Assembly (NCBI RefSeq): GCF_040371085.1
Contig: NZ_JAMBMT010000001.1
Span: 2,480,001-2,544,000 of the forward strand
Direction: 5' to 3'
DNA from: Psychrobacter sp. AH5
Lineage (GTDB): Bacteria > Pseudomonadota > Gammaproteobacteria > Pseudomonadales > Moraxellaceae
Length of the DNA: 64,000 nucleotides
The notes beneath the pieces are model-generated. The model worked only from the letters and a program-made list of their open reading frames with translations, did not search any database and had not been told where the DNA came from. This document shows positions 1 to 64,000 of this stretch, one piece after another (positions within the stretch are counted from its first letter, which is position 1; each line of letters begins with the position of its first letter). The position numbers were made by a program, and so were the translations under genes.

Positions 1-1266
1 ATAATCGATAGAGAACATAAAATCTAACTGGGCAAAAGCTTTATCTAACTTCTCCCCATTGGGCGTACTAAGTACTGGATTACCGGCAACGGTGATAAAG
101 CCCTTTAGCTGACCCTCTCCCTCTACTAGCATCTCATCCGCCATAGCCACTACTGGATAATCACCATTAAAATCAGGCAAATGACTGACGCGGCTATGAC
201 GCTTACCTAAGTAGCCAGGACCGCTATTATTGACCAAATCCACCGCAGGATTGGGGAACATCAAGCCGCCGACTTCATCTAAGCGTCCAGCGACGATATT
301 GATAATCATCACTAAGTACTGACTAAGTAAACCAAACTCCTGCACTGAGACGCCCATACGGCTATAACAAACCGAGCTCTCAGCTTCACAAAACTCTTTG
401 ACCAAACGCTTAATCTCCGGCGCTGCAATGCCAGTAATAGCAGCGACCGACTCAGCGCTATAGTCTTTGGCAAATTCAGCGATACGCTCAATCTCTGGCG
501 CTAAATCAGCCGCTCTATTATTAGCTCGTGCGCGTTTGGCATAGCCTTGCAGATAGATTTCATTGAGCATCGCAAGCATTAATAACACATCGGTTGCTGG
601 ACGTATAAAGTGATGCTCGCTTGCGATATCGGCGGTCTCTGTACGCCTTGGATCGATGACCACCACTTTGCCATCGCGAGCTTTGATATCTTTGAGCTTT
701 TGACGCATATTAGGCGCGGTCATGATACTACCGTTCGACGCCAACGGATTACCACCGATAATCATCATATATTGAGTACGGTTGACATCTGGCACCGGAA
801 TACGCAGCATATGACCGAATAAATGCATACTGATAATGTGATGGGGCAATTGATCGATGGAAGTGGCGGAAAAACGGCTACGGGTCTTGACGGTAGTTAA
901 TAGATGCTTGATAGTCAGCATACCGCCCAAATTATGCACGTTAGGATTACCTAAATAGATACCGATGGCGTTTTGACCATGCTTTTTTTGGATAGACTGA
1001 ATTCCTTGAGCGACTTTATCTAACGCTTCACTCCAGCTTATTTTTCTCCAACCATCACGAGTACGCTCAATAGGCTGACGTAAGCGATCCGGGTCTTCAT
1101 GTAAGTCTTGCAGCGCAGTCGCTTTTGGGCAAATATAACCTTGCGAAAAGGGATCGTCTTTATCGCCTTTGATAGATAGTACCTTCTCGCCATCATGCTT
1201 GATGACGATACCACACATGGCTTCGCATAAGTTACAAGTTCTAAATTGGGTTTTTTCTGTTGTCAT
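1..1266 (-). CDS. Molybdopterin oxidoreductase, 3' part cut by window edge
   Basis: Reading leftward from an ATG at 1266 there are 422 codons with no stop before the window ends, so the C-terminal part is missing. The N-terminus has the Fe4S4 signature of the formate dehydrogenase/nitrate reductase-type molybdopterin family: cysteines at residues 11, 14, 18 and 46 (CNLC, MCGI, YICPKA). Typical family segments follow, such as GGNPLASN and VVIDPRRTETA. Such enzymes bind a bis-MGD molybdenum cofactor and transfer electrons to or from a small substrate. The substrate cannot be read from this fragment. No molybdenum-cofactor gene or partner subunit is visible. The family call is firm; the specific enzyme is unknown. 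Confidence 0.9.
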   Translation of the reverse strand, partial: MTTEKTQFRTCNLCEAMCGIVIKHDGEKVLSIKGDKDDPFSQGYICPKATALQDLHEDPDRLRQPIERTRDGWRKISWSEALDKVAQGIQSIQKKHGQNAIGIYLGNPNVHNLGGMLTIKHLLTTVKTRSRFSATSIDQLPHHIISMHLFGHMLRIPVPDVNRTQYMMIIGGNPLASNGSIMTAPNMRQKLKDIKARDGKVVVIDPRRTETADIASEHHFIRPATDVLLMLAMLNEIYLQGYAKRARANNRAADLAPEIERIAEFAKDYSAESVAAITGIAAPEIKRLVKEFCEAESSVCYSRMGVSVQEFGLLSQYLVMIINIVAGRLDEVGGLMFPNPAVDLVNNSGPGYLGKRHSRVSHLPDFNGDYPVVAMADEMLVEGEGQLKGFITVAGNPVLSTPNGEKLDKAFAQLDFMFSIDY

Positions 1267-1343
1267 AGCTGCTCCCTCATAGTATTTTTATATCCTTATA
1301 CCCTCTACCTTACTCCAAATCCTTAGCTTTTCGTATAGAAAAA

Positions 1344-1514
1344 ATGACTCAAGATATCTATAATCGCTTCAAAAACATAACTGAGTATTTAACTAAATAT
1401 GTAACTGAAAATATAACTTATCATGTAACTTGGAAGATAACTGAAAAAGAAGTCTTGCTACTGAATAAAATTTTTCGGTTTTGCCAAAAAGGCATCCTAT
1501 TAAACGTTAATTAA
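1344..1514 (+). CDS. Doubtful 56-aa ORF made largely of tetrapeptide repeats
   Basis: An ATG at 1344 opens 56 codons ending in TAA at 1512-1514. Residues 12-35 are six tetrads beginning ITEY and LTKY and ending ITEK, a direct read-out of the 12-bp repeat. The tail (EVLLLNKIFRF) is hydrophobic and basic. No Shine-Dalgarno sequence precedes the ATG and no family is recognised. It may be a repeat that is open by chance. It is listed because a repeat with a period divisible by three that keeps a frame open is compatible with translation. Confidence 0.2.
   Translation: MTQDIYNRFKNITEYLTKYVTENITYHVTWKITEKEVLLLNKIFRFCQKGILLNVN
1378..1449. repeat. Six-copy degenerate 12-bp tandem repeat (TAACT-n7)
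   Basis: Six consecutive 12-base units each begin with TAACT: 1378, 1390, 1402, 1414, 1426 and 1438. The remaining seven bases vary but are A-rich. The spacing is exact across all six units. Read in the frame of the ATG at 1344, the array encodes six tetrapeptides of the form [I/L/V]-T-x-x. Confidence 0.85.
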
Positions 1515-1796
1515 AGTGACAAACTGTCTTATAAATAACACAACTAAGCCCTTAGCTACATAGTTTTATTCTTAACTATAATTAAGTAACACTATAAACA
1601 CTGATAATACAGACAACCTGATTGGATATTTATGTATTAATGATTATCAATTGAGAGATGAGCTGAATCGTAGGTTTTGACCTAAAAGTTTTTAACTTAC
1701 TCCTATAAACTCATTAACCGATTGATTGTTAACTACTAATAATTTTAAGCCGTAAAGGTTTTATTGCATGTCATAATTAAAATAAGGAATACCACA

Positions 1797-2000
1797 ATGA
1801 ATGAACATACTCTAAAAGGCGAATGGAATCAGATGAAAGGCTCTGTAAAGCAAAAATGGGGCGAACTAACAGATGATGATCTTTCTCAAATCGAAGGTAA
1901 TCGTGATAAGTTAGTAGGCCGAGTACAAGAGCGTTATGGCCATTCTAAAGAAGATGCTGAGCGCGCTGTAGATGATTGGCGCCGCGAAAATAACTATTAA
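1797..2000 (+). CDS. CsbD family stress-response protein
   Basis: A 67-residue acidic, hydrophilic protein of the CsbD/YjbJ family. The hallmarks are the N-terminal KGEWNQMKGSVKQKWGELT block, the central D-D-D-L-S-Q-I-EG-N segment and the C-terminal RYGHSKEDAER block. Family members are small, abundant, soluble proteins induced by general stress, and their molecular role is not established. The ATG at 1797 is preferred over an upstream TTG at 1764 because AAGGA (1784-1788) sits eight bases before it and the family starts there. The gene stands alone and is followed by a clear terminator, so it is probably monocistronic. Confidence 0.92.
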   Translation: MNEHTLKGEWNQMKGSVKQKWGELTDDDLSQIEGNRDKLVGRVQERYGHSKEDAERAVDDWRRENNY

Positions 2001-2036
2001 TAAATAGTTTTTATAATAGTAAATAACTCTAAAAAA

Positions 2037-2068
2037 CCTATATTGGCTACTGGCTAATATGGGTTTTT
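2037..2068 (+). terminator. Rho-independent terminator after csbD
   Basis: An 11-bp stem (2037-2047 with 2053-2063, two G-U pairs), a five-base loop and then T5. It lies 37 bases after the csbD stop and fits as its terminator. Confidence 0.8.
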
Positions 2069-2163
2069 ATTAAATAAACATCGATTAAAAACTGTTTTGA
2101 ACACGGACTTTGATTTATTAATTAGCAGAGACTACAAAGCAGATATTATGAGGCAAATACTAT

Positions 2164-2196
2164 AAAACCGCATAACACTTAATGTTATGCGGTTTT
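2164..2196. terminator. Perfect 14-bp hairpin, orphan bidirectional terminator
   Basis: The arms 2164-2177 and 2183-2196 are perfectly complementary (AAAACCGCATAACA and its complement) around a five-base loop, with A/T runs on both sides, so it could stop transcription either way. It lies about 100 bases beyond csbD's own terminator, and no protein gene needs it. Confidence 0.75.
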
Positions 2197-2767
2197 ATGG
2201 TTAACTATCCTTATTATCTATCACTATTCATTCAACTGCATCCTTACAGTACCTCGAATAGGTGATAGCAGAGCATCCTGCTCCGTATACAACGGTTACT
2301 GGTATTAGCTACCACCAACACGGGTCATGTGTCCGTACTCCAATAATTATCGTCATCCTGACTTTAATTACTAAAATATCATCCTTAATTTGGTCAACTC
2401 AATCCTTGAGTCACATTCCCTAATGCCGTGTGACTATAATGCCTAAATGTAATTGGATTGTTAAGAGGCGTTAGCGTCATTGCTTGTAAGCATATGCTTA
2501 CATGGCTTATAACTTAACTAGGATGATAGCTTGCAAAGTCTTAAGCTACAAAGACCGCAGAGCGAAATTATCAATACTCTATTTATAAATATACTAGTTT
2601 TATCGAAGTATAAGCACTACTAAGAGCCATAAGTTAATAAGGTTCTAGTCACTAAAGTCATGTACCTCTTACGCAAATAGTGGCTTTGATTACAACTTAA
2701 TAACTGGCAAGACATCTATTATCAAGTTTTTAATTTTAGGATAGCTTGTAAGAAAATGTTTCAATGC

Positions 2768-2814
2768 TAGTTGTACCTAATCATTAGTTCTACCTAACCA
2801 TTAGTTTCATCTAG
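2768..2814. repeat. 17-bp tandem repeat, 2.7 copies
   Basis: The units 2768-2784 and 2785-2801 differ at only two positions (TAGTT-n-TACCTAA-n-CAT). A partial, more diverged third copy runs 2802-2814. It lies about 100 bases upstream of the lipoprotein gene at 2911. Confidence 0.8.
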
Positions 2815-2910
2815 CAAGCTTAAAGCTAAAACATTAACAAGCGACTTTGTGAGTTATATACGGTTATCTAAACTATATTTAGATGCTGATTTTTTATTAG
2901 GAGTTATATC

Positions 2911-3540
2911 ATGACGGCCTCATCCTCTTTTATGCTAAAAAAAGCTGTGTCAGCAGGACTCATAATGACATTATTAGGCAGTACTATCGGTTGTACGGTC
3001 GCCAGCTCAGGCTATAACAATCAGCCGATATACCGCGGTGATGGAGGCTATAATACAGTCAATTATAACCTTGCCAAGCAGCAGCTACGTCAAGACCTGC
3101 GCCGTCAAGGATACCAAGTAATGGATATCAGAGCTGATAACTACCGTGGTAATCGAGTACTCAAAGCTTATGCCAAAAAAGGCAACCAGGCTTATGAGTT
3201 TATTTATTCTTATCCCAATCTAAAGCTGCTAAATTCTAGTAAAAAACAATGGGCGGAAGTCGGCCATGACAAAGGCTATAACAATGGCAAATATAACCAT
3301 AATAAGCGCTATGATAATGATGATATCGAGGATAGAATCAAAAAAGACAGCCGTTATCCTGCTATAAAACAGCGCGCTATAAGAAAGGTCACCGCTATGG
3401 GCTACCGCGTCAAAGATATCGAGCTTGACGAAAAAAACAATCGCGGGGTGTTTGAGATTGAGGCCAAAAAAGGCTCGCAAGAGTATGAGATTTTACTGAG
3501 CTATCCAAACCTCAGTGTTATCAAAATTGAGAAAGATTAA
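2911..3540 (+). CDS. Putative lipoprotein with two PepSY-like repeats
   Basis: A 209-residue exported protein. Residues 1-28 form a signal peptide ending in STIGC, a weak lipobox without the usual Leu/Val at -3, so lipidation at Cys28 is likely but not certain. The mature part holds two copies of one unit (about residues 52-107 and 148-207): a helix of basic and polar residues, a GY-x-V-x-D-I step, then two strands ending in SYPNL. This resembles the PepSY/YpeB fold. A Gly/Asn/Tyr-rich linker separates the copies. AGGAG at 2899-2903 supports the start. The next gene is a one-unit paralogue. The function is unknown; an envelope role is inferred only from export. Confidence 0.75.
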   Translation: MTASSSFMLKKAVSAGLIMTLLGSTIGCTVASSGYNNQPIYRGDGGYNTVNYNLAKQQLRQDLRRQGYQVMDIRADNYRGNRVLKAYAKKGNQAYEFIYSYPNLKLLNSSKKQWAEVGHDKGYNNGKYNHNKRYDNDDIEDRIKKDSRYPAIKQRAIRKVTAMGYRVKDIELDEKNNRGVFEIEAKKGSQEYEILLSYPNLSVIKIEKD

Positions 3541-3588
3541 AGCGTGGGATGTCACAACAGGGCTGGATTTATAATAAGAGATTAATCT

Positions 3589-3960
3589 ATGAGTGCAAAA
3601 TCATTATTGAAAACGGCTGCTACTAGTAGCGTTGTTATCGCTTTATCAGCCGTTAGCGTCGGCTGCGTTAATACTTCTGGCTACAATGCCTACGGAGAGA
3701 TATACGAGGATATCTATAAAGATACCGACTTGTATAAAAAGCATAAGAAGACTATAGAAACCATCGATAAAGATATTTATCGCCCTGCCATAGAGCAGAC
3801 AGCGGCTAATAAAGTGAGCAATATGGGCTACTACGTTAAAGAAGTTAAATACAAAAAAGGTGATCGTATCATAAAAGTCAAGGCTGAGCGCGGCGGTGAG
3901 GACTATCAGATTGAGCTTAGCTATCCTAGTTATAATGTGCTAAAAATCAAAGAGGATTAG
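3589..3960 (+). CDS. Putative lipoprotein with one PepSY-like unit
   Basis: A 123-residue paralogue of the preceding gene, 48 bases downstream and followed by a good terminator, so the two probably share a transcript. A signal peptide ends in SVGC (Cys26), again a weak lipobox. A Tyr/Lys/Asp-rich spacer (about residues 35-65) leads to a single PepSY-like unit: IEQTAANKV, then MGYYVKEV, then IELSYPSYNVLKI, matching the second repeat of the neighbour. Only a weak AAGAGA ribosome binding site is visible. The pair looks like duplication followed by gain or loss of a unit. The function is unknown. Confidence 0.72.
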   Translation: MSAKSLLKTAATSSVVIALSAVSVGCVNTSGYNAYGEIYEDIYKDTDLYKKHKKTIETIDKDIYRPAIEQTAANKVSNMGYYVKEVKYKKGDRIIKVKAERGGEDYQIELSYPSYNVLKIKED

Positions 3961-4012
3961 CGGTTATTGAGTCGCTGCTGCAGCCGCTGCAATAAAAGTG
4001 AATTTATTTTAG

Positions 4013-4052
4013 AGCCAAAGCTTGCCATAGTAATAGTAGCTTTGGCTTTTTT
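4013..4052 (+). terminator. Terminator after the lipoprotein pair
   Basis: A nine-base stem AGCCAAAGC (4013-4021) pairs with 4039-4047 around a 17-base loop and is followed by T5. It also lies in the gap before the convergent YqfO-like gene. Confidence 0.8.
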
Positions 4053-4069
4053 ATTTACTGCATCTAGGG

Positions 4070-4390
4070 TTATTTATCATAAAATGCTAATACCTTGATG
4101 ACATCATAAGCTGGCGTCTCATAAGGATGCGCTTGTCTCAAAGCCGCCATGACCGCTTCGATTACCGACTCCTCTACTATCATCTCCACTCGCCACTCAT
4201 TAACCTTTTCTAGCTTATTTTGCTCCCCTATATGCGGAGTGCTACCCGATAACGGTATGAATTGACCAGTACCTTGCACTTGCCAGCAGCACTGCTGATA
4301 ATTACCGATAGTGCCCGCGCCTGCTTTGAAGAGCGCGGCTTTGACTGCTTCAACAGCTTCATCAGGAATAAATACCGTTAGCTTATACAT
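4070..4390 (-). CDS. YqfO/NIF3 C-terminal-like protein
   Basis: A 106-residue cytoplasmic protein matching the small PII/CutA-like domain found as an insertion in YqfO/NIF3 proteins and as stand-alone genes in gammaproteobacteria. Characteristic features are the start YKLTVFIPDEAVEAVKAAL, the segment GAGTIGNY-x-x-C-C-W, the G-x-GQF-P-G block and the end of the form H-P-Y-E-x-P-A-Y-D-V. The stand-alone protein lacks the metal-binding NIF3 core, and its role is not established. It lies 36 bases downstream of the glycosylase gene on the same strand and is probably co-transcribed with it. Confidence 0.8.
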   Translation of the reverse strand: MYKLTVFIPDEAVEAVKAALFKAGAGTIGNYQQCCWQVQGTGQFIPLSGSTPHIGEQNKLEKVNEWRVEMIVEESVIEAVMAALRQAHPYETPAYDVIKVLAFYDK

Positions 4391-4426
4391 ATAACCCTCT
4401 ACTTTAAGTCATCTACTTTAGCTGGT

Positions 4427-5065
4427 CTATTTTTTTGATAAAGACGGATGGTCGGTCCACACATAGCGCAGTAGCCAGTCTCTGGCGGCGCCAGCATAAT
4501 CAATACCGATACGCGGGCGCACAGAAACAGGCGGCTGACAGCCATCGTCTTCAAACCATACCTCTGACTCTGGAGCGATAACTTTGCTGTATAACTTACG
4601 ATCTATTTGTAGACGCTTAGTGAGCTTACCTGGGCCTGCGAGTTGTTTGATGTGACTGAGCTGTTTATTCGAACTTAAAGACTGCTCATCAACTAGTCGA
4701 TCGCTATCGTCACTCAAAAAACCGGCCCGTATCAATACCGACTCTGGCGACTCAGCACTACCACTGACTAGATTTAGCATATGATGGACGCCATAAGTGA
4801 GGTAAACATAAAACACTCCGCCCTCAGCAGACATAATATCTGCTTGAGCTTTGCTCTTGGTCAAATGAGCAGCGACAGAGTCATCTTTATAGCCGATATA
4901 AGCTTCCGTCTCTGAGACACGCATGCGCAAAACTTTAGTAGTGCCATCGCTATCTATTAGCTTACGACACAGCACTTTGCCAATTAAGTCGGCTGCAACC
5001 ACGCAAGTAGGTCGTGCGAACCATGAGGGAGTAAGGACTGTGAGTGTATTAAAACCTTTGGGCAT
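4427..5065 (-). CDS. 3-methyladenine DNA glycosylase (AAG/MPG family)
   Basis: A monofunctional base-excision glycosylase that removes alkylated purines such as 3-methyladenine from DNA. Family blocks are in order: L-A-x-D-LIGKVL, RVSETEAYIG (the Glu is the catalytic-site residue of AAG enzymes, the Tyr a wedge residue), GGVFYVYLTYG-x-H-x-MLN, ESVLIRAG and GPGKLTKRLQID. From ATG 5065 it has 212 residues, close to the usual 200-230. An ATG at 5095 and a TTG at 5104 are alternatives; none has a strong ribosome binding site. It starts an apparent two-gene unit with the YqfO-like gene and acts in the cytoplasm on the chromosome. Confidence 0.9.
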   Translation of the reverse strand: MPKGFNTLTVLTPSWFARPTCVVAADLIGKVLCRKLIDSDGTTKVLRMRVSETEAYIGYKDDSVAAHLTKSKAQADIMSAEGGVFYVYLTYGVHHMLNLVSGSAESPESVLIRAGFLSDDSDRLVDEQSLSSNKQLSHIKQLAGPGKLTKRLQIDRKLYSKVIAPESEVWFEDDGCQPPVSVRPRIGIDYAGAARDWLLRYVWTDHPSLSKK

Positions 5066-5136
5066 AGTAATCTCTATAGCATTTAGATTTATCATAAACC
5101 ACAATGACTAGCGCCACAAATACAAAAACAGTGGCC

Positions 5137-5159
5137 ACAAAAAAAGCCTTCGTTAGGCT
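5137..5159 (-). terminator. Short terminator after the 30-aa gene
   Basis: On the minus strand AGCCT (5159-5155) pairs with AGGCT (5149-5145) around a five-base loop, followed by a run of T. The stem is short, but it is correctly placed 36 bases past the stop of the 30-codon gene. Confidence 0.55.
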
Positions 5160-5194
5160 GCAATTATGAAGTAAGCTTGACTAGGTATTTTAGA

Positions 5195-5287
5195 TTATGT
5201 CGATAGCTTACTGACAAAAATAGCGGTTAGGATAAAGATAAGAACACAGGTCGCTATCGCATATTTTATGAAGGTATTATCACTCAT
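5195..5287 (-). CDS. 30-aa single-pass membrane protein
   Basis: A small gene of 30 codons. The ATG at 5287 is preceded by an unusually strong ribosome binding site (GAGGGAGAAG, five bases before the start). The peptide has a short polar start (MSDNTFIKY), one hydrophobic stretch (roughly residues 10-25, AIATCVLIFILTAIF) and a short end VSKLST, as expected for a single-pass inner-membrane peptide. A small terminator follows. No family is recognised. It lies between the glycosylase gene and the insertion sequence. Confidence 0.6.
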   Translation of the reverse strand: MSDNTFIKYAIATCVLIFILTAIFVSKLST

Positions 5288-5449
5288 AACTTCTCCCTCT
5301 CATTGTGCAAAGTTGCTCAAGACTAATTATTTAATATCAGTTGTTTAATACCCGTAGCTTAATATCAATTATTTGATAGATGTCATACAGTAGAATTTAC
5401 TGATAAGAGAGTATTTAAGTTGCAATTAAATTCTTATTAGTGAATATAC

Positions 5450-5467
5450 TAGGGCGTGTCTTCAATT
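5450..5467. repeat. Left inverted repeat of the IS, with TA
   Basis: TAGGGCGTGTCTTCAATT, identical over 18 bases to the reverse complement of 6279-6296. The outermost TA is probably the target-site duplication. Confidence 0.92.
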
Positions 5468-6294
5468 CATCTTACAATGAACGATAGTACACGCCAGATA
5501 AAGCATTGACTTAAAATTACGCGCTAACTTCTCATAGCGAGTGGCGATACTACGAAAGTGTTTAAGCCTTGCAAACATATTTTCAACAAGATGACGCAGT
5601 TTGTACAAATAGCTATCAAACTCTGGATTAGGCTGTTTGGCATTCTTCCTTTTAGGAACGACAGGTATCATATTATGGCTGCGAGCTTTGTCTCTGATAC
5701 ACTCTGAGTCATAGCCTTTATCAGCGATAAAGTAATCAGCTTGCCCAATCATCTCAATCAATTCACCTGCAATTTGACTGTCGTGGACGTCACCCCCAGT
5801 GATTTTAAAATTGAGCGGATATCCATCGGCATCACAGGATAGGTCTATCTTTGTAGTTGCTCCGCCACGGCTTTGTCCAATTGCTCGCTCTTCACCAAGC
5901 CGAGCTCCACTTGCATGCTGATGACAGCGAACATAGCTTCCGTCTGTGAATACCCATTCCGTATCAACTTCTGCTCAAAGGCTAAAAAAAAATCCGCCCA
6001 TAAGCCAGTTTTCGACCAGCGGTTGAAACGACTATAGGCTGTTTTCCACGAACATAATTCTTCAGGTATGTCACGCCAAGGCGCCCCTGTGCGTAGTTTC
6101 CACAGTATGGCTTCCATGATCTCTCGGCTGTTTTGAGTTTGATAGCAGCCGTACTTTATCATCGTCGATTGCAATTGATCCCAAAGCGTATCTGTTAATG
6201 CTTTTCTTGCCATAACTTGTATTTTTCTCGCATCGACTCAATAGATGCGGTATTGTAACTATTATTTAGGGCTTATCCAATTGAAGACACGCCC
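5452..6294 (-). mobile_element. IS5-family insertion sequence (IS427-like), 843 bp
   Basis: The ends are near-perfect terminal inverted repeats starting GGGCGTGTCTTCAATT. Both ends are flanked by TA, the two-base target duplication typical of the IS427 group of IS5. The transposase lies on the minus strand and spans almost the whole element, but its frame is broken (see the pseudogene). The element sits in a spacer between the 30-aa gene and purC and interrupts no recognisable gene. Confidence 0.93.
5462..6213 (-). pseudogene. IS5-family DDE transposase, frame-broken
   Basis: The N-terminal part (6213 down to about 5974) encodes the IS5 helix-turn-helix region: the MARKALTD start, then LRTGAPWRDIPEE and F-N-RWSKTGLWADFF. 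The DDE catalytic part continues in another frame (5974 down to 5462) with FTDGSYVR (first Asp, codon 5944-5942), IADKGYDS (second Asp) and HLVENMFARLK (Glu). In that second frame a TGA (5977-5975) directly precedes the open stretch. Slippage at the T9 run (5992-5984 on the minus strand) therefore meets a stop with either sign. A one-base loss near 5975 best explains it, so it is probably inactive, or a sequence error. Confidence 0.8.
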
Positions 6295-6296
6295 TA
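6279..6296. repeat. Right inverted repeat of the IS, with TA
   Basis: Reverse complement of 5450-5467 over 18 bases. It ends in TA at 6295-6296, matching the TA at 5450-5451. Confidence 0.92.
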
Positions 6297-6365
6297 ATAA
6301 AATAGCGTCTTGTAAATAAATGTTACAATTTAAAAGAAGACGTTTTATAGATTAGATTTATTCAT

Positions 6366-6394
6366 AAAAAAACTGAGCCATAAGCTCAGTTTTC
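6366..6394. terminator. Terminator after purC
   Basis: The ten-base arms 6369-6378 and 6384-6393 (AAAACTGAGC and its complement) enclose a five-base loop. On the minus strand the stem is followed by a T-rich run, terminating purC 24 bases past its stop. Confidence 0.85.
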
Positions 6395-6417
6395 AAAGTT
6401 CAAGTCAAAAAATCGAT

Positions 6418-7134
6418 CTAATAATCTAAAGGGACACCAATACGCTTAGCGACTTCTTCATAGCCTTCAATAACGTCCCCTAAAGACTGACGGAAACGGT
6501 CTTTATCGAGCTTTTTCTTGGTTTTTTTGTCCCAAATACGGCAACCATCTGGAGAGAATTCATCTCCTAAGATAATGCGATCATGAAAAACCCCAAACTC
6601 AAGCTTGAAGTCGATCAGCATTAAATCGCCTTCATCAAAGAGTTTAGTTAGCACTTCATTGACTTTATAAGTCAGCTCTTTCATTTTAGCTAATTGCGCC
6701 TCAGTCGCCCAGCCAAGCGAGATCGTTAGCGAATCATTGATTAGCGGATCGCCTAGAGCATCATCTTTATAAAATAGCTCATAAGTTGGCGGATTGAGCG
6801 CTTGACCCTCTTCTAAGCCTAAACGGCGCACCAGGCTGCCAGCAGCAAAGTTACGAACGACGCACTCTACCGGAATCATCTCTAAGCGCTTGACCAAGAC
6901 TTCATCATCAGATAGCTGCTTTTCAAAATGGGTCTCAATACCTGCTTCATCTAGCTTTTGCATAATAAAAGCGTTAAAGCGGTTATTGACCACGCCTTTA
7001 CGCGCTAACTGCTCAATACGCTTGCCATCTAAAGCTGAGGTGTCATCACGGAAATGCAAAATCAGTAGATCATTATCTTCAGTCTCGTAGACTGACTTGG
7101 CTTTACCTTTATATAAAAGTTGTTGTTTTTGCAT
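6418..7134 (-). CDS. purC: Phosphoribosylaminoimidazole-succinocarboxamide synthase
   Basis: SAICAR synthase of purine biosynthesis (EC 6.3.2.6): an ATP-dependent ligation of aspartate to CAIR. Its 238 residues match the usual size of bacterial PurC. Family marks are the N-terminal [15 protein letters not shown] glycine/lysine loop, the FRDDTSA segment, [16 protein letters not shown], and LIDFKLEFG followed later by [12 protein letters not shown]. It is the last gene of dapA-bamC-purC, an order also known from Escherichia coli. The 96-base gap after the bamC-like gene is compatible with one transcript, and a strong terminator follows. Confidence 0.97.
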
Positions 7135-7230
7135 GAGAAAAGTCCTGTTCTTTCAAACTTGCTTGCTGCCTATCAATTAGCACTATCAAAAACTATCAAT
7201 AGACATCATACTAAAATGAGGAGTGAATGA

Positions 7231-7548
7231 TTATTTAGTAGGCGCGGTGATTGCTACGGCTCGTTCAGGTTTGGGCAATTTATACTGCTTACCTGATTCG
7301 TTCTCTAGATCGAGAGTGTTTATACCCACATTTGGCGTGGGATATAAGGGTACGAATGGCGCGGTTTGCGCGTCAACTGGCAGTTGTAGTGGAGCCAGCT
7401 TTTGGCTTTGCTGATAATCCAAACTGCCATTGTCGCGTTTGCCGACTACCTCTTTTATCGATTGGCAACCGCTCAGGGCTAAGGTAGTGCCCAAAATGAT
7501 TGCCAGCGTCGCCGGAAACATATTAGGGATGGTTAATGATGTTTTCAT
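7231..7548 (-). CDS. bamC: BamC-like mini-lipoprotein
   Basis: A 105-residue lipoprotein: signal peptide with a good lipobox LALSGC (Cys28) and a mature chain of only 78 residues. The mature sequence resembles just the unstructured N-terminal lasso of E. coli BamC: D-Y-x-x-S-x-x-LAPL-LP, then a Pro-rich stretch, then KLPKPERAVAI near the end. Full-length BamC is about 344 residues with two helix-grip domains, which are absent here. Position supports the call, since bamC lies between dapA and purC in E. coli. The E. coli lasso is the part that binds BamD, so a retained Bam-complex role is inferred. Sequence similarity alone is weak. Confidence 0.7.
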   Translation of the reverse strand: MKTSLTIPNMFPATLAIILGTTLALSGCQSIKEVVGKRDNGSLDYQQSQKLAPLQLPVDAQTAPFVPLYPTPNVGINTLDLENESGKQYKLPKPERAVAITAPTK

Positions 7549-7626
7549 CCTATTATCTCTGTATTATCTTAAAAGTTAGCGATCATTAGTCATAGTAATT
7601 TACTATCGGCAATAGAGGCTGAATTA

Positions 7627-8532
7627 CTAAAGCAGGTTTGCTTTTATCAAAGCCTCATCGATAGTGCTGTGATGCTCTTTAGCTAACCAAACTAGTGGCA
7701 AGCGAATGCCTTTATCTATCATGCCCATTTTGTGTAGCGCATATTTTGCAGGAATAGGACTGGACTCAATAAATAAGTCGCGGTGCAGATGTTTGATGAC
7801 ATCATGAGCCTCTTTGGCGGCATTAAAATCACCACGCAAGGCTGCTGAGAAAGTCTCGCTCATCGCTTTTGGCGCAACGTTAGCTGTGACTGAGATATTG
7901 CCTTTTGCCCCAAATCTCATAAGCTCAAGAGCGGTACCGTCATCACCGGATAGCACAATCATTTTGTCGCCTAGCGCTGTGATAAGCTGCTCGCCGCGAG
8001 CCACCGAACCGGTAGCATCTTTTATAGCGACGATATTATCAATATCGGCTAAGCGCTCGACTGTAGCTTGGGCGATATCGACCACGGTACGACCCGGTAC
8101 ATTATAGAGCATTTGCGGCATAGCTACTGCTTCAGCGATAGCTTTGTAGTGCTGATATAAGCCCTCTTGTGGCGGCTTATTATAATAAGGCGCGACAAGT
8201 AGCGCGCAATCAGCGCCCGCATCTTTGGCATCTTGAGTAAGCTTGATAGCTTCGGTAGTATTATTAGCGCCAGTACCAGCGATAACTGGAACCCGGCCTT
8301 TGACGTGCTGCACATAAAAGCGAATAACTTCACTGTGCTCTGCCATAGATAGTGTCGCTGACTCGCCAGTAGTACCTACCGCTACTAAGCAGTGAGTCCC
8401 CTGCTCGATTTGCCAGTCTATGAGATCTGCTAGACGTTTATAATCGACCTTGCCATCAGGATGCATGGGCGTCACTAAGGCTACCATTGAGCCTTGTAAT
8501 TGGGTTTTGATATCGTCGTATGCTGTACTCAT
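7627..8532 (-). CDS. dapA: 4-hydroxy-tetrahydrodipicolinate synthase
   Basis: Condenses pyruvate with aspartate semialdehyde in the lysine/meso-diaminopimelate pathway (EC 4.3.3.7). It is a TIM-barrel protein of about 300 residues, the usual size. The Schiff-base lysine lies in VAIKDATG, the proton-relay tyrosine and neighbouring Arg in MLYNVPGRT, and the catalytic threonine in VGTTGES. ATG 8532 is chosen over ATG 8538 because TAAGG is spaced seven bases from it and only one base from the other. It leads the dapA-bamC-purC group. Confidence 0.96.
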   Translation of the reverse strand: MSTAYDDIKTQLQGSMVALVTPMHPDGKVDYKRLADLIDWQIEQGTHCLVAVGTTGESATLSMAEHSEVIRFYVQHVKGRVPVIAGTGANNTTEAIKLTQDAKDAGADCALLVAPYYNKPPQEGLYQHYKAIAEAVAMPQMLYNVPGRTVVDIAQATVERLADIDNIVAIKDATGSVARGEQLITALGDKMIVLSGDDGTALELMRFGAKGNISVTANVAPKAMSETFSAALRGDFNAAKEAHDVIKHLHRDLFIESSPIPAKYALHKMGMIDKGIRLPLVWLAKEHHSTIDEALIKANLL

Positions 8533-8764
8533 AACCATGCCTTACTGTTTTTTCAGGGTAACATTGTCAATTTAGTATAAAACTATATATAAATATAACG
8601 TTGTGATTTGGGCGTATTGGGGTTTTATAGCTACCATTATAGGCAGTTATAAATGCCCGCTAGTGTAGCATATTTTAGGGACGCTACTAGCTGTCAATTA
8701 ATGCTTGCATTGTTAATAATACCGTTAAACGGTGTCTTAAAGCTAAAGCCTTAAAGCTCTCTTG

Positions 8765-10225
8765 CTATTCTATGCGCAGACCGATAATAGCAGGAATACC
8801 TTGGCGCACCACCTCTATAGTAACGACACCTTGCTTGGGCAGTGATGAGATAGCACTAGTAAAATCAGTCACTTTTTTAATCGACTTTTGATGCAGGTTA
8901 GTGACGATATCGCCGGCCATGATACCAGAGCGCGCCGCAAGGCCAGTAGGATCAACTGCGGTGACCAACACCCCAACCTTACCTTCCGAGGCAAACTGCG
9001 CTTGTTCATCAGCGGTCAAATCCCGTAGCCTTAGCCCTAGCTGCACCTCATTATTTTGTTGATCGCGGCCTTGAGCTTGCACATCGCTTGGCGCTTGACT
9101 CAGATTACCTCTCAAAATCAAGCGCTTACCATTTCGCTGTACTTGTACCTGAAAAGGATCGTTTGGACGGGCGCGATTGAGCAGATTGAGTAGATCATCT
9201 GTGCGTACAATTGGCACCTCATTATATTGCAAAATGATATCACCGGTCTTCAAACCTGCTTTTTGCGCCGGAGAGTCAGGTGAGACTCGCGTTAATAGTG
9301 CCCCTTGAGGCCGTGATAGCTTATACACTTCGGCCAAATTACGATCGATATCTTGAGGATAGATTCCTAAATAAGCGCGCGTCACCTCGCCGTTACTCTT
9401 AAGCTGCTCATAGATGTCCATCGCCGCATTCATCGGAATAGAGAAAGATAAGCCCATATAGCCGCCCGTACCACTAAAGATACGCGAGTTGATACCGATG
9501 ACCTCGCCGCGTTTATTAAACAGTGGGCCGCCGGAGTTACCGGGGTTGAGAGCCACGTCCGTCTGAATAAACGGTACACTAGTCTCGCGCGAGAAGCTGC
9601 GTGATTTTGCACTGACAATACCAGCAGAAGCAGAATAATCAAAACCAAAAGGCGAGCCTATAGCCAATACCGGCTCCCCTACTTTAAGCAAGTTTGAGTC
9701 GCCAATGATTAAAGCCGGAAAACGCTCTCCTTTGACCTTTAATACTGCAACATCGGAGCGCTCGTCACTGCCTACTAGTACAGCGTCAAGCTCTGTCCGA
9801 TCATTTAAGGTAACGGTAATCTTGTCCGCGCCGTCGACCACATGATGGTTGGTGAGCATATAGCCATCACTGGTGACAAAAAACCCCGTGCCATAAGCAT
9901 GTTGAATGGCAGGGGTAGCGGGCTGATCAGGGATACGGATACGATTACCAAAGAACTGACGTAATAGCTCTGCCGTTTGCGCTTTGGCCAGCTCCTCTTC
10001 ACTAATATTAGTAGTGACATTGACACGGGCAACGCCAGGGGTGACCTGCTGCACTAGCTCTGAGAAATCAGTACTAGCTACCGCCGCTTGTGCAGGAGTT
10101 GTCATTAAGCTACTAGTGACCATAGCTCCGGTACCTAGCGCTAAGCCCAATAAACTAAGCTGCGCTCCACGCGCACTACGCTGCAACCAATATCTAAAGC
10201 GGTAATCGATCAGTTGCTTCGCCAT
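8765..10225 (-). CDS. HtrA/Do-family periplasmic serine protease (DegQ/MucD type)
   Basis: A 486-residue envelope quality-control protease. An N-terminal signal region with a hydrophobic core ends near AQA-A (about residue 48). The trypsin-like domain has the full triad: His128 in TNHHVV, Asp158 in SDVAV and Ser231 in GNSGGP. Two PDZ domains follow (about 275-370 and 390-486), with the typical GAL-x-x-V-x-P-x-S-PA-KAGL segment. Length and two PDZ domains suit DegQ/DegP/MucD; the Q-linker of DegP appears shortened. It stands alone, 230 bases before dapA on the same strand, and probably has its own promoter in the long upstream spacer. Confidence 0.95.
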   Translation of the reverse strand: MAKQLIDYRFRYWLQRSARGAQLSLLGLALGTGAMVTSSLMTTPAQAAVASTDFSELVQQVTPGVARVNVTTNISEEELAKAQTAELLRQFFGNRIRIPDQPATPAIQHAYGTGFFVTSDGYMLTNHHVVDGADKITVTLNDRTELDAVLVGSDERSDVAVLKVKGERFPALIIGDSNLLKVGEPVLAIGSPFGFDYSASAGIVSAKSRSFSRETSVPFIQTDVALNPGNSGGPLFNKRGEVIGINSRIFSGTGGYMGLSFSIPMNAAMDIYEQLKSNGEVTRAYLGIYPQDIDRNLAEVYKLSRPQGALLTRVSPDSPAQKAGLKTGDIILQYNEVPIVRTDDLLNLLNRARPNDPFQVQVQRNGKRLILRGNLSQAPSDVQAQGRDQQNNEVQLGLRLRDLTADEQAQFASEGKVGVLVTAVDPTGLAARSGIMAGDIVTNLHQKSIKKVTDFTSAISSLPKQGVVTIEVVRQGIPAIIGLRIE

Positions 10226-10821
10226 ATCCTTCCCCTTGTCCTAACTTCATATTATTATTTATTAACTGGTGATAATTATTGGTATTTAACTATCTATAAA
10301 AATAGCTATGATGCAAGATACTTTTTATTCAAGTCATACAAAAAAGACTCTAAGTATGAGGCAATTTTTGTATGAATAATAGCTATCTCTATCCACTTAT
10401 TGCTAAGTGAATAGTTAAGATATCTTAATAGATTAGCGATTACATAACTAGAGGTAAAGTCCGGCTTTAAGCGAGCGAATACAACTCAAATAAAATCATG
10501 CTATTATAACAAACCAAATAATATATCAGGTAAACAAAAGTCAGCTTAAATAAGTGATTTAGCTTAGCTTATAGGACAACCTTAAGGCTAACTGAATCAA
10601 TAGTGATGGTTTGTTACCTCAAAACTCCTCGTCATTATTCTAATGTCAATCTGCCTTACGGTTTGTAATCATTATTTTGCGTTTTATTACCCAAAGATTT
10701 TTTGCAGTAATAAACATAAAGCTCTATACACTACGGCACAAACGCGCTCAGCGCTTTATAAGATTACGGCATAGACGCTAGAGTAAGTAAAGTATGAGAA
10801 GTTTATAAAAAGGATTAATTT
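10226..10821. other. Divergent promoter region between htrA and the antiporter gene
   Basis: About 600 AT-rich bases separating two divergent genes, so at least two promoters are expected. Small hairpins are visible (for example CACTTA-TTGC-TAAGTG near 10396-10411, and an AGCGC-rich palindrome near 10745-10757). No open frame has a convincing ribosome binding site, and no RNA gene was recognised. AAGGA precedes the ATG at 10822. Confidence 0.5.
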
Positions 10822-13053
10822 ATGGATACCGCCCTATTACTATCTGGCGTAGTGGGTGTTGGCATTGCCGCCCAATGGCTAGCTTGGTATTTAAAGCAAC
10901 CGTCCATTTTGTTTTTGTTATTGATTGGCATTGTCATCGGACCGATACTCGGCATCTTTGATCCTGACTTGGTACTAGGCGAGCTGATGTTCCCTTTTAT
11001 CTCTTTGGGTGTAGCGATTATTCTCTTTGAGGGCTCTTTGACTTTGGAGTTTGATGAGATCAAGCAGCACGGTACAGTAGTACAGATGTTGGTCTCGGTC
11101 GGCGTCCTTATTACTATCGCCATCGTGGCGCTTTCAACTTATCTATTATTCGATGTTGATCCTTTAATTGCCCTATTATTCGGGGCTTTAGTCTGTGTGA
11201 CTGGCCCCACGGTGATTATGCCGCTACTACGCAGTGTCCGGCCGAACAAGACCATCTCCAATATTCTAAAGTGGGAAGGTATTATTATCGATCCCATTGG
11301 CGCTATTGCGGTGGTATTGGTCTATGAATATATCATCTCCGGCGGGCAGGCCAGTAGTCTATTGCTATTCGCTAAAATTGTGGTGTTGGCAACCGCTATA
11401 GGTCTGGCTGGAGCCTGGGTGTTAGCGTTTTTGATGCGCCGCCATATGGTGCCTGAGTTTTTGCGTAACGTCTTTACTCTAGCTTTTGTGTTAGTGCTGT
11501 TTTCGATATCGAATCATTTGGAGCATGAGTCTGGGCTGTTGACGGTCACGGTATTAGGGGTGGCGCTGGCTAACTGGCCAAAGTTCCCACGCGATACTAT
11601 TTTGGAGTTCAATGAATCGCTGACGGTCCTGCTGATATCGGTGCTATTTATTATCCTTGCTGCCCGTGTTGAGCTTGCCAGTCTGCTCAGCGTTGGTTTT
11701 GCCGGCTTGATACTGTTAGCTATCGTCATGCTAGTGGCGCGTCCGTTATCGGTTTGGGCCTCCTCCATTGGCTCTAATCTAAAAACCAATGAGAAGCTGA
11801 TGATCAGCTGGATTGGTCCACGCGGTATCGTCGCCGCTGCTATCTCATCGCTGTTTGCTATTCGTCTTCAAGAGTATGATATTCAAGGCGTGGAGCTGTT
11901 AGTGCCGCTGGTGTTTATGGTGATTATCGGTACAGTGATGATTCAGGGCTTGGGTGCCAAATTCGTTGGCAACTTGCTAGGCGTCCGTGAGCCTGAGACC
12001 AATGGTATCTTGATTGTCGGCTCCAACCCTATCGCGCTATTGGTCGCCACCTCCTTAAAAGAGCAAGGCTTCGATGTCATTGTGGCTCATAATAACTATA
12101 CCAATATCGCGCGCGCCCGTATGAGTGGTCTACGCACTTATTTTGGTAACCCTATCTCCGATCACGCCGATCATCATCTTGATCTGATTGGTATTGGCCA
12201 CCTGTTTGCCATGAGTATGGATAAAGAGATGAACACTTTATCTGAGATTCATTATCGTCATGAGTTTGGTGAGCGTAAGCTATATCGTCTCAAATTCAGT
12301 GAAGAGAAAGTTAAAAGCGAGCGCGATGACAAGCAGTCAAACTTCAGCTCGCAGTGGCTGTTTGGTAAAGATGTGACTTATACTAAGCTTGCCAGCATGC
12401 TCTCCAAAAAAGCCAAAATTAAGATCACTAACATCACCGATAGTTATAGCTTTGAGCAATATAAAGCCGATAATAAGCAATTTGTACCGCTGTATACTAT
12501 TGATAAAGAAGGTAAGCTGCACGTTATCACTGATAGATTCGATGGCACAGTCTCCAAAGATCGTAAGCTTATTGCTTTAGTAGTCGATGATGAGGTACAG
12601 CCCAAGCCGGTAGATGTCACGGCTAAACAAGAGCAGGCTCGTATTGCCGCTGATGCTGATTTTGAAGCCAACTATAAGGCACCTGAAAAACGTAAAGAAA
12701 AAGAGCTAGTAGCAGAAGTCGCTATCGATAGTGATAAGCAAGCAAACGAGGTAGCCGCAGCAGCTAGCGCCTCTCAAGCAGCAAATACTGCTGATAATAC
12801 TCAGCCAGTAGCGCAGACAAGCAAAGAAGCCAATCTAGCTGACAATACTGCTAAAGGCGGCAAAGCGGATAATACAGCGATCAAGGTAAAGACTGAAACC
12901 GCAACCAATGTCAGTGGCCGCGCGCCAAAGACTAAGTCGGGCTCGCTTGACCCTAACCGCTTCCCTGATAGTGGCGATAATAGCAGTAGTCATATTGAGG
13001 CTGAGACTGAAAATACTGATAAAAACAGTGATGATAAAAATAGCGCTAAATAA
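10822..13053 (+). CDS. CPA1-type Na+(K+)/H+ antiporter with RCK-like domain
   Basis: A 743-residue inner-membrane transporter. Residues 1 to about 390 form roughly a dozen membrane helices of the NhaP/CPA1 type, with the conserved stretches FEGSLTL, GPTVIMPLL, EGIIIDPIGA and ISWIGPRGIVAAA. A nucleotide-binding TrkA-N/RCK-like domain follows (about 393-560, beginning NGILIVGSNPIALLVATSL). The last 120 or so residues are low-complexity, rich in Ala, Asp, Lys and Asn, and look disordered. It exchanges cations for protons, probably for pH and salt homeostasis; the ion is not readable. It is alone, with its own ribosome binding site (AAAAGGA) and a strong shared terminator. Confidence 0.9.
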   Translation: MDTALLLSGVVGVGIAAQWLAWYLKQPSILFLLLIGIVIGPILGIFDPDLVLGELMFPFISLGVAIILFEGSLTLEFDEIKQHGTVVQMLVSVGVLITIAIVALSTYLLFDVDPLIALLFGALVCVTGPTVIMPLLRSVRPNKTISNILKWEGIIIDPIGAIAVVLVYEYIISGGQASSLLLFAKIVVLATAIGLAGAWVLAFLMRRHMVPEFLRNVFTLAFVLVLFSISNHLEHESGLLTVTVLGVALANWPKFPRDTILEFNESLTVLLISVLFIILAARVELASLLSVGFAGLILLAIVMLVARPLSVWASSIGSNLKTNEKLMISWIGPRGIVAAAISSLFAIRLQEYDIQGVELLVPLVFMVIIGTVMIQGLGAKFVGNLLGVREPETNGILIVGSNPIALLVATSLKEQGFDVIVAHNNYTNIARARMSGLRTYFGNPISDHADHHLDLIGIGHLFAMSMDKEMNTLSEIHYRHEFGERKLYRLKFSEEKVKSERDDKQSNFSSQWLFGKDVTYTKLASMLSKKAKIKITNITDSYSFEQYKADNKQFVPLYTIDKEGKLHVITDRFDGTVSKDRKLIALVVDDEVQPKPVDVTAKQEQARIAADADFEANYKAPEKRKEKELVAEVAIDSDKQANEVAAAASASQAANTADNTQPVAQTSKEANLADNTAKGGKADNTAIKVKTETATNVSGRAPKTKSGSLDPNRFPDSGDNSSSHIEAETENTDKNSDDKNSAK

Positions 13054-13080
13054 CTTTTATCACTCGCCTACAACTGACCA

Positions 13081-13118
13081 AAAAAACGCCAACTTATGGA
13101 GTTAAGTTGGCGTTTTTT
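13081..13118. terminator. Strong bidirectional terminator between antiporter gene and tmk
   Basis: The sixteen-base arms 13081-13096 and 13103-13118 are perfectly complementary around a six-base loop, with T6 on either strand. It serves two convergent genes. Confidence 0.92.
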
Positions 13119-13130
13119 ACTAGATAAGGA

Positions 13131-13769
13131 CTAAAGCAAATCAAAGCTGTTCTGTACCGTCTGCCAAATCCGCGCTTCTACTTCGGCACTACTACCCGAG
13201 GCGTCAATACGCTGGATACGCTCAGGATGCTGCGCAGCCAGCGTACTAAACCCAGCATAGACTCTAGTAAAAAAATCCATCGCTTGTTGCTCAAAGCGAT
13301 CAGCAGCGCTGCGTTTGCCTGCACGGATCATACCTTCTAGTACTGGCAGATCTAACCATAACGTCAGCTCAGGTAACGGCGTAATAAATTGCTCGATTAA
13401 GCTATCAATCTTTGCCAAAATCTCACTATCACCGTCCGCTCGACCATAGCCTTGATAAGCGATAGTAGAGTCGGTAAAGCGATCACAGATTACCCACGAC
13501 CCGCGCTGTATTGCAGGCACAATGACTTGCTGCAAATGATCACAGCGCGCGGCAAACAGTAGTAATAGCTCGGTATCATCATTGATGTCAGTGGCCGGAT
13601 CTAATAGTATCTCGCGTAGGCGCTCGGCAAATGCGCTACCGCCCGGCTCACGAGTACGAATATAGTCGATACCGGCTGCCTGCAAACGCTGACACAAGCC
13701 GTCGATAGCAGTAGTCTTGCCTACCCCTTCGGTGCCTTCAAAGCTAATAAATCGACCTACTGTTTTCAC
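13131..13769 (-). CDS. tmk: Thymidylate kinase
   Basis: Phosphorylates dTMP to dTDP with ATP (EC 2.7.4.9), an essential step of dTTP synthesis. The 212 residues fit the family. The P-loop is EGTEGVGKTT (residues 11-20), the dTMP-binding segment is TREPGGS, and DRF-x-DSTIAYQGYGR gives the DRY-like and substrate motifs. A lid region with RSAADRFE follows. It is the last gene of the pabC-mltG-tmk order known from E. coli, 60 bases after mltG. holB, the next gene in E. coli, is not here. Confidence 0.96.
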   Translation of the reverse strand: MKTVGRFISFEGTEGVGKTTAIDGLCQRLQAAGIDYIRTREPGGSAFAERLREILLDPATDINDDTELLLLFAARCDHLQQVIVPAIQRGSWVICDRFTDSTIAYQGYGRADGDSEILAKIDSLIEQFITPLPELTLWLDLPVLEGMIRAGKRSAADRFEQQAMDFFTRVYAGFSTLAAQHPERIQRIDASGSSAEVEARIWQTVQNSFDLL

Positions 13770-13829
13770 GTATTTCCTTAAGATATTAAGCTAATGGTAG
13801 TTTTTATCAAAGCTTATTAAAGACTAGTT

Positions 13830-15113
13830 TTATTCACTAGGCGGAGTTTGTGCCTTTTTTTCGCGCATAACCTTTAGGTACTCTTGCACCGCTTTGTTGT
13901 GCTCCGCTAAGCTATTGGTAAATTTATGACCGCCGGTACCGGTCGCCACAAAGTATAGAGCTTGGCTATCGGCAGGATGCAAAGTGGCATCGATAGAGGC
14001 AGGCGATGGTAGCGATATCGGCGTTGGTGGTAAGCCATCGATCTGATAAGTGTTATAGCCGGTCTTTTCATCGATATCTTTACGGCGAATATTACCATCG
14101 TAGCGGCTGCCCATACCATAAATAATAGTTGGATCGGTTTGCAAGCGCATGCCCATTTTTAAGCGATTATTAAAGACCGCTGACACTAATGGACGCTCAT
14201 CGCTAACGCTGGTTTCTTTTTCGATAATAGAGGCCATAATCAGCGCCTCATAAGGGCTATCATAAGGTAGATCTGGCGCGCGATTTTCCCACGCCTCTGT
14301 CAAGGCTTGCTGTTGACGCTTATAGAGATCTGTTAATACTTGCTTGTCGGTCGCGCCTTCACCATAGTAGTAAGTGTCTGGTGTAAACCAGCCCTCCAAA
14401 TTATAGCTGACAATAGGATCGCTACTACTCGTCACCGACTCTGGCAATATCCCGACCAAATCCAAGGCCTCAGCAATACTAGCATTGTCGGCTCCATCGA
14501 CTAATACTTCTTTGACGATACCCTCATTATCACGCAAGTTTTGATACAGATCGCTTGCGGTTTTACCTTCGATGACTTGTACTTTTACCATCGCTACTTT
14601 TGCGCCCTGGCCTAATATATGTATAGCTTCTGCAATCGTTGGGTTCTCAGGCAATGGATAGATACCAGCATGCAGTGGGCCATCGACTTGCGACTTGATA
14701 TAGAGCTTGGCAATACTGGCAGAAAACAGCGGAATCTGTTTTTGCCACTGCGCCAATAAGCCATAATAGGTATCGCCTGCGCCGATAGTAACTTTTTGGG
14801 CCGGCTGAGTGATACGGCCAAACAACGTCTGATAAACCATAACCAACAAAAAGGCGGCAATGAGCCCTAGCACTAATAATATCTGGTAGCCGCGCTGCAT
14901 AAAAAATGATTGATTGTCTTTTTTGTAGCGTCTGGGTTTACTCTTACCACTAATCAATGAGACATCGGTGGCGGGCACTTTGTCCAAGTCATCGCTATCA
15001 TTATGCGTAGCGGTCGGCTCTAAGGTTGATGAGTCATCAACCTCAGCGTTTGGCTCAGTAGCGGCATTGTCATCAGGCTTATTGGCAGGGTTTTCGGGTG
15101 TTGGCGTGCTCAT
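13830..15113 (-). CDS. mltG: Endolytic murein transglycosylase MltG (YceG)
   Basis: An inner-membrane lytic transglycosylase that cleaves nascent glycan strands and sets their length. A disordered, acidic cytoplasmic N-terminus (about 1-70) precedes one membrane helix (about 77-95) and a periplasmic YceG domain. The catalytic glutamate lies in ASIIEKETS (Glu298, equivalent to E. coli Glu218), followed by FNNRL-x-x-GMRLQTDPTIIYGMG, the family signature. At 427 residues it is longer than E. coli MltG (340), mostly through the N-terminal tail. Upstream the expected pabC has been displaced by the dpnI cassette, so mltG must now be transcribed from within or beside that insert. Confidence 0.96.
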   Translation of the reverse strand: MSTPTPENPANKPDDNAATEPNAEVDDSSTLEPTATHNDSDDLDKVPATDVSLISGKSKPRRYKKDNQSFFMQRGYQILLVLGLIAAFLLVMVYQTLFGRITQPAQKVTIGAGDTYYGLLAQWQKQIPLFSASIAKLYIKSQVDGPLHAGIYPLPENPTIAEAIHILGQGAKVAMVKVQVIEGKTASDLYQNLRDNEGIVKEVLVDGADNASIAEALDLVGILPESVTSSSDPIVSYNLEGWFTPDTYYYGEGATDKQVLTDLYKRQQQALTEAWENRAPDLPYDSPYEALIMASIIEKETSVSDERPLVSAVFNNRLKMGMRLQTDPTIIYGMGSRYDGNIRRKDIDEKTGYNTYQIDGLPPTPISLPSPASIDATLHPADSQALYFVATGTGGHKFTNSLAEHNKAVQEYLKVMREKKAQTPPSE

Positions 15114-15271
15114 GGTAACTCAAAGGCAGAAGTTTGCTAGAATTTAGCATTGAACCGTGTGCTTTTCAATGGTATTTGCTTAGCTTGTGAAATATCTTAG
15201 GGTTTGTGGCAGATTTTATGGCTTAATAGCTATTATTATATCGATAACACTCAAAATAAAGAACGCTCATT

Positions 15272-16036
15272 ATGGATTTAAACTTCAATCGACAGCTCGC
15301 TAGCACCTATAAATCCCCTAGCCAAATTATCCGAGTATTGAGCGAAGACTGGGTCGCCAAACAAAGCTATTGTCCAAATTGTAGCAATCAGCCTTTAGCT
15401 GAATTTGATAATAACAAGCCTGTCGCTGATTTTTATTGTGCTAATTGTAGCGAACAATTTGAGTTAAAAAGTAAAAAGGCCAAGCTAAGTCAAATCATTA
15501 ATGACGGCGCTTATGACACTATGATTGAGCGTATCAATAGTGAGAATAATCCCAGTTTTTTCTTTTTGACTTATTCAGCACAGTTTATAGTTAATAACTT
15601 TTTAATTATCCCTAAGCAATTTTTTAAGCCTGACATTATTATCAAACGTAAGCCCTTGTCAGCCACAGCTAAACGCGCCGGTTGGGTTGGCTGTAATATT
15701 GATTTACGTAAAGTACCTAGTTCTGGGAAAGTTTTTTTAGTCAAAAACGAAAAGATAATTCCGCGCGAAAATGTCACTCAGCAATTTCAAAAAACGCTTT
15801 TTTTACGGCAGCAATCGCTAGACTCACGCGGTTGGACATTAGATCTTTGGCAGTGTATTGATAGACTTGATGACAAGTTTTCATTGCAGCAAGTTTATAT
15901 TTTTACAGATGAATTACAGCTTAAGCATCCTGACAATAATCACATCAAAGACAAAATCCGCCAACAGCTGCAAGTGTTACGGGACAAAGGTATTATTGAA
16001 TTTTTGGGTCGTGGTCATTATCGGAAGTTATATTGA
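15272..16036 (+). CDS. dpnI: DpnI-like methyl-directed restriction endonuclease
   Basis: A very close homologue of Streptococcus pneumoniae DpnI, also 254 residues, a Type IIM enzyme that cuts GATC only when the adenine is methylated. The PD-(D/E)XK active site is intact: Asp53 in PVADFYC, then Glu64 and Lys66 in FELKSK. Zinc-binding cysteines are at 34, 37, 56 and 59. Other near-identical blocks are INDGAYDTM, NNPSFFFLTY, KRAGWVGCNIDL and the C-terminal winged-helix segment IKDKIRQQLQVLRDKGIIEF, which also reads the methyl group in DpnI. It is AT-rich compared with its neighbours and points opposite to mltG/pabC, as expected for acquired DNA. No methylase gene is present or needed. Confidence 0.95.
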   Translation: MDLNFNRQLASTYKSPSQIIRVLSEDWVAKQSYCPNCSNQPLAEFDNNKPVADFYCANCSEQFELKSKKAKLSQIINDGAYDTMIERINSENNPSFFFLTYSAQFIVNNFLIIPKQFFKPDIIIKRKPLSATAKRAGWVGCNIDLRKVPSSGKVFLVKNEKIIPRENVTQQFQKTLFLRQQSLDSRGWTLDLWQCIDRLDDKFSLQQVYIFTDELQLKHPDNNHIKDKIRQQLQVLRDKGIIEFLGRGHYRKLY

Positions 16037-16037
16037 T

Positions 16038-16526
16038 TTACACATCATCCCAAAGAGGCAGGTTTTTAATCGCTAATAGATGTTTATGATATTCATGTGG
16101 TAGATAGTCCTTCTCTAACTCATCATTAACGGCAAAAAAATGATGTGGATTGTCATAAACATAGTTACAGGGTTTATTTTTTACCTGTTTATTCCACTGC
16201 CATAATAACGCTAATGGTGTGCGTACAGGATTAGTAAAAGCTTGAGCTTTGATAATTATTGCACACATTACCAATTCTTCATGATGAATTTTATCTATCT
16301 CTTTTTCTAATATTTCTCTCCTAGTATGCGCATAATCAAATACGCCGCCATAGGCTACATATCTTTTACTTCTCTCAAAATAAATAACCTTAAGAGCAAG
16401 TTCTGTCTTAGTATTCAGATAAGCAAACTCATTAGGATAGCTTCTAGCCTTACGGCATAGTTTGGTGAAGATCATTAATCGACGAATTTGTAGCGGAATT
16501 CTTTGCTCTTCATAAATTGCGCGCAT
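16038..16526 (-). CDS. Unknown protein inside the DpnI cassette (orfX)
   Basis: A 162-residue protein I do not recognise. It lies between the dpnI-like and dpnD-like genes on the opposite strand, its stop one base from the dpnI stop. The ATG at 16526 has an AAAGGA about nine bases upstream. The sequence is basic at the N-terminus (QIRRLMIFTKLCRKARSY), mixed helical, with many aromatic and His residues towards the C-terminus (NYVYDNPHHFF, HEYHKHLL). No signal peptide or membrane segment is seen. AT-richness matches dpnI. Its conserved placement would suggest a role in the restriction system, but nothing in the sequence shows one. Confidence 0.65.
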   Translation of the reverse strand: MRAIYEEQRIPLQIRRLMIFTKLCRKARSYPNEFAYLNTKTELALKVIYFERSKRYVAYGGVFDYAHTRREILEKEIDKIHHEELVMCAIIIKAQAFTNPVRTPLALLWQWNKQVKNKPCNYVYDNPHHFFAVNDELEKDYLPHEYHKHLLAIKNLPLWDDV

Positions 16527-16666
16527 TAGATATCATCCTTTGTTAAAGACCATAGCATTGATCGATTAGCGTCAATGCACAAGCATAGTTAACAAAAGAC
16601 GATCACTTCTCCCAGTTACTTTTGCTACGATCACCAGCACAGTATCTAGCAAAAGGCAGAGCAGTG

Positions 16667-16858
16667 ATGACAAACGAAAAGGTATTAAAGACTTATCAGA
16701 TAGAGATAGTCGAAACGATGAGCGCTATCATAGCAATAAAAGCTGAGGATGATTCTTCAGCGATTATGCAGGCAAAACAGAGGTATAGAAACGAAGATAT
16801 TGAATTAAATTATGATGATTTGATAGAGACTGAATTTAATATCTTTGAAGTGGAATGA
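16667..16858 (+). CDS. DpnD/PcfM-like protein
   Basis: A 63-residue acidic protein resembling the DpnD/PcfM family, whose founder is encoded next to DpnI in pneumococcus. Matching features are the opening KTYQIEIVETMS strand, the VxA-like IAIKAEDDSSAI, the KQRYRNEDIELNYDD segment and the end ETEFNIFEVE. DpnD's function is not known; the family also occurs on conjugative plasmids. ATG 16667 is preferred over a TTG at 16622, since the family begins close to this ATG. Its stop is only four bases from the convergent pabC stop. Position beside a dpnI homologue strengthens the assignment. Confidence 0.72.
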   Translation: MTNEKVLKTYQIEIVETMSAIIAIKAEDDSSAIMQAKQRYRNEDIELNYDDLIETEFNIFEVE

Positions 16859-16862
16859 GTGA

Positions 16863-17906
16863 TTAATTGAACTCAACCACTTCCCCCAAAAGCAAAGTAA
16901 GCGCCGTCACAGGCATAATCCCGCGTACTGCATTACAAAAGAACAGTTGGCTTAGTTTTGGCAAATCCTCGTCCGGCAATGATCTAATAATCACTGGATT
17001 TTCGGTGTTAGATAAGCTATCGATAATGACTTGTCGCATGACGCCTGCCACACCCGATTGAGTCATCGGCGGCGTGTACCATTGCCCACTGGTGAGATAA
17101 TGAGCGTTATTCTTTATAGCATTATTTTGAATATAGTCGCTAGCAGTAGTCGATGTTGATAACTGGTAGAAGACATTACTCATCGTGCCCTCGACCCAAT
17201 TACCTGTCATATCGCGCACTAATCCTTCACCAATGACAGATGTATCGGCTAGCGAGCTTACCGCACTCATTTTTAGACGTTGCAGCTCGCCACTAGCTAG
17301 CACATTGTCGAGACGGTTAAGGGTTTTTAGACCCGCTAAAGTCGGCGGCAGCCAAGCCAATTGCGAGGTTAGACAGATAGCGGTGGTAGGCGGCTGCAAG
17401 GTAATGTTGCAATCATTTGCTAGGCGTAATGCAGCTTGATGAATAGGCTGACTAATGGTTTGCTTATTAGCAGGCATAATCTTTAGCCAAATCTCGCAAG
17501 CGCTACCCTCTGCATTGGTGCAAAAGCAATAACCACGCACACTTTGGGTAGCACGAGTAATGATGACTTTCATTACCCCTTGCTGTAGCTGCTTAGCGTA
17601 ACAGTTTAACTCTGACAATAGGCTGGGTTTGGGGATATCCAGCTGCAGCGCACGCGCATGACTAGCCAGCCGTTGCCAATGATAATCCGCCCACAATATC
17701 TTGCCATCAGTGATAGCCATAGTGGTAAAAAAACCATCAGCGTAAGCCAAGCCGCGATTGTCTAATGACAGTGAGGGCGATGATAGCGCTGGGGAAGCTA
17801 ACGTCGAATTAGTTTGCTCAGCGGTAGCTGAGGGCGACTGTAGGCAATACCAGCTATCGCTATTAGCCTTAATATTTTGACTATTATTGCCACTATAAGG
17901 ACTCAC
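16863..17906 (-). CDS. pabC: Aminodeoxychorismate lyase (class IV aminotransferase fold)
   Basis: A PLP enzyme converting 4-amino-4-deoxychorismate to 4-aminobenzoate and pyruvate in folate synthesis (EC 4.1.3.38). Fold-type IV marks are DNRGLAYADGFFTTM near residue 50, the PLP lysine region L-K-TLNRLDNVLA and the EGTMSNVFY block that binds the cofactor phosphate. At 347 residues it is longer than E. coli PabC (269): a non-conserved N-terminal extension of about 45 residues and a Ser/Asn-rich insert. The GTG start at 17906 lies three bases after the upstream lipoprotein stop, suggesting translational coupling. In E. coli it directly precedes mltG; here the dpnI cassette separates them. Confidence 0.88.
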   Translation of the reverse strand: MSPYSGNNSQNIKANSDSWYCLQSPSATAEQTNSTLASPALSSPSLSLDNRGLAYADGFFTTMAITDGKILWADYHWQRLASHARALQLDIPKPSLLSELNCYAKQLQQGVMKVIITRATQSVRGYCFCTNAEGSACEIWLKIMPANKQTISQPIHQAALRLANDCNITLQPPTTAICLTSQLAWLPPTLAGLKTLNRLDNVLASGELQRLKMSAVSSLADTSVIGEGLVRDMTGNWVEGTMSNVFYQLSTSTTASDYIQNNAIKNNAHYLTSGQWYTPPMTQSGVAGVMRQVIIDSLSNTENPVIIRSLPDEDLPKLSQLFFCNAVRGIMPVTALTLLLGEVVEFN

Positions 17907-17909
17907 CGC

Positions 17910-18593
17910 TTAGCTTTCACTCACCTGTGCCTGCGACTTATTGAAAATAATCATACAGCTATAAAACTCACATTTGGCCAGCTCTATCTTTTGGCCGCCA
18001 GCCGTTTTATTTTTGATGATTTGACCATTGAGCATCTCAGATAGTATCTGACCGCCCTCATCGCCCATGAGCTGCCGCACTAGTTTATAAGCTTTTTTGG
18101 CATGCTCTTCACTAATTTTCTTTTCTTCCTCGGTATCGGTTGGATTGGCATAATACCAGCCCAGCTCTAGATATTTTTGAGAATCGATAACATCCAAATA
18201 AGGAGCATCGGCTTTCATAAAGCGGTATTTGGTCGCCGGATTACTGGCATAATCGAGGCTGTTTTTGTCAGTAGTGACCACTTTACCAAAAGTCTTTTGA
18301 ATATCCTCCAATTCATCAAGGCTAACCGGCTTGACCGAGTCTTTACCCCAGCTAGCGACATTATAGCTGACTGGCACTCCCTGCTCAGAAGCTACCCCAT
18401 CAGCGTCAGCGCTATTGGCCGCTTCATCAGAGGTATTGGTGTCATCACTAGCCACTGGTTCGGTTGTGGTATTGGTCTCGGCTTCGACGTCTTGGCTTGA
18501 GTTGTTACAAGCGCTCAAAGACACGCCAGCTATCATCATCACACCAACCATCAAAGGTTGAAGGCTTTTATTCCACATGGGCAATTTACTCAT
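17910..18593 (-). CDS. Putative lipoprotein of unknown function
   Basis: A 227-residue protein with a signal peptide ending in the lipobox SLSAC (Cys29). Residues 30-75 are an acidic Asn/Thr/Glu/Asp-rich linker. A folded domain follows, with the segments SVKPVSLDELEDIQKTFGKV, LELGWYYANPTDTEEEKK and LAKCEFYSCMIIFN, the last with two cysteines that could form a disulfide. I do not recognise the family. It probably sits in the envelope. It is immediately upstream of pabC and nearly overlaps it, so the two are probably co-transcribed, though no functional link is apparent. Confidence 0.75.
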   Translation of the reverse strand: MSKLPMWNKSLQPLMVGVMMIAGVSLSACNNSSQDVEAETNTTTEPVASDDTNTSDEAANSADADGVASEQGVPVSYNVASWGKDSVKPVSLDELEDIQKTFGKVVTTDKNSLDYASNPATKYRFMKADAPYLDVIDSQKYLELGWYYANPTDTEEEKKISEEHAKKAYKLVRQLMGDEGGQILSEMLNGQIIKNKTAGGQKIELAKCEFYSCMIIFNKSQAQVSES

Positions 18594-18703
18594 TTATTTG
18601 AAAATATTGACTATAAAAGACATCAAAAAGTTAAAAGTCATCAAACACAGTTGCTATGAATGGGATTTTACCAAAACTTTGATGAGCACAGTTTACCGAA
18701 CTG

Positions 18704-18755
18704 CTGTAGCCTTGACTAGCTTTTACGTTACTGATACCCCTTTGAGGGGCTACAG
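18704..18755. other. Nested hairpin in the lipoprotein/aroE divergent spacer
   Basis: CTGTAGCC (18704-18711) is complementary to GGCTACAG (18748-18755). Inside it CCCC-TTTGA-GGGG (18737-18749) forms a second hairpin that competes for the same GG. It lies 134 bases upstream of aroE in a 295-base divergent spacer without a convincing gene. It might be a leader structure, or chance. Confidence 0.35.
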
Positions 18756-18888
18756 ATTTGTTAATATTATTGTCGATTGCTAACGCTTTGCAAGCCAAAT
18801 TTGTGCCACAAGCCGCTATCGCTTATGATAACTGAGCCGCAGATTTTGCCACTCCCTTTAATACAGTAGTAACGACAGGATTTTAGAT

Positions 18889-19728
18889 ATGACTCAGCAT
18901 TTTATCGTTATTGGTAATCCCATCAGTCACAGTAAGTCACCACAAATACACCAAGTGTTTGCCACTCAAGCCCATATCGATATTAGCTATCAGCGTCAGT
19001 ATTGTCCGGATAATGAGGCGAGCTTTGTGGCGGTCGTTGAGGCTTTTTTTCATGGCGGCGGCGTCGGTGCTAATGTTACCGTACCCTTTAAGCAGATCGC
19101 TTTTGCCTATTGTCAAACCCAAGGCGGTTTGTCTGAGCATGCTCGCGTGGCAGGAGCGGTCAACACCTTGTCAATAAAAGACGGCGCGGTTTATGGGGAT
19201 AATACCGATGGTCAAGGGTTAGTCAATCATATTATCCACTTAGGCTGGCCTCTCGATGGTGCGCGCGTAGCTATCATTGGTGCAGGCGGCGCGGCTCGCG
19301 GCGTGATACTGCCCTTAATTCAAGCCGGTATTGGCTCATTGACGCTAGCCAATCGCACGTTGAGTAAAGCGCAAACCCTAGTTGCCGAGCTCAGCGCTGC
19401 CAGTCAAACCATTGAGCAGCATAGTGTTAAAAATGGCATTGCCACTTGTCTCACTTCTGAGCTAACGGGTGACTTTGATCTAGTTATCAATGCCACCTCC
19501 ATCGGTCTGAGCGAGGCAAGCTTACCACTAGCCGCTGATCTTAACAGCCATTATGCTTATGACATGATGTATGGACGCGACTTGCCGTTTTTGCAGCACT
19601 TCGCACAGCGCGGCGCGATAGTCTCTGATGGTTACGGTATGCTTATCAATCAAGCGGCGCTTAGCTTTGAGCGTTGGACCGGACATCAGGTAGAGGTGAT
19701 AGCAGCGACACAAACATTATCCTCGTAG
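18889..19728 (+). CDS. aroE: Shikimate dehydrogenase
   Basis: NADP-dependent reduction of 3-dehydroshikimate to shikimate (EC 1.1.1.25) in aromatic amino-acid synthesis. The 279 residues fit AroE. Substrate-binding serines are in GNPISHSKSP, the catalytic lysine is Lys68 in NVTVPFK, the catalytic aspartate is Asp107 in GDNTDG, and the Rossmann glycine loop is GAGGAARGV. The C-terminal GYGMLINQAA block is also conserved. CAGGA lies about nine bases before the ATG. It appears to be a single gene; no clear terminator follows. Confidence 0.96.
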   Translation: MTQHFIVIGNPISHSKSPQIHQVFATQAHIDISYQRQYCPDNEASFVAVVEAFFHGGGVGANVTVPFKQIAFAYCQTQGGLSEHARVAGAVNTLSIKDGAVYGDNTDGQGLVNHIIHLGWPLDGARVAIIGAGGAARGVILPLIQAGIGSLTLANRTLSKAQTLVAELSAASQTIEQHSVKNGIATCLTSELTGDFDLVINATSIGLSEASLPLAADLNSHYAYDMMYGRDLPFLQHFAQRGAIVSDGYGMLINQAALSFERWTGHQVEVIAATQTLSS

Positions 19729-19798
19729 TCGCTATAGCATTATAAAATATAACTGCCCTTTTGAATTTTAGCCTAATTTTTTTAGCCTAATTTTTAGC

Positions 19799-20944
19799 TT
19801 AATCTTTAGGGTCAGTGCCAAAACGTTGTAATAATCGACGCTCTAAACGCCCTAAAGGCAAGCGTAGCAATGAGGACTGCGTAGCGAGACCACCACTGAT
19901 ACCTACTAAGCAGCCAAGAGCGGTATCTAGCATTCGTGCTTGAATGACTTGTTGATAAATTTGCTTAGAGAGCGGTAGACCACTACCGTATTCGGCGATA
20001 AATATCGTAAGCGGCGTGATAAAGATCACCGCAAGGCCATAATGACGATCCACTAATGACTCGATACCAAGCATCATAATAAAAATAGCCGTAGCTACTT
20101 GCCATGAGGATAATTGCCAAGAGAGCATCCAAGCGGCCAGTCCCATGCCTATCAAAGTACCGAGCAGGCGATGAAACTGCTTGACCCACATCGTACGCAG
20201 ATGAATGCCTTGGATAATAATAAAGCAGCTCACTGCCGCCCAATAGGGATAGGACATCTGTAGCAGTAATGCGATGGACAACGCTAGGCTGACAAAACCT
20301 GCCACCATAATACTCTCACTGAGGGTCTCTGGCTGATAGCTATCACGGGGTAGCGCAGTGCGTGGACGAGTCGCTAATAAAAACAGCGAATATAATAGCG
20401 CCATTATTAGCGAAAAGCCGCTACCGAGCATCACCAGACCTGTCGCTGATAATATCTGCGATAAAGAAACCGGAATGAACAAAGCTATAGCCGTCGACAT
20501 CATCACAAACAGACCCGCTGGCGGTGGCTGGCTGTAATAACGACCCAATACTACAATGGCAAAAGCTATCAGCGCAAAAACCGGAACCTTTATAACAGCG
20601 ACTTGCTGCGCGATTAGGCCCAAGGCAAAGCATAAGGACATCGCAAAGCCCCAAGCCATCACCGTAACCAAACGCTGCGGCAATGACCCAGTGAACGGCA
20701 AGTTCAAAATCACCATCGCTCCTAGTGAAGCCTTGATACCGGATGATATCGAATTAAAATAAGCGCCTATAAATATCGGAAAACTAATAGCGATAGCGGC
20801 AACCATAGGCATATGCCATGGCCTACGACTTTGGTTTACGGTTAGCAGATGCTCAAGCTCGCCACTAATCAAACGCTTTATAATCATTAGCCAGCGCTGC
20901 ATCAATCGTTTATAAGTAGGGTTACGGGGTGGTACTGAGGACAT
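19799..20944 (-). CDS. FUSC-family membrane transporter
   Basis: A 381-residue inner-membrane protein of the FUSC/aromatic-acid-exporter group. Two sets of five to six hydrophobic helices (about residues 45-190 and 215-345) are joined by a short loop with RPRTALPRDSY. The repeated FUSC-like segments read K-A-SLGAMVIL in the first half and W-x-K-QFHRLLGTLIGMGLAAW in the second, where E. coli YccS/AaeB-like proteins have the H-R-x-x-G-T-x-x-G motif. It probably exports small aromatic or amphipathic compounds; the substrate is unknown. ATG 20944 is chosen because AGAGG precedes it; the frame is open upstream to 20980. Confidence 0.82.
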   Translation of the reverse strand: MSSVPPRNPTYKRLMQRWLMIIKRLISGELEHLLTVNQSRRPWHMPMVAAIAISFPIFIGAYFNSISSGIKASLGAMVILNLPFTGSLPQRLVTVMAWGFAMSLCFALGLIAQQVAVIKVPVFALIAFAIVVLGRYYSQPPPAGLFVMMSTAIALFIPVSLSQILSATGLVMLGSGFSLIMALLYSLFLLATRPRTALPRDSYQPETLSESIMVAGFVSLALSIALLLQMSYPYWAAVSCFIIIQGIHLRTMWVKQFHRLLGTLIGMGLAAWMLSWQLSSWQVATAIFIMMLGIESLVDRHYGLAVIFITPLTIFIAEYGSGLPLSKQIYQQVIQARMLDTALGCLVGISGGLATQSSLLRLPLGRLERRLLQRFGTDPKD

Positions 20945-21258
20945 CAAAAAAACCTCTAACTGTTCTGTAATCTCTAGCAACTAGCTATTATATGATTAGC
21001 TATATATAAAAAATGGTAATAACAAAAGACTTATAACATGAATATTAGTTATATATAGTATATTTGTGGCTTTATACCCTTTATACTGAGCTTATTATTG
21101 CCCTTATAATTTTGTGCTACTAAAGCTATTTTTAATTTTTAGTGACATATCCTTAGTCACTAAAAGCTCAATTTAATAAACTTTGCAGACAACCACTCGA
21201 GATGGATTAAATGATCTAGTCATCGACTGCTGGTCTCAACTTATAAAAGAGAATGACT
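20945..21258. other. Spacer before the acyl-CoA dehydrogenase gene
   Basis: About 310 very AT-rich bases between divergent genes, including an AT tract with repeated TTAGCTATATATA/TTAGTTATATATA elements (20996-21009 and 21046-21059). Nothing coding is seen. It presumably carries promoters for both neighbours. Confidence 0.5.
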
Positions 21259-23079
21259 ATGTTAACTTACAAAGCTCCTTTGCGTGATATTAAGTTTTTG
21301 ATAAATGATGTGTTTGACTTTCAATCCCATTACAAAACTTTAGATAATGGCGAAAACGCCGATCCGGAAACCGTAGATATGATTTTGCAGGGTATGGCAG
21401 ACTTTGCCGAAAACGTGCTGTCACCTATCTATCAGCCAGCGGATGCAGAAGGCTGTCATTTTGACAATGGCGTGGTTACAACCCCAAAAGGCTTTAAAGA
21501 AGCTTATACTCAGTTTGTTGAGGGCGGCTGGCAAGGTATCTCCTATCCTGAAGCTTACGGCGGTATGAACTTGCCGATGTCTATCAACTTGATCAAAGCT
21601 GAGATCATCGGTACTGCCAACTGGCCTTGGTCTATGTATCCTGGCCTATCGACTGGTTGTATCAATACTATGATGCAATATGGTACTGAGGAGCAAAAAG
21701 AGACTTACTTGCATAAGTTAGTTGAAGGCTCTTGGTCGGGCACTATGTGTCTAACTGAGCCGCACTGTGGTACTGACTTGGGTCAAGTGAAGTCAAAAGC
21801 TATTCCACAAGAAGACGGCACCTACAAACTATCTGGCACCAAGATTTTTATCTCAAGCGGTGAGCACGACTTAACTGAAAACATCGTCCATATCGTCCTA
21901 GCTCGCCTACCGGATGCCCCGGGTGGTACTCGCGGTATCTCACTATTTATCGTGCCAAAATTCCTGCCAAACGCGGAAGGCGAAGTGGGCGAGCGCAATG
22001 GCGTCAGCTGTGGTTCTATCGAGCACAAAATGGGTATTAGCTCGTCAGCGACTTGTGTACTCAACTTTGATGAAGCGACGGCTTTTTTGATTGGTGAGCC
22101 AAACCGTGGTCTAAAAGCGATGTTTACCTTTATGAATACCGCACGTATTGGTACGGGTATCGAAGGCCTTGCTCATACCGAACTGGCTTTCCAAAACGCG
22201 CTACCTTACGCCAAAGATCGCCGTTCTATGCGCGCCTTGTCAGGGACTAAAGATCCTGAAAAAGTAGCCGATGCTATCATCCATCATGCCGACGTACGCC
22301 GCATGCTATTGACCCAAAAAGCCTTTGCCGAAGGCGGTCGCTCGATGATTTATCATTCTGCGCGTTATGCGGATAAAATGTCGCAAGGTATCGCTAATGG
22401 CGATGATGCTGAGTTTGAAAAATGGGATGACAAATTAGGCTTTTATACCCCAATCCTAAAAGGCTTCTTAACCGAGCTTGGTATTGAAGCAGCGAAGCAT
22501 GGCCAGCAAGTTTATGGTGGTCACGGTTATATCAAAGAATGGGGTATGGAGCTGATCGCTCGTGATGCTCGCATCGCCACTATGTACGAAGGTACTACCG
22601 GGATTCAGGCGCTAGATCTATTAGGCCGTAAAGTTATCTTGCAGTCGAAAGGTAAAATCATCCGCGATTATACGTCTAGCATTATGAAGTGGTGCAGCGA
22701 GTATGCTTTAGATAAAGATATGCGCAAATTCGTTTGGGCTTTGACTAAGCTATGTGCAGAGTGGAACACGCTAACGGTACGTTTGATGTTGATGGCGCGT
22801 AAGGATCGTGAGATCATCTCAGCGGCCTCTGATGACTACCTAATGTACTCAGGCTATGTGATGATGGGCTATCACTGGGCCCGTATGGCGGCAGTGGCTT
22901 ATGACAAGCTTGAAAATGGCGGGGCTGAAGCACCAGAATTCTACAAAGCAAAAATCCAGACCGCTGAATTTTACTTTGATAAGCTATTACCGCGTACCTC
23001 AGGCCACGCCGAGGCGATGGTAGCGCCAAGCGAAAGTATGACCGCTATGGACATCGATAGCTTTGCCTTTTTGGACTAA
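21259..23079 (+). CDS. Acyl-CoA dehydrogenase family protein (DmdC-like)
   Basis: A 606-residue FAD flavoprotein oxidising an acyl-CoA to the enoyl-CoA. The order of domains is as in long acyl-CoA dehydrogenases: an N-terminal helical extension, then CLTEPHCGTDLG with GTKIFISSGEHDL (FAD/substrate region), the AFAEGGRS and VYGGHGYIKEWGMELIARDARI blocks, MYEGTTGIQALDLLGRK, and a C-terminal accessory domain. This architecture matches the group that includes 3-methylmercaptopropionyl-CoA dehydrogenase DmdC and many uncharacterised beta-oxidation enzymes. The substrate cannot be inferred. ATG 21259 is preferred over ATG 21253, as AAAGAGA is better spaced. It is monocistronic with its own terminator. 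Confidence 0.9.
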   Translation: MLTYKAPLRDIKFLINDVFDFQSHYKTLDNGENADPETVDMILQGMADFAENVLSPIYQPADAEGCHFDNGVVTTPKGFKEAYTQFVEGGWQGISYPEAYGGMNLPMSINLIKAEIIGTANWPWSMYPGLSTGCINTMMQYGTEEQKETYLHKLVEGSWSGTMCLTEPHCGTDLGQVKSKAIPQEDGTYKLSGTKIFISSGEHDLTENIVHIVLARLPDAPGGTRGISLFIVPKFLPNAEGEVGERNGVSCGSIEHKMGISSSATCVLNFDEATAFLIGEPNRGLKAMFTFMNTARIGTGIEGLAHTELAFQNALPYAKDRRSMRALSGTKDPEKVADAIIHHADVRRMLLTQKAFAEGGRSMIYHSARYADKMSQGIANGDDAEFEKWDDKLGFYTPILKGFLTELGIEAAKHGQQVYGGHGYIKEWGMELIARDARIATMYEGTTGIQALDLLGRKVILQSKGKIIRDYTSSIMKWCSEYALDKDMRKFVWALTKLCAEWNTLTVRLMLMARKDREIISAASDDYLMYSGYVMMGYHWARMAAVAYDKLENGGAEAPEFYKAKIQTAEFYFDKLLPRTSGHAEAMVAPSESMTAMDIDSFAFLD

Positions 23080-23118
23080 AACAAACCTTTGTTATTGAAC
23101 TTGGATAGTTAATAAAAC

Positions 23119-23153
23119 AAAAGCGTCTAATATAAGATTAGGCGCTTTTTTTG
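23119..23153 (+). terminator. Terminator after the acyl-CoA dehydrogenase gene
   Basis: The eleven-base arms 23121-23131 and 23137-23147 (one G-U pair) enclose a five-base loop, followed by a run of T. Confidence 0.88.
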
Positions 23154-23213
23154 TGATTAAAGATAAAGGTATAATTTATTTTTGGTAATAAATAATAAAA
23201 ATAGGAGCTAATT

Positions 23214-23696
23214 ATGTCAACTAAAGGCACTCACCTTTCATTCTCTATAATTCCTCTAAGAGTCGCTTTTGTGACTGCGCTATTTATGCTTGCAACGACT
23301 CATAGTAATGCTAGCACTACTGCCAATACCGCCTCTAATGCTACTGCTATAAAATTTGCTAAAGGCCGCGTCAGTACTAATATTAGTGGCAAGCTAAGCC
23401 CAAAACAAAACGAGCACTGGTATCAATTTGCAGCTCATAGGCATCAATATGCCATTATCAATCTCTCGCCGCTTGCTGGTACTAGCGAGACGGCCAATGT
23501 GGGCGTGCTACATATGCCTAATGGCGAACAGGACGGCACTAAAGGCGGCATTATCTATCAAGGCTGCTTGCCTGCTAATGGTAATTATCGATTGCGTATA
23601 GCACGCAATCTGATGGCGACTCAAGGCAAAACCGCTGGTTACAGCGCTGAGGTCATCGTGCTACCCAAATACGCTAGCGAATCGTTATGTCAGTAG
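23214..23696 (+). CDS. Secreted PliG/YcgK-like protein
   Basis: A 160-residue exported protein: a signal peptide of about 34 residues ending near SNA-S, then a low-complexity Thr/Ala/Asn stretch and a beta-rich domain. The domain pattern of KFAKGRVST-x-x-x-GKL, then HWYQFAAHRHQYAIINL, then GCLPANGNYRLRIARN and a final Y-S-A-E-V-I-V strand resembles periplasmic g-type lysozyme inhibitor PliG (YcgK) and related pre-peptidase-like folds. Similarity is by pattern only, so lysozyme inhibition is a suggestion. A good ribosome binding site (TAGGAGC) precedes the ATG. It is convergent with the next gene. Confidence 0.65.
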   Translation: MSTKGTHLSFSIIPLRVAFVTALFMLATTHSNASTTANTASNATAIKFAKGRVSTNISGKLSPKQNEHWYQFAAHRHQYAIINLSPLAGTSETANVGVLHMPNGEQDGTKGGIIYQGCLPANGNYRLRIARNLMATQGKTAGYSAEVIVLPKYASESLCQ

Positions 23697-23735
23697 CTAT
23701 AGAGGAATAAACTGAAATACAAAAATTAAGCTTAT

Positions 23736-23755
23736 AAAAAGCTGTGATAGAGCTT
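23736..23755 (-). terminator. Weak terminator after the CHMI-like gene
   Basis: On the minus strand AAGCT pairs with AGCTT around a seven-base loop, followed by T5. The five-base stem is short, but it overlaps the end of the CHMI-like gene region and is correctly oriented. Confidence 0.4.
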
Positions 23756-24128
23756 AGAGACTAAACATTTTTTTGTGATAAATAGCGCTAATCTCTTCTA
23801 CTTCCACGCATATCTGTAGCGCGGCGCGGCCTGACTGATCCTCTTTAAGGGTTTGTTCTATGGTGGTGACTAGGATTTCAGCCAGCTGATTACGAGCAAT
23901 AATATCGCGTCCAACGATCAGCTTAAGGTGCGCGTAGATAAAGCCATACTCTTGCTCATCATCCTCAATCCCAACCAAAAAAGTATCTACAGGTAATAAT
24001 CTAGCCTTAATATCAGTAGGCTTAGCAAAGTGACCGCTATTCCATAAAGCTTGATTAAGCGCTTTTAGTAGCGTTTCAGGGCGCTCTATACTGACATTAG
24101 GAGTCGCTTGAATAGTGAGATGCGGCAC
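23754..24128 (-). CDS. 5-carboxymethyl-2-hydroxymuconate isomerase-like tautomerase
   Basis: A 124-residue member of the CHMI (HpaF) branch of the tautomerase superfamily. After removal of the initiator Met the protein begins with Pro (PHLTI-x-A-T-P-N-V), the catalytic base of the superfamily. The VDTFLVG and GFIYAHLKLIVGRD segments match CHMI, and the end resembles its dimer or trimer region. HpaF acts in homoprotocatechuate degradation, but no other gene of that pathway is visible, so the real substrate is uncertain. Such orphans are common. It is 106 bases downstream of ybaK on the same strand. Confidence 0.8.
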   Translation of the reverse strand: MPHLTIQATPNVSIERPETLLKALNQALWNSGHFAKPTDIKARLLPVDTFLVGIEDDEQEYGFIYAHLKLIVGRDIIARNQLAEILVTTIEQTLKEDQSGRAALQICVEVEEISAIYHKKMFSL

Positions 24129-24234
24129 AGCATTTATCCTTGTTAATCGTAGTTATTTTAGCATTGCCAAAATTTTAGCACGTTTAAGCTTTAGCAAAAG
24201 CTTATTTAGTACCCTGTCTAAACCCAGCCAAAAG

Positions 24235-24723
24235 TTAATTATCTACAATATCAGCGAAATGTGCCCGTAGAGTCTCGGCAAGCTCGGTAACGGCAAGCTC
24301 CATCTCTAGACCACGCCGCCCTGCACTGACGTATATTGTCGGGTGATTTTTTGCACTGCTGTCTATCACTGTGATTAAGCGCTTTTTTTGTCCTAATGGG
24401 CTAACCCCGCCTAGCACATAGCCGCTACTACGCTCGACCTCTTTAGGCTCTGCCATTTGTACTTTTTTGCAAGCTAAGTTCTTAGTAGCACCAAGCGCTT
24501 TGGCTACTTTTTTGAAATTGAGGGTATGATCACTTGGCAATACCCCAACCGCTAATTGTCCGTTATCCGTCTTTACTACTAAAGTCTTAAACACACGCTC
24601 AGCGGCAACGCCCAATTTTTCAGCTGCCTCTAAGCCATAAGAGGCAGCAGCGCTGTCATGAGTATACTCATGGATTTTATAGTTGAGTTTTTGCTGTTTG
24701 GCAAGGTTGATAGCAGGGGTCAT
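24235..24723 (-). CDS. ybaK: Cys-tRNA(Pro)/Cys-tRNA(Cys) deacylase YbaK
   Basis: A 162-residue trans-editing protein that hydrolyses Cys mischarged on tRNA-Pro by prolyl-tRNA synthetase. Family segments are the HEYTHD-x-x-x-x-SYGLEAAEKLG start, VFKTLVVKTDN, LPSDHTLNFKKVAKALG with the key lysine region, and GGVSPLGQKKRL with the conserved glycines. Its length equals that of E. coli YbaK (159). The ATG at 24723 follows a spacer shared with the divergent plsB gene. Confidence 0.93.
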   Translation of the reverse strand: MTPAINLAKQQKLNYKIHEYTHDSAAASYGLEAAEKLGVAAERVFKTLVVKTDNGQLAVGVLPSDHTLNFKKVAKALGATKNLACKKVQMAEPKEVERSSGYVLGGVSPLGQKKRLITVIDSSAKNHPTIYVSAGRRGLEMELAVTELAETLRAHFADIVDN

Positions 24724-24915
24724 AGTCGTTCACATTATGGGTTAAAATTGAGGTATAAAAACTATTTTAGAGTCCATTATTTTAGCTTAGATATAAGTCC
24801 TCTAAAATACAGATACTAATGCAGTTACTAATACAGATACTGAGGATATATATCGCTTTGTCTGCTTTTGTGGCATCATAAGCACATTACATTTTGCAGA
24901 ATATGACTTTTAATT

Positions 24916-27849
24916 ATGATACCCTGTTTCCTAAAAAAACGCCTACTAAGATCGCAAGCCGTTGACAATCATGAGAGCCCAACTGCTCATAAAGACACCG
25001 ATCAAACTAAGCCACAAGCTGATAAAAATAGCGATGTTTACGCTGATAATAATAGACTAGTAAATACCTCTTATAGTAAAGCGCCCATTAGCCAGATCTA
25101 TCGCAAACTATCAGGTCAAGCTCTTAGTATTAGCGTAAAGCCTAAGCTGCTTGGCGAGCTGCCAGTACTTAATGACGACGAGCAAATCCTAACCTTTTAT
25201 GTGCTACAAGATTATTCACGCTCCAACAGTATTCTTATTGATTTGCAGACTGGAGAGCATAAGTTGCCGCCAGCTCTGGTTGGAGTAAAAGACGCCGCTC
25301 ACAATATCGATGAGAACGCGGCTATTATCTTTTTGCATCATCCCAAAGCTAGCGATGAGCAGCTGTCACCGCGCTTAGCTCGCCTTGTCGCTGCTACCTT
25401 ACAAAACCCTGAGCTAAAAATAAGATTGATTCCAGTCTCCATCCTTTGGGGCCGAGCTCCTGAAAAAGAGGACTCTTTATTTAAGTTATTGATGACCGAT
25501 AACTGGGAAGATCCTAGCTTTACCAAGCAGCTCTTTAATATCGGAGTGATGGGACGCGATACCTTTGTGCAGTTCCATGCCGCGCAGGATTTGCGTACTA
25601 TTATTTATAGGAGCTTGAACGAGGGGTTAGATGAGTCTGCTAGCGCCGCTACTAGCAATAATAGCTCTATAGTTAATACTAATGATTTGGCTGACAGTCC
25701 TATAAAGCAGGCCATGGAAAATACGGATTTGGCAACCAATCTAGCCAAAACCTCAAAGCAGCTTTCAGAGGATAAGGAGAGTGCTCCTCAAAGCCCAACA
25801 TCTAGCGCTTCGCTATCGGTGTCTGAGTCGACCACTGACTCTAGCCAAGCCTTGATACCAGTAGCCGATGCCAATCGTGAGCTGCTGCGTAGCTTGCAAT
25901 ATCAGCTAGATGTCTACTTAGATAAGCAGCGTGCTAGTATGTTAGGCCCTGATTTATCTGATAGACGCAATCTGGTCGATAAGCTGATTTATTCGCCTGC
26001 TATCAAGCACGCTATCGAAAAAGAAGCGACAGAGACCGGCGTGACCGAGCATCAGGCGCGTGATATTGCGCGCGGCTACGCTAATGAGATGGTTAATAAT
26101 TACTCCTACCCTATCATTCGTGTCTTTGAGCGCTTTTTGACCTGGCTTTGGACACAGCTTTATGATGGCGTAGAAGTGCATCATTTTGAGCGCGTGCGTG
26201 CCTTGGCGACTGATCATGAGATTATCTATGTGCCTTGTCATCGTAGCCACATCGATTATATGCTGCTATCTTATGTCATCTACAAGCGTGGTCTGAGCAT
26301 TCCTTATGTGGCGGCAGGCGATAATTTAGACGTTCCAGTTTTGGGCTCTTTGCTTCGCGGCGCAGTAGCTTTTTATATTCGTCGTAGCTTTCGTGGTAAC
26401 GCGCTATATACGGCAGTGTTGCGCGAATATATGCATACGCTCATCAGCCGTAATACCCCGATCGAGTACTTTATAGAAGGCGGACGCTCACGTTCAGGGC
26501 GCTTGCTACCGCCAAAGATGGGCATGCTAGCGATGACCGTCCACAGTCAGCTACGCCGTACCAACAAGCCGGTGGTATTTATCCCAACCTACATTGGCTA
26601 CGAGCGTATTATGGAGGGCGGCACCTATATTGGTGAGCTCAAAGGCAAGCCCAAAGAGTCTGAATCGCTGATTGGCCTATTAAAAGTGTCTCGCAAAATT
26701 GAGCGTATCTTTGGTAATGTACATTTAAGCTTTGGCACTCCGCTACATCTGAGCGACTTTTTAGTCAAGTTCGATGTAGAGGCCGATAGCTTGCCTGCGG
26801 ATCGTACTGATACGCCTTTCGATAAAAAAGCTAATGCTATGGTGGATAATATCGGTGTCAAAATCATGCAGCACATCAATAAGGCGGCAGTGGTCAATCC
26901 AGTGTCGCTATTATCGCTAGTGCTATTATCAGCACCTAAAGCGGCGCTCGATGAAGTCATCTGCCGCGAACTGATTGCCCTATATCAAGGTATCGCGCGG
27001 CATCTGCCTTATGCTGATGATACTATCGTCACCGATATGAGTCCGCAAGCTATTATCGATTATGGTATTAAGCTCAAGCTCATTGAGCGTATACCGCATA
27101 TCTTAGGCGATATTATTCAGGTTGCTGGCAAGCAAGCAGCGCTACTTAGCTATTTTCGTAATAACATTCTGCATGTCTTTATTTTATTATCCTTTTTGGC
27201 GGCGTTAGTGGCTCGCAATGGCCGCATTAAACGTAGTCGCCTTGATAATATCGTCTCACAGCTGTATCCGTTTTTACAGAGCGAGCTGTTCTTGTATTAT
27301 CCTGCGCATGGCCTGCAAGCTGTACTCGATCAAAAGATTGATAATTTAATTGAGCATGGTCTAATTGTAGAGCTAGAAGATGACTTTTTGAGTGCTCCTG
27401 CCGCTAATAGTAGCCGCTATCAACAGCTACAAGTCCTCGCCACGCCAGTAGAGCAAAGCCTTGAGCGCTACTTTATGACCCTTGCTTTACTGGCACAGCA
27501 AGGCTCGGGTAATCTTACGGAAAGCGAAGTGGTTGATCTGTGTCATCTACTAGGTCAGCGTCTGTCTGTGCTCTACGCTGATGATATCCCTGATTTCTTT
27601 GACCGCTCGCTCTTTACTAGCTTCGTTAATGCGCTGATTCGTCTTAACTATCTGCAAAAGGATGAAGAGACTGGCGTATTAACCTTTGATCAGCGGATCA
27701 ATAACATCGCCCATCATGCTAAGTACATCTTAACGCCTGATATGATGCAGATATTACAGCAAGTGGCTAGTCTTGATGAAAAAGAGATCTTACATGCTAT
27801 TACTGAGATTAGTAATAAAAAACAGCGTAAGTTTGGCCGTAAGCGTTAG
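24916..27849 (+). CDS. plsB: Glycerol-3-phosphate 1-O-acyltransferase
   Basis: An inner-membrane enzyme making lysophosphatidic acid from glycerol-3-phosphate and acyl-CoA/ACP (EC 2.3.1.15), the first step of phospholipid synthesis. The acyltransferase core has the HX4D motif at His442-Asp447 (HRSHID), then the substrate-binding block FIEGGRSRSGRLLPPKMG and the VFIPTYIGYERIMEG block. A hydrophobic helix ILHVFILLSFLAALVA lies in the C-terminal half. At 977 residues it exceeds E. coli PlsB (807) because of an N-terminal polar tail and an 80-residue Ser/Thr-rich insert around residues 235-320. No clear ribosome binding site precedes the ATG. Confidence 0.95.
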   Translation: MIPCFLKKRLLRSQAVDNHESPTAHKDTDQTKPQADKNSDVYADNNRLVNTSYSKAPISQIYRKLSGQALSISVKPKLLGELPVLNDDEQILTFYVLQDYSRSNSILIDLQTGEHKLPPALVGVKDAAHNIDENAAIIFLHHPKASDEQLSPRLARLVAATLQNPELKIRLIPVSILWGRAPEKEDSLFKLLMTDNWEDPSFTKQLFNIGVMGRDTFVQFHAAQDLRTIIYRSLNEGLDESASAATSNNSSIVNTNDLADSPIKQAMENTDLATNLAKTSKQLSEDKESAPQSPTSSASLSVSESTTDSSQALIPVADANRELLRSLQYQLDVYLDKQRASMLGPDLSDRRNLVDKLIYSPAIKHAIEKEATETGVTEHQARDIARGYANEMVNNYSYPIIRVFERFLTWLWTQLYDGVEVHHFERVRALATDHEIIYVPCHRSHIDYMLLSYVIYKRGLSIPYVAAGDNLDVPVLGSLLRGAVAFYIRRSFRGNALYTAVLREYMHTLISRNTPIEYFIEGGRSRSGRLLPPKMGMLAMTVHSQLRRTNKPVVFIPTYIGYERIMEGGTYIGELKGKPKESESLIGLLKVSRKIERIFGNVHLSFGTPLHLSDFLVKFDVEADSLPADRTDTPFDKKANAMVDNIGVKIMQHINKAAVVNPVSLLSLVLLSAPKAALDEVICRELIALYQGIARHLPYADDTIVTDMSPQAIIDYGIKLKLIERIPHILGDIIQVAGKQAALLSYFRNNILHVFILLSFLAALVARNGRIKRSRLDNIVSQLYPFLQSELFLYYPAHGLQAVLDQKIDNLIEHGLIVELEDDFLSAPAANSSRYQQLQVLATPVEQSLERYFMTLALLAQQGSGNLTESEVVDLCHLLGQRLSVLYADDIPDFFDRSLFTSFVNALIRLNYLQKDEETGVLTFDQRINNIAHHAKYILTPDMMQILQQVASLDEKEILHAITEISNKKQRKFGRKR

Positions 27850-27886
27850 TATTTGCTTAAACCCTAAGCCAATGTATTACCCAAAA

Positions 27887-27917
27887 AAAGACCGCTAATA
27901 TATATTAGCGGTCTTTT
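27887..27917. terminator. Bidirectional terminator between plsB and ettA
   Basis: AGACCGCTAATA (27889-27900) pairs perfectly with 27903-27914, with A-runs before and T-runs after, so it terminates both convergent genes. Confidence 0.92.
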
Positions 27918-27943
27918 TGTTAATTCATAAAGCTACTGTTAAT

Positions 27944-29605
27944 TTAGCTAGTAATCTTCTTATACTTCATGCGCTTAGGCCCTGCGTCATCGCCCATGGT
28001 CTTTTTGCGATAAGCTTCAAACTCAGTATAGTTACCATCAAACCAAATCGGACCTTCTTCTTCAAACGCTAAGATATGGGTGGCGATACGGTCCAAGAAC
28101 CAGCGATCATGCGAGACTACCATTACCGTACCTGGGAACACTTGAATAGCGTCCTCAAGCGCCCGCAAGGTTTCGATATCCAAGTCGTTTGAGGGCTCAT
28201 CGAGTAATAGTACGTTAGCGCCTTGCTTCAAGGTTTTGGCTAATTGCAAACGGTTACGCTCACCACCGGAGAGTTGACCAACATGCTTTTGTTGGTCTGA
28301 GCCCTTAAAGTTAAAGCGGCCAATATAAGCACGGCTAGGCGTGGTATAGTCGCCTACGGTGATGATATCTAAACCATCAGAGACCTCTTCCCAGACGGTT
28401 TTATTATCATCAAGATTATCACGCACCTGACCGACATAAGCGACTTTCACACTTTCGCCCAAGTCGACAGAACCGGTATCGGGAGTATCACGCTCAGTAA
28501 TCATATTAAATAGCGTGGTTTTACCCGCACCATTAGGACCAATAATACCAACAATAGCGCCCGCTGGCACATTGAAGCTCAGGTCTTTATACAGCAAGCG
28601 ATCACCAAAGGATTTGGAAATATCATTAACCTCGATGACTTTATTACCCAAACGCGGACCGGGCGGAATATAAATCTCTGAGGTCTCATTACGCTTTTGA
28701 AACTCCGTTGAGTTCAGCTCTTCAAAACGCTGGACACGAGATTTTGACTTGGCTTGCTGGCCTTTTTGATTTTTACGTATCCACTCAAGCTCTTTTTTCA
28801 GTGCTTTAGCAAAGGACTCTTCTTGCTTGTTTTGCTGCTCTAAACGCGTGTTCTTTTGCTCAAGCCATTCAGTATAGTTGCCTTCATACGGATAGCCATG
28901 GCCACGGTCGAGCTCCAAAATCCACTGCGCGACATTATCCAAGAAATAACGATCATGGGTAATAGCGACGATAGTACCGCTATAGTTCTGCAAAAACTGC
29001 TCAAGCCAAGCGACGGATTCAGCATCCAAATGGTTGGTTGGCTCATCGAGGAGTAACATATCAGGACGAGATAACAGTAGACGACACAGTGCTACGCGGC
29101 GCTTCTCACCACCTGATAGTTTGCTCACATCAGCGTCCCAAGGTGGCAGACGTAGCGCATCAGCGGCTTTTTCCAGCTGATTGTTTAGATTGTGCGCGTC
29201 CCAAGATTGGATGATATCTTCCATCTTGCCTTGCTCTTCGGCAAGCTTATCAAAGTCGGCATCAGGCTCAGCATATTCAGCATAAATCTGATCAAGACGA
29301 GCAAGCGCATCTAAAGCCTCGCGCATACCATCTTCGACGTTACCACGGACATCTTTACTATCATCTAATTGCGGCTCTTGTGGCAAGTAGCCAATCTTAG
29401 TACCCGTTTGCGCGCGAGCTTCACCGCTGAACTCGGTATCCACGCCTGCCATAATACGTAGCAAGGTTGACTTACCAGAACCATTGATGCCTAAAACGCC
29501 AATTTTAGCGCCAGGGAAAAAAGATAGATTGATATTTTTTAAGATTTCGCGCTTAGGCGGAACAAGTTTTGACACGTTGTTCATCGTGTAAATATATTGA
29601 GCCAT
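27944..29605 (-). CDS. ettA: Energy-dependent translational throttle protein EttA (ABC-F)
   Basis: A soluble ABC-F ATPase that binds the ribosomal E site and gates the first elongation step according to the ATP/ADP ratio. Two nucleotide-binding domains are present: Walker A GINGSGKS and GPNGAGKT, signatures LSGGEKRR and LSGGERNR, Walker B LLLDEPTNHLD and LLLDEPSNDLD. The arm and linker between them are intact (LEQQNKQEESFAKALKKELEWIR). Its 553 residues match E. coli EttA (555). ATG 29605 is chosen because GGAG is well spaced before it; the frame runs a little further upstream. Confidence 0.95.
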   Translation of the reverse strand: MAQYIYTMNNVSKLVPPKREILKNINLSFFPGAKIGVLGINGSGKSTLLRIMAGVDTEFSGEARAQTGTKIGYLPQEPQLDDSKDVRGNVEDGMREALDALARLDQIYAEYAEPDADFDKLAEEQGKMEDIIQSWDAHNLNNQLEKAADALRLPPWDADVSKLSGGEKRRVALCRLLLSRPDMLLLDEPTNHLDAESVAWLEQFLQNYSGTIVAITHDRYFLDNVAQWILELDRGHGYPYEGNYTEWLEQKNTRLEQQNKQEESFAKALKKELEWIRKNQKGQQAKSKSRVQRFEELNSTEFQKRNETSEIYIPPGPRLGNKVIEVNDISKSFGDRLLYKDLSFNVPAGAIVGIIGPNGAGKTTLFNMITERDTPDTGSVDLGESVKVAYVGQVRDNLDDNKTVWEEVSDGLDIITVGDYTTPSRAYIGRFNFKGSDQQKHVGQLSGGERNRLQLAKTLKQGANVLLLDEPSNDLDIETLRALEDAIQVFPGTVMVVSHDRWFLDRIATHILAFEEEGPIWFDGNYTEFEAYRKKTMGDDAGPKRMKYKKITS

Positions 29606-30038
29606 TAACACTCCGATGCACTGCATAAAAAAGGCAAATAAACGCGCTTTGAGTAAAAAATCTCACAAAAACAACGTTTACCATGCCTTAGGATAAGGAA
29701 TATCAGTTATCAGCCATTATCGCATTGTCGGCAACACCCTGCAAGCTGAGAGACCATTTTGTAGGTGCTTTGTGCCACTAAGCGAATATAAGCAGCTAAA
29801 GGCATAATTAAGACTTTTAGCAGCTATCAATCAACTGACAACTCTATCTTACTTTTTAGAGAGCTTTGTCTCTCACAAACTAACAAAAACCTATTAAATT
29901 TTCTGTAAATTTAATCAATAAAGGTTATTATGTTAGATAAGCTTAATAAAGCTCGATTAACAATAAAGATGTAAAAGAGTATAAAGGTATAAATATCCTA
30001 AAAAACGCTGCGATAAACTAGATGATAAAAGGCTAACT
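29606..30038. other. Divergent spacer between ettA and the reductase gene
   Basis: About 430 bases that must carry both promoters. The left half is of ordinary composition with no recognised element; the right half (29880-30038) is strongly AT-rich with runs such as AAATTTTCTGTAAATTTAAT. No credible ORF or RNA gene was seen. Confidence 0.5.
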
Positions 30039-31412
30039 ATGACTACTGGCTACCGCCCAGAGATTGTTCAAAGCGCGTTTATTAACTTTATTAGCGCGCG
30101 GTTATCGCCTTTTTGGTCGTTGACTACTCCAAGACTACGCTTGCAGGCTAGATATGTGCTTAGCGATGAGCTGATTGCTCTGCAATTTGAGGCCAATCAA
30201 GCTTTTAGTCGGCAGGTTTTTGCCTCACCTAACGGTTGGCAAGGCGGTCAGCATATTGGTTTAAGCGTTGCTATCAAAGGTATGTATTATCAGCGTTATT
30301 ATTCACTAATAGGCTTATCCAAACAGCCTAACGCGTTGCAGCATGCTATTACTGATGATACCTTGTTAGGCCGCTCACAGAGCCGTCATGCTAGCCCTAA
30401 CCAGAAAAGCGCTACTATCACTATCGCTATCAAGCCGCAGGGATTAGTCTCCCATTATCTAACGGAACAAGTAGCGTTTGGAGCCATCTTTGCTTGCGAC
30501 ATGCCAGCGGGCGATTTTACTCTACAGCAAAGCCAGATAGATCGGGCTCAAAAGACAGATAGAGATACGCTCTCTTCAAGCTCACCCTTATTGTTTATAG
30601 CTGGAGGCAGCGGTATTACGCCAATGCTAGGTTTAATCACCGAGGCGTTGAGCCAAAATCGGCAAGTCACCTTACTGTATTATCACCGCGGCGGCTCGCA
30701 AAACAATAAAATGAGCCAAACGCAAACGCCTTTTTTGGCTTATTGGCAGCACCTAGTCGCTAGCTACGCAACCTTTAATTATCATATCGTTAATACTAAT
30801 GATACCGGTAGTTATCTAGCAGGAAGCCGTTATTTGACGGCGGAGAGCTTACTAGCATTAGCCCTACCTTTGTCAGAAACCATAATATTTGCCTGTGGTT
30901 CAAAGTCATTACTCTCAGGGCTGTATCAAGCTATAGATGAGATTGATAAACGTCATCAGCAGTTACCCGCTGACGAGTCTCCATCAAAATCGTCCTTTTC
31001 AACCAAGTGCGGTTCTTTGAGCAATCAGCCTTCCTTAAAGAACAACCTTATAATCGAGCATTTTGGTAGCGCTTTAACCAGTTCTAAGACTGATATGGCT
31101 AATAGCAGTGCTGATAAAGGTGCTAATAAAAATGAAAATGCGGTTCAAAACGATAGCGTAGCGCCGCAAATGATTTATCTGCGCGGACGCCAACAGCAGT
31201 TTATTAGTGATCGCCCCTTATTGATAGCTGCTGAGCAAGCCGGCATACGTCTACCTTATGGCTGTAGACAAGGTATTTGTCAGCTGTGTCGCTGCCAAAA
31301 GATAAGCGGTATCGTCAAAAATATTCAAACGGGCAAACTAAGTAGCAACAGTTATGAATCCATTCAAACTTGTAATACGGTTGCTATGAGTGAAGTGGTA
31401 CTAGCTGTCTGA
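30039..31412 (+). CDS. Ferredoxin-type oxidoreductase (FAD, NAD(P)H and 2Fe-2S domains)
   Basis: A 457-residue electron-transfer protein. A ferredoxin-NADP-reductase-type FAD domain (about 30-175, with YYQRYYSLIG as the flavin-binding R-x-Y-S motif) is followed by a NAD(P)H domain (FIAGGSGITPMLGLITEAL), then a Ser/Lys/Asn-rich linker (about 305-370) and a C-terminal plant-type 2Fe-2S domain with cysteines 409, 414, 417 and 445 (YGCRQGICQLC and QTCNT). It lies 105 bases upstream of a fatty-acid desaturase on the same strand, the arrangement of Pseudomonas DesC-DesB type pairs. It most likely supplies NADPH electrons to that desaturase. Confidence 0.88.
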   Translation: MTTGYRPEIVQSAFINFISARLSPFWSLTTPRLRLQARYVLSDELIALQFEANQAFSRQVFASPNGWQGGQHIGLSVAIKGMYYQRYYSLIGLSKQPNALQHAITDDTLLGRSQSRHASPNQKSATITIAIKPQGLVSHYLTEQVAFGAIFACDMPAGDFTLQQSQIDRAQKTDRDTLSSSSPLLFIAGGSGITPMLGLITEALSQNRQVTLLYYHRGGSQNNKMSQTQTPFLAYWQHLVASYATFNYHIVNTNDTGSYLAGSRYLTAESLLALALPLSETIIFACGSKSLLSGLYQAIDEIDKRHQQLPADESPSKSSFSTKCGSLSNQPSLKNNLIIEHFGSALTSSKTDMANSSADKGANKNENAVQNDSVAPQMIYLRGRQQQFISDRPLLIAAEQAGIRLPYGCRQGICQLCRCQKISGIVKNIQTGKLSSNSYESIQTCNTVAMSEVVLAV

Positions 31413-31517
31413 TAGCGTTATTTAACGACGGCAACCACTAAGACCATAGTCAACATACTCAAATAAACTGCACTTATCCCTTTATATAACTACTAACAGC
31501 CTCGGTTAAGGACTACT

Positions 31518-32939
31518 ATGCGCTTACTACCGCCTGTATTTACTGCAAAATCTGCTATTTCTCCTGTGAGTCATGATGTTGCTAAAACCATCAATGTTAG
31601 CCACGTATCCAGTGATCTTAACAACACAGACGCAGCCAATGCTTTAACTCCACTTACTGACCCTCTAACTAAAACAGCTATCTACCCTACTTTGTCTGGC
31701 AGCTACCTACCTAAAGAGCAGACTGAGGCTTTAGCTACTGAACTAAATGAGCTCTACAAACAGGTCATGGACTCTTTAGGTAGTGACGATGCGCGTTATA
31801 TTCAGCGCGTCTATAGTGCTGTAGTTTATAGTGAGCTGGTTGCCCGTGGATTGTTAGCGGCGGCAGGACGCATGTCTTCTTGGCAAAAGACTACTGCGAC
31901 TTGGTTATTAGCCACTTCATTGTTGAGCTTTAGTAAAATCCTTAATAATATGGAGCTTGGTCATAACGTTATGCACGGTCAGTTTGACTGGATGCAGCAT
32001 CCCCATCTAAATAGTAAAAAGTTTGATTGGGATATCGTTTGCCCTGCCCCATTGTGGCAGCACTCGCATAATTTTTTGCATCACACCTTTACCAATATCG
32101 TCGGTCGCGATCATGATGTAGGCTATCATTTGATTCGAGTCACTGATGAGCAGCCGTGGTCGCCAGAGGATCGTTATAATTTACTAAAGACCGCTATTTT
32201 GGCTTTGGGATTTGAATGGGCTGTGGCTTTTCATGATATTCAAATCAGCGCCGATGAGTATGCTCACTCGCCGCAGTTTGATGATATTATGCAAGCCAAG
32301 TCGCAGGCGTTATTTGCCAAAATAGCTCGGCAAGTAGGCAAAGATTATGTGGTTCTACCAGCTACGATTGGACTGCTATTAGGTAAGCGTAGCGCTATAA
32401 GTACCTTGAGCGGCAATATTATTGCCAATATCACTCGTAACTTATGGACTTGGGCGGTGATATTTTGTGGCCATTTTACCGATCAAGCCCATATCTATGC
32501 TCAGCTTGAAGATACCAATATTCAGGCTGAAAGTAAGGGCGAATGGTACGTACGCCAAATACTAGGCTCTAGTAATATCAAGGGCGGCAAATGGTTTCAT
32601 ATCTTGACCGGTAACTTATCGCATCAGATTGAGCATCATATTTTCCCAGATATGCCCGCCAATCACTACGCTCGTATTGCCCCGCAAGTTCAGGATATCT
32701 GCAAAAAATATGGCCTATCGTACAATACTGGGCGTTTTGGTCATCAGCTCAAGCAAGTGATTGGCCGTATCCAACATTTTAGTCAGCCTACCGAAGCTGA
32801 ACGCCTGTCTTACTTAGAGACTCAAAACGCTAACAAACATCTAAAAGCAACCAAAAGTGTCGTTGGAGTCGCGCTACATTATTTGTCATTTACTAACTTA
32901 GTGACTAACTATTTGCCTTTCAAATTACGTCATCTTTGA
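31518..32939 (+). CDS. Membrane fatty-acid (acyl-CoA/acyl-lipid) desaturase
   Basis: A 473-residue diiron desaturase that introduces a double bond into acyl chains. The three histidine boxes are present: His149-His153 in GHNVMH, His184-His188/189 in HNFLHH, and Q-I-E-H-H with His369 preceding it (HQIEHH, 369-374). The hydrophobic segments between the boxes fit the usual two membrane hairpins. An N-terminal polar stretch of about 60 residues is not conserved. The upstream reductase carries FAD and 2Fe-2S domains and probably delivers the electrons. Regiospecificity (delta-9 or other) cannot be told from sequence. In a cold-adapted genus it fits homeoviscous membrane adaptation. Confidence 0.92.
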   Translation: MRLLPPVFTAKSAISPVSHDVAKTINVSHVSSDLNNTDAANALTPLTDPLTKTAIYPTLSGSYLPKEQTEALATELNELYKQVMDSLGSDDARYIQRVYSAVVYSELVARGLLAAAGRMSSWQKTTATWLLATSLLSFSKILNNMELGHNVMHGQFDWMQHPHLNSKKFDWDIVCPAPLWQHSHNFLHHTFTNIVGRDHDVGYHLIRVTDEQPWSPEDRYNLLKTAILALGFEWAVAFHDIQISADEYAHSPQFDDIMQAKSQALFAKIARQVGKDYVVLPATIGLLLGKRSAISTLSGNIIANITRNLWTWAVIFCGHFTDQAHIYAQLEDTNIQAESKGEWYVRQILGSSNIKGGKWFHILTGNLSHQIEHHIFPDMPANHYARIAPQVQDICKKYGLSYNTGRFGHQLKQVIGRIQHFSQPTEAERLSYLETQNANKHLKATKSVVGVALHYLSFTNLVTNYLPFKLRHL

Positions 32940-33020
32940 TACTTTTATTAAATTGATTTATCTGCCCAGTACCACTACATTATTATTAGCAGATTATAAT
33001 TTATAAATAAGGAGTATTTT

Positions 33021-33314
33021 ATGAGTAATCAACAAACTAACAATGACATACAAATTCATCATAATGAGCAAGCCAACCGCTTTGAGACTACGATCGAGGG
33101 TCAAACAGGCTATATCAGCTACCAAGATAGAGGTGAGGCTTTGGTCTACGATCATACTATCGTGCCACAAGCTTTAGGCGGTCGCGGTGTGGGCTCAGCA
33201 TTAGTAAAACATGCGCTAGACTATGCTCGCAGTCACCATAAAAAAGTTGTGCCACAGTGCTCATTTGTGGATGCTTATATTAATAAACATCCTGAGTATC
33301 AAGATTTAGTCTAG
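33021..33314 (+). CDS. GNAT-like N-acetyltransferase (COG2388 type)
   Basis: A 97-residue small GNAT-fold protein. The acetyl-CoA-binding turn is QALGGRGVGSALVKHAL, with a Y-D-H-T-I-V-P strand before it. The end PQCSFVDAYINKHPEY is the family signature of the short YidJ/COG2388-type acetyltransferases, where the Cys is conserved. Targets of this family are unknown. AAGGAG precedes the ATG. It lies in a string of small unrelated genes after the desaturase. Confidence 0.88.
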   Translation: MSNQQTNNDIQIHHNEQANRFETTIEGQTGYISYQDRGEALVYDHTIVPQALGGRGVGSALVKHALDYARSHHKKVVPQCSFVDAYINKHPEYQDLV

Positions 33315-33387
33315 TATTGCTAATGCTGATAGCCTTGAGCTTGACGATTATTATTAATTTATTACTCGTTAATGGTCTCTATCACTA

Positions 33388-33420
33388 GGGTCGCTATAGT
33401 ATAAAATGCTATAGTAACCC
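33388..33420. other. Hairpin just upstream of the pterin dehydratase-like gene
   Basis: GGGT-n2-CTATAG (33388-33399) and CTATAG-n2-ACCC (33409-33420) form a ten-pair hairpin with a symmetrical internal loop and a nine-base apical loop, 24 bases before the ATG at 33444. It could be a terminator remnant of the previous gene or a leader element; the following U-run is weak. Confidence 0.4.
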
Positions 33421-33443
33421 CTATAATAATAAAGGATGTTGCT

Positions 33444-33737
33444 ATGAGTAGTTTATCTGAAAAACAAGTCGATTTGCAGCTGCAAGAGCTGCCAGGCTGG
33501 CAGCTTGATGGTCAAAGTATCATAAAAACTTTTGAGTTTAATGATTTTATTGAAGCGATTAGCTTTATGAATCAAGCGGCGTTTTATGCAGAGGCAATGG
33601 AACATTATCCTGAATGGCAAAATATCTACAATATTGTAAAAGTACGCTTAACTACCGATGATACAAACGGTATCAGTAGTCTAGATATTCGCTTAGCTAA
33701 GCGTATGCAGCATATTGTTCAACCTAAAAGACTGTAG
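33444..33737 (+). CDS. Pterin-4a-carbinolamine dehydratase-like protein, altered motif
   Basis: A 97-residue PCD-fold protein: L-x-x-[26 protein letters not shown], then [21 protein letters not shown] and LDIRLAKRM. In the published PCD signature (E-x3-H-[HN]-P, an aromatic, then [HW]) the second histidine is Tyr here (EHYPEW) and the later [HW] is Asp (LTTDD). Two active-site positions therefore differ from dehydratase-competent members. The fold assignment is firm; catalytic activity in tetrahydrobiopterin recycling is doubtful. A ribosome binding site AAAGGATG precedes the ATG, and a strong terminator follows. Confidence 0.85.
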
Positions 33738-33761
33738 TTTATTTAAGCTGATTTAATACCT

Positions 33762-33794
33762 AAAAAAACGTCCTACAAAAGGACGTTTTTTTAT
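33762..33794. terminator. Terminator shared by the PCD-like and DUF1328 genes
   Basis: The arms 33762-33774 and 33780-33792 (A7-CGTCCT and complement) are perfectly paired around a five-base loop, with T-runs on both strands. It lies between two convergent genes. Confidence 0.9.
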
Positions 33795-33815
33795 ACCTTT
33801 ACAATCAATTAATGA

Positions 33816-33971
33816 TTACATCTTGCGGCCTACAAAAGCCACAATAAATAAAATAACCGCGACTATTAAGAAGATATAAGCTAGGTTAGAAGATAGACCT
33901 GCTACCCCGCCAAAACCTAATAAACTTGCTATCAACGCGATTACTGCAAAAATAATAGCCCAACGAAACAT
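33816..33971 (-). CDS. DUF1328 (YtjA) small membrane protein
   Basis: A 51-residue protein with two hydrophobic segments (about 3-20 and 28-46). It begins [15 protein letters not shown], has the glycine-rich turn [11 protein letters not shown] and ends VGRKM, as in the widespread DUF1328/YtjA family. A strong AGGAG lies eight bases before the ATG at 33971. Family function is unknown; members are often stress-inducible inner-membrane peptides. Confidence 0.9.
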
Positions 33972-34484
33972 AATCATTCTCCTCGAATTAAAATTAAGAT
34001 GATCCTAATAAATTTTACCTAATAAAGTTAAATAACTATTTTATTAATATCATCTTAATTTATAAAAACACTTATTAAGTTATAAAGATTATTTTTAACC
34101 TTTTTAAAAGCTTTGCTGTTATTTAATAGCCTTTGCTTATGAAGCTAGATTAGCAACTATATCGAGGCACTTTAAATACTAAGTACGTTCATTTTGGTAA
34201 ACATTGGGCTATATTGTGTAATCTGTGTAGCTAGAGCATTAATTATGTAGCTGATTACCCCTTTATACGGACCTTATATAAAGCTAATAATAAGCAACGA
34301 TTCAGGGCAATGATTAGTAATAAATGACTGGGCAGGTAGCTTTATAGATAGACTTAAATGCGTTTGACTCTTTAAATACAATTCTTCACTACGACATAAA
34401 GTACTATGTGTACTATGTGTACTATGTATGGTACTTATACCTACTCACTCTGACTTTATCATCTCTAAAATAAGGAAGTTAAAT
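33972..34484. other. Divergent spacer with 9-bp repeats
   Basis: About 510 AT-rich bases between the DUF1328 gene and the reductase-like gene at 34485. The left part is runs of A/T with repeated TTATTAA-like words; the right end holds three 9-bp repeats (34402-34428). No credible ORF or RNA gene was recognised. Confidence 0.5.
34402..34428. repeat. Three tandem 9-bp repeats (TACTATGTG)
   Basis: TACTATGTG at 34402 and 34411 is exact, and TACTATGTA at 34420 differs in the last base. The array ends 56 bases before the ATG at 34485, in the probable promoter or leader region of that gene. Confidence 0.85.
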
Positions 34485-35771
34485 ATGGCTAACACTGCAC
34501 AAAACCAAACGACTAACTCAGCTCAAGACCAGCAGCGCCCTTACGCGGTAGTGTTGTATGGTGCTACTAGCTTTGTAGGACAAATTACCGCTAAGTATTT
34601 GGCAGAATTTTTGGCAGAGTCTAATGAGGTCAAGTGGGCTATCGCTGGACGTGATGAGGAAAAATTAAAAAAACTTCAGTCTGAAATCAGTGGTGCAGCC
34701 GCTGCGGGTAATGTAGACATTATCATCGCTAATAGTAACGATGAGGCCAGTCTCGATGAGATGACTAAGCAGGCTAAAGTCGTTATCTCAACGGTAGGCC
34801 CTTATCTTAAATATGGCGAGCCGTTGATCAAATCTTGTGCCAATCACGGCACTGATTATGTCGATTTGACCGGTGAAGCGATATTTATCAAAGATATGCT
34901 GGATAAATACCAACAGACCGCCAAAGAGACTGGCGCGCGTATTGTCAACTCATGCGGCTTTGATTCTATTCCCTCCGATTTAGGCGTGTACTTCACTCAG
35001 CAACAAGCGCAAAAGAAGTTCGATAAGGTTTGTAATGAGATTCATATGCGCGTAAAAGCGGCTAAAGGCGGTTTGTCTGGCGGTACTATTGCCTCAATGG
35101 CGACCATCTTTGAAGAGGTTGGACAAGACAAATCTCGCCGTAAGCAAGTGGCCAATCCTTATTTACTTAACGATGATAGCGACGCGCCCAATGTACGTCA
35201 AAACAACGTCAGTAAGCCTGAATACGATAGTAAGCACAACCGCTGGTTAGCTCCTTTTGTGATGGCTAGTATTAATACGCGCATTGTCCATCGCAGTAAC
35301 CAGCTGTTAGGTTATGACTATGGTCAAGACTTCAAGTACGACGAAGCGATGTGGATGAAAGATGGGGTCAAGGGTCAGCTGACAAGCTACGCACTCAGCG
35401 CTGGTCTGTTGGGTTTTGCTACCACTATGATGTTCAAACCTAGCCGCGAGCTTTTGACCAAACATGTTTTACCCAAATCTGGCTCTGGACCTTCTAAGTC
35501 TGAGCAAGAAAACGGCTATTTTGATATTCGCTTTTTTGGCAAGGCTGAAGGCCAAGATACTATTAACACCAAAGTGACGGGCGATAGAGATCCAGGCTAC
35601 GGCAGCACCTCACGTATGCTTGCACAGTCGGCATTATGCTTAGCCCAAGATATCAGTCACGATGAGGTTGGTGGCGGTTTTTGGACGCCAGCATCAGCGA
35701 TGGGTGACAAGCTACTAAACCGTTTAGAGCAGCATGCCGGTCTTAGCTTTGAGGTTGTAGCAGACAAATAA
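34485..35771 (+). CDS. Saccharopine dehydrogenase-like reductase
   Basis: A 428-residue Rossmann-fold protein of the saccharopine dehydrogenase/trans-acting enoyl reductase group. The nucleotide loop is YGATSFVGQITAKYL, followed by AIAGRDEEKL, VISTVGPYLKYGEPL, DYVDLTGE and NSCGFDSIPSDLGVYF, all typical of the group. Mycobacterial relatives act as trans-acting enoyl reductases in lipid synthesis; the proteobacterial ones are uncharacterised. ATG 34485 has AAGGAAG at good spacing; the frame is open upstream to 34428 without support. It is monocistronic with a terminator about 100 bases downstream. Confidence 0.87.
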   Translation: MANTAQNQTTNSAQDQQRPYAVVLYGATSFVGQITAKYLAEFLAESNEVKWAIAGRDEEKLKKLQSEISGAAAAGNVDIIIANSNDEASLDEMTKQAKVVISTVGPYLKYGEPLIKSCANHGTDYVDLTGEAIFIKDMLDKYQQTAKETGARIVNSCGFDSIPSDLGVYFTQQQAQKKFDKVCNEIHMRVKAAKGGLSGGTIASMATIFEEVGQDKSRRKQVANPYLLNDDSDAPNVRQNNVSKPEYDSKHNRWLAPFVMASINTRIVHRSNQLLGYDYGQDFKYDEAMWMKDGVKGQLTSYALSAGLLGFATTMMFKPSRELLTKHVLPKSGSGPSKSEQENGYFDIRFFGKAEGQDTINTKVTGDRDPGYGSTSRMLAQSALCLAQDISHDEVGGGFWTPASAMGDKLLNRLEQHAGLSFEVVADK

Positions 35772-35867
35772 TAGTAAAACTGTTAGTTATATAGCGGCTG
35801 GTTGTTTAGCTTTTATAAACTTACAACCATAATTCTATAACTCTGTGTTTATAAAAAGATGATCATT

Positions 35868-35896
35868 AACCGCATTCTATTAGAGTGCGGTTTTTT
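35868..35896 (+). terminator. Terminator after the saccharopine dehydrogenase-like gene
   Basis: AACCGCATTCT (35868-35878) pairs with 35882-35892 (one G-U) around a three-base loop, followed by T-rich sequence. Confidence 0.88.
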
Positions 35897-36307
35897 ATTT
35901 TTTAAATGATAGTCTTATAAATAGTCCATATTTTTAAGTTAGCTTTCTGATTGGCGCTATTTTTTTTATTAACAGTCAGGAATAACGATTTTATGTAATG
36001 TTATCAAATAATAATAACGTATCACTTAAGTGAATGACTCCATAGGTTTTTGAGTTTTCCATACATAACACTACACATTGTTAGCTTAATGACACAGCGA
36101 TGATTAAATTTGTCCAGTAGTATTATTTGTGTCTACACGCTAGCTCGATTAAACAACAAATTTGTGCAACAGATAAATCAAATAATTAGTCACAATCAAT
36201 GCATAGCTTGTTTAAGAGATAAGATTTAAGAGATAGAAATAAAGCTAAAGCTAGCAATAGAGAATAATCATGTTAAATTTAATTATAGCAATTGAGAGGA
36301 ATACCTT
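35897..36307. other. AT-rich spacer before the secreted-protein gene
   Basis: About 410 AT-rich bases upstream of the gene at 36308. A short direct repeat TTTAAGAGATA (near 36210 and 36225) is seen. No credible ORF or RNA gene; it should hold the promoter of the secreted protein. Confidence 0.5.
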
Positions 36308-37135
36308 ATGAAATTCAAGATATTGACAGCAGCAATAGTCACATCAGGGCTAGCTATGGCTGGTACTAGCGCTAATGCCGCTATGACCACTGATAATAAT
36401 GGTAACGTCGGTTATGATAGCTATGATGAGTGCGTCATGGCCGTAAAAGACGGTTCAGCCAAATTTTATACCCCTTATACTTATCAAAAACCTATGCCGC
36501 GTGCAGGCGAAGTTAGCGTCAAAAAAATGCGCTTGTCTGAGGTGATGATTCCTCAAAGTGTGGTCAGTAATAATAACTTACGTACTAGCGACTATGAGGC
36601 CGGTGCTTGTGATTTGGGCGTAGGCCAGTCAAATGGTCGTTATGGCGTATCAGGAGCGCTAGTAGGCAAATATGTGCCTTTTGCCGCGGATATGCCCGTG
36701 AACGTATATATGGATCGCAGTGGTAATCCATTACGTGTGACTATGCAGCAGTGTGATAACCACTTTGGTAGTGCTTTTCCCACCCCTGTCGTTAGTGAAG
36801 CCAAAGCTCCAGAAGCTCAAGTTGCTATCGTTGAAGAGCGTAGTGTAGAGCCTGTGGTTATTGAAACCAAACGCGTTATTCGCCCAACGACCTATCGTGT
36901 AAAAGAAGTCATCGTTGCTCCTGCTGATCAAATCCAGCGTGTTAATACTAATTCAGGTACTGCTATCGCTATCGAAGATGGAAGACGCACCGCTATTGTA
37001 GGTCAAGAAGTCGATCCAGCTATTTTACAACAGACAGAGGTGAATCAAACCTTCCCTATTATCCAAGTTCCAGATAATGACACACCAAGACGCGTTATCG
37101 ATCCAAATACGGGTAGAACCGTTATCATTGAATAA
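36308..37135 (+). CDS. Secreted protein of unknown function
   Basis: A 275-residue exported protein, with a signal peptide cleaved near SANA-A (residue 24). The first mature half is Gly/Asp/Tyr-rich with three cysteines (42, 101, 149) and the patterns YDSYDECVMAVKDG and GRYGVSGALVGKYVPF. The second half (about 155-275) is a Val/Pro/Glu-rich, probably extended region with T-Y-R-V-K-E-V-I-V and several Asn/Thr-rich stretches, ending VIDPNTGRTVIIE. I do not recognise a family. GAGAGGA precedes the ATG. The next gene also encodes a small secreted protein with a different repeat, about 220 bases downstream. Confidence 0.72.
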   Translation: MKFKILTAAIVTSGLAMAGTSANAAMTTDNNGNVGYDSYDECVMAVKDGSAKFYTPYTYQKPMPRAGEVSVKKMRLSEVMIPQSVVSNNNLRTSDYEAGACDLGVGQSNGRYGVSGALVGKYVPFAADMPVNVYMDRSGNPLRVTMQQCDNHFGSAFPTPVVSEAKAPEAQVAIVEERSVEPVVIETKRVIRPTTYRVKEVIVAPADQIQRVNTNSGTAIAIEDGRRTAIVGQEVDPAILQQTEVNQTFPIIQVPDNDTPRRVIDPNTGRTVIIE

Positions 37136-37353
37136 CTAGAACGGTAATTTAAAGCATCAGGGTTTAAGTTCAGCTAATTGATGATTTTTTGTAAGTAGAG
37201 TCATCGATTAGCTCTATAAACTACATTACTACACTAATAGTTAATTTTTTATTACTGAATGATTAGTCTTATAACTAGTACTTTAAATAAGAAGCTACTT
37301 TATACCGTGGCTACTATAAAACCGTTATATTAATTCATTGAAGGAGTTAGTTT

Positions 37354-37776
37354 ATGAAAACTCGAATTTTATCTATTACTATTAGTGCCGTGCTTGCTTT
37401 ACCAACCTTAGCTTTTGCAGCTTATAATACAGGTAGTGTTACTCCAGCTGATATGCGCACTACTCCTGCCCCAAATACTCTACAGTCTAAGATACAAGGG
37501 CCGGATGGTGAGCTATTAGCTACTCAGCCAGGTGAGGTCGAGATTAATCAAGAGGGCACGGCTGCAATCAGAGCTTCGTCGCCAAACTTGCGTGTTGACC
37601 AGCCTTTATTAATGGGTGAGAGAGTACAAACGGGTAATATTACTCCAGCTGATATGCGTGTCACGCCTGCAGCTAATACTTTACAACAAAAAATACAAGA
37701 TCGACGCGGTGAGCTTGTCGCGACCCAACCTGGTGAAGTTGAGTTCATCGAAAGCCGACGTATTGTAGTACAGTAA
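37354..37776 (+). CDS. Secreted protein with two 38-residue repeats
   Basis: A 140-residue exported protein, with a signal peptide cleaved near AFA-A (residue 22). The mature chain is almost entirely two copies of a 38-residue unit, residues 26-63 and 93-130, with 29 identical positions. Each unit contains TPADMR, NTLQ, a basic KIQ step, GEL and ATQPGEVE. A 29-residue polar linker separates them. No known family is recognised. AAGGAG precedes the ATG and a strong terminator follows. Its mode of action is unknown; the extended, repetitive sequence suggests a binding or scaffolding role, which is inference. Confidence 0.72.
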   Translation: MKTRILSITISAVLALPTLAFAAYNTGSVTPADMRTTPAPNTLQSKIQGPDGELLATQPGEVEINQEGTAAIRASSPNLRVDQPLLMGERVQTGNITPADMRVTPAANTLQQKIQDRRGELVATQPGEVEFIESRRIVVQ

Positions 37777-37842
37777 GTTGTTTATGGATATGTGGCTAAT
37801 CAAAATAAAAAACTTAAATCGTTTATAAGTATTCCCTCGCAT

Positions 37843-37873
37843 AAAAAGGCAGCCGATTGGCTGCCTTTTTTTG
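37843..37873. terminator. Terminator between the repeat protein gene and tex
   Basis: The arms 37843-37854 and 37859-37870 (AAAAAGGCAGCC, one mismatch at the outer end) enclose GATT, with T7 on the plus strand and an A/T-rich flank on the other. It probably serves both convergent genes. Confidence 0.88.
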
Positions 37874-37923
37874 TATTAATAACATGAGTACTAATTAATT
37901 ACTTATGTCTTACTTTTTCTTTA

Positions 37924-40452
37924 TTACTTTTTTTTAGTGATACCCGCTTCTTGCAATAGCGCTCCTAAGGTGCCAATTTTGCTAGGCGCTTCAGCTTTTG
38001 GTTTTGCGCTACGATTTTGCGGATTACTCGTCTTACGGTCTTTGTCGCTACGTTTACTACGTGGCGCTGAGCGCTTATCTTCATTAGCTTGACGCTTATC
38101 GCTTGTAAATTTTGGCTTATCAGTGCTAGTCGTCGCTTTCTCTTTTGCCGCTGCTGCGGACTGTACTCGGCCCTCAGGCTTTGAGGTTTCAGGCTTCATG
38201 CTAAAACCAATACGTCCACGCGGCTCGTCAATAGAGATTACCCGTACGCTGATGATATCACCTGGCTTGACACGGTTCATAGGATCAGCGACAAAGTCAT
38301 TGGCCATTTGCGAGATGTGTACTAGCCCATCTTGATGAACGCCGACATCAACGAAACAACCAAAAGCGGTGACATTGGTCACTACGCCCTCTAAAACCAT
38401 TCCTTCGCTTAGATCTTTGATACTGTTTACATCATCACGAAAGTTTGCGGTTTTGAACTCTGGACGCGGATCACGAGCCGGCTTGGCAAGCTCTTCTAAT
38501 ATTGCTTTGACGCTGATATTATCATCATTAGCGGCGATAGCACTAGTGTCGATGCTATTTAGCAGCCCATCATTACCGATGATCTCGCTCAGCTCTTTAT
38601 TAGTATGCGCAAGCAAGCTATTGACTAACTCATAACTCTCTGGATGCACGCCCGTGGCATCAAGTGGATTATCGCCGCCATGCACGCGCAAAAATCCTGC
38701 TGCTTGCTCAAAGGTTTTCACCCCTAAACGCGGTACCTCTTTTAGCGCTTCACGACTAGCAAAAGCGCCGTGCTCTTTGCGGTAGGTGACAATCTGCTGC
38801 GCGACATTACGATTAAGACCAGCAATGTGCGCCAGTATCGCAGGGCTTGCGGTATTGACATCGACCCCAACTGCATTCACGCTATCTTGCGTGACTTTAT
38901 CGAGGCTATCTGCCAGTTGGTTTTGGTTGACATCATGCTGATATTGACCGACCCCAATCGCTTTTGGATCTACTTTAACCAGCTCAGATAACGGATCTTG
39001 TAGCCGGCGAGCGATGGAGACCGCGCCGCGTACTGAAACATCCAAATCAGCCAATTCATCGCTTGCCAGCTCACTAGCAGAATAAACGGACGCGCCTGAC
39101 TCATTGACAATGACCGCTTTGGCTTTTAGAGTATCATTAGTGGCCAAAATCTCTTTTATCATCGCGTCAGTTTCACGGCTTGCGGTGCCATTACCGATAG
39201 CGACCAAATCGACCTTATAAGTACTTAATAATTCATCGATAACGGCTTTTGCCTCAGCCATCTTATTATCAGGAGCAAACGGATACACGGTAGCAACGAC
39301 TGCTTTGCCATCATTATCAAGCATTACATGGCCTTGAGCATCGATGATAGCCATCTTTACCCCGTGGCGAATACCAGGATCTACTCCTAGTATGACTTTA
39401 CGTCCTGCTGGCGCTGACATTAATAAATGCTGTAAGTTATTGGCAAACACATCGATAGCATCTGCTTCTGCGGTTAAGCGCTTCTCCGTCAATAGACGAT
39501 GCTCGATATGTGGACGCCATTTGTCTTTCCACAAGCTATTGGCGGCCTCGATTAGGAACTCACGGCGCTCGCTAGGCGCGGTGCTATCAACATTAAAATG
39601 ACTAATAATCTTTTCAACAAAAGGCGCATCTTCGCCTTCTATCTTGAGACCTAAGACGTTTTCTTGGCGACCACGTAACATCGCTAATAGGCGATGATTA
39701 GGCAGACGCGCTAGTGCTTCACTATGCTCAAAATAATCTTTGAATTTTTCACCGACTTCACGCTTATCGTCGCTTGCGACCGCCGATACTATACTAGCGG
39801 TTTTGGCAAAGCCGTTACGCAAATTATCGAGTAGATCAAGAGCCTGCGTCCACTCATCAACGATGATGGCCTGCACACCTGCTAGCTGCTTATCAAAGTC
39901 GCTAAAATCAACCTCGATCTCATTGCCGCTATCATCAGTGATGCTAGTAGGCGCTTGATAGTCCGCTAGCGCTTCAGTTGGCGTTAGCTCTTGCGTTAAC
40001 AGCGCTTGTGCCGCTTTATCCAAACCAGCAGCGCGAGCCTTAGCAGCTGGTGAACGGCGACGCGGACGATAAGGCAAATAGATATCCTCCAATTCAAGCT
40101 TGGAGCTTGCATTATCAATGCGAGTTTGCAGCTCATCGGTGAGATTATCTTGCGCGCGTAGTAACTCAGTGATTTTGAGGCGACGACTTGCCATATCGCG
40201 CTCATAATTTAGCGACTTCTCCAAGGCTCGCAGCTGCGTATCGTCGAGGTTTTGGGTTTTTTCTTTGCGATAACGCGCTATAAAAGGAACGGTTGCTCCT
40301 TCATCATAAAGTTTGACAAACGCATTGACTTGAGCTGTCTTAATGCCAAGCGCGCGAGCAAGCTTGTCGTGAATATTCGCGTGTGTGGTTGCATCTAGTC
40401 CGTGTGCATTGGTTGCGACTGGCGATGACGTTAAGCTATCAGTGCTACTCAT
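37924..40452 (-). CDS. tex: Tex family RNA-binding transcription accessory protein
   Basis: A nucleic-acid-binding protein of about 842 residues. Domains are in order: an N-terminal helical region with VPFIARYRKEKTQNLDDTQLRALE, a YqgF-like RNase H-fold domain (LGVDPGIRHGVKMAIID), helix-hairpin-helix motifs (NVAQQIVTYRKEHGAFASREALKEVPRLG), and an S1 domain (EGMVLEGVVTNVTAFGCFVDVGVHQDGLVHIS). A basic Lys/Arg/Ala-rich tail of about 70 residues follows. Tex influences transcription of virulence genes and RNA processing in several bacteria, but its exact role is unsettled. ATG 40452 is chosen because the family starts there; the frame is open upstream to 40692. It is divergent from ompR, a neighbourhood also seen in enterobacteria. 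Confidence 0.93.
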   Translation of the reverse strand: MSSTDSLTSSPVATNAHGLDATTHANIHDKLARALGIKTAQVNAFVKLYDEGATVPFIARYRKEKTQNLDDTQLRALEKSLNYERDMASRRLKITELLRAQDNLTDELQTRIDNASSKLELEDIYLPYRPRRRSPAAKARAAGLDKAAQALLTQELTPTEALADYQAPTSITDDSGNEIEVDFSDFDKQLAGVQAIIVDEWTQALDLLDNLRNGFAKTASIVSAVASDDKREVGEKFKDYFEHSEALARLPNHRLLAMLRGRQENVLGLKIEGEDAPFVEKIISHFNVDSTAPSERREFLIEAANSLWKDKWRPHIEHRLLTEKRLTAEADAIDVFANNLQHLLMSAPAGRKVILGVDPGIRHGVKMAIIDAQGHVMLDNDGKAVVATVYPFAPDNKMAEAKAVIDELLSTYKVDLVAIGNGTASRETDAMIKEILATNDTLKAKAVIVNESGASVYSASELASDELADLDVSVRGAVSIARRLQDPLSELVKVDPKAIGVGQYQHDVNQNQLADSLDKVTQDSVNAVGVDVNTASPAILAHIAGLNRNVAQQIVTYRKEHGAFASREALKEVPRLGVKTFEQAAGFLRVHGGDNPLDATGVHPESYELVNSLLAHTNKELSEIIGNDGLLNSIDTSAIAANDDNISVKAILEELAKPARDPRPEFKTANFRDDVNSIKDLSEGMVLEGVVTNVTAFGCFVDVGVHQDGLVHISQMANDFVADPMNRVKPGDIISVRVISIDEPRGRIGFSMKPETSKPEGRVQSAAAAKEKATTSTDKPKFTSDKRQANEDKRSAPRSKRSDKDRKTSNPQNRSAKPKAEAPSKIGTLGALLQEAGITKKK

Positions 40453-40810
40453 ATACGTATCAATCATTAAGAAATGTTGATTGGCATTATAGCAAAAGCT
40501 GACTGAATTATAATCCTTTTTATAATTTTGCTGCTTATCGCTGTTTTTTATCGATAAAATGAGGTTTTTATTGGCCAAAATGTCTAAAAAATGAACAAAT
40601 AGCAGTTTGGCGACTACTGTTAAACAAACGCATACAGCATTTGAGTGAACAAGTGATGCAATTAGTAGCACAATCTTATACACTGAAGTCACTACTCCTA
40701 ACTTCAGCCTGCGTTAATACTAAAAATATAGGCAGCTGTGGTTAAAGCATTACTACTACCCCTGCTTAATTCGATTTTTATAATAATAACGTTCATTAAA
40801 GGATATCTAT
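40453..40810. other. Divergent spacer between tex and ompR
   Basis: About 360 AT-rich bases with the start regions of both genes. Nothing coding is supported; the open frame extending tex upstream (to 40692) has no ribosome binding site and no family similarity. AAAGGA lies before the ompR ATG. Confidence 0.5.
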
Positions 40811-41566
40811 ATGAGTGACAATAAAGGCCCTGATACTATGACTCAGCGCATCTTAGTCGTTGATGATGACGCGCGCCTGCGCTCGCTACTCCAGCGCTTT
40901 CTAGAAGATGACGGTTTTGTGGTGCGTACCGCTCATGATGGCAGTCAGATGGATAAGCTCATGCAGCGCGAACTTTTCTCCTTGGTAGTATTGGACTTGA
41001 TGTTGCCAGGTGAGGATGGCATTAGCATCTGTAAGCGCTTGCGTGCTGATAATGCTGATATTCCTATTATTATGCTAACGGCAAAAGGCGGCGATGCTGA
41101 TCGTATCGCGGGTTTAGATGCTGGTGCTGATGATTATCTACCAAAACCCTTTAACCCAAAAGAGCTACTCGCCCGTATCAAAGCGGTACTACGTCGACAA
41201 AATCGTGAGCTACCCGGCGCGCCAAGTCATCAGTTAGAAGTGGTCGAATTTGGCCCTTGGACGCTTGATTTATCGACACGTACGCTCAAACGCGATGGTA
41301 ATGTAGTGACTTTGACCACCGGTGAGTTCTCCGTCCTAAAGGCCTTAGTACAGCATCCTCGAGAGCCTTTGACTCGTGATAAGCTGATGAACCTAGCGCG
41401 TGGTCGTGAGTGGGGGGCGATGGAGCGCTCTATTGATGTACAAGTCTCGCGCTTGCGCCGCTTAATCGAAGACAACCCTTCACAAGCGCGTTATATCCAA
41501 ACCGTTTGGGGCGTGGGTTATGTATTTGTGCCAGATGAGGCGGATGCTAACGCTGAAGACGAATAA
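40811..41566 (+). CDS. ompR: Response regulator OmpR
   Basis: A 251-residue two-component regulator nearly identical in its conserved blocks to E. coli OmpR. A receiver domain carries acidic Asp18-20, phosphoacceptor Asp62 (VLDLMLPGEDG) and the lysine in LPKPFNPKELLARI. A winged-helix domain follows, with TTGEFSVLKALV and LMNLARGREWGAMERSIDVQVSRLRR and the end YIQTVWGVGYVFVPD. OmpR controls porins and envelope genes in response to osmolarity. AAAGGA supports the ATG. Here it is followed by exoD, not envZ; an EnvZ-type kinase lies 10.4 kb away. Confidence 0.96.
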   Translation: MSDNKGPDTMTQRILVVDDDARLRSLLQRFLEDDGFVVRTAHDGSQMDKLMQRELFSLVVLDLMLPGEDGISICKRLRADNADIPIIMLTAKGGDADRIAGLDAGADDYLPKPFNPKELLARIKAVLRRQNRELPGAPSHQLEVVEFGPWTLDLSTRTLKRDGNVVTLTTGEFSVLKALVQHPREPLTRDKLMNLARGREWGAMERSIDVQVSRLRRLIEDNPSQARYIQTVWGVGYVFVPDEADANAEDE

Positions 41567-41589
41567 AGGATAAGCGTTTAGGAGCCATT

Positions 41590-42324
41590 GTGACAGACAA
41601 TAACTCTTCTTTTCACAAATCCAAAGTCGAGGTAAAACACGATCAGTCTTGTAATAAGGAGGATGGGCATCGGCACGCTCATCCTGCGAAAAATGATTCA
41701 AAGGCAGAGCATTCTTCCTCAGAGCGTTGTTCCTCAAATAATGATTCGGCAGATAACAGCCTGACTGCTGTCCTTGAGCAATTAGATCCCGATAACGACG
41801 CTGGCAAGATAAGTATTGGCGAGGTTATGGATGAGCTACGCTCTAAGGGCTTTGGACCTCTAATATTTGCTCCGGCGCTCATTGCCATTATGCCAACTGG
41901 CGGTATTCCTGGTGTGCCGACAGTCTGCGGTGTGCTTATTATTTTAATTAGCATCCAGATGCTTTTTGGCAAAGAGCGGCCTTGGCTACCGCAATTTGTC
42001 AATAACGTCTCTTTTGACAAGGACAAGCTGCATAAAGGGGTAAATATCGTCTCAAAGGCTACCCAGTGGATAGATAAAGTAGTTAAGCCAAGAATTGAGT
42101 CGCTGTCTTCTAATAAAGCCAAAAAAGTCGCAGCAGCCCTTTGTGTTTTTGCCGCTCTTGCTATGATCCCGCTAGAGCTAGTGCCTTTTGCCGTTATGAT
42201 TCCGGCCGCTTCTGTCATTTTATTTGCTATCGCTTTAATCACAGAAGATGGCTATGTGTTTTTAGCGGGTCTATTGCTAAATCTAGCGACTATTTATTTT
42301 TTAGTTACCCAAGTACTTCTATAA
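41590..42324 (+). CDS. exoD: ExoD family membrane protein
   Basis: A 244-residue protein with an ExoD domain (about residues 75-244): ISIGEVMDELRSKGFGPLIFAPALIAIMPTGGIPG, the family signature, then several hydrophobic helices. ExoD was described in rhizobia as affecting exopolysaccharide and nodulation; its biochemical role is unclear. The first 70 residues are hydrophilic, His/Asp/Ser-rich and not conserved. The start is GTG at 41590 with AGGAG six bases before it, 23 bases after the ompR stop, so it is probably co-transcribed with ompR. Its last five codons are copied twice downstream (see the 15-bp repeat). Confidence 0.88.
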   Translation: MTDNNSSFHKSKVEVKHDQSCNKEDGHRHAHPAKNDSKAEHSSSERCSSNNDSADNSLTAVLEQLDPDNDAGKISIGEVMDELRSKGFGPLIFAPALIAIMPTGGIPGVPTVCGVLIILISIQMLFGKERPWLPQFVNNVSFDKDKLHKGVNIVSKATQWIDKVVKPRIESLSSNKAKKVAAALCVFAALAMIPLELVPFAVMIPAASVILFAIALITEDGYVFLAGLLLNLATIYFLVTQVLL

Positions 42325-42355
42325 TAAGTGCTTTTATAACAAGTACCTTTATAAT
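42311..42355. repeat. Three tandem 15-bp repeats spanning the exoD stop
   Basis: Units 42311-42325, 42326-42340 and 42341-42355 share AAGT-n-CTTnTATAA-like sequence with few differences. The first contains the exoD stop codon, so the last codons of the gene (CAA GTA CTT CTA TAA) are repeated in frame with substitutions. It lies directly before the terminator. Confidence 0.85.
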
Positions 42356-42386
42356 AAAAAACCAACCGGCTAAGGTTGGTTTTTTA
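42356..42386. terminator. Terminator between exoD and the YbiI-like gene
   Basis: AAAACCAACC (42358-42367) pairs with GGTTGGTTTT (42374-42383) around a six-base loop, with T/A runs on both sides. It suits both convergent genes. Confidence 0.9.
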
Positions 42387-42403
42387 TTATTACTATCAAG
42401 CGG

Positions 42404-42670
42404 TTAGCGCAATTGACTGTCTTTACTACCGCGGCGATTAAATAACTCCGCTGCTTTGGTCACTTTTTCAAGCTCGTTTTGACAGCCTATACAATGTTGT
42501 ACGCCAGGTACCGCTTTCCTTCGCGCCTCAGGTATCGGCTCACCGCATTCATCACAGTACTCTGCGCTCTCCCCTTTAGGTAACGCTTGTCTGACTCGAT
42601 CTAGCGCATCGTTAACAGTAGCATCCATTTGCTCATGTTCTGCTCCATCTCTTGACCATCCACCTGCCAT
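42404..42670 (-). CDS. DksA/TraR-type zinc-finger protein (YbiI-like)
   Basis: An 88-residue protein matching E. coli YbiI in length and in sequence blocks: MAGGWSRDGAEHEQ, the four-cysteine zinc finger CDECGEPIPEARRKAVPGVQHCIGCQ (C-x2-C-x17-C-x2-C) and the C-terminal FNRRGSKDSQLR. It lacks the long coiled coil of DksA, so binding in the RNA polymerase secondary channel is uncertain. Related small TraR-like proteins act on RNA polymerase. It is a single gene, convergent with exoD. Confidence 0.93.
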   Translation of the reverse strand: MAGGWSRDGAEHEQMDATVNDALDRVRQALPKGESAEYCDECGEPIPEARRKAVPGVQHCIGCQNELEKVTKAAELFNRRGSKDSQLR

Positions 42671-42878
42671 AATTTTATCCTTTTTATGGGTTATCTCTGC
42701 TCGTTTATTTATTTAATAAACCGCATAAAAGTCTTTAATTACAACTAGATGGGGCTTAATGCATTGTTTTCAATAGTATGATATGGGTACAAGCCGACAA
42801 TTAATGAGCTGTGCTTTATGCTAATAAAAGTCTCAATTAAGACTATAAAAGATGACTACTGTTTTGCACTGTTATTTA

Positions 42879-43703
42879 TTAATCTTTAGGCTGTAGTGCG
42901 ACAACTTGTCCACGTACGCCGATACTTTCATCACTCATCAAAGCGATATAACCGCCCATGATATCTTCTGGTGTTTTTAGACTCATAGGGCTCTCTCCAG
43001 GAAAAGCATGAGCGCGCATATTGGTACGAGTGCCGCCCGGATTGATACAATTAAAGCGCAAATTAGTAGTGTTCTTAGTTTCTTGGGTGAAGATATCACT
43101 CATGCCTTCTATCGCTTGCTTAGATAGCGCATAAGCCCCCCAAAAAGCGCGTGGATGCGTGCCGACACTGCTCGAGGTAAAGACAATAGAGCCGTTTTTG
43201 GCATCTTTTAATAGCGGTAGCAGGGCTTGGGTGAGCATAAAGGTAGCGGTACAATTGATGTGCATTACTTTGGCAAAGGTATCAACATCATACATCTCAA
43301 GCGGCGTTAAATTACCCAAAATAGCGGCATTATTAAGAATACCATCTAATTGTCCAAATTCGCTATCGATCAGGCGCTCAAGCTTTTGCATCTCATCATA
43401 ACTGGCTTTTTCTAGATCCATAGGCAAGATAGCCGGCTGCTGTGCGCCCATAGTCTCAATCTCATCATAGACCGCTTCAAGCTTACTTAATGTTCTGCCT
43501 AGCAATAAAACGGTTGCGCCAAAGCGAGCATAGGTTAAGGCAGCTACGCGGCCGATGCCAGCACCAGCGCCAGTCACTAAGATAACTTTGCCCGCTAAGC
43601 AGTTATCTGCTGCAACAAAATTACGGATTTGCTCGTGGCTTAAGGAGGAATTATTATTTTGGTTTACAGGACTGCTTGTAGAATTACTCATGGTATGGCT
43701 CAC
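42879..43703 (-). CDS. yciK: Short-chain dehydrogenase, YciK type
   Basis: A 274-residue NAD(P)-dependent SDR. The nucleotide loop is VTGAGAGIGR, the NNAAILGN segment follows, and the catalytic Ser and Tyr-x3-Lys lie in FTSSSVG and YALSKQA. The C-terminal INPGGTRTNMRAHAFPGE block is characteristic of the YciK subgroup. The N-terminal 30 residues are Ser/Asn-rich and not conserved. Its neighbours mupP and ubiG on the same strand reproduce an order known from Pseudomonas, so an operon ubiG-mupP-yciK is likely. The substrate is unknown. Confidence 0.88.
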   Translation of the reverse strand: MSHTMSNSTSSPVNQNNNSSLSHEQIRNFVAADNCLAGKVILVTGAGAGIGRVAALTYARFGATVLLLGRTLSKLEAVYDEIETMGAQQPAILPMDLEKASYDEMQKLERLIDSEFGQLDGILNNAAILGNLTPLEMYDVDTFAKVMHINCTATFMLTQALLPLLKDAKNGSIVFTSSSVGTHPRAFWGAYALSKQAIEGMSDIFTQETKNTTNLRFNCINPGGTRTNMRAHAFPGESPMSLKTPEDIMGGYIALMSDESIGVRGQVVALQPKD

Positions 43704-43753
43704 TGCTATCGGTTTATTAAAATTTATACTATTTATAAAAACAAAGCTTTCAC

Positions 43754-44464
43754 TTATAGATAATCAAACTTGCCAGAGGATAATAACAGTTGTTTAAGCT
43801 GCATTGGAGTCTCCACAATATGAGTGGCGTCCCACTTTTTGAGGTTTTGCTGATCCTCTAGCGGTATATAGCCATAAGCGGCTAAAATTGTCGGCATACC
43901 AGCAGCGTTACCCGCCTCGATATCACGGATATGATCACCCACATATAGCACACAAGCAGAGCCACCACGCGCTATCCCAAGTTTTTCTAGTGCTAAGTAC
44001 ATAGGCTCAGGATCAGGCTTGGTACGCGCCACATCTTCTGGGCAGACTAGTACCGAACAGCGCTCATCCAACTGCATTTTACTGAGTAATAATTCGGCTA
44101 AGTAGCGCGGTTTATTAGTCACAATACCCCAAGGAGTACCTCTTTGCTCAAGCGTACTCAATAGCTCTTCAAGCTCGTCAAAGACGCAGCTATCGACACA
44201 GATATCGGCTTCATACTCATCCAAAAACTGTTGCCGATACTCTAGCAGCGCCTCTTCGGTGACTTGTGTTTGACCATTTTGCTCTAGCATCAGCTTGACC
44301 ATCGATGAAGCACCAGCAGAGACTTGCTGACGAATAGCCGCTTCAGGTGGTGCCTGCCAGTTATTCTCAGCACTCATCTTGGCTATAATGCGTACAAAAT
44401 CAGCAGCGGTATCGATCAAAGTACCATCGAGATCGAACAGCACTGCTTTTACAAAATTAGTCAT
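43754..44464 (-). CDS. mupP: N-acetylmuramic acid 6-phosphate phosphatase, HAD family
   Basis: A 236-residue HAD-like phosphatase. Motif I is FDLDGTLIDTA (Asp11, Asp13), the second motif VTNKP, the lysine TKPDPEP, and motif IV VGDHIRDIEAG. Blocks such as FDELEELLSTLE, WGIVTNKPRYLAE and VLVCPEDVARTKPDPEP align better with Pseudomonas MupP than with phosphoglycolate phosphatase Gph, and the gene lies between ubiG and yciK as mupP does there. MupP dephosphorylates MurNAc-6-P for the cell-wall recycling route that bypasses de novo UDP-MurNAc. Gph remains an alternative annotation. Confidence 0.75.
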   Translation of the reverse strand: MTNFVKAVLFDLDGTLIDTAADFVRIIAKMSAENNWQAPPEAAIRQQVSAGASSMVKLMLEQNGQTQVTEEALLEYRQQFLDEYEADICVDSCVFDELEELLSTLEQRGTPWGIVTNKPRYLAELLLSKMQLDERCSVLVCPEDVARTKPDPEPMYLALEKLGIARGGSACVLYVGDHIRDIEAGNAAGMPTILAAYGYIPLEDQQNLKKWDATHIVETPMQLKQLLLSSGKFDYL

Positions 44465-44513
44465 AGTAGCTGCCTGAATTGATAAAAAGGTTAATAGAGT
44501 TACTGATATAACA

Positions 44514-45335
44514 TTAAGCGCTAGGCTTGTGCACCGCCATCATATAATTAACATCAACATTTTGTGCCAGCCAATAGCGTTTGGTGATTGGATTATAATG
44601 CAGACCAATAATATCTTGGCGACTAAAACCTGAGTTGATAGCCATTTTATCCAGCTCGCTTGGCGTAATAAATTTGGCATAGTCATGAGTGCCGCGATCC
44701 AATAACCGCAGCACATATTCAGCGCCAACGATAGCAAATAGATAGGATTTGGGATTGCGATTAATAGTGGATAACACACAGACCCCGCCTGGCGCTAACA
44801 GATCATAACACGCCTGTACGATAGCGCTTGGATCTGGCACGTGCTCCAACATCTCCATACAGGTGACGACATCGAACTGACCTGCATGCTGCGCGGCAAA
44901 CTCTTCAACAGCGATATGCTGATAGCGTAGCGTGTCCTCAAGACCGCTTTGCTGCGCGTGCAGGGTTGCCGCTTTTAGGTTTTCTGTGCCCAAATCGATC
45001 CCAGTCACATCGGCGCCGCGCCGCGCCATTGACTCAGATAAAATACCGCCGCCGCAGCCCACATCAACGATTTTTTTGTTTTGTAGACCATCAGCGGCTG
45101 TCTTACTAGTATCTGCGCTTTGATAACCGCGCTCAACATTTTCGGTGATCCAGTTTAAACGCAAAGGGTTAATCTCATGCAAAGTAGCAAAAGCTCCGGT
45201 TTTGTCCCACCACTCGCCGGCAAGTTTATTGAATTTATCCACTTCACTAGGGTCAACATTGGTTATAGTGCCAGTCTCTGCCTTGATAGCAGCATTAGCA
45301 GCATTGTGCTTTTGATTAGATAGCGTTGAGCTCAT
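44514..45335 (-). CDS. ubiG: Ubiquinone biosynthesis O-methyltransferase
   Basis: A SAM-dependent methyltransferase performing both O-methylations of ubiquinone synthesis. SAM-binding motif I is VDVGCGGGILSE, followed by VTGIDLGTENL, MEMLEHVPDPSAIVQAC and TINRNPKSYLFAIVGAEYVLRLL, the UbiG fingerprint. The WWDKTGAFATLHEINPLRLNWI region near the start is also typical. From ATG 45335 it has 273 residues, longer than E. coli UbiG (240) through a polar N-terminal tail. AAGGA precedes this ATG; the frame is open upstream to 45365. It probably heads the ubiG-mupP-yciK transcript. Confidence 0.95.
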   Translation of the reverse strand: MSSTLSNQKHNAANAAIKAETGTITNVDPSEVDKFNKLAGEWWDKTGAFATLHEINPLRLNWITENVERGYQSADTSKTAADGLQNKKIVDVGCGGGILSESMARRGADVTGIDLGTENLKAATLHAQQSGLEDTLRYQHIAVEEFAAQHAGQFDVVTCMEMLEHVPDPSAIVQACYDLLAPGGVCVLSTINRNPKSYLFAIVGAEYVLRLLDRGTHDYAKFITPSELDKMAINSGFSRQDIIGLHYNPITKRYWLAQNVDVNYMMAVHKPSA

Positions 45336-45735
45336 AAAGGTTTCCTTAAATATCATTATTGTCATTATAGTTGGATTATTTTGATTATTAGGTTATTTAA
45401 CTTAATAATCGATAAGCCTTTAGCAAACGGATTTTAACAATGTCTATCGATATAAGTATCAGTATAGATAGCTTCGGTGTAGACATTTATAGTTACCAGC
45501 ATTAAAACAGCTAGCATTAATAGTGTTGGAAAGTCGCGTTAATGTTAGCATGACAACTGCATTATTGCCGTAAACACATCGTCACCGAATGTGAATGTCT
45601 AGCAGATCCTAAGAATACGGTTCACAATAGTTGTCATTTTACGTTATTATAGCCCAACTCTATTTAATCTTTTCTTAGCACTTTTTAATAGGTGATTTTT
45701 AATACCCTCAAGCCTTAACAATCATAGGAAAAAAT
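45336..45735. other. Divergent spacer between ubiG and dsbA
   Basis: About 400 AT-rich bases holding both promoters. The best candidate for dsbA is given separately. No ORF with a ribosome binding site and no RNA gene were recognised. Confidence 0.5.
45621..45650 (+). promoter_or_regulatory. Possible dsbA promoter
   Basis: TTCACA (45621-45626) and TATTAT (45645-45650) are separated by 18 bases and lie about 85 bases before the dsbA ATG. The match to the sigma-70 consensus is moderate. Confidence 0.4.
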
Positions 45736-46353
45736 ATGAAACGTGCCCTCGCATTGACTGGTTTAGCCTGCGCTATTGGCTTGACCAATATGAGCGTACA
45801 AGCGGCTGATTATGTCGCTGGTAAAGACTATAAAGTTCTTGATAATCCAGAAAAAATAAGCGGTGATGCTATTATCGTTCGTGAGTTCTTTTGGTACGGT
45901 TGTCCGCATTGCTATACTTTAAATCCTTATATGGAAAAATGGGCCAAAACCAAAGACAAAGACGTGGCTTTTTTTAAGACTCCAGCCGCTCTAAATCCAG
46001 TTTGGGAAGCTAGCGCTCGCGGTTTTTATGCCGCTCAGCTTTTGGGTTATGAGAACAAGACTCACGATGCTTTATTCGATGCTATCCATAAAGATGGTAA
46101 AAAGCTTTTTGATCAAGCATCCTTGAGCAAATGGTACGCGTCTAAAGGCGTCGATCAAAAGAAATTTAACAGCCTGTATAACTCATTCGCTGTCGGCACC
46201 AAGATCGGACGCTCGCAAGCGGGCGCTAAACGCTATCAGCTATCAGGCGTGCCAGCGGTAGTGGTACAAGGTAAATACGTGGTGACTGGTGAAGATGCCA
46301 AAGTGCCTAAAGTAGTAGACTTCTTAGTAGATAAAGTACGCGCTGAAAAATAA
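45736..46353 (+). CDS. dsbA: Thiol:disulfide interchange protein DsbA
   Basis: A 205-residue periplasmic oxidase that introduces disulfides into exported proteins. The signal peptide is cleaved near VQA-A (residue 23). The active site is Cys56-Pro-His-Cys59 in FFWYGCPHCYTL, the CPHC motif of DsbA, and the cis-proline loop is SGVPAVVV. Its length is that of E. coli DsbA (208). ATAGGA precedes the ATG. The gene appears to be monocistronic and stands between ubiG and the DUF3360 gene. Confidence 0.96.
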   Translation: MKRALALTGLACAIGLTNMSVQAADYVAGKDYKVLDNPEKISGDAIIVREFFWYGCPHCYTLNPYMEKWAKTKDKDVAFFKTPAALNPVWEASARGFYAAQLLGYENKTHDALFDAIHKDGKKLFDQASLSKWYASKGVDQKKFNSLYNSFAVGTKIGRSQAGAKRYQLSGVPAVVVQGKYVVTGEDAKVPKVVDFLVDKVRAEK

Positions 46354-46408
46354 TTAGCTAAAAATAATTATTTGATTGTTGCTAACAAAAACTAATTTTA
46401 GTCAAAAA

Positions 46409-46433
46409 TAAAGCCAGCTACGAGCTGGCTTTA
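46409..46433. terminator. Terminator between dsbA and the DUF3360 gene
   Basis: AAAGCCAGCT (46410-46419) pairs with AGCTGGCTTT (46423-46432) around ACG. The T-tail is better on the minus strand, so it fits the DUF3360 gene best and dsbA second. Confidence 0.8.
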
Positions 46434-46459
46434 TGATATTTGAAGGTTTTTAACTCAAC

Positions 46460-47989
46460 TTAATGACGAAATCCTGGTAGTAATGCTGGAATTCCTGGCA
46501 ACATACCAACGATTGCCATCACTCCGGTCAAAACGATAAAGGTGACTACGGGAATGATCCAGCGGCTCATCTTAGTCAAGCTAGCACTGCGCTCTTTTGA
46601 GCCAATCAGACCTAGATTATCAAGTACTAAAGTCAGTGACCAACCAAAAGCTGGGTTTACCAGTGCTGAGGCAAACACTACAATTGCCGCAGATTGGGTG
46701 GTTTTACCTTCTCGCGTCATCTCCATACCCGCCTCAAGTAGTGGAATAAATACCCCTACAATCAGCGCCACACACATGACCGGCTCCCAAATAGCCAAAT
46801 CCATTGGATAGCCCCAAACCCCTGCTACTAGGCAAAACAGCGCCGTTAGCACCGCTCCTGCCGGAATAGGACGCTTAGCAATGGCGGCCGGTACGATATA
46901 AGTCCCCCACGAAGAAGCAAAGTTAGTGCCGCCCAGTAATGAGCCGGCTACCTGACGAAACGAGGCACTAACCATAGTATCATCGATGTCCATCAGTACG
47001 CGCTCAGTACGCTTAGGATAGCTGATCTTTTGAAACACTTGATGACCCAAAAAGTCAGGTGACCACATCGCCACCGCTAAGATAGCAAAAGGCAATACTA
47101 CAATGAAACTCTCAATCGTCGGTAAGCCTAACATCCAGCCTGTATTTTCGCCCCACCAATACATAGGGCTCATATTTGGCAGGCCGGGTGCGGTTTGAAA
47201 CTCAAATGGCGCGCCCATAGCAAAAGCGATACCACCGCCCAAAAAACAGCTCAGCGGTACGGCAAGCCAGCGCTTTTGCCAATGCTCAAGTAAAGCATAA
47301 AGCAATATCGTGCATAAAATCACCGTAAAGGCGATATGCGTCATACCGATAGATTCTGACCAAGCAAAAAGATTCTTGACTTGCGAGGTGGTGCCAATAA
47401 AGCCCAAGTACAGCAGCAGACCGCCGCAGACCCCCTTACTAGTCAAGTTTGCAAGTAAACTGCCGCCTTTACTAATCGCTAATAATAAGCCAAAAGCACC
47501 AATCAATAAGCCAAAAGCCATAGGGTGGCCACCCGCTGCCACCACAATAGGAATAAGCGGGATAAGCGGGCCGTGCGTACCAGCAAGGTTGGCAGTAGGT
47601 AATAAAAACCCTGAAAACAGAATGACAAATAAGGCCACAATAAGTAGCTCATAACGCACGTTTTCTAAGACAAAAGCTTCGCCTAAGCCTAAAGGACCAG
47701 CAAAGGTCGCCGCAATGGCGCCGACCATCACTACTTTACCGATAGTGGCGGCCATGGCGGGAATAGTATCTTCAAACTCAAAACGATAATCTCGAAAGGG
47801 CAAGTTTGGCCGCCAGCGCCTAGGCTGCATGATTTGTAATTCATGCTTAAGGTAAGCGTCACGACTCTTAAAGCTGGAGTAAGGTTTGTGCAGCTCACTA
47901 TAACTGCCGTTGAGTTCGCTATCATGTAGCGAGGGATCGGAATTTTTCGCTGCAGTTGTCGATGCGGGGATTTGAGAATTACTCATCAC
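46460..47989 (-). CDS. DUF3360 family membrane protein
   Basis: A 509-residue inner-membrane protein with about a dozen hydrophobic segments. The cytoplasmic start (Y-S-E-LHKP and S-F-K-SRDAYLKHELQIMQPRRWRPNLPFRDYRFEFED) and the NLAGTHGPLIPLIP and TNFASSWGTYIVP segments fit the DUF3360 family. Its arrangement recalls NCS2/SulP-type transporters, in which two inverted repeats each carry a half-helix. The substrate is unknown. I rely on recollection of the family consensus, so the family name is fairly but not fully certain. It appears to be monocistronic with a shared terminator. Confidence 0.7.
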   Translation of the reverse strand: MMSNSQIPASTTAAKNSDPSLHDSELNGSYSELHKPYSSFKSRDAYLKHELQIMQPRRWRPNLPFRDYRFEFEDTIPAMAATIGKVVMVGAIAATFAGPLGLGEAFVLENVRYELLIVALFVILFSGFLLPTANLAGTHGPLIPLIPIVVAAGGHPMAFGLLIGAFGLLLAISKGGSLLANLTSKGVCGGLLLYLGFIGTTSQVKNLFAWSESIGMTHIAFTVILCTILLYALLEHWQKRWLAVPLSCFLGGGIAFAMGAPFEFQTAPGLPNMSPMYWWGENTGWMLGLPTIESFIVVLPFAILAVAMWSPDFLGHQVFQKISYPKRTERVLMDIDDTMVSASFRQVAGSLLGGTNFASSWGTYIVPAAIAKRPIPAGAVLTALFCLVAGVWGYPMDLAIWEPVMCVALIVGVFIPLLEAGMEMTREGKTTQSAAIVVFASALVNPAFGWSLTLVLDNLGLIGSKERSASLTKMSRWIIPVVTFIVLTGVMAIVGMLPGIPALLPGFRH

Positions 47990-48352
47990 ATCTCCTTATG
48001 TTGACTGAGATTTGATCCATTGATGAGTTAAAGGCTAACTAAGGGATTGGGGCCACTAACTCATTAATGAATAGCTAAAATTTGACTGGCTTCAGACAAA
48101 TTGGCCGTTATTGTAGGTCATCAAAAATGAGAATGCGAGTGTTGTCGCACAATTAGTTAATTTTTCTTAAGGACTAAGTCGGGTTATAAAATACAAAAAA
48201 ACTGAATCTAGGTATACACTTGTACATTATTTACGTTTTTGAGCTAGCGATAAGGCTTATTTTTGTCTATGCTAAGCGGTTTGCACGCAGACGATAAATA
48301 ACCTACAGACAACTGATATTATTATAAAAAACTAGGTATTGAAGGATAACCA
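47990..48352. other. Divergent spacer between the DUF3360 and DUF4442 genes
   Basis: About 360 AT-rich bases, presumably with both promoters. No ORF with a ribosome binding site, RNA gene or clear operator was recognised. AAGGA precedes the ATG at 48353. Confidence 0.5.
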
Positions 48353-48976
48353 ATGAGTCTATTTCCAAAAAATTTAGAGATATTAAACCGTAAAGCTAAG
48401 CAATACTTGATGCCAATACTGACGCCGCATCTGCTAAAACTGCGTATCAACACTTACGCCCCCTACCTTGGCGCTGGTATCAAGCTTGAACACCTAGACA
48501 CCGATCAAGGTCTATGCGTGGTCAGCATGGGACTCACCCCTTTTAATAAAAATATTGTTGGTACGCAGTTTGGCGGTAGCTTGTACTCGATGATTGATCC
48601 GTTTTATATGATGTTATTGATGCAGCAATTAGGCAGTAATTACGTGGTATGGGACAAAAGCTCGCATATCGAATTTGTAGCACCTGGCACTAGTGAGGTC
48701 ACTGCTCGTATCAAAGTCTCTAGCACAGAGGCGACTACTATTCGTAAACTAGCTGAGAGCGGCGAGCCAGTGTTTCGAGAGTATCGGACTGAAATCGTTG
48801 ACAAAAACCATAAAGTCATCGCTATAGTGACTAAGACGGTCTACATCCGTTTGCGTAAACACAGTAAATCTAAAAACCAAGCGAGTCGTTTAGATTTACC
48901 TGAAAAGCCTAGCTCCCAAATAAATAGCTTCGAGACAAATAGCACTGACACAAATAGCAATGAGATAACTAGTTAA
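48353..48976 (+). CDS. DUF4442 hotdog-fold protein, putative thioesterase
   Basis: A 207-residue protein with a DUF4442 hotdog domain (about residues 15-165): an N-P-Y-like LRINTYAPYLGAGIKLE start, NKNIVGTQFGGSLYSMIDPFYMMLL, the core of such proteins, and VWDKSSHIEFVAPGTSEVTA. Hotdog-fold proteins often hydrolyse acyl-CoA or acyl-ACP thioesters, but activity is not established for this group. The C-terminal 35 residues are Ser/Asn/Thr-rich and low-complexity (NSTDTNSNE). It is monocistronic, sharing a terminator with rplS. Confidence 0.82.
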   Translation: MSLFPKNLEILNRKAKQYLMPILTPHLLKLRINTYAPYLGAGIKLEHLDTDQGLCVVSMGLTPFNKNIVGTQFGGSLYSMIDPFYMMLLMQQLGSNYVVWDKSSHIEFVAPGTSEVTARIKVSSTEATTIRKLAESGEPVFREYRTEIVDKNHKVIAIVTKTVYIRLRKHSKSKNQASRLDLPEKPSSQINSFETNSTDTNSNEITS

Positions 48977-49020
48977 ACTTATAAGATAAGCCTGCTGACA
49001 TTACATTTATAGGCACAAAC

Positions 49021-49058
49021 AAAAACCCCAATCCAGCTTAGGCATAGATTGGGGTTTT
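49021..49058. terminator. Terminator shared by the DUF4442 gene and rplS
   Basis: AAAACCCCAATC (49022-49033) pairs with GATTGGGGTTTT (49047-49058) around a 13-base loop, with A and T runs suitable for both directions. Confidence 0.88.
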
Positions 49059-49152
49059 GTCTTTTTTGGTACGCCTACTTATTTATATAATAAACCTATG
49101 AATAAGGGCTTGTAACTTGTCTCAAAACTGAGAGCTAATACTAGTATTTACA

Positions 49153-49575
49153 TTAAATACCAGGCGCTGTTTCGACAGCATCAGGAACATTAGCGCTAGT
49201 TTTCTTTTGAGCAACGGGACGTGCACCAAGCTTCTCGCGGATACGTGCTGATTTACCAGAACGCTCACGTAAGTAGTAAAGTTTGGCACGACGAACAGCG
49301 CCGCGGCGTTTGACTTCAATGCTGTCAATGATAGGAGAATGCAATTGGAAAGCACGCTCAACACCAACACCGCTTGAGATTTTACGCACGGTAAAGGCAG
49401 AGTTTAGACCACGGTTACGCTTAGCGATGACTACGCCTTCAAAGGCCTGTAGACGCTCACGCTCGCCTTCACGAACTTTGACTTGTACGACAACGGTGTC
49501 GCCGGGGCTAAAGCTTGGGCGCTCGATCAGTTGAGAATTTTCAACGCTTTGAACTAATGGATGTTTGTTGCTCAT
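49153..49575 (-). CDS. rplS: 50S ribosomal protein L19
   Basis: A 140-residue ribosomal protein of the 30S-50S interface. Family blocks are [33 protein letters not shown], then [20 protein letters not shown], then [29 protein letters not shown]-terminal tail of about 25 residues ([17 protein letters not shown] at its end) extends beyond E. coli L19. It is the last gene of rpsP-rimM-trmD-rplS; a 220-base gap separates it from trmD, larger than in E. coli. Confidence 0.97.
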
Positions 49576-49795
49576 GAGAGTTATCTCCTCACATTAGATA
49601 ATAGAGGCTATGCGCATATCACCTGTTTGTAATAATTAATTGTATCTGATCTACTCTGCAATAGTGGAATAGATAGAGACAAGGTAAAGGGGGTTTAAAA
49701 GGCCATTAAGCTACAGCCTATTTATTATTGCTCAAAATTCTATTAGTAACGATTTAGCTATACTAGTTCGCTCATTACTGCTTTGCCGACTTATT

Positions 49796-50554
49796 TTAGT
49801 CTTGCTTTGACAGCTCTTTTAGCCATTTTGCTTGCTCAGCGCTTGGGGTAAAAGCTTGCCATAAATCGGGACGTCTAGCCTGAGTACGCAGCACTTGCTG
49901 ATTAAAACGCCACTTAGCGATATTGGCATGATGACCCGAGAGTAACACCTCAGGGACACTCATACCGGCAAAGTCACGCGGCTTAGTGTAGTGCGGACAA
50001 TCAAGCAAGCCATCAACAAATGAGTCTTGCTCAGCTGATTTATCATCGCCCATGATGTCTGGCAAACGACGTATCACACTATCCATCAGCACCATCGCTG
50101 GTAGCTCGCCGCCGGTTAACACGTAGTCCCCAAGCGACACTTCCTTATCGACATACTGTGCTAATAAGCGCTCATCAATGCCTTCATAACGACCGCATAA
50201 TAAAATCATGCCATCGTAATCACTCATTTCAAGCACGCTATTTTCACTTAGCGTCTGTCCTTGTGGCGACATGTAAATCACCGGACAGTGCTGTTTATCG
50301 ATACGGCAACCGTGCTGACTGGCTCGCTCTTTAGCATCATCAATAGCTTGCGCTAATGGCTCAGCCATCATCACCATACCAGGACCACCCCCGAAAGGAC
50401 GCTCATCAATACGGCGATAATTATCCGTGGTATAGTCGCGAGGGTTGATACATTCAATCGTAACTTGCTGCTGAGTCACCGCCCGTCCGGTGATACCAAA
50501 ATCACGGATCGAGGCAAACATCTCAGGGAAAATACTAATTACGGCAAAATACAT
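49796..50554 (-). CDS. trmD: tRNA (guanine-N1)-methyltransferase
   Basis: Methylates G37 of tRNAs reading CNN codons with SAM (EC 2.1.1.228), preventing frameshifts. SPOUT knot segments are [34 protein letters not shown] and [26 protein letters not shown]. The 252 residues match the family (E. coli 255). It is co-directional with rimM (111-base gap) and rplS. Confidence 0.97.
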
Positions 50555-50665
50555 CGACTCTACTCACGATAACGCATACTCACAGTAACCTAGCTGCTGA
50601 ACAAAACGATAATGATAAACCAAATGCGATTAGTCGTTAATCACTAACGACTAGCAATCAGCGTC

Positions 50666-51196
50666 TCAATAATCGCTCGGCCAAGCCGCAATGATTTTTT
50701 TGGCGGACATATCCACCTCAATCACTGTTTGCTTATGCCAAGGTATAAGGCGCTCTTCACCATCCAAACTATCCGAGGTTGCCGCTACCCGCATAATATC
50801 GTGGGCACCAGTTTCGAACATCTCAGCGATGTCGCCTAAATACTCATCTTGCTCATTGAAGACTTGTACCCCGATCAGATCCGACCAATAGTACTCATCT
50901 TCGCCAGTCTCAGGCAAAACGTCTTGCTCCACCCAAAGGGTTACCCCATTCATGGTTTCAGCGACATTACGGTCAGGAATTTGCTCAAACTGAGCGACAA
51001 TGCCTGTGCCTTGCTCGCGCCAAGCTTTGACAGTCAAAGGCTTCATGCCCATAGCCGTCTTCATATACCATGGCTGCATAGCGAAGATAGCTGTCCGATC
51101 GTCAGTATCGCTAAAGACCCAAAGCCAACCTTTAATGCCGTAAGGCTTTTTGAGCTGACCTATTTTCATAAGGTTATTAGTAGATGCTGATGACAT
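50666..51196 (-). CDS. rimM: Ribosome maturation factor RimM
   Basis: A 176-residue assembly factor for the 30S head that binds S19. It has an N-terminal RimM barrel (KIGQLKKPYGIKGWLWVFSDTDD) and a C-terminal PRC barrel (YYWSDLIGVQVFNEQDEYLGDI to the end ending SAKKIIAAWPSDY). Its length matches E. coli RimM (182). It is second in the rpsP operon, 194 bases after rpsP. Confidence 0.95.
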   Translation of the reverse strand: MSSASTNNLMKIGQLKKPYGIKGWLWVFSDTDDRTAIFAMQPWYMKTAMGMKPLTVKAWREQGTGIVAQFEQIPDRNVAETMNGVTLWVEQDVLPETGEDEYYWSDLIGVQVFNEQDEYLGDIAEMFETGAHDIMRVAATSDSLDGEERLIPWHKQTVIEVDMSAKKIIAAWPSDY

Positions 51197-51390
51197 AACG
51201 AACCTAAATTTGATGAATGCAGTACCTGGTAATACTAGAACGTAGCACTAGGACAATAATATGGTTATGACTAGCAGTAAATCCAGATCATTAACGGAGT
51301 AACAATCTTCTAGTACGGTAAACCGTTAATTGCGCACACTGGTCATGCCAGCTACGCTAGTTACTTTTTTATCGTGCTAAAGTCAAAAAC

Positions 51391-51660
51391 TTAAGCAGTC
51401 GCTTCTGTGTTAGCGATAGACTTGCTATAAGTCTTTGCTAATGAAGCTACGCGATCTGAAGGTTGTGCACCTTTTTCGATCCACGCTTGATAGGCTTCCA
51501 TATTTAAGCGAACCGCTTCTTCTGACTCTTTAGCTAGCGGGTTAAAAAAGCCGATATTTTCAATGTAACGACCATCACGCGCGCGGCGTTGATCAGCAAC
51601 TACAACTTGATAAAATGGGCGTTTTTTGGCACCGCCCCGTGCTAAACGAATAACAACCAT
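51391..51660 (-). CDS. rpsP: 30S ribosomal protein S16
   Basis: An 89-residue ribosomal protein. The family start is [21 protein letters not shown], followed by [20 protein letters not shown] and a C-terminal [13 protein letters not shown] segment. ATG 51660 is chosen on this family start and the AGAGA before it; the frame is open upstream to 51699 without support. It heads the rpsP-rimM-trmD-rplS unit and has a promoter candidate 40 bases upstream. Confidence 0.97.
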
Positions 51661-51698
51661 CTGATTTCTCTCTTTGCAGGTATACCAAAAAGGGCACA

Positions 51699-51727
51699 AT
51701 TATATCATAGACTCTTTTCTTTTAAAA
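51699..51727 (-). promoter_or_regulatory. Likely promoter of the rpsP operon
   Basis: On the minus strand an extended -10 TGATATAAT (51707-51699) is preceded after 17 bases by TTTTAA (51727-51722), a weak -35. The -10 hexamer is a perfect TATAAT and lies about 40 bases before the rpsP start. Confidence 0.6.
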
Positions 51728-51942
51728 CATAAACTGTGTTTATTTACTCGTGTTATAACAATGACTTAAACCCTATGATTTTAGCGGTTAGCAGCCTAGT
51801 ATTTGCTTGACCCCATGGCGCATTTTTTGCTATTGCACTATACTCATGCTTAACTACATTAGTATTATTTGCGGTTAGCAGCATCTATATAGCTTCTTTA
51901 TCGAACTACATTGAACCATGTCTTTAGGAATAACCTCTGCTT

Positions 51943-53382
51943 ATGAGCACTCCGAATACTCCCCTGCGTCGCTCTAGTAGCTGGTCTAATAGCTGGCTAA
52001 CCACTTTTATGGTCACTTTTATTGTGATTATTAGTGTAGGTTTGTCGATTTTATTTTTTTGGCGTAGTCTTTATTTACCAGAGCTAAAAACACATGCTCG
52101 TTATTTGACCACTGAGCTACAACTGATAAGTAGTGTCAAAAAGGATTGGCAAAATACTCCTGAATTTCGCACTTGGATATATGAGCACTCGCACGTTGCG
52201 GTAGTCGAAAACCCTAGCGACTTTCCACAAGTTGAAGACAAAGCGTTCGTAGGTTTATTTACCAACGTCTTACAGCGAGAGATTGGAGCGCAGTTGGGTC
52301 GCCCTGTTGAGGTCTACTTTAAATTCAAGCCGACGCCACAGCTATGGGTGCAAGACAGCACGGATACTAGCTTTTGGATACGAGAGCCTGTGGTCTATTA
52401 TTCAGAATATAGTCCGACGTTATTATTGTTTTTTTTATTAGGCATTCCTATTTTGACGCTACTCACTATTATTTTATTAGCGCGGCAACTCAACCGTCCG
52501 CTACGTCACTTGCAGCGCGCCGCTACTAATTATATTCGGCTCGGTCATGCCACTACTCTACCAACGCACTCAGGACCGACTGAGATTCGCCAAGCCAATC
52601 TAGCTTTTAACCGATTGTTTACTACCCTCAATCAAGCGCAAAAAGAGCGGACTATCATGCTCGCGGGCATCTCCCATGATTTGCGTACGCCGCTAACACG
52701 TATGCGCCTCACCGCTGAGATGCTACCGGATGATTTTTTTCGTGAAGGACTGATTTATGATGTAGAAGATATGGATGCCATTTTGGAGCAGTTTATCTCT
52801 TTTATGAAAGATGGCTCTGATGAGCCGGTGCGCTTGACTCATTTAGATACTATATTTAATGAGATTATGGTGCAATTTGCGCCAATGAAGATTATTTATG
52901 AGTCGCAATTAGACAAACCTGTCCCTATCAGACCGCTGTCTATTAAACGCATGATTATTAACTTAGTCAACAATGCTAATCGCTATGGCAAGACGCCTAT
53001 TTATCTATCAGCAAAAGTGGTACCGACTCTTCAGCAGATGGCTACCACAGACGAAGCGGGTGTCATTAGTGAGCACAGCCTCACTGAAGAAGCACAGGAG
53101 CAGTTAATCATTTGTGTGCGCGACTGCGGAGAGGGTGTCGCTGAGGATCAGCTAGAACGTATTATGCAGCCCTTTGAGCGCGGTGAGACAGCGCGTACCA
53201 CTCAAGGCAGTGGTCTAGGTTTGGCTATCGTCAACCGTATTGCTAGATTGCACCACGGTAGCGTGGAAGCTATAAACCATCCTGAAGGCGGCTTACAGGT
53301 TTGTATCAAGATACCGCTGATCTCCAAAGTAACAGAAGAGACGCCAGCTAATAATAGTAGTAATACTGACCATGCTAGTTAA
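51943..53382 (+). CDS. envZ: EnvZ-type osmosensor histidine kinase
   Basis: A 479-residue inner-membrane kinase. Two membrane segments (about 20-40 and 160-180) enclose a periplasmic domain of about 120 residues. A HAMP linker follows (P-L-R-HLQRAATNYIRLG), then the H-box GISHDLRTPLTRMRLTAEM with His245, the sequence typical of EnvZ, and an ATPase domain with NNANRYG (N-box), RDCGEGV (G1) and TQGSGLGLAIV (G2). Its partner ompR lies 10.4 kb upstream on the same strand. The rpsP operon lies divergently next to it. The C-terminal 20 residues are low-complexity. Identity as EnvZ rests on the H-box and domain order. Confidence 0.88.
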   Translation: MSTPNTPLRRSSSWSNSWLTTFMVTFIVIISVGLSILFFWRSLYLPELKTHARYLTTELQLISSVKKDWQNTPEFRTWIYEHSHVAVVENPSDFPQVEDKAFVGLFTNVLQREIGAQLGRPVEVYFKFKPTPQLWVQDSTDTSFWIREPVVYYSEYSPTLLLFFLLGIPILTLLTIILLARQLNRPLRHLQRAATNYIRLGHATTLPTHSGPTEIRQANLAFNRLFTTLNQAQKERTIMLAGISHDLRTPLTRMRLTAEMLPDDFFREGLIYDVEDMDAILEQFISFMKDGSDEPVRLTHLDTIFNEIMVQFAPMKIIYESQLDKPVPIRPLSIKRMIINLVNNANRYGKTPIYLSAKVVPTLQQMATTDEAGVISEHSLTEEAQEQLIICVRDCGEGVAEDQLERIMQPFERGETARTTQGSGLGLAIVNRIARLHHGSVEAINHPEGGLQVCIKIPLISKVTEETPANNSSNTDHAS

Positions 53383-53404
53383 AAGCTAGCATTCTTTATT
53401 CTTT
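53372..53404 (+). terminator. Terminator overlapping the envZ stop
   Basis: ATGCTAG (53372-53378) pairs with CTAGCAT (53386-53392) around a seven-base loop holding the envZ TAA, followed by the U-rich run TCTTTATTCTTT. Confidence 0.55.
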
Positions 53405-53575
53405 GTCACCAATGAGCGGTGGCAGATACTTCGAATTATTAGTAAAAGCGATAGGGTTTACCAGCTCAACTTGCGCTTGTTTTAGACTCTCAGTGCTACT
53501 AGGTTGCTGAAAAAACAAATAGCTAATCAGCACCGCAGCATTGACTAAAATCAGTCCGCCAAACACATAAGGCAT
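53396..53575 (-). CDS. 59-aa single-pass membrane protein
   Basis: A small gene of 59 codons. The ATG at 53575 is preceded by AAAGGAG at eight bases, a strong ribosome binding site. The peptide has one hydrophobic segment (about residues 4-22, VFGGLILVNAAVLISYLFF), then a polar, probably periplasmic tail with Q-Q-P-S-S-T and a C-terminal N-N-S-K-Y-L-P-P-L. No family is recognised. It lies between envZ (convergent, end to end) and bfmS (same strand, ending 109 bases upstream). A role with either kinase is a tempting inference only. Confidence 0.62.
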   Translation of the reverse strand: MPYVFGGLILVNAAVLISYLFFQQPSSTESLKQAQVELVNPIAFTNNSKYLPPLIGDKE

Positions 53576-53683
53576 GTTCTATTCTCCTTTGTTTTGTCAA
53601 ACACTCTAATTGAGCTTATGCAGCAAGCAAGCCTGTCTATTGATTAAGCTATCTATTTATTAAACTATTTTAGCTTAGTAGCC

Positions 53684-55369
53684 TTACTCCTCAAAGCTAC
53701 GCTCGCTTTTTTCTTGCGTAATCTGGTCAGCGGCTATCGTTTGCGTAAGCGGTTTGATAGGCCAAGTCATAATAAAACGAGCGCCGCCAAGCTCCGGGCT
53801 TTCATCAACGCTCATACTACCATTGAACCAAAAAGCAATCCGCGAGACGATAGAGAGTCCCAAACCATAACCGCCCGAAGCGCGAGTACGACTGTCATCT
53901 AAGCGCGCAAAGGGAATAAATACTTTTTCGCGATCTGCCTCCGGAATACCTTGGCCATCATCTTCGACACTGACAAAGGCATTGCCCTTTTTGACCCAAG
54001 CGCTAATAACAATAGTACCCTCGGCATAACGTAGCGCATTACCTGCCAGGTTTTGAATAACGCGGTGTAAGTAGCGACGATCGGCGACAGCTGTCACCTT
54101 GCTATTAGGCGGATTACCCACAACCTTGATATCTTTACCTAAAGCATTGGTTTCGCGGACGATTTGCTCAATTAATTCTTTGAGATTAACGGATTCTAAA
54201 TCAAGCTTAGGAGAGCCTTCTTCTAACTTGGCGTAGGTCAAAATCTCATCGATCAAGCCGTTGAGCGCCTCGATATCTTCATCGATATAATCTCGCTGCA
54301 TAAACCTTGAATCTTCATCCTCAGTATCTGCCAGCATATCGACGGCAAAACGGATACGAGCAACTGGGGTTCGCAGCTCATGCGATACCGCTCGGGTCAG
54401 CTCGCGCTGTGATTCAATCAAGCGTTTGATATGCGAGGTCATAGCGTTAAACGTCGCTGAAAGCCGAGCTATCTCGTCTTGGCCAATGACCTGCACTTGA
54501 ATATCCAGATTACCATCACTGACCTCATTGACCCCGACCTGAATTAGCTGTAATTTGCGCTCAAGCGGGAAAATAAGGGCATAGACTCCTAGACTGATTA
54601 AGAACATACTAATCAGTACCATACTGATAATAAGATTGAGCGGAAACCAATTAAATAAAGGCACTGGTCCCATCAAAATCGCCATATCGTTTATCTCAGA
54701 GGGGATCACAATCTTAATCGACGAGTTGCCTTGGCTATTATTACTATCTTCTAGCAAAATAACCACTTCATCACGGCGCAGGCGCGCCAATTGATCATCA
54801 TCCAAATTGAGAGTATCTATTGCACTTAGTGATAGCGGATAAGAGAATTTTTCTTCAAGCTCCGCCAAACGCGCTCGCTTTTCAGGCAAAGTGATGTAGT
54901 AAGACAAATCATCTAATAAAAATACCGCCATAGCTCGCACTTGTTGCTCACTAACCTGCGATATTCTAACGGTCAATACCTTACTGCTATCGGGTAAGCG
55001 GTGGTAAACATCAGCGTAAGTCGGCTGAGTCATATAGCGTACTACTGTTTGACCTTTTTCAAACCGGCGTAGCTCACTGGCACTAAAATCAATCTTCTCT
55101 ATCGGTACTATACGAAAAGTCGAGCCAAATAGGCTGCTGGCATCTGATAGCCAATACTCGCGCTGAGTTTCAGTCTCTTGATGAGCTAGGCCTTCACTAA
55201 CTAAATAAAAAGCGCCGGTTGCCATATTTTCGCGGTAAGACTGCATGCGTTCTTGATTGATAGTATCCATCAATAACTGCGCAAATAACGCTACACATAA
55301 ACAGACTAACAATAGTCCGGCATAGATTCGAACGAAGATACTGTGTTTTAGAGAGAAGACTAGTGACAT
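53684..55369 (-). CDS. bfmS: BfmS-type sensor histidine kinase
   Basis: A 561-residue inner-membrane kinase resembling Acinetobacter BfmS and RstB. Two membrane helices (about 10-35 and 245-270) enclose a large periplasmic domain. A HAMP domain follows (FPLERKLQLIQVGVNEVSDG), the H-box is RAVSHELRTPVARIRFAVDML (His330), then the N-box NLAGNALRYAEG and the G-boxes VEDDGQGIPEADREKVF and SGGYGLGLSIVSRI. The start is taken at ATG 55369; a TTG at 55384 is an alternative and neither has a strong ribosome binding site. bfmR lies upstream on the same strand, separated by a terminator. Confidence 0.88.
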   Translation of the reverse strand: MSLVFSLKHSIFVRIYAGLLLVCLCVALFAQLLMDTINQERMQSYRENMATGAFYLVSEGLAHQETETQREYWLSDASSLFGSTFRIVPIEKIDFSASELRRFEKGQTVVRYMTQPTYADVYHRLPDSSKVLTVRISQVSEQQVRAMAVFLLDDLSYYITLPEKRARLAELEEKFSYPLSLSAIDTLNLDDDQLARLRRDEVVILLEDSNNSQGNSSIKIVIPSEINDMAILMGPVPLFNWFPLNLIISMVLISMFLISLGVYALIFPLERKLQLIQVGVNEVSDGNLDIQVQVIGQDEIARLSATFNAMTSHIKRLIESQRELTRAVSHELRTPVARIRFAVDMLADTEDEDSRFMQRDYIDEDIEALNGLIDEILTYAKLEEGSPKLDLESVNLKELIEQIVRETNALGKDIKVVGNPPNSKVTAVADRRYLHRVIQNLAGNALRYAEGTIVISAWVKKGNAFVSVEDDGQGIPEADREKVFIPFARLDDSRTRASGGYGLGLSIVSRIAFWFNGSMSVDESPELGGARFIMTWPIKPLTQTIAADQITQEKSERSFEE

Positions 55370-55541
55370 AGTTGCCGTGACCAAACCATTGAATGATGAT
55401 TTTGAGTAAAAATTGCTGTTGCTATTCTATAGTAACACCAGCAAAGATGTTAGAGATAGATGCATTAAAATGCCTTAATTAAAGCGTGATTAAAATCCCT
55501 AACTTCATTTGTAAGCGCAAAAAGTAAAACTTAATCATAAA

Positions 55542-55564
55542 AAAACCAGCACAGTGCTGGTTTT
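55542..55564 (-). terminator. Terminator between bfmR and bfmS
   Basis: The minus-strand arms AAAACCAGCA and TGCTGGTTTT (55564-55555 and 55551-55542) enclose a three-base loop, followed by a T-run. It lies about 40 bases past the bfmR stop and 170 before bfmS, so it should separate or attenuate the two. Confidence 0.85.
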
Positions 55565-55600
55565 AATATGAAAATGAATAAAATTTATTACTAAAAAAGC

Positions 55601-56317
55601 TTAGTTGCCTTCTTTGACAAATAGATAGCCTTTGCTACGCACCGTCTTGATACGTTTTGGGTTTTCTGGATCGTCACCAATCTTTGGACGAATGCGTGAG
55701 ATACGCACGTCAATAGAGCGATCTTGACCGTCGTATTCGATACCGCGTAGACGCTCAAAGATATCTTCACGAGACAAGATACGGCCTGCGTTCGAAGCTA
55801 ACAACCATAGCAGGTCATATTCAGCACTAGTAAAGTCTACTAGCTCATCACCTAGATTGACTGAACGTCCGCCGTTATCGATAACTAGCTCACCGAACTC
55901 TAGACGCTGCGGTACATCTTCTGATGGCGCGTTTTCTGAGCGGCGCAGTAAAGCGCGAATACGGGCCAATAGTACGCGAGGCTGAGCAGGCTTAGCGACA
56001 TAATCATCCGCACCCATCTCTAGGCCTAGTACCTGATCCATATCTTCGGTGCGCGCCGTCAGCATAAGGATTGGGTTTTGGTAATGGGGACGGACTTCAC
56101 GGCAAACCGTTAAGCCATCGCTACCTGGTAGCATCACATCCAATACCACTAGATCCGGTTGCTCATTGACAATACGACGAATAGCGCGGTTGCCATCCGT
56201 TTCAATTGCTACTTCTAAGCCATTTTTAACCAAGTAGTCTTGGGTCAACATAGCTAGACGCTCATCGTCCTCAACGATTAAAATTCGAGGGGTGTTGTCG
56301 TCATCAGTTGTTGTCAT
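55601..56317 (-). CDS. bfmR: Response regulator BfmR
   Basis: A 238-residue OmpR-family regulator nearly identical in conserved blocks to Acinetobacter baumannii BfmR (RstA-like), which governs envelope stress, capsule and biofilm genes. A receiver domain carries phosphoacceptor Asp60 in VVLDVMLPGSDG, with Lys in DDYVAKPAQPR. A winged-helix domain follows, with VDFTSAEYDLLWLLASNAGRILSRE and the recognition segment RGIEYDGQDRSIDVRISRIRPKIGDDPENPKRI. The gene is followed by a strong terminator and then bfmS. Its upstream spacer is long. Confidence 0.93.
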   Translation of the reverse strand: MTTTDDDNTPRILIVEDDERLAMLTQDYLVKNGLEVAIETDGNRAIRRIVNEQPDLVVLDVMLPGSDGLTVCREVRPHYQNPILMLTARTEDMDQVLGLEMGADDYVAKPAQPRVLLARIRALLRRSENAPSEDVPQRLEFGELVIDNGGRSVNLGDELVDFTSAEYDLLWLLASNAGRILSREDIFERLRGIEYDGQDRSIDVRISRIRPKIGDDPENPKRIKTVRSKGYLFVKEGN

Positions 56318-56825
56318 CGTTATATCCTCTAATACATCTAAATTAAAAACGGTAAAGGTGAAGCGAAAAAACCATTATCAAGAAAAAGTAGCCTAGACAA
56401 AAAACAGATTATCTATAGTTCATATGTCCGTATATTTTTGTTTATTTGAACGGTTCAATCTACGCAAGCTAGTATACTACTAAAGCTATATCTTACCCTA
56501 CTATAGCTTATTGTTATTAACAAAACCTATAAACAACCCTGCATAAAATATTAGTTTACGTCCAATAAAAAGCATATTTTATCTTTTTGAAGCATCACAA
56601 CTAATCACTTTAGAACATTTATCGATAATACAGATAGATTGTTACCTTAGCTCAATATTATGAGCGTAAAGTTATTAGCTTAATAATATAACCAAAACTT
56701 GTGCTTACTGCTAGTCTGTTTTAGCTTAAATAACCCGCTAGTTCTATTGTTTGATAAATTATTGAATCATTTGCCTCTTTATTTCAATATAACGGCAAAA
56801 GAGCATAAATCAGCAAAATCAACAC
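56318..56825. other. Spacer upstream of bfmR, at the end of the atp operon
   Basis: About 510 AT-rich bases that should contain the bfmR promoter and, at its right end, the atp operon terminator (listed separately). No ORF with a ribosome binding site or RNA gene was recognised. Confidence 0.5.
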
Positions 56826-56855
56826 AAAAAAAACAGCCCCGGTGGACTGTTTTTT
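56826..56855 (-). terminator. Terminator of the atp operon
   Basis: On the minus strand AACAGTCC pairs with GGGCTGTT (56851-56844 and 56839-56832; one G-U), followed by a T8-like run. It lies about 60 bases past the atpC stop. Confidence 0.8.
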
Positions 56856-56911
56856 GAAAAGTAAATGATTAGCTGATAACTATTAAAATAAGCGGGCTAA
56901 AATAAACCTAT

Positions 56912-57328
56912 TTAAGAGCGGTTTTTGTACTTACGAATCGTTTGTAGCTGAGCCACTGATTCGGCTAAAGAGGCTAACGCAGCGTTAGTCTGTAGCGTAT
57001 CAGTCTGGTTGACTAGCATCTGTTCCGCTTGACGACGAGCTTCGACAATCTTACTTTCATCAAGATTATGCGCGCGCATTGCGGTATCCGCTAGGACGGT
57101 AACCATTTTTGGCTGTACTTCTAACACACCACCAGAAACGTAAATAACTTCCTCAGCACCATCTGGCGTTTGTACCCGCATTGAGCCGGGCTTTAATAAG
57201 GTAATCAACGGCGTATGGCCTGGCAACACACCGATTTCGCCTTCACTACCAGTAGCGATAAGCATGCTTATCTCACCTGAATATAACTCTTCACGAGCAC
57301 TTACGACGCGGCATTGTAAAGTTGCCAT
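56912..57328 (-). CDS. atpC: ATP synthase epsilon subunit
   Basis: A 138-residue F1 regulatory subunit of the central stalk. Family blocks are LQCRVVSAREELYSG, then GSEGEIGVLPGHTPLITLLKPG and VSGGVLEVQPKMVTVLADTA in the beta sandwich, then two C-terminal helices. Its length matches E. coli AtpC (139). It is the last gene of the atp operon, 99 bases after atpD, and ends before a terminator. Confidence 0.96.
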   Translation of the reverse strand: MATLQCRVVSAREELYSGEISMLIATGSEGEIGVLPGHTPLITLLKPGSMRVQTPDGAEEVIYVSGGVLEVQPKMVTVLADTAMRAHNLDESKIVEARRQAEQMLVNQTDTLQTNAALASLAESVAQLQTIRKYKNRS

Positions 57329-57427
57329 AATTCATTCCTTCTTATATAAATGAGCTAGTTAATATTTGAGCAATCATTGCAACTACAAAAAGGTATTTAT
57401 TGCTGCAATGATTGTCTATCAATTAGC

Positions 57428-58879
<1,452 letters not shown>

Positions 58880-58899
58880 CTATATATGGTTGTAGTCAA

Positions 58900-59781
58900 T
58901 TATGAAACAGCAGCAGCACCGCCAACGATTTCCGAGATCTCTCGGGTAATCGCCGCTTGACGCAGCTTGTTATAAACCAACTGTAAATCGTTAATTAGGT
59001 CACCAGCATTATCAGTTGCTGCTTTCATAGCAACCATACGTGAAGACTGTTCAGAAGCAATATTTTCCATGACCGCTTGATAAACGATCGATTCAATATA
59101 GCGTCCCAATAATTCGTCAATCAAAGTTTTGACATCAGGCTCGTAGATATAATCCCAGCTAAGCTCAGTTTGCATGCCACTTGCATCGCTACTGAACGAA
59201 CCCTCTGGTAAAGGTACCAGCTGATTGACCGTTGGCTTTTGCGTCATAGCGTTGACGAACTGGTTATAGACCACATAGATACGATCTATCTGCCCATTGC
59301 TATAGTCATCAAGCATCGCTTGTACTGGTGAGTTAATCTGCTCAAAGGTCGGCTTGTCGCCATAGTCAGTAACCGCTGCGGTAACTTTACCACCAAAGGT
59401 TTTGAAAAAGCTGACGCCTTTAGAGCCGATAACGGCAAATTCGGCCGCTACTGATTGCTCTTCATAGCTTTGAATGTTTTTTGATAGCGCTTTAAACAAG
59501 TTAATGTTCAAACCACCCGCAAGGCCACGATCGGAGGTGATAACAATATAGCCCACTCTCTCGACCGGACGCGCTACCATATAAGGGTGTTTATAATCTG
59601 ATGAGGCATGTACCAAATGCGAGATAACCCGGCGCATACTATCGGCGTACGGGCGACCCACTTCCATGCGCTCTTGGGCACGGCGCATCTTACTCGCAGC
59701 GACCATTTGCATAGCACGAGTAATCTTCTGGGTACTTTTAATACTGGTGACTTTGGCACGTATCTCTTTTAAGCTTGCCAT
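58900..59781 (-). CDS. atpG: ATP synthase gamma subunit
   Basis: The central rotor shaft of F1, 293 residues (E. coli 287). It begins with the N-terminal helix [36 protein letters not shown], contains [17 protein letters not shown], and ends with the C-terminal helix [37 protein letters not shown]. The gap to atpA upstream is 297 bases, far larger than the other gaps in the operon. Confidence 0.97.
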
Positions 59782-60078
59782 AATGATTCCAATATAAGAG
59801 GGTTAAAAAGCATTGGCGTATGCGACAGTTGGTTACTATTTAACATAAAATGTTAGCTAATATCTTTGATATTGTAGCATTACGCGATCTTAGACCGAGG
59901 TTGATTAGCATAATGGCGCTATTGTCTTAGCAAAAAACTTAACAGAAATTTCACCAGACAACGCGCCACTATGTAAGCTCACAAAGGAGCGCTAACCTGC
60001 TCAGCTTAACCCATTAACTTAGTAATTACTAACTTGGTATGTGTTAACTCAATTATCGTTAACTCAGCTTTTATTCAC
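59782..60078. other. Unusually long atpA-atpG intergenic gap with hairpins
   Basis: A gap of 297 bases inside the atp operon, where neighbours are 13-141 bases apart. Two adjacent perfect hairpins are present: TAACAT-AAA-ATGTTA (59841-59855) and AATATC-TTT-GATATT (59859-59873). The atpA-proximal third repeats TTAACT-like words (for example near 60017 and 60058). No ORF with a ribosome binding site was found. An internal promoter or an mRNA-processing element is possible. Confidence 0.45.
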
Positions 60079-61623
60079 TTAGTAACTGTGGTTTTGTTTG
60101 AAAGTCTCAAGTGAAGACTTCAAACGAGCAGCAATATCATCATTATAATTTGCAGTATCGTCGATCTCTTTCATCAAGTCGCTTTGCTCGTCATGCATAT
60201 AACGCAAGTAAGCTTCTTCAAAAGCACCGATCTTCTCTACTGGCACGTCTGCTAAGAACCCTTCGTTAGAAGCGTAGATAACTGCCGCTTGCTCAGAGAT
60301 TGACATCGGCTGATATTGCTTTTGTTTCATAAGCTCAGTGACGCGCTCACCGTGATCTAGCTGCTCGCGAGTCGCGTCATCAAGATCTGAAGCAAACTGA
60401 GCAAATGCTGCTAGTTCACGATACTGAGCTAGTGCGGTACGAATACCACCAGAGAGCTTTTTGATGATCTTAGTCTGCGCGGCGCCGCCCACACGTGATA
60501 CCGAGATACCAGCGTTAACAGCCGGACGGATACCTGAGGCAAATAAACTAGACTCTAAGAAGATCTGACCATCGGTGATCGAGATCACGTTAGTCGGTAC
60601 GAAGGCTGAGACGTCACCGGCTTGGGTTTCAATAATAGGTAGCGCAGTTAATGAGCCGGTTTTACCTTTTACTTCGCCATTAGTGAAGTTCTCGACATAG
60701 TCGGCGTTGACGCGTGAAGCACGCTCAAGTAGACGTGAATGTAGATAGAAGACATCCCCTGGATAAGCTTCACGGCCTGGCGGACGACGTAGTAGTAGTG
60801 AGATTTGGCGATAAGCAACCGCTTGTTTTGATAAGTCATCAAAGACAATCAGTGCATCTTCGCCGCGGTCACGGAAGTACTCGCCCATGGTACAACCTGA
60901 GTACGGTGCGATGTACTGTAATGCTGCAGGCTCTGAAGCGGAAGCAACGACAACAGTGGTGTATTCTAAAGCGCCAGTCTGCTCAAGCTTACGCACGACG
61001 TTAGCAATCGTTGAGCGTTTTTGACCGATAGCGACATAGACACACTTAATGCCAGAGGTTTTCTGCGCAATAATAGCATCGATAGCCATCGCCGTTTTAC
61101 CAGTCTGACGGTCACCAATGATAAGCTCACGCTGACCACGACCGATTGGAATCATGGTATCAACGGCTTTATAGCCAGTCATCACGGGCTGATCTACCGA
61201 TTGACGGTCGATAACGCCTGGAGCGATTTTTTCGACTTTATCGGTCATTTTGGCATTGATAGGACCTTTGCCATCGATAGGGTTTCCTAAAGCATCAACA
61301 ACGCGGCCTAATAGCTCAGGACCTACCGGTACTTCAAGAATACGACCCGTACAATAAGCCTTTTGGCCTTCTTGTAATTGTAGATAATCACCAAGTACGA
61401 CTGCGCCAACAGAATCACGCTCTAAGTTAAGCGCCATACCGTAGATTTCGCCTTCAAACTCAATCATTTCGCCGTACATGGCATCTTCAAGACCATGAAT
61501 TTGCACAATACCGTCAGATACTTTGACGATAGTGCCTTCATTCTTTGCAGTTGCGCCTGCATCAAGGTCTTGAATACGCTGCTTAATCAGATTACTGATT
61601 TCCGCTGGATTCAGTTGTTGCAT
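60079..61623 (-). CDS. atpA: ATP synthase alpha subunit
   Basis: The non-catalytic nucleotide-binding F1 subunit, 514 residues (E. coli 513). The Walker A motif is [15 protein letters not shown], Walker B is [18 protein letters not shown], and the arginine finger lies in [11 protein letters not shown]. The N-terminal [10 protein letters not shown] segment contacts the delta subunit. It follows atpH by 95 bases. Confidence 0.97.
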
Positions 61624-61718
61624 TGCCTTGTTTCCTTTAATTTATGATAACTCGCTCGCGTGCTTAAATGCTCTTACTATCACGCAGGCTATAATCAGCG
61701 CTGCGCTTATGACTGGCA

Positions 61719-62342
61719 TTAGGCCGTTAGCTGTGTTTTTAACTGTTGTAACTTGCCGCGCATCGAATCATCGATAATTTTGTCACCGACTTTGATCGTA
61801 GCGCCTGCTAATAGACTCGGGTCAACCGTTTCGTGAATGACTACACTAGCATTAAGCGAAGCTGCCAGACGCGTTTGAAACATCTCGCGTTGGGCGTCGG
61901 TCAATGGATAAGCGGTAGTCACATAAGCATCAAGCTGCTTTAGGCTAACGGCTTTGTGACGACGATAATGCTCATAAACTTCAGGAAGCAAAGCAAGACG
62001 CTCTTGCTCTGCCAACTGCTTTACAAAGTTGTTGAGCGCTGGTGACACTGCCGGATAGCTGATAGTGCCGTCATTATGAGCGCCGTTATGGTTCGCTAAT
62101 AATTGCTTAAAAGCAGAATCATCATCACTAGCTACTTGCGAGTCATAAAGATCAACCAAAGCAGCTGACTTATGCTCAGCGGTAACCGCTGGGTTCTCTA
62201 GCCAGTTAAGAAACGCTTTGTCATTGACAATTTGACTAGCGATAAACAAGAAATTTTCCCACTCGTTTACAGCCCCGTTTTCATTGGCATAGTCAAACGC
62301 GGCTCTAGCGTAGGGTCGTGCTAAGGTTGATAGGTCAGCCAT
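61719..62342 (-). CDS. atpH: ATP synthase delta subunit
   Basis: The peripheral-stalk subunit joining F1 to the b dimer. It begins with the typical [13 protein letters not shown] helix and ends with the [38 protein letters not shown] segment. At 207 residues it is about 30 longer than E. coli AtpH (177): an insert around residues 70-103 (Asp/Asn/His-rich, with NHNGAHNDG) lies in the N-terminal helical domain. It is followed by atpA. Confidence 0.94.
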
Positions 62343-62355
62343 TATATCCTCACAG

Positions 62356-62826
62356 TTACAGCTTTGCCGCCAGTTGGTCTAACATGCTAGCATGCTTTTG
62401 CATATCGACTCTATCTTGCAAAATCTTTTCAGCACCAAGGACAGAAAGTTCAGCGACTTGAGCACGCAATGACTCGCGAGCTTGATTGATCTCTTGATCA
62501 ATGGCCGCTTGGGCTTGCTGACGGATACGCTCACCTTCTATTTGGGCTTGTGATTTAGCATCTTCAACCAGTTGGTTGGCGCTCTTATTCGCTTGTTCAA
62601 TCAAGGCAGCGGCTTTAGTCTTAGCAAGATCAAGCTCTTGCTGGACGTCCTGCTCTGCCGTTGCCAAGTCAGCTTTTGCTTTTTCGGCGGCATTCAAGCC
62701 CTCAGCGATTTTACGCTGACGATCATTGATAGCGCCGATAAGTGGTGGCCACACGAACTTCATGCAAAAAACCACAAATATTGCAAAAGCAATGGCTTGA
62801 CCGACGATGGTAAAATTGATGTTCAC
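62356..62826 (-). CDS. atpF: ATP synthase subunit b
   Basis: The 156-residue peripheral-stalk subunit, the same length as in E. coli. One N-terminal membrane helix ([29 protein letters not shown]) is followed by a long charged coiled coil (about 28-156) with the conserved [13 protein letters not shown] and [19 protein letters not shown] segments. It ends 13 bases before atpH. Confidence 0.96.
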
Positions 62827-62967
62827 GTGATCACCTCTTTGTTAATGAAAAATCAGTTTCATTGATCCTGTCCAACCGTCAAACTCTGCATAACTTATTG
62901 CTTGTACCTTCAAAACACCAAGATAAACAAATTATGACGGTTAAACATTTACAACTGAGCTTTCTGA

Positions 62968-63228
<261 letters not shown>

Positions 63229-63249
63229 TTATGCCTATTGAATGTCTAA

Positions 63250-63999
<750 letters not shown>

Positions 64000-64000
64000 A

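Follow-up and report, generated by a model that had tools for sequence, protein, structure and literature searches.

A DpnI gene between mltG and pabC in Psychrobacter, the probable alternative to DpnII-type cassettes at one restriction locus

The window analysed here is a 64,000-nucleotide stretch from Psychrobacter sp. AH5. It contains an open reading frame of 254 residues (15272..16036, plus strand) that corresponds to dpnI (dpnC-like) and, by homology, encodes a methyl-directed endonuclease for GATC. The Pfam DpnI profile (PF06044) matched residues 1-180 with an E-value of 4.4e-81, and DpnI_C (PF17726) matched residues 184-252 with 4.3e-33, so that the product is divided by these models into a catalytic domain and a winged helix. 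In a PDB sequence search, the solved DpnI sequences 4esj and 4kyw were matched across residues 1-253 (7.6e-105). D53, E64 and K66 as well as C34, C37, C56 and C59 are all present, and these catalytic residues and cysteines are invariant in all 70 full-length copies of the genus. K66 is presumably catalytic, and we take the four cysteines to bind zinc. The roles of D53 and E64 in DpnI are described in an excerpt of PMC4117772. By homology, the enzyme would cut GATC solely when its adenine is methylated. The two Pfam domains, the 4esj match and the conserved residues confirm the first-pass annotation, which had described a full DpnI with an intact active site. Its assignment of the DNA to a Psychrobacter-like chromosome also held, since the nearest named DpnI loci among the best 80 of 108 relatives are from Psychrobacter.

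Downstream of dpnI lies a gene that the first-pass annotation did not mention. This gene, U162 (16038..16526, minus strand), encodes a conserved protein of 162 residues and is convergent with dpnI, its 3′ end being one base off the dpnI stop. It was defined by its open reading frame and its homologues, of which a database search returned 50 at E ≤ 1e-3, every named one from Psychrobacter. The AF2 model of the U162 protein is of moderate quality (mean pLDDT 77.7); it gave no PDB structure match at E ≤ 0.001, and the top probability in the fold search was 0.28 among the matches listed. In a number of genomes, U162 is repeated in tandem within the dpnI-dpnD interval, for example at L123, L136, L140 and L179.

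The next gene is dpnD-like (16667..16858, plus strand) and belongs to the DpnD/PcfM family (PF14207, 6.7e-8). As had been claimed, its start lies 630 bp past the dpnI stop, counted from the ATG at 16667, which gives a product of 63 residues; 16622 is only a mechanical TTG start. The model of the dpnD product is of low confidence (pLDDT 70.4, pTM 0.49), and no paper on a function for dpnD was recognised in the literature searched. The gap between U162 and dpnD holds a conserved non-coding element (16556..16609) with GATC at 16560 and 16601, 41 bp apart. Its 18-bp core occupies 16592-16609, and an additional GATC is found at 16629. No Rfam match was obtained at the gathering threshold for positions 14500-17500. 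The whole segment is flanked on the left by mltG (YceG; 13830..15113, minus strand) and on the right by an aminotransferase class IV gene (16863..17906, minus strand), putatively pabC; both were identified by profile matches, and both flanks are shared with the other genomes described below.

The host had been claimed to lack Dam, and a search of its genome for a GATC methylase had been proposed. No match to PF02086 (Dam/D12) was found in the window's genome, while the same search was positive in 4 of 14 named control genomes, and PF01555 (DpnA/CcrM type) likewise gave no match there but was found in 11 of the 14 named controls. The claim stands for these two families, but the profile search also found methylases of the PF02384 type in this genome. 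On these profile searches, GATC methylation is likely absent from the window's genome.

Within the genus, the DpnI profile PF06044 is found as gene or remnant in 84 of 105 genomes, dpnD (PF14207) in 74 and U162 in 63. Full-length open dpnI is present in 70 of the 84; the other 14 show stops, frameshifts or remnants, some of which may be sequencing errors, and include a gene split across two contigs (G086) and one of which just the first 28 codons are left (G043). In the family sample, 93 of 299 genomes have a DpnI match, namely the same 84 and nine from five other genera, some of them fragments. DpnI is thus not rare in the genus, and these counts do not support the first-pass view that it is unusual in its group.

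PF02086 matches occur in 22 of the 105 genomes, 16 of them strong (>190 bits) and six weak. The strong ones fall in 12 of the 21 genomes lacking DpnI versus 4 of the 84 with it (Fisher p 1.9e-7, a value that ignores kinship and includes 12 genes that compete with DpnI for one site). In all 12 of these DpnI-lacking genomes, the strong D12 gene lies in the interval adjoining mltG, which is the place of dpnI in the others. Beyond the DpnI cassette, pabC is found in 84 of 84 genomes, in two of them (G022, G037) on another contig; on the near side, mltG is found in 81 of 84, the exceptions being another gene in G039 and G074 and a contig end in G095. The DpnII-type cassettes adjoin mltG in 12 of 12 cases and pabC in 11 of 12, with another open reading frame instead of pabC in G075. 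The locus could be seen in 103 genomes, the two others (G081, G087) being DpnI-lacking. It carries DpnI or its remnant in 84, a DpnII-type cassette in 12, something else in two and an empty mltG-pabC gap in five (G077, G101, G034, G026, G040). The two other cases are G104, with an RCC1-repeat gene between mltG and pabC, and G047 (L106:1849-6346), where open reading frames of 229, 228 and 1021 residues lie beside mltG at the place of dpnI while U162 and dpnD are kept. The description of the host as lacking Dam is too static: 12 relatives carry a methylase cassette of the DpnII type in this very slot, which suggests that the GATC methylation state is itself switched at the mltG-pabC locus.

The DpnII-type cassettes consist of a D12 gene, a DpnA-like gene, an HTH gene, a gene for a protein of 84 residues and an endonuclease candidate; PF01555 was confirmed in one of the DpnA-like proteins and HTH in two proteins. 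Both the D12 and the DpnA-type methylases are present in all 12 cassettes. One D12 protein (group B) matched DpnM best in the PDB (2dpm, 1.5e-48), followed by Dam, and shares FNGLYRVNSKN.FNVP.G with DpnM. The DpnA-like protein matched CcrM (4.2e-58) better than the entries named DpnA (3.1e-31). From these matches, we infer that the cassette methylases are GATC-specific. The endonuclease candidate varies: a protein of 226 residues is found in six cassettes, DpnII (PF04556, 8.7e-92) in one, a protein of 174 residues in two and a DUF6996/6997/7226 protein in three, the last assignment being taken from one of the three proteins. The 226-residue candidate is MutH-like in the one tested, at NCBIfam scores of 30.6 and 23.7 bits that are far below the cut-offs of 243 and 229.9, and it carries an ELKT...ETxF stretch, which we take to be a MutH-type motif. 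Its PDB matches, mainly to ankyrin repeats, cover short stretches and were regarded as chance. The DUF6996/DUF6997/DUF7226 protein is the partner of a Dam-family methylase (L072:4260-5642, minus strand; L073, L074, L075), and may represent a type of restriction endonuclease. The acidic 84-residue protein (L063:4427-4678, minus strand) is encoded in the 12 DpnII-type cassettes and also next to replication genes of plasmids, and the one tested had no Pfam match; a role as DpnI inhibitor was considered and dropped because of this second location.

To follow the two states along the genus, a tree of mltG and pabC was built from 99 genomes, leaving out G039, G074, G075, G087 and G095, where a flank is missing, and G081, where the locus was not seen. 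At least ten changes between the DpnI and the DpnII-type state are required over 91 genomes with only 11 DpnII-type tips, on a tree that may itself be distorted by exchange. Eight of these 11 genomes have their closest flank in a DpnI genome, two at an empty or remnant site and one in a DpnII-type genome of the other kind, and the flanks of DpnII-type genomes are up to 97.3% identical to those of the nearest DpnI genome. Flanks are almost identical in the pairs G020/G050, G027/G028 and G080/G041, in each of which the former genome is of the DpnII type.

Further probable traces of exchange are found in dpnA. A DpnA-like protein is encoded in 17 of the 105 genomes; the 12 full copies are exactly those of the 12 cassettes, and the five others are truncated. 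The truncated copies begin at residue 44-56 and thus lack the DPPY motif (38-41), and all are located in DpnI loci, with dpnD on one side and pabC on the other (G042, G057, G064, G070 and G037, the last decaying and split over two contigs). The window's locus has no such dpnA scar. Compared with the intact cassettes of relatives, all five scars share one breakpoint, to within one base at the ends of the alignments. In these five loci, dpnD is 94-100% identical, and the flanks between clades are 75-86% identical. The remnants appear mosaic, a pattern read from 100-bp windows and best seen in a single genome: over its first 100 bp, the remnant of G042 is 97% identical to the other clade versus 90% to its own, and the remainder is 95-99% identical to its own. 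We read the dpnD identity and the G042 pattern as one dpnA junction that probably passed from species to species through recombination within the remnant, and the mosaic sequence suggests that the scar may have acted as a homology arm. Other observations point the other way: past its first 100 bp, the G064 remnant resembles G070 more than its own clade in most windows, and the G070 remnant is only 84-87% like the others over its first 100 bp, so that independent truncations at the shared position are a possible alternative. The pN/pS of the G057 scar against those of G064 or G070 (0.05-0.08), which is as low as that of intact dpnA (0.06-0.13), is likewise to be set against the exchange reading. 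The sequences leave unproven which state was first and in which direction each replacement went.

The element upstream of dpnD was compared among the same genomes. In the 58 loci with both genes, the U162-dpnD gap holds 146 GATC versus 30 expected from composition, and the mltG-dpnI gap holds none in 55 loci versus 34 expected, both contrasts being inflated by kinship. The GATC pair 41 bp apart occurs in 58 of 58 loci. For the window as a whole, 196 GATC were counted versus 314 expected from a second-order Markov estimate. Among the loci compared, the exact 18-bp core is found in 59 genomes, with one copy each. At two mismatches or fewer it is found in 73 of 105 genomes, but such matches alone carry little weight, as a reversed-pattern control also gave scattered, mostly single matches. 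Where dpnI and dpnD are both present, the core (at most three mismatches, at most 400 bp upstream of dpnD) was found in 67 of 71 loci, including 10 of the 14 without U162, and was absent from G018, G038, G039 and G063. No copy was detected in any of the 12 DpnII-type cassettes, nor in nine of the ten DpnI loci without dpnD, two of these nine showing matches elsewhere at chance level; in the remaining one, G001, a variant with four mismatches is present. Nothing clear by eye was seen when the element was inspected as a sigma-70 promoter. The element may be an ordinary operator or a site at which methylation is read.

The first-pass annotation had named a functional Dam or GATC methylase in the same genome as DpnI as grounds for refuting its reading. 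The window's own genome is free of PF02086 and PF01555, but at face value such a combination exists in 4 of the 84 DpnI-positive genomes. These four (G007, G064, G039 and G074) carry a Dam-family gene together with an endonuclease or a candidate for one on short contigs (L075-L078). Plasmid-type replication genes are present on three of the four contigs, all but that of G039; L075, L076 and L077 carry relatives of the pA17P1 replication genes, and L078 does not. Terminal overlaps of 164 and 22 bases were found in L076 and L077, respectively, and related methylase-endonuclease pairs are annotated on the plasmids pYP14d (L276) and pA17P1 (L277). The chromosomal DpnI is full-length with its catalytic residues in all four genomes, and strict incompatibility is therefore not established. 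A binning error is improbable for G007 and G064, which correspond to deposited strains. Silent expression, altered specificity or regulation could lie behind these double genomes.

Outside the genus, we inspected the best 80 of 108 DpnI relatives, of which 27 are not from Psychrobacter, a sample biased towards close relatives and without matched control loci. Within this sample, 15 of the 27 loci have a D12, DpnA-like, DpnII or 174-residue gene, or a piece of one, in flanks of up to 4 kb, two of them (L251, L252) on short, weak matches; in the other 12, including Streptococcus, no such gene or piece was found within flanks of at most 4 kb. Both loci from Moraxella (M. catarrhalis and M. oculi) show the order D12 piece, dpnI, dpnD and dpnA piece. 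In four Bacteroidota loci (L244:1891-2850, L256:3041-4000, L259:2997-3998, L275:1506-2486), the D12 frame right upstream of dpnI is open and approximately as conserved as dpnI, with its last dozen or so residues replaced. A frameshift was considered for these frames, and no normal C-terminus was found in the other frames. In L256 and L275, D12 is followed by dpnI, dpnD, a RhuM-family gene and a DpnA-like gene. A gonococcal record (L279:3381-4624) contains a DpnI homologue followed by a DpnA-like gene interrupted by a stop and a homologue of the 174-residue candidate of Psychrobacter.

We consider it probable, at roughly three in four, that the window's DpnI gene is one of two alleles of a restriction locus, the other being a DpnII-type cassette with which it is swapped. 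The exchange history at mltG-pabC is well supported by the flanks and the occupants of the site; for restriction and methylation by the two alleles, we infer the activities from homology. DpnI would destroy DNA entering from Dam-positive or DpnII-type cells, and its host would survive because its own GATC sites are unmethylated. A DpnII-type cassette would, conversely, mark the chromosome and cut unmarked DNA. The two alleles would be exchanged through homologous recombination in the flanking DNA, sometimes inside dpnA, and a truncated dpnA left behind could then act as a homology arm. Where DpnI is installed by such a swap, the methylase whose place it takes is lost in the same step, and the entry of a nuclease otherwise harmful to its host could be explained in this way. 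A wider version is unlikely, though it can be formulated: DpnI replacement elements would enter GATC restriction-modification loci across phyla by using dpnM or dpnA pieces as arms, and in Psychrobacter the GATC pair, together with U162, would read residual methylation and restrain DpnI until the mark is diluted.

Three other explanations were weighed against the two-state locus. DpnI might be a stand-alone gene, recently acquired by a naturally Dam-less host as an ordinary barrier against phages and plasmids, at a site without special history. The own genome without D12 or PF01555 methylase, the plain empty site of five DpnI-lacking genomes and the window without a dpnA scar would all fit, but the gene extends through the genus (84 of 105), its site is taken by a DpnII-type cassette in 12 of the 21 DpnI-lacking genomes, and five genomes bear a dpnA scar next to DpnI; the shared site and the scars disfavour this explanation, which we find quite improbable. 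Very unlikely, in our judgement, is that mltG-pabC is a general hot spot for the insertion of unrelated cassettes and that the pairing of DpnI with DpnII is coincidental. Such a site would be expected to hold cases such as the RCC1-repeat gene of G104 and the three further open reading frames of G047, one of 1021 residues, beside U162 and dpnD, but among 103 loci these are the only two against 84 with DpnI or its remnant, 12 with a DpnII-type cassette and five empty ones, and the pairing recurs in other phyla among the best 80 of 108 relatives.

The locus might also be mainly regulatory, with the winged helix and the GATC element sensing methylation and cleavage being secondary or silent, which would allow coexistence with plasmid methylases. 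The excess of GATC in the U162-dpnD gap, the 41-bp pair in every one of 58 loci and the lack of GATC in the mltG-dpnI gap of 55 agree with this, as do the four genomes with DpnI and a Dam-family gene, and a regulatory role has been suggested for Drg in an excerpt of PMC4269198. Yet all 70 full copies agree at every catalytic residue, the element is missing from 4 of 71 loci with dpnI and dpnD, and GATC may simply belong to an ordinary operator, so we regard a mainly regulatory locus as improbable. Under the favoured reading of a two-state locus, opposite GATC states at one swapping site would divide close relatives into groups that restrict each other's DNA. Replacement would be caught in the act in the scars and mosaic junctions, and the displacement of a methylase by a methyl-directed nuclease would become directly testable. 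The GATC element and U162 would give a defined starting point for studying how the transition is controlled, and dpnD would gain a regulatory context.

In the pneumococcal DpnI cassette, the gene order is dpnC-dpnD. The pneumococcal DpnI and DpnII have been described as two complementary systems at one chromosomal location, and DpnA as methylating incoming single-stranded DNA (excerpts of PMC3573125). Within the scope of these excerpts, the Psychrobacter locus resembles the pneumococcal pair in having alternative cassettes at one site, DpnI together with DpnD, and DpnM- and DpnA-type methylases in the other allele. It differs in its site between mltG and pabC, in U162 between dpnI and dpnD, in its own element upstream of dpnD and in its dpnA scars. 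In addition, the endonuclease candidate of the Psychrobacter DpnII-type cassettes varies (MutH-like, DpnII, 174-residue or DUF6997), and HTH and 84-residue genes are added.

For neisserial drg, the dam-replacing gene, excerpts of PMC4269198 and PMC516771 report mutual exclusion with dam in 84 meningococcal isolates and a truncated dam in some strains. Here too, a DpnI homologue would displace a GATC methylase, the GATC specificity of the displaced enzyme being putative in our case. Unlike at the leuS/dam locus of drg, as presented in these excerpts, the displaced unit in Psychrobacter would be a whole DpnII-type cassette, and both states alternate across the genus. The counterpart of the truncated methylase is the truncated dpnA beside DpnI, found in 5 of the 84 DpnI genomes and not in the window.

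The Lactococcus plasmid pSRQ700 carries a DpnII-type system, which we take to be LlaDCHI, and likewise combines two methylases with a DpnII-type endonuclease. Identity to its proteins is 52% for the DpnA-like protein (second methylase), 48% for D12 (group A) and 40% for the DpnII-like protein. It differs in being plasmid-borne, with collinear genes and no HTH or 84-residue gene in its annotation. The specificity of LlaDCHI is given as GATC in an excerpt of PMC4190342. In the open-licence PMC literature searched, we recognised no earlier account of such a locus with DpnI and DpnII in Psychrobacter. The pneumococcal pair and neisserial drg are the precedents for the locus described here, and what is new is its position between mltG and pabC, the scars, U162 and the GATC-bearing element upstream of dpnD.
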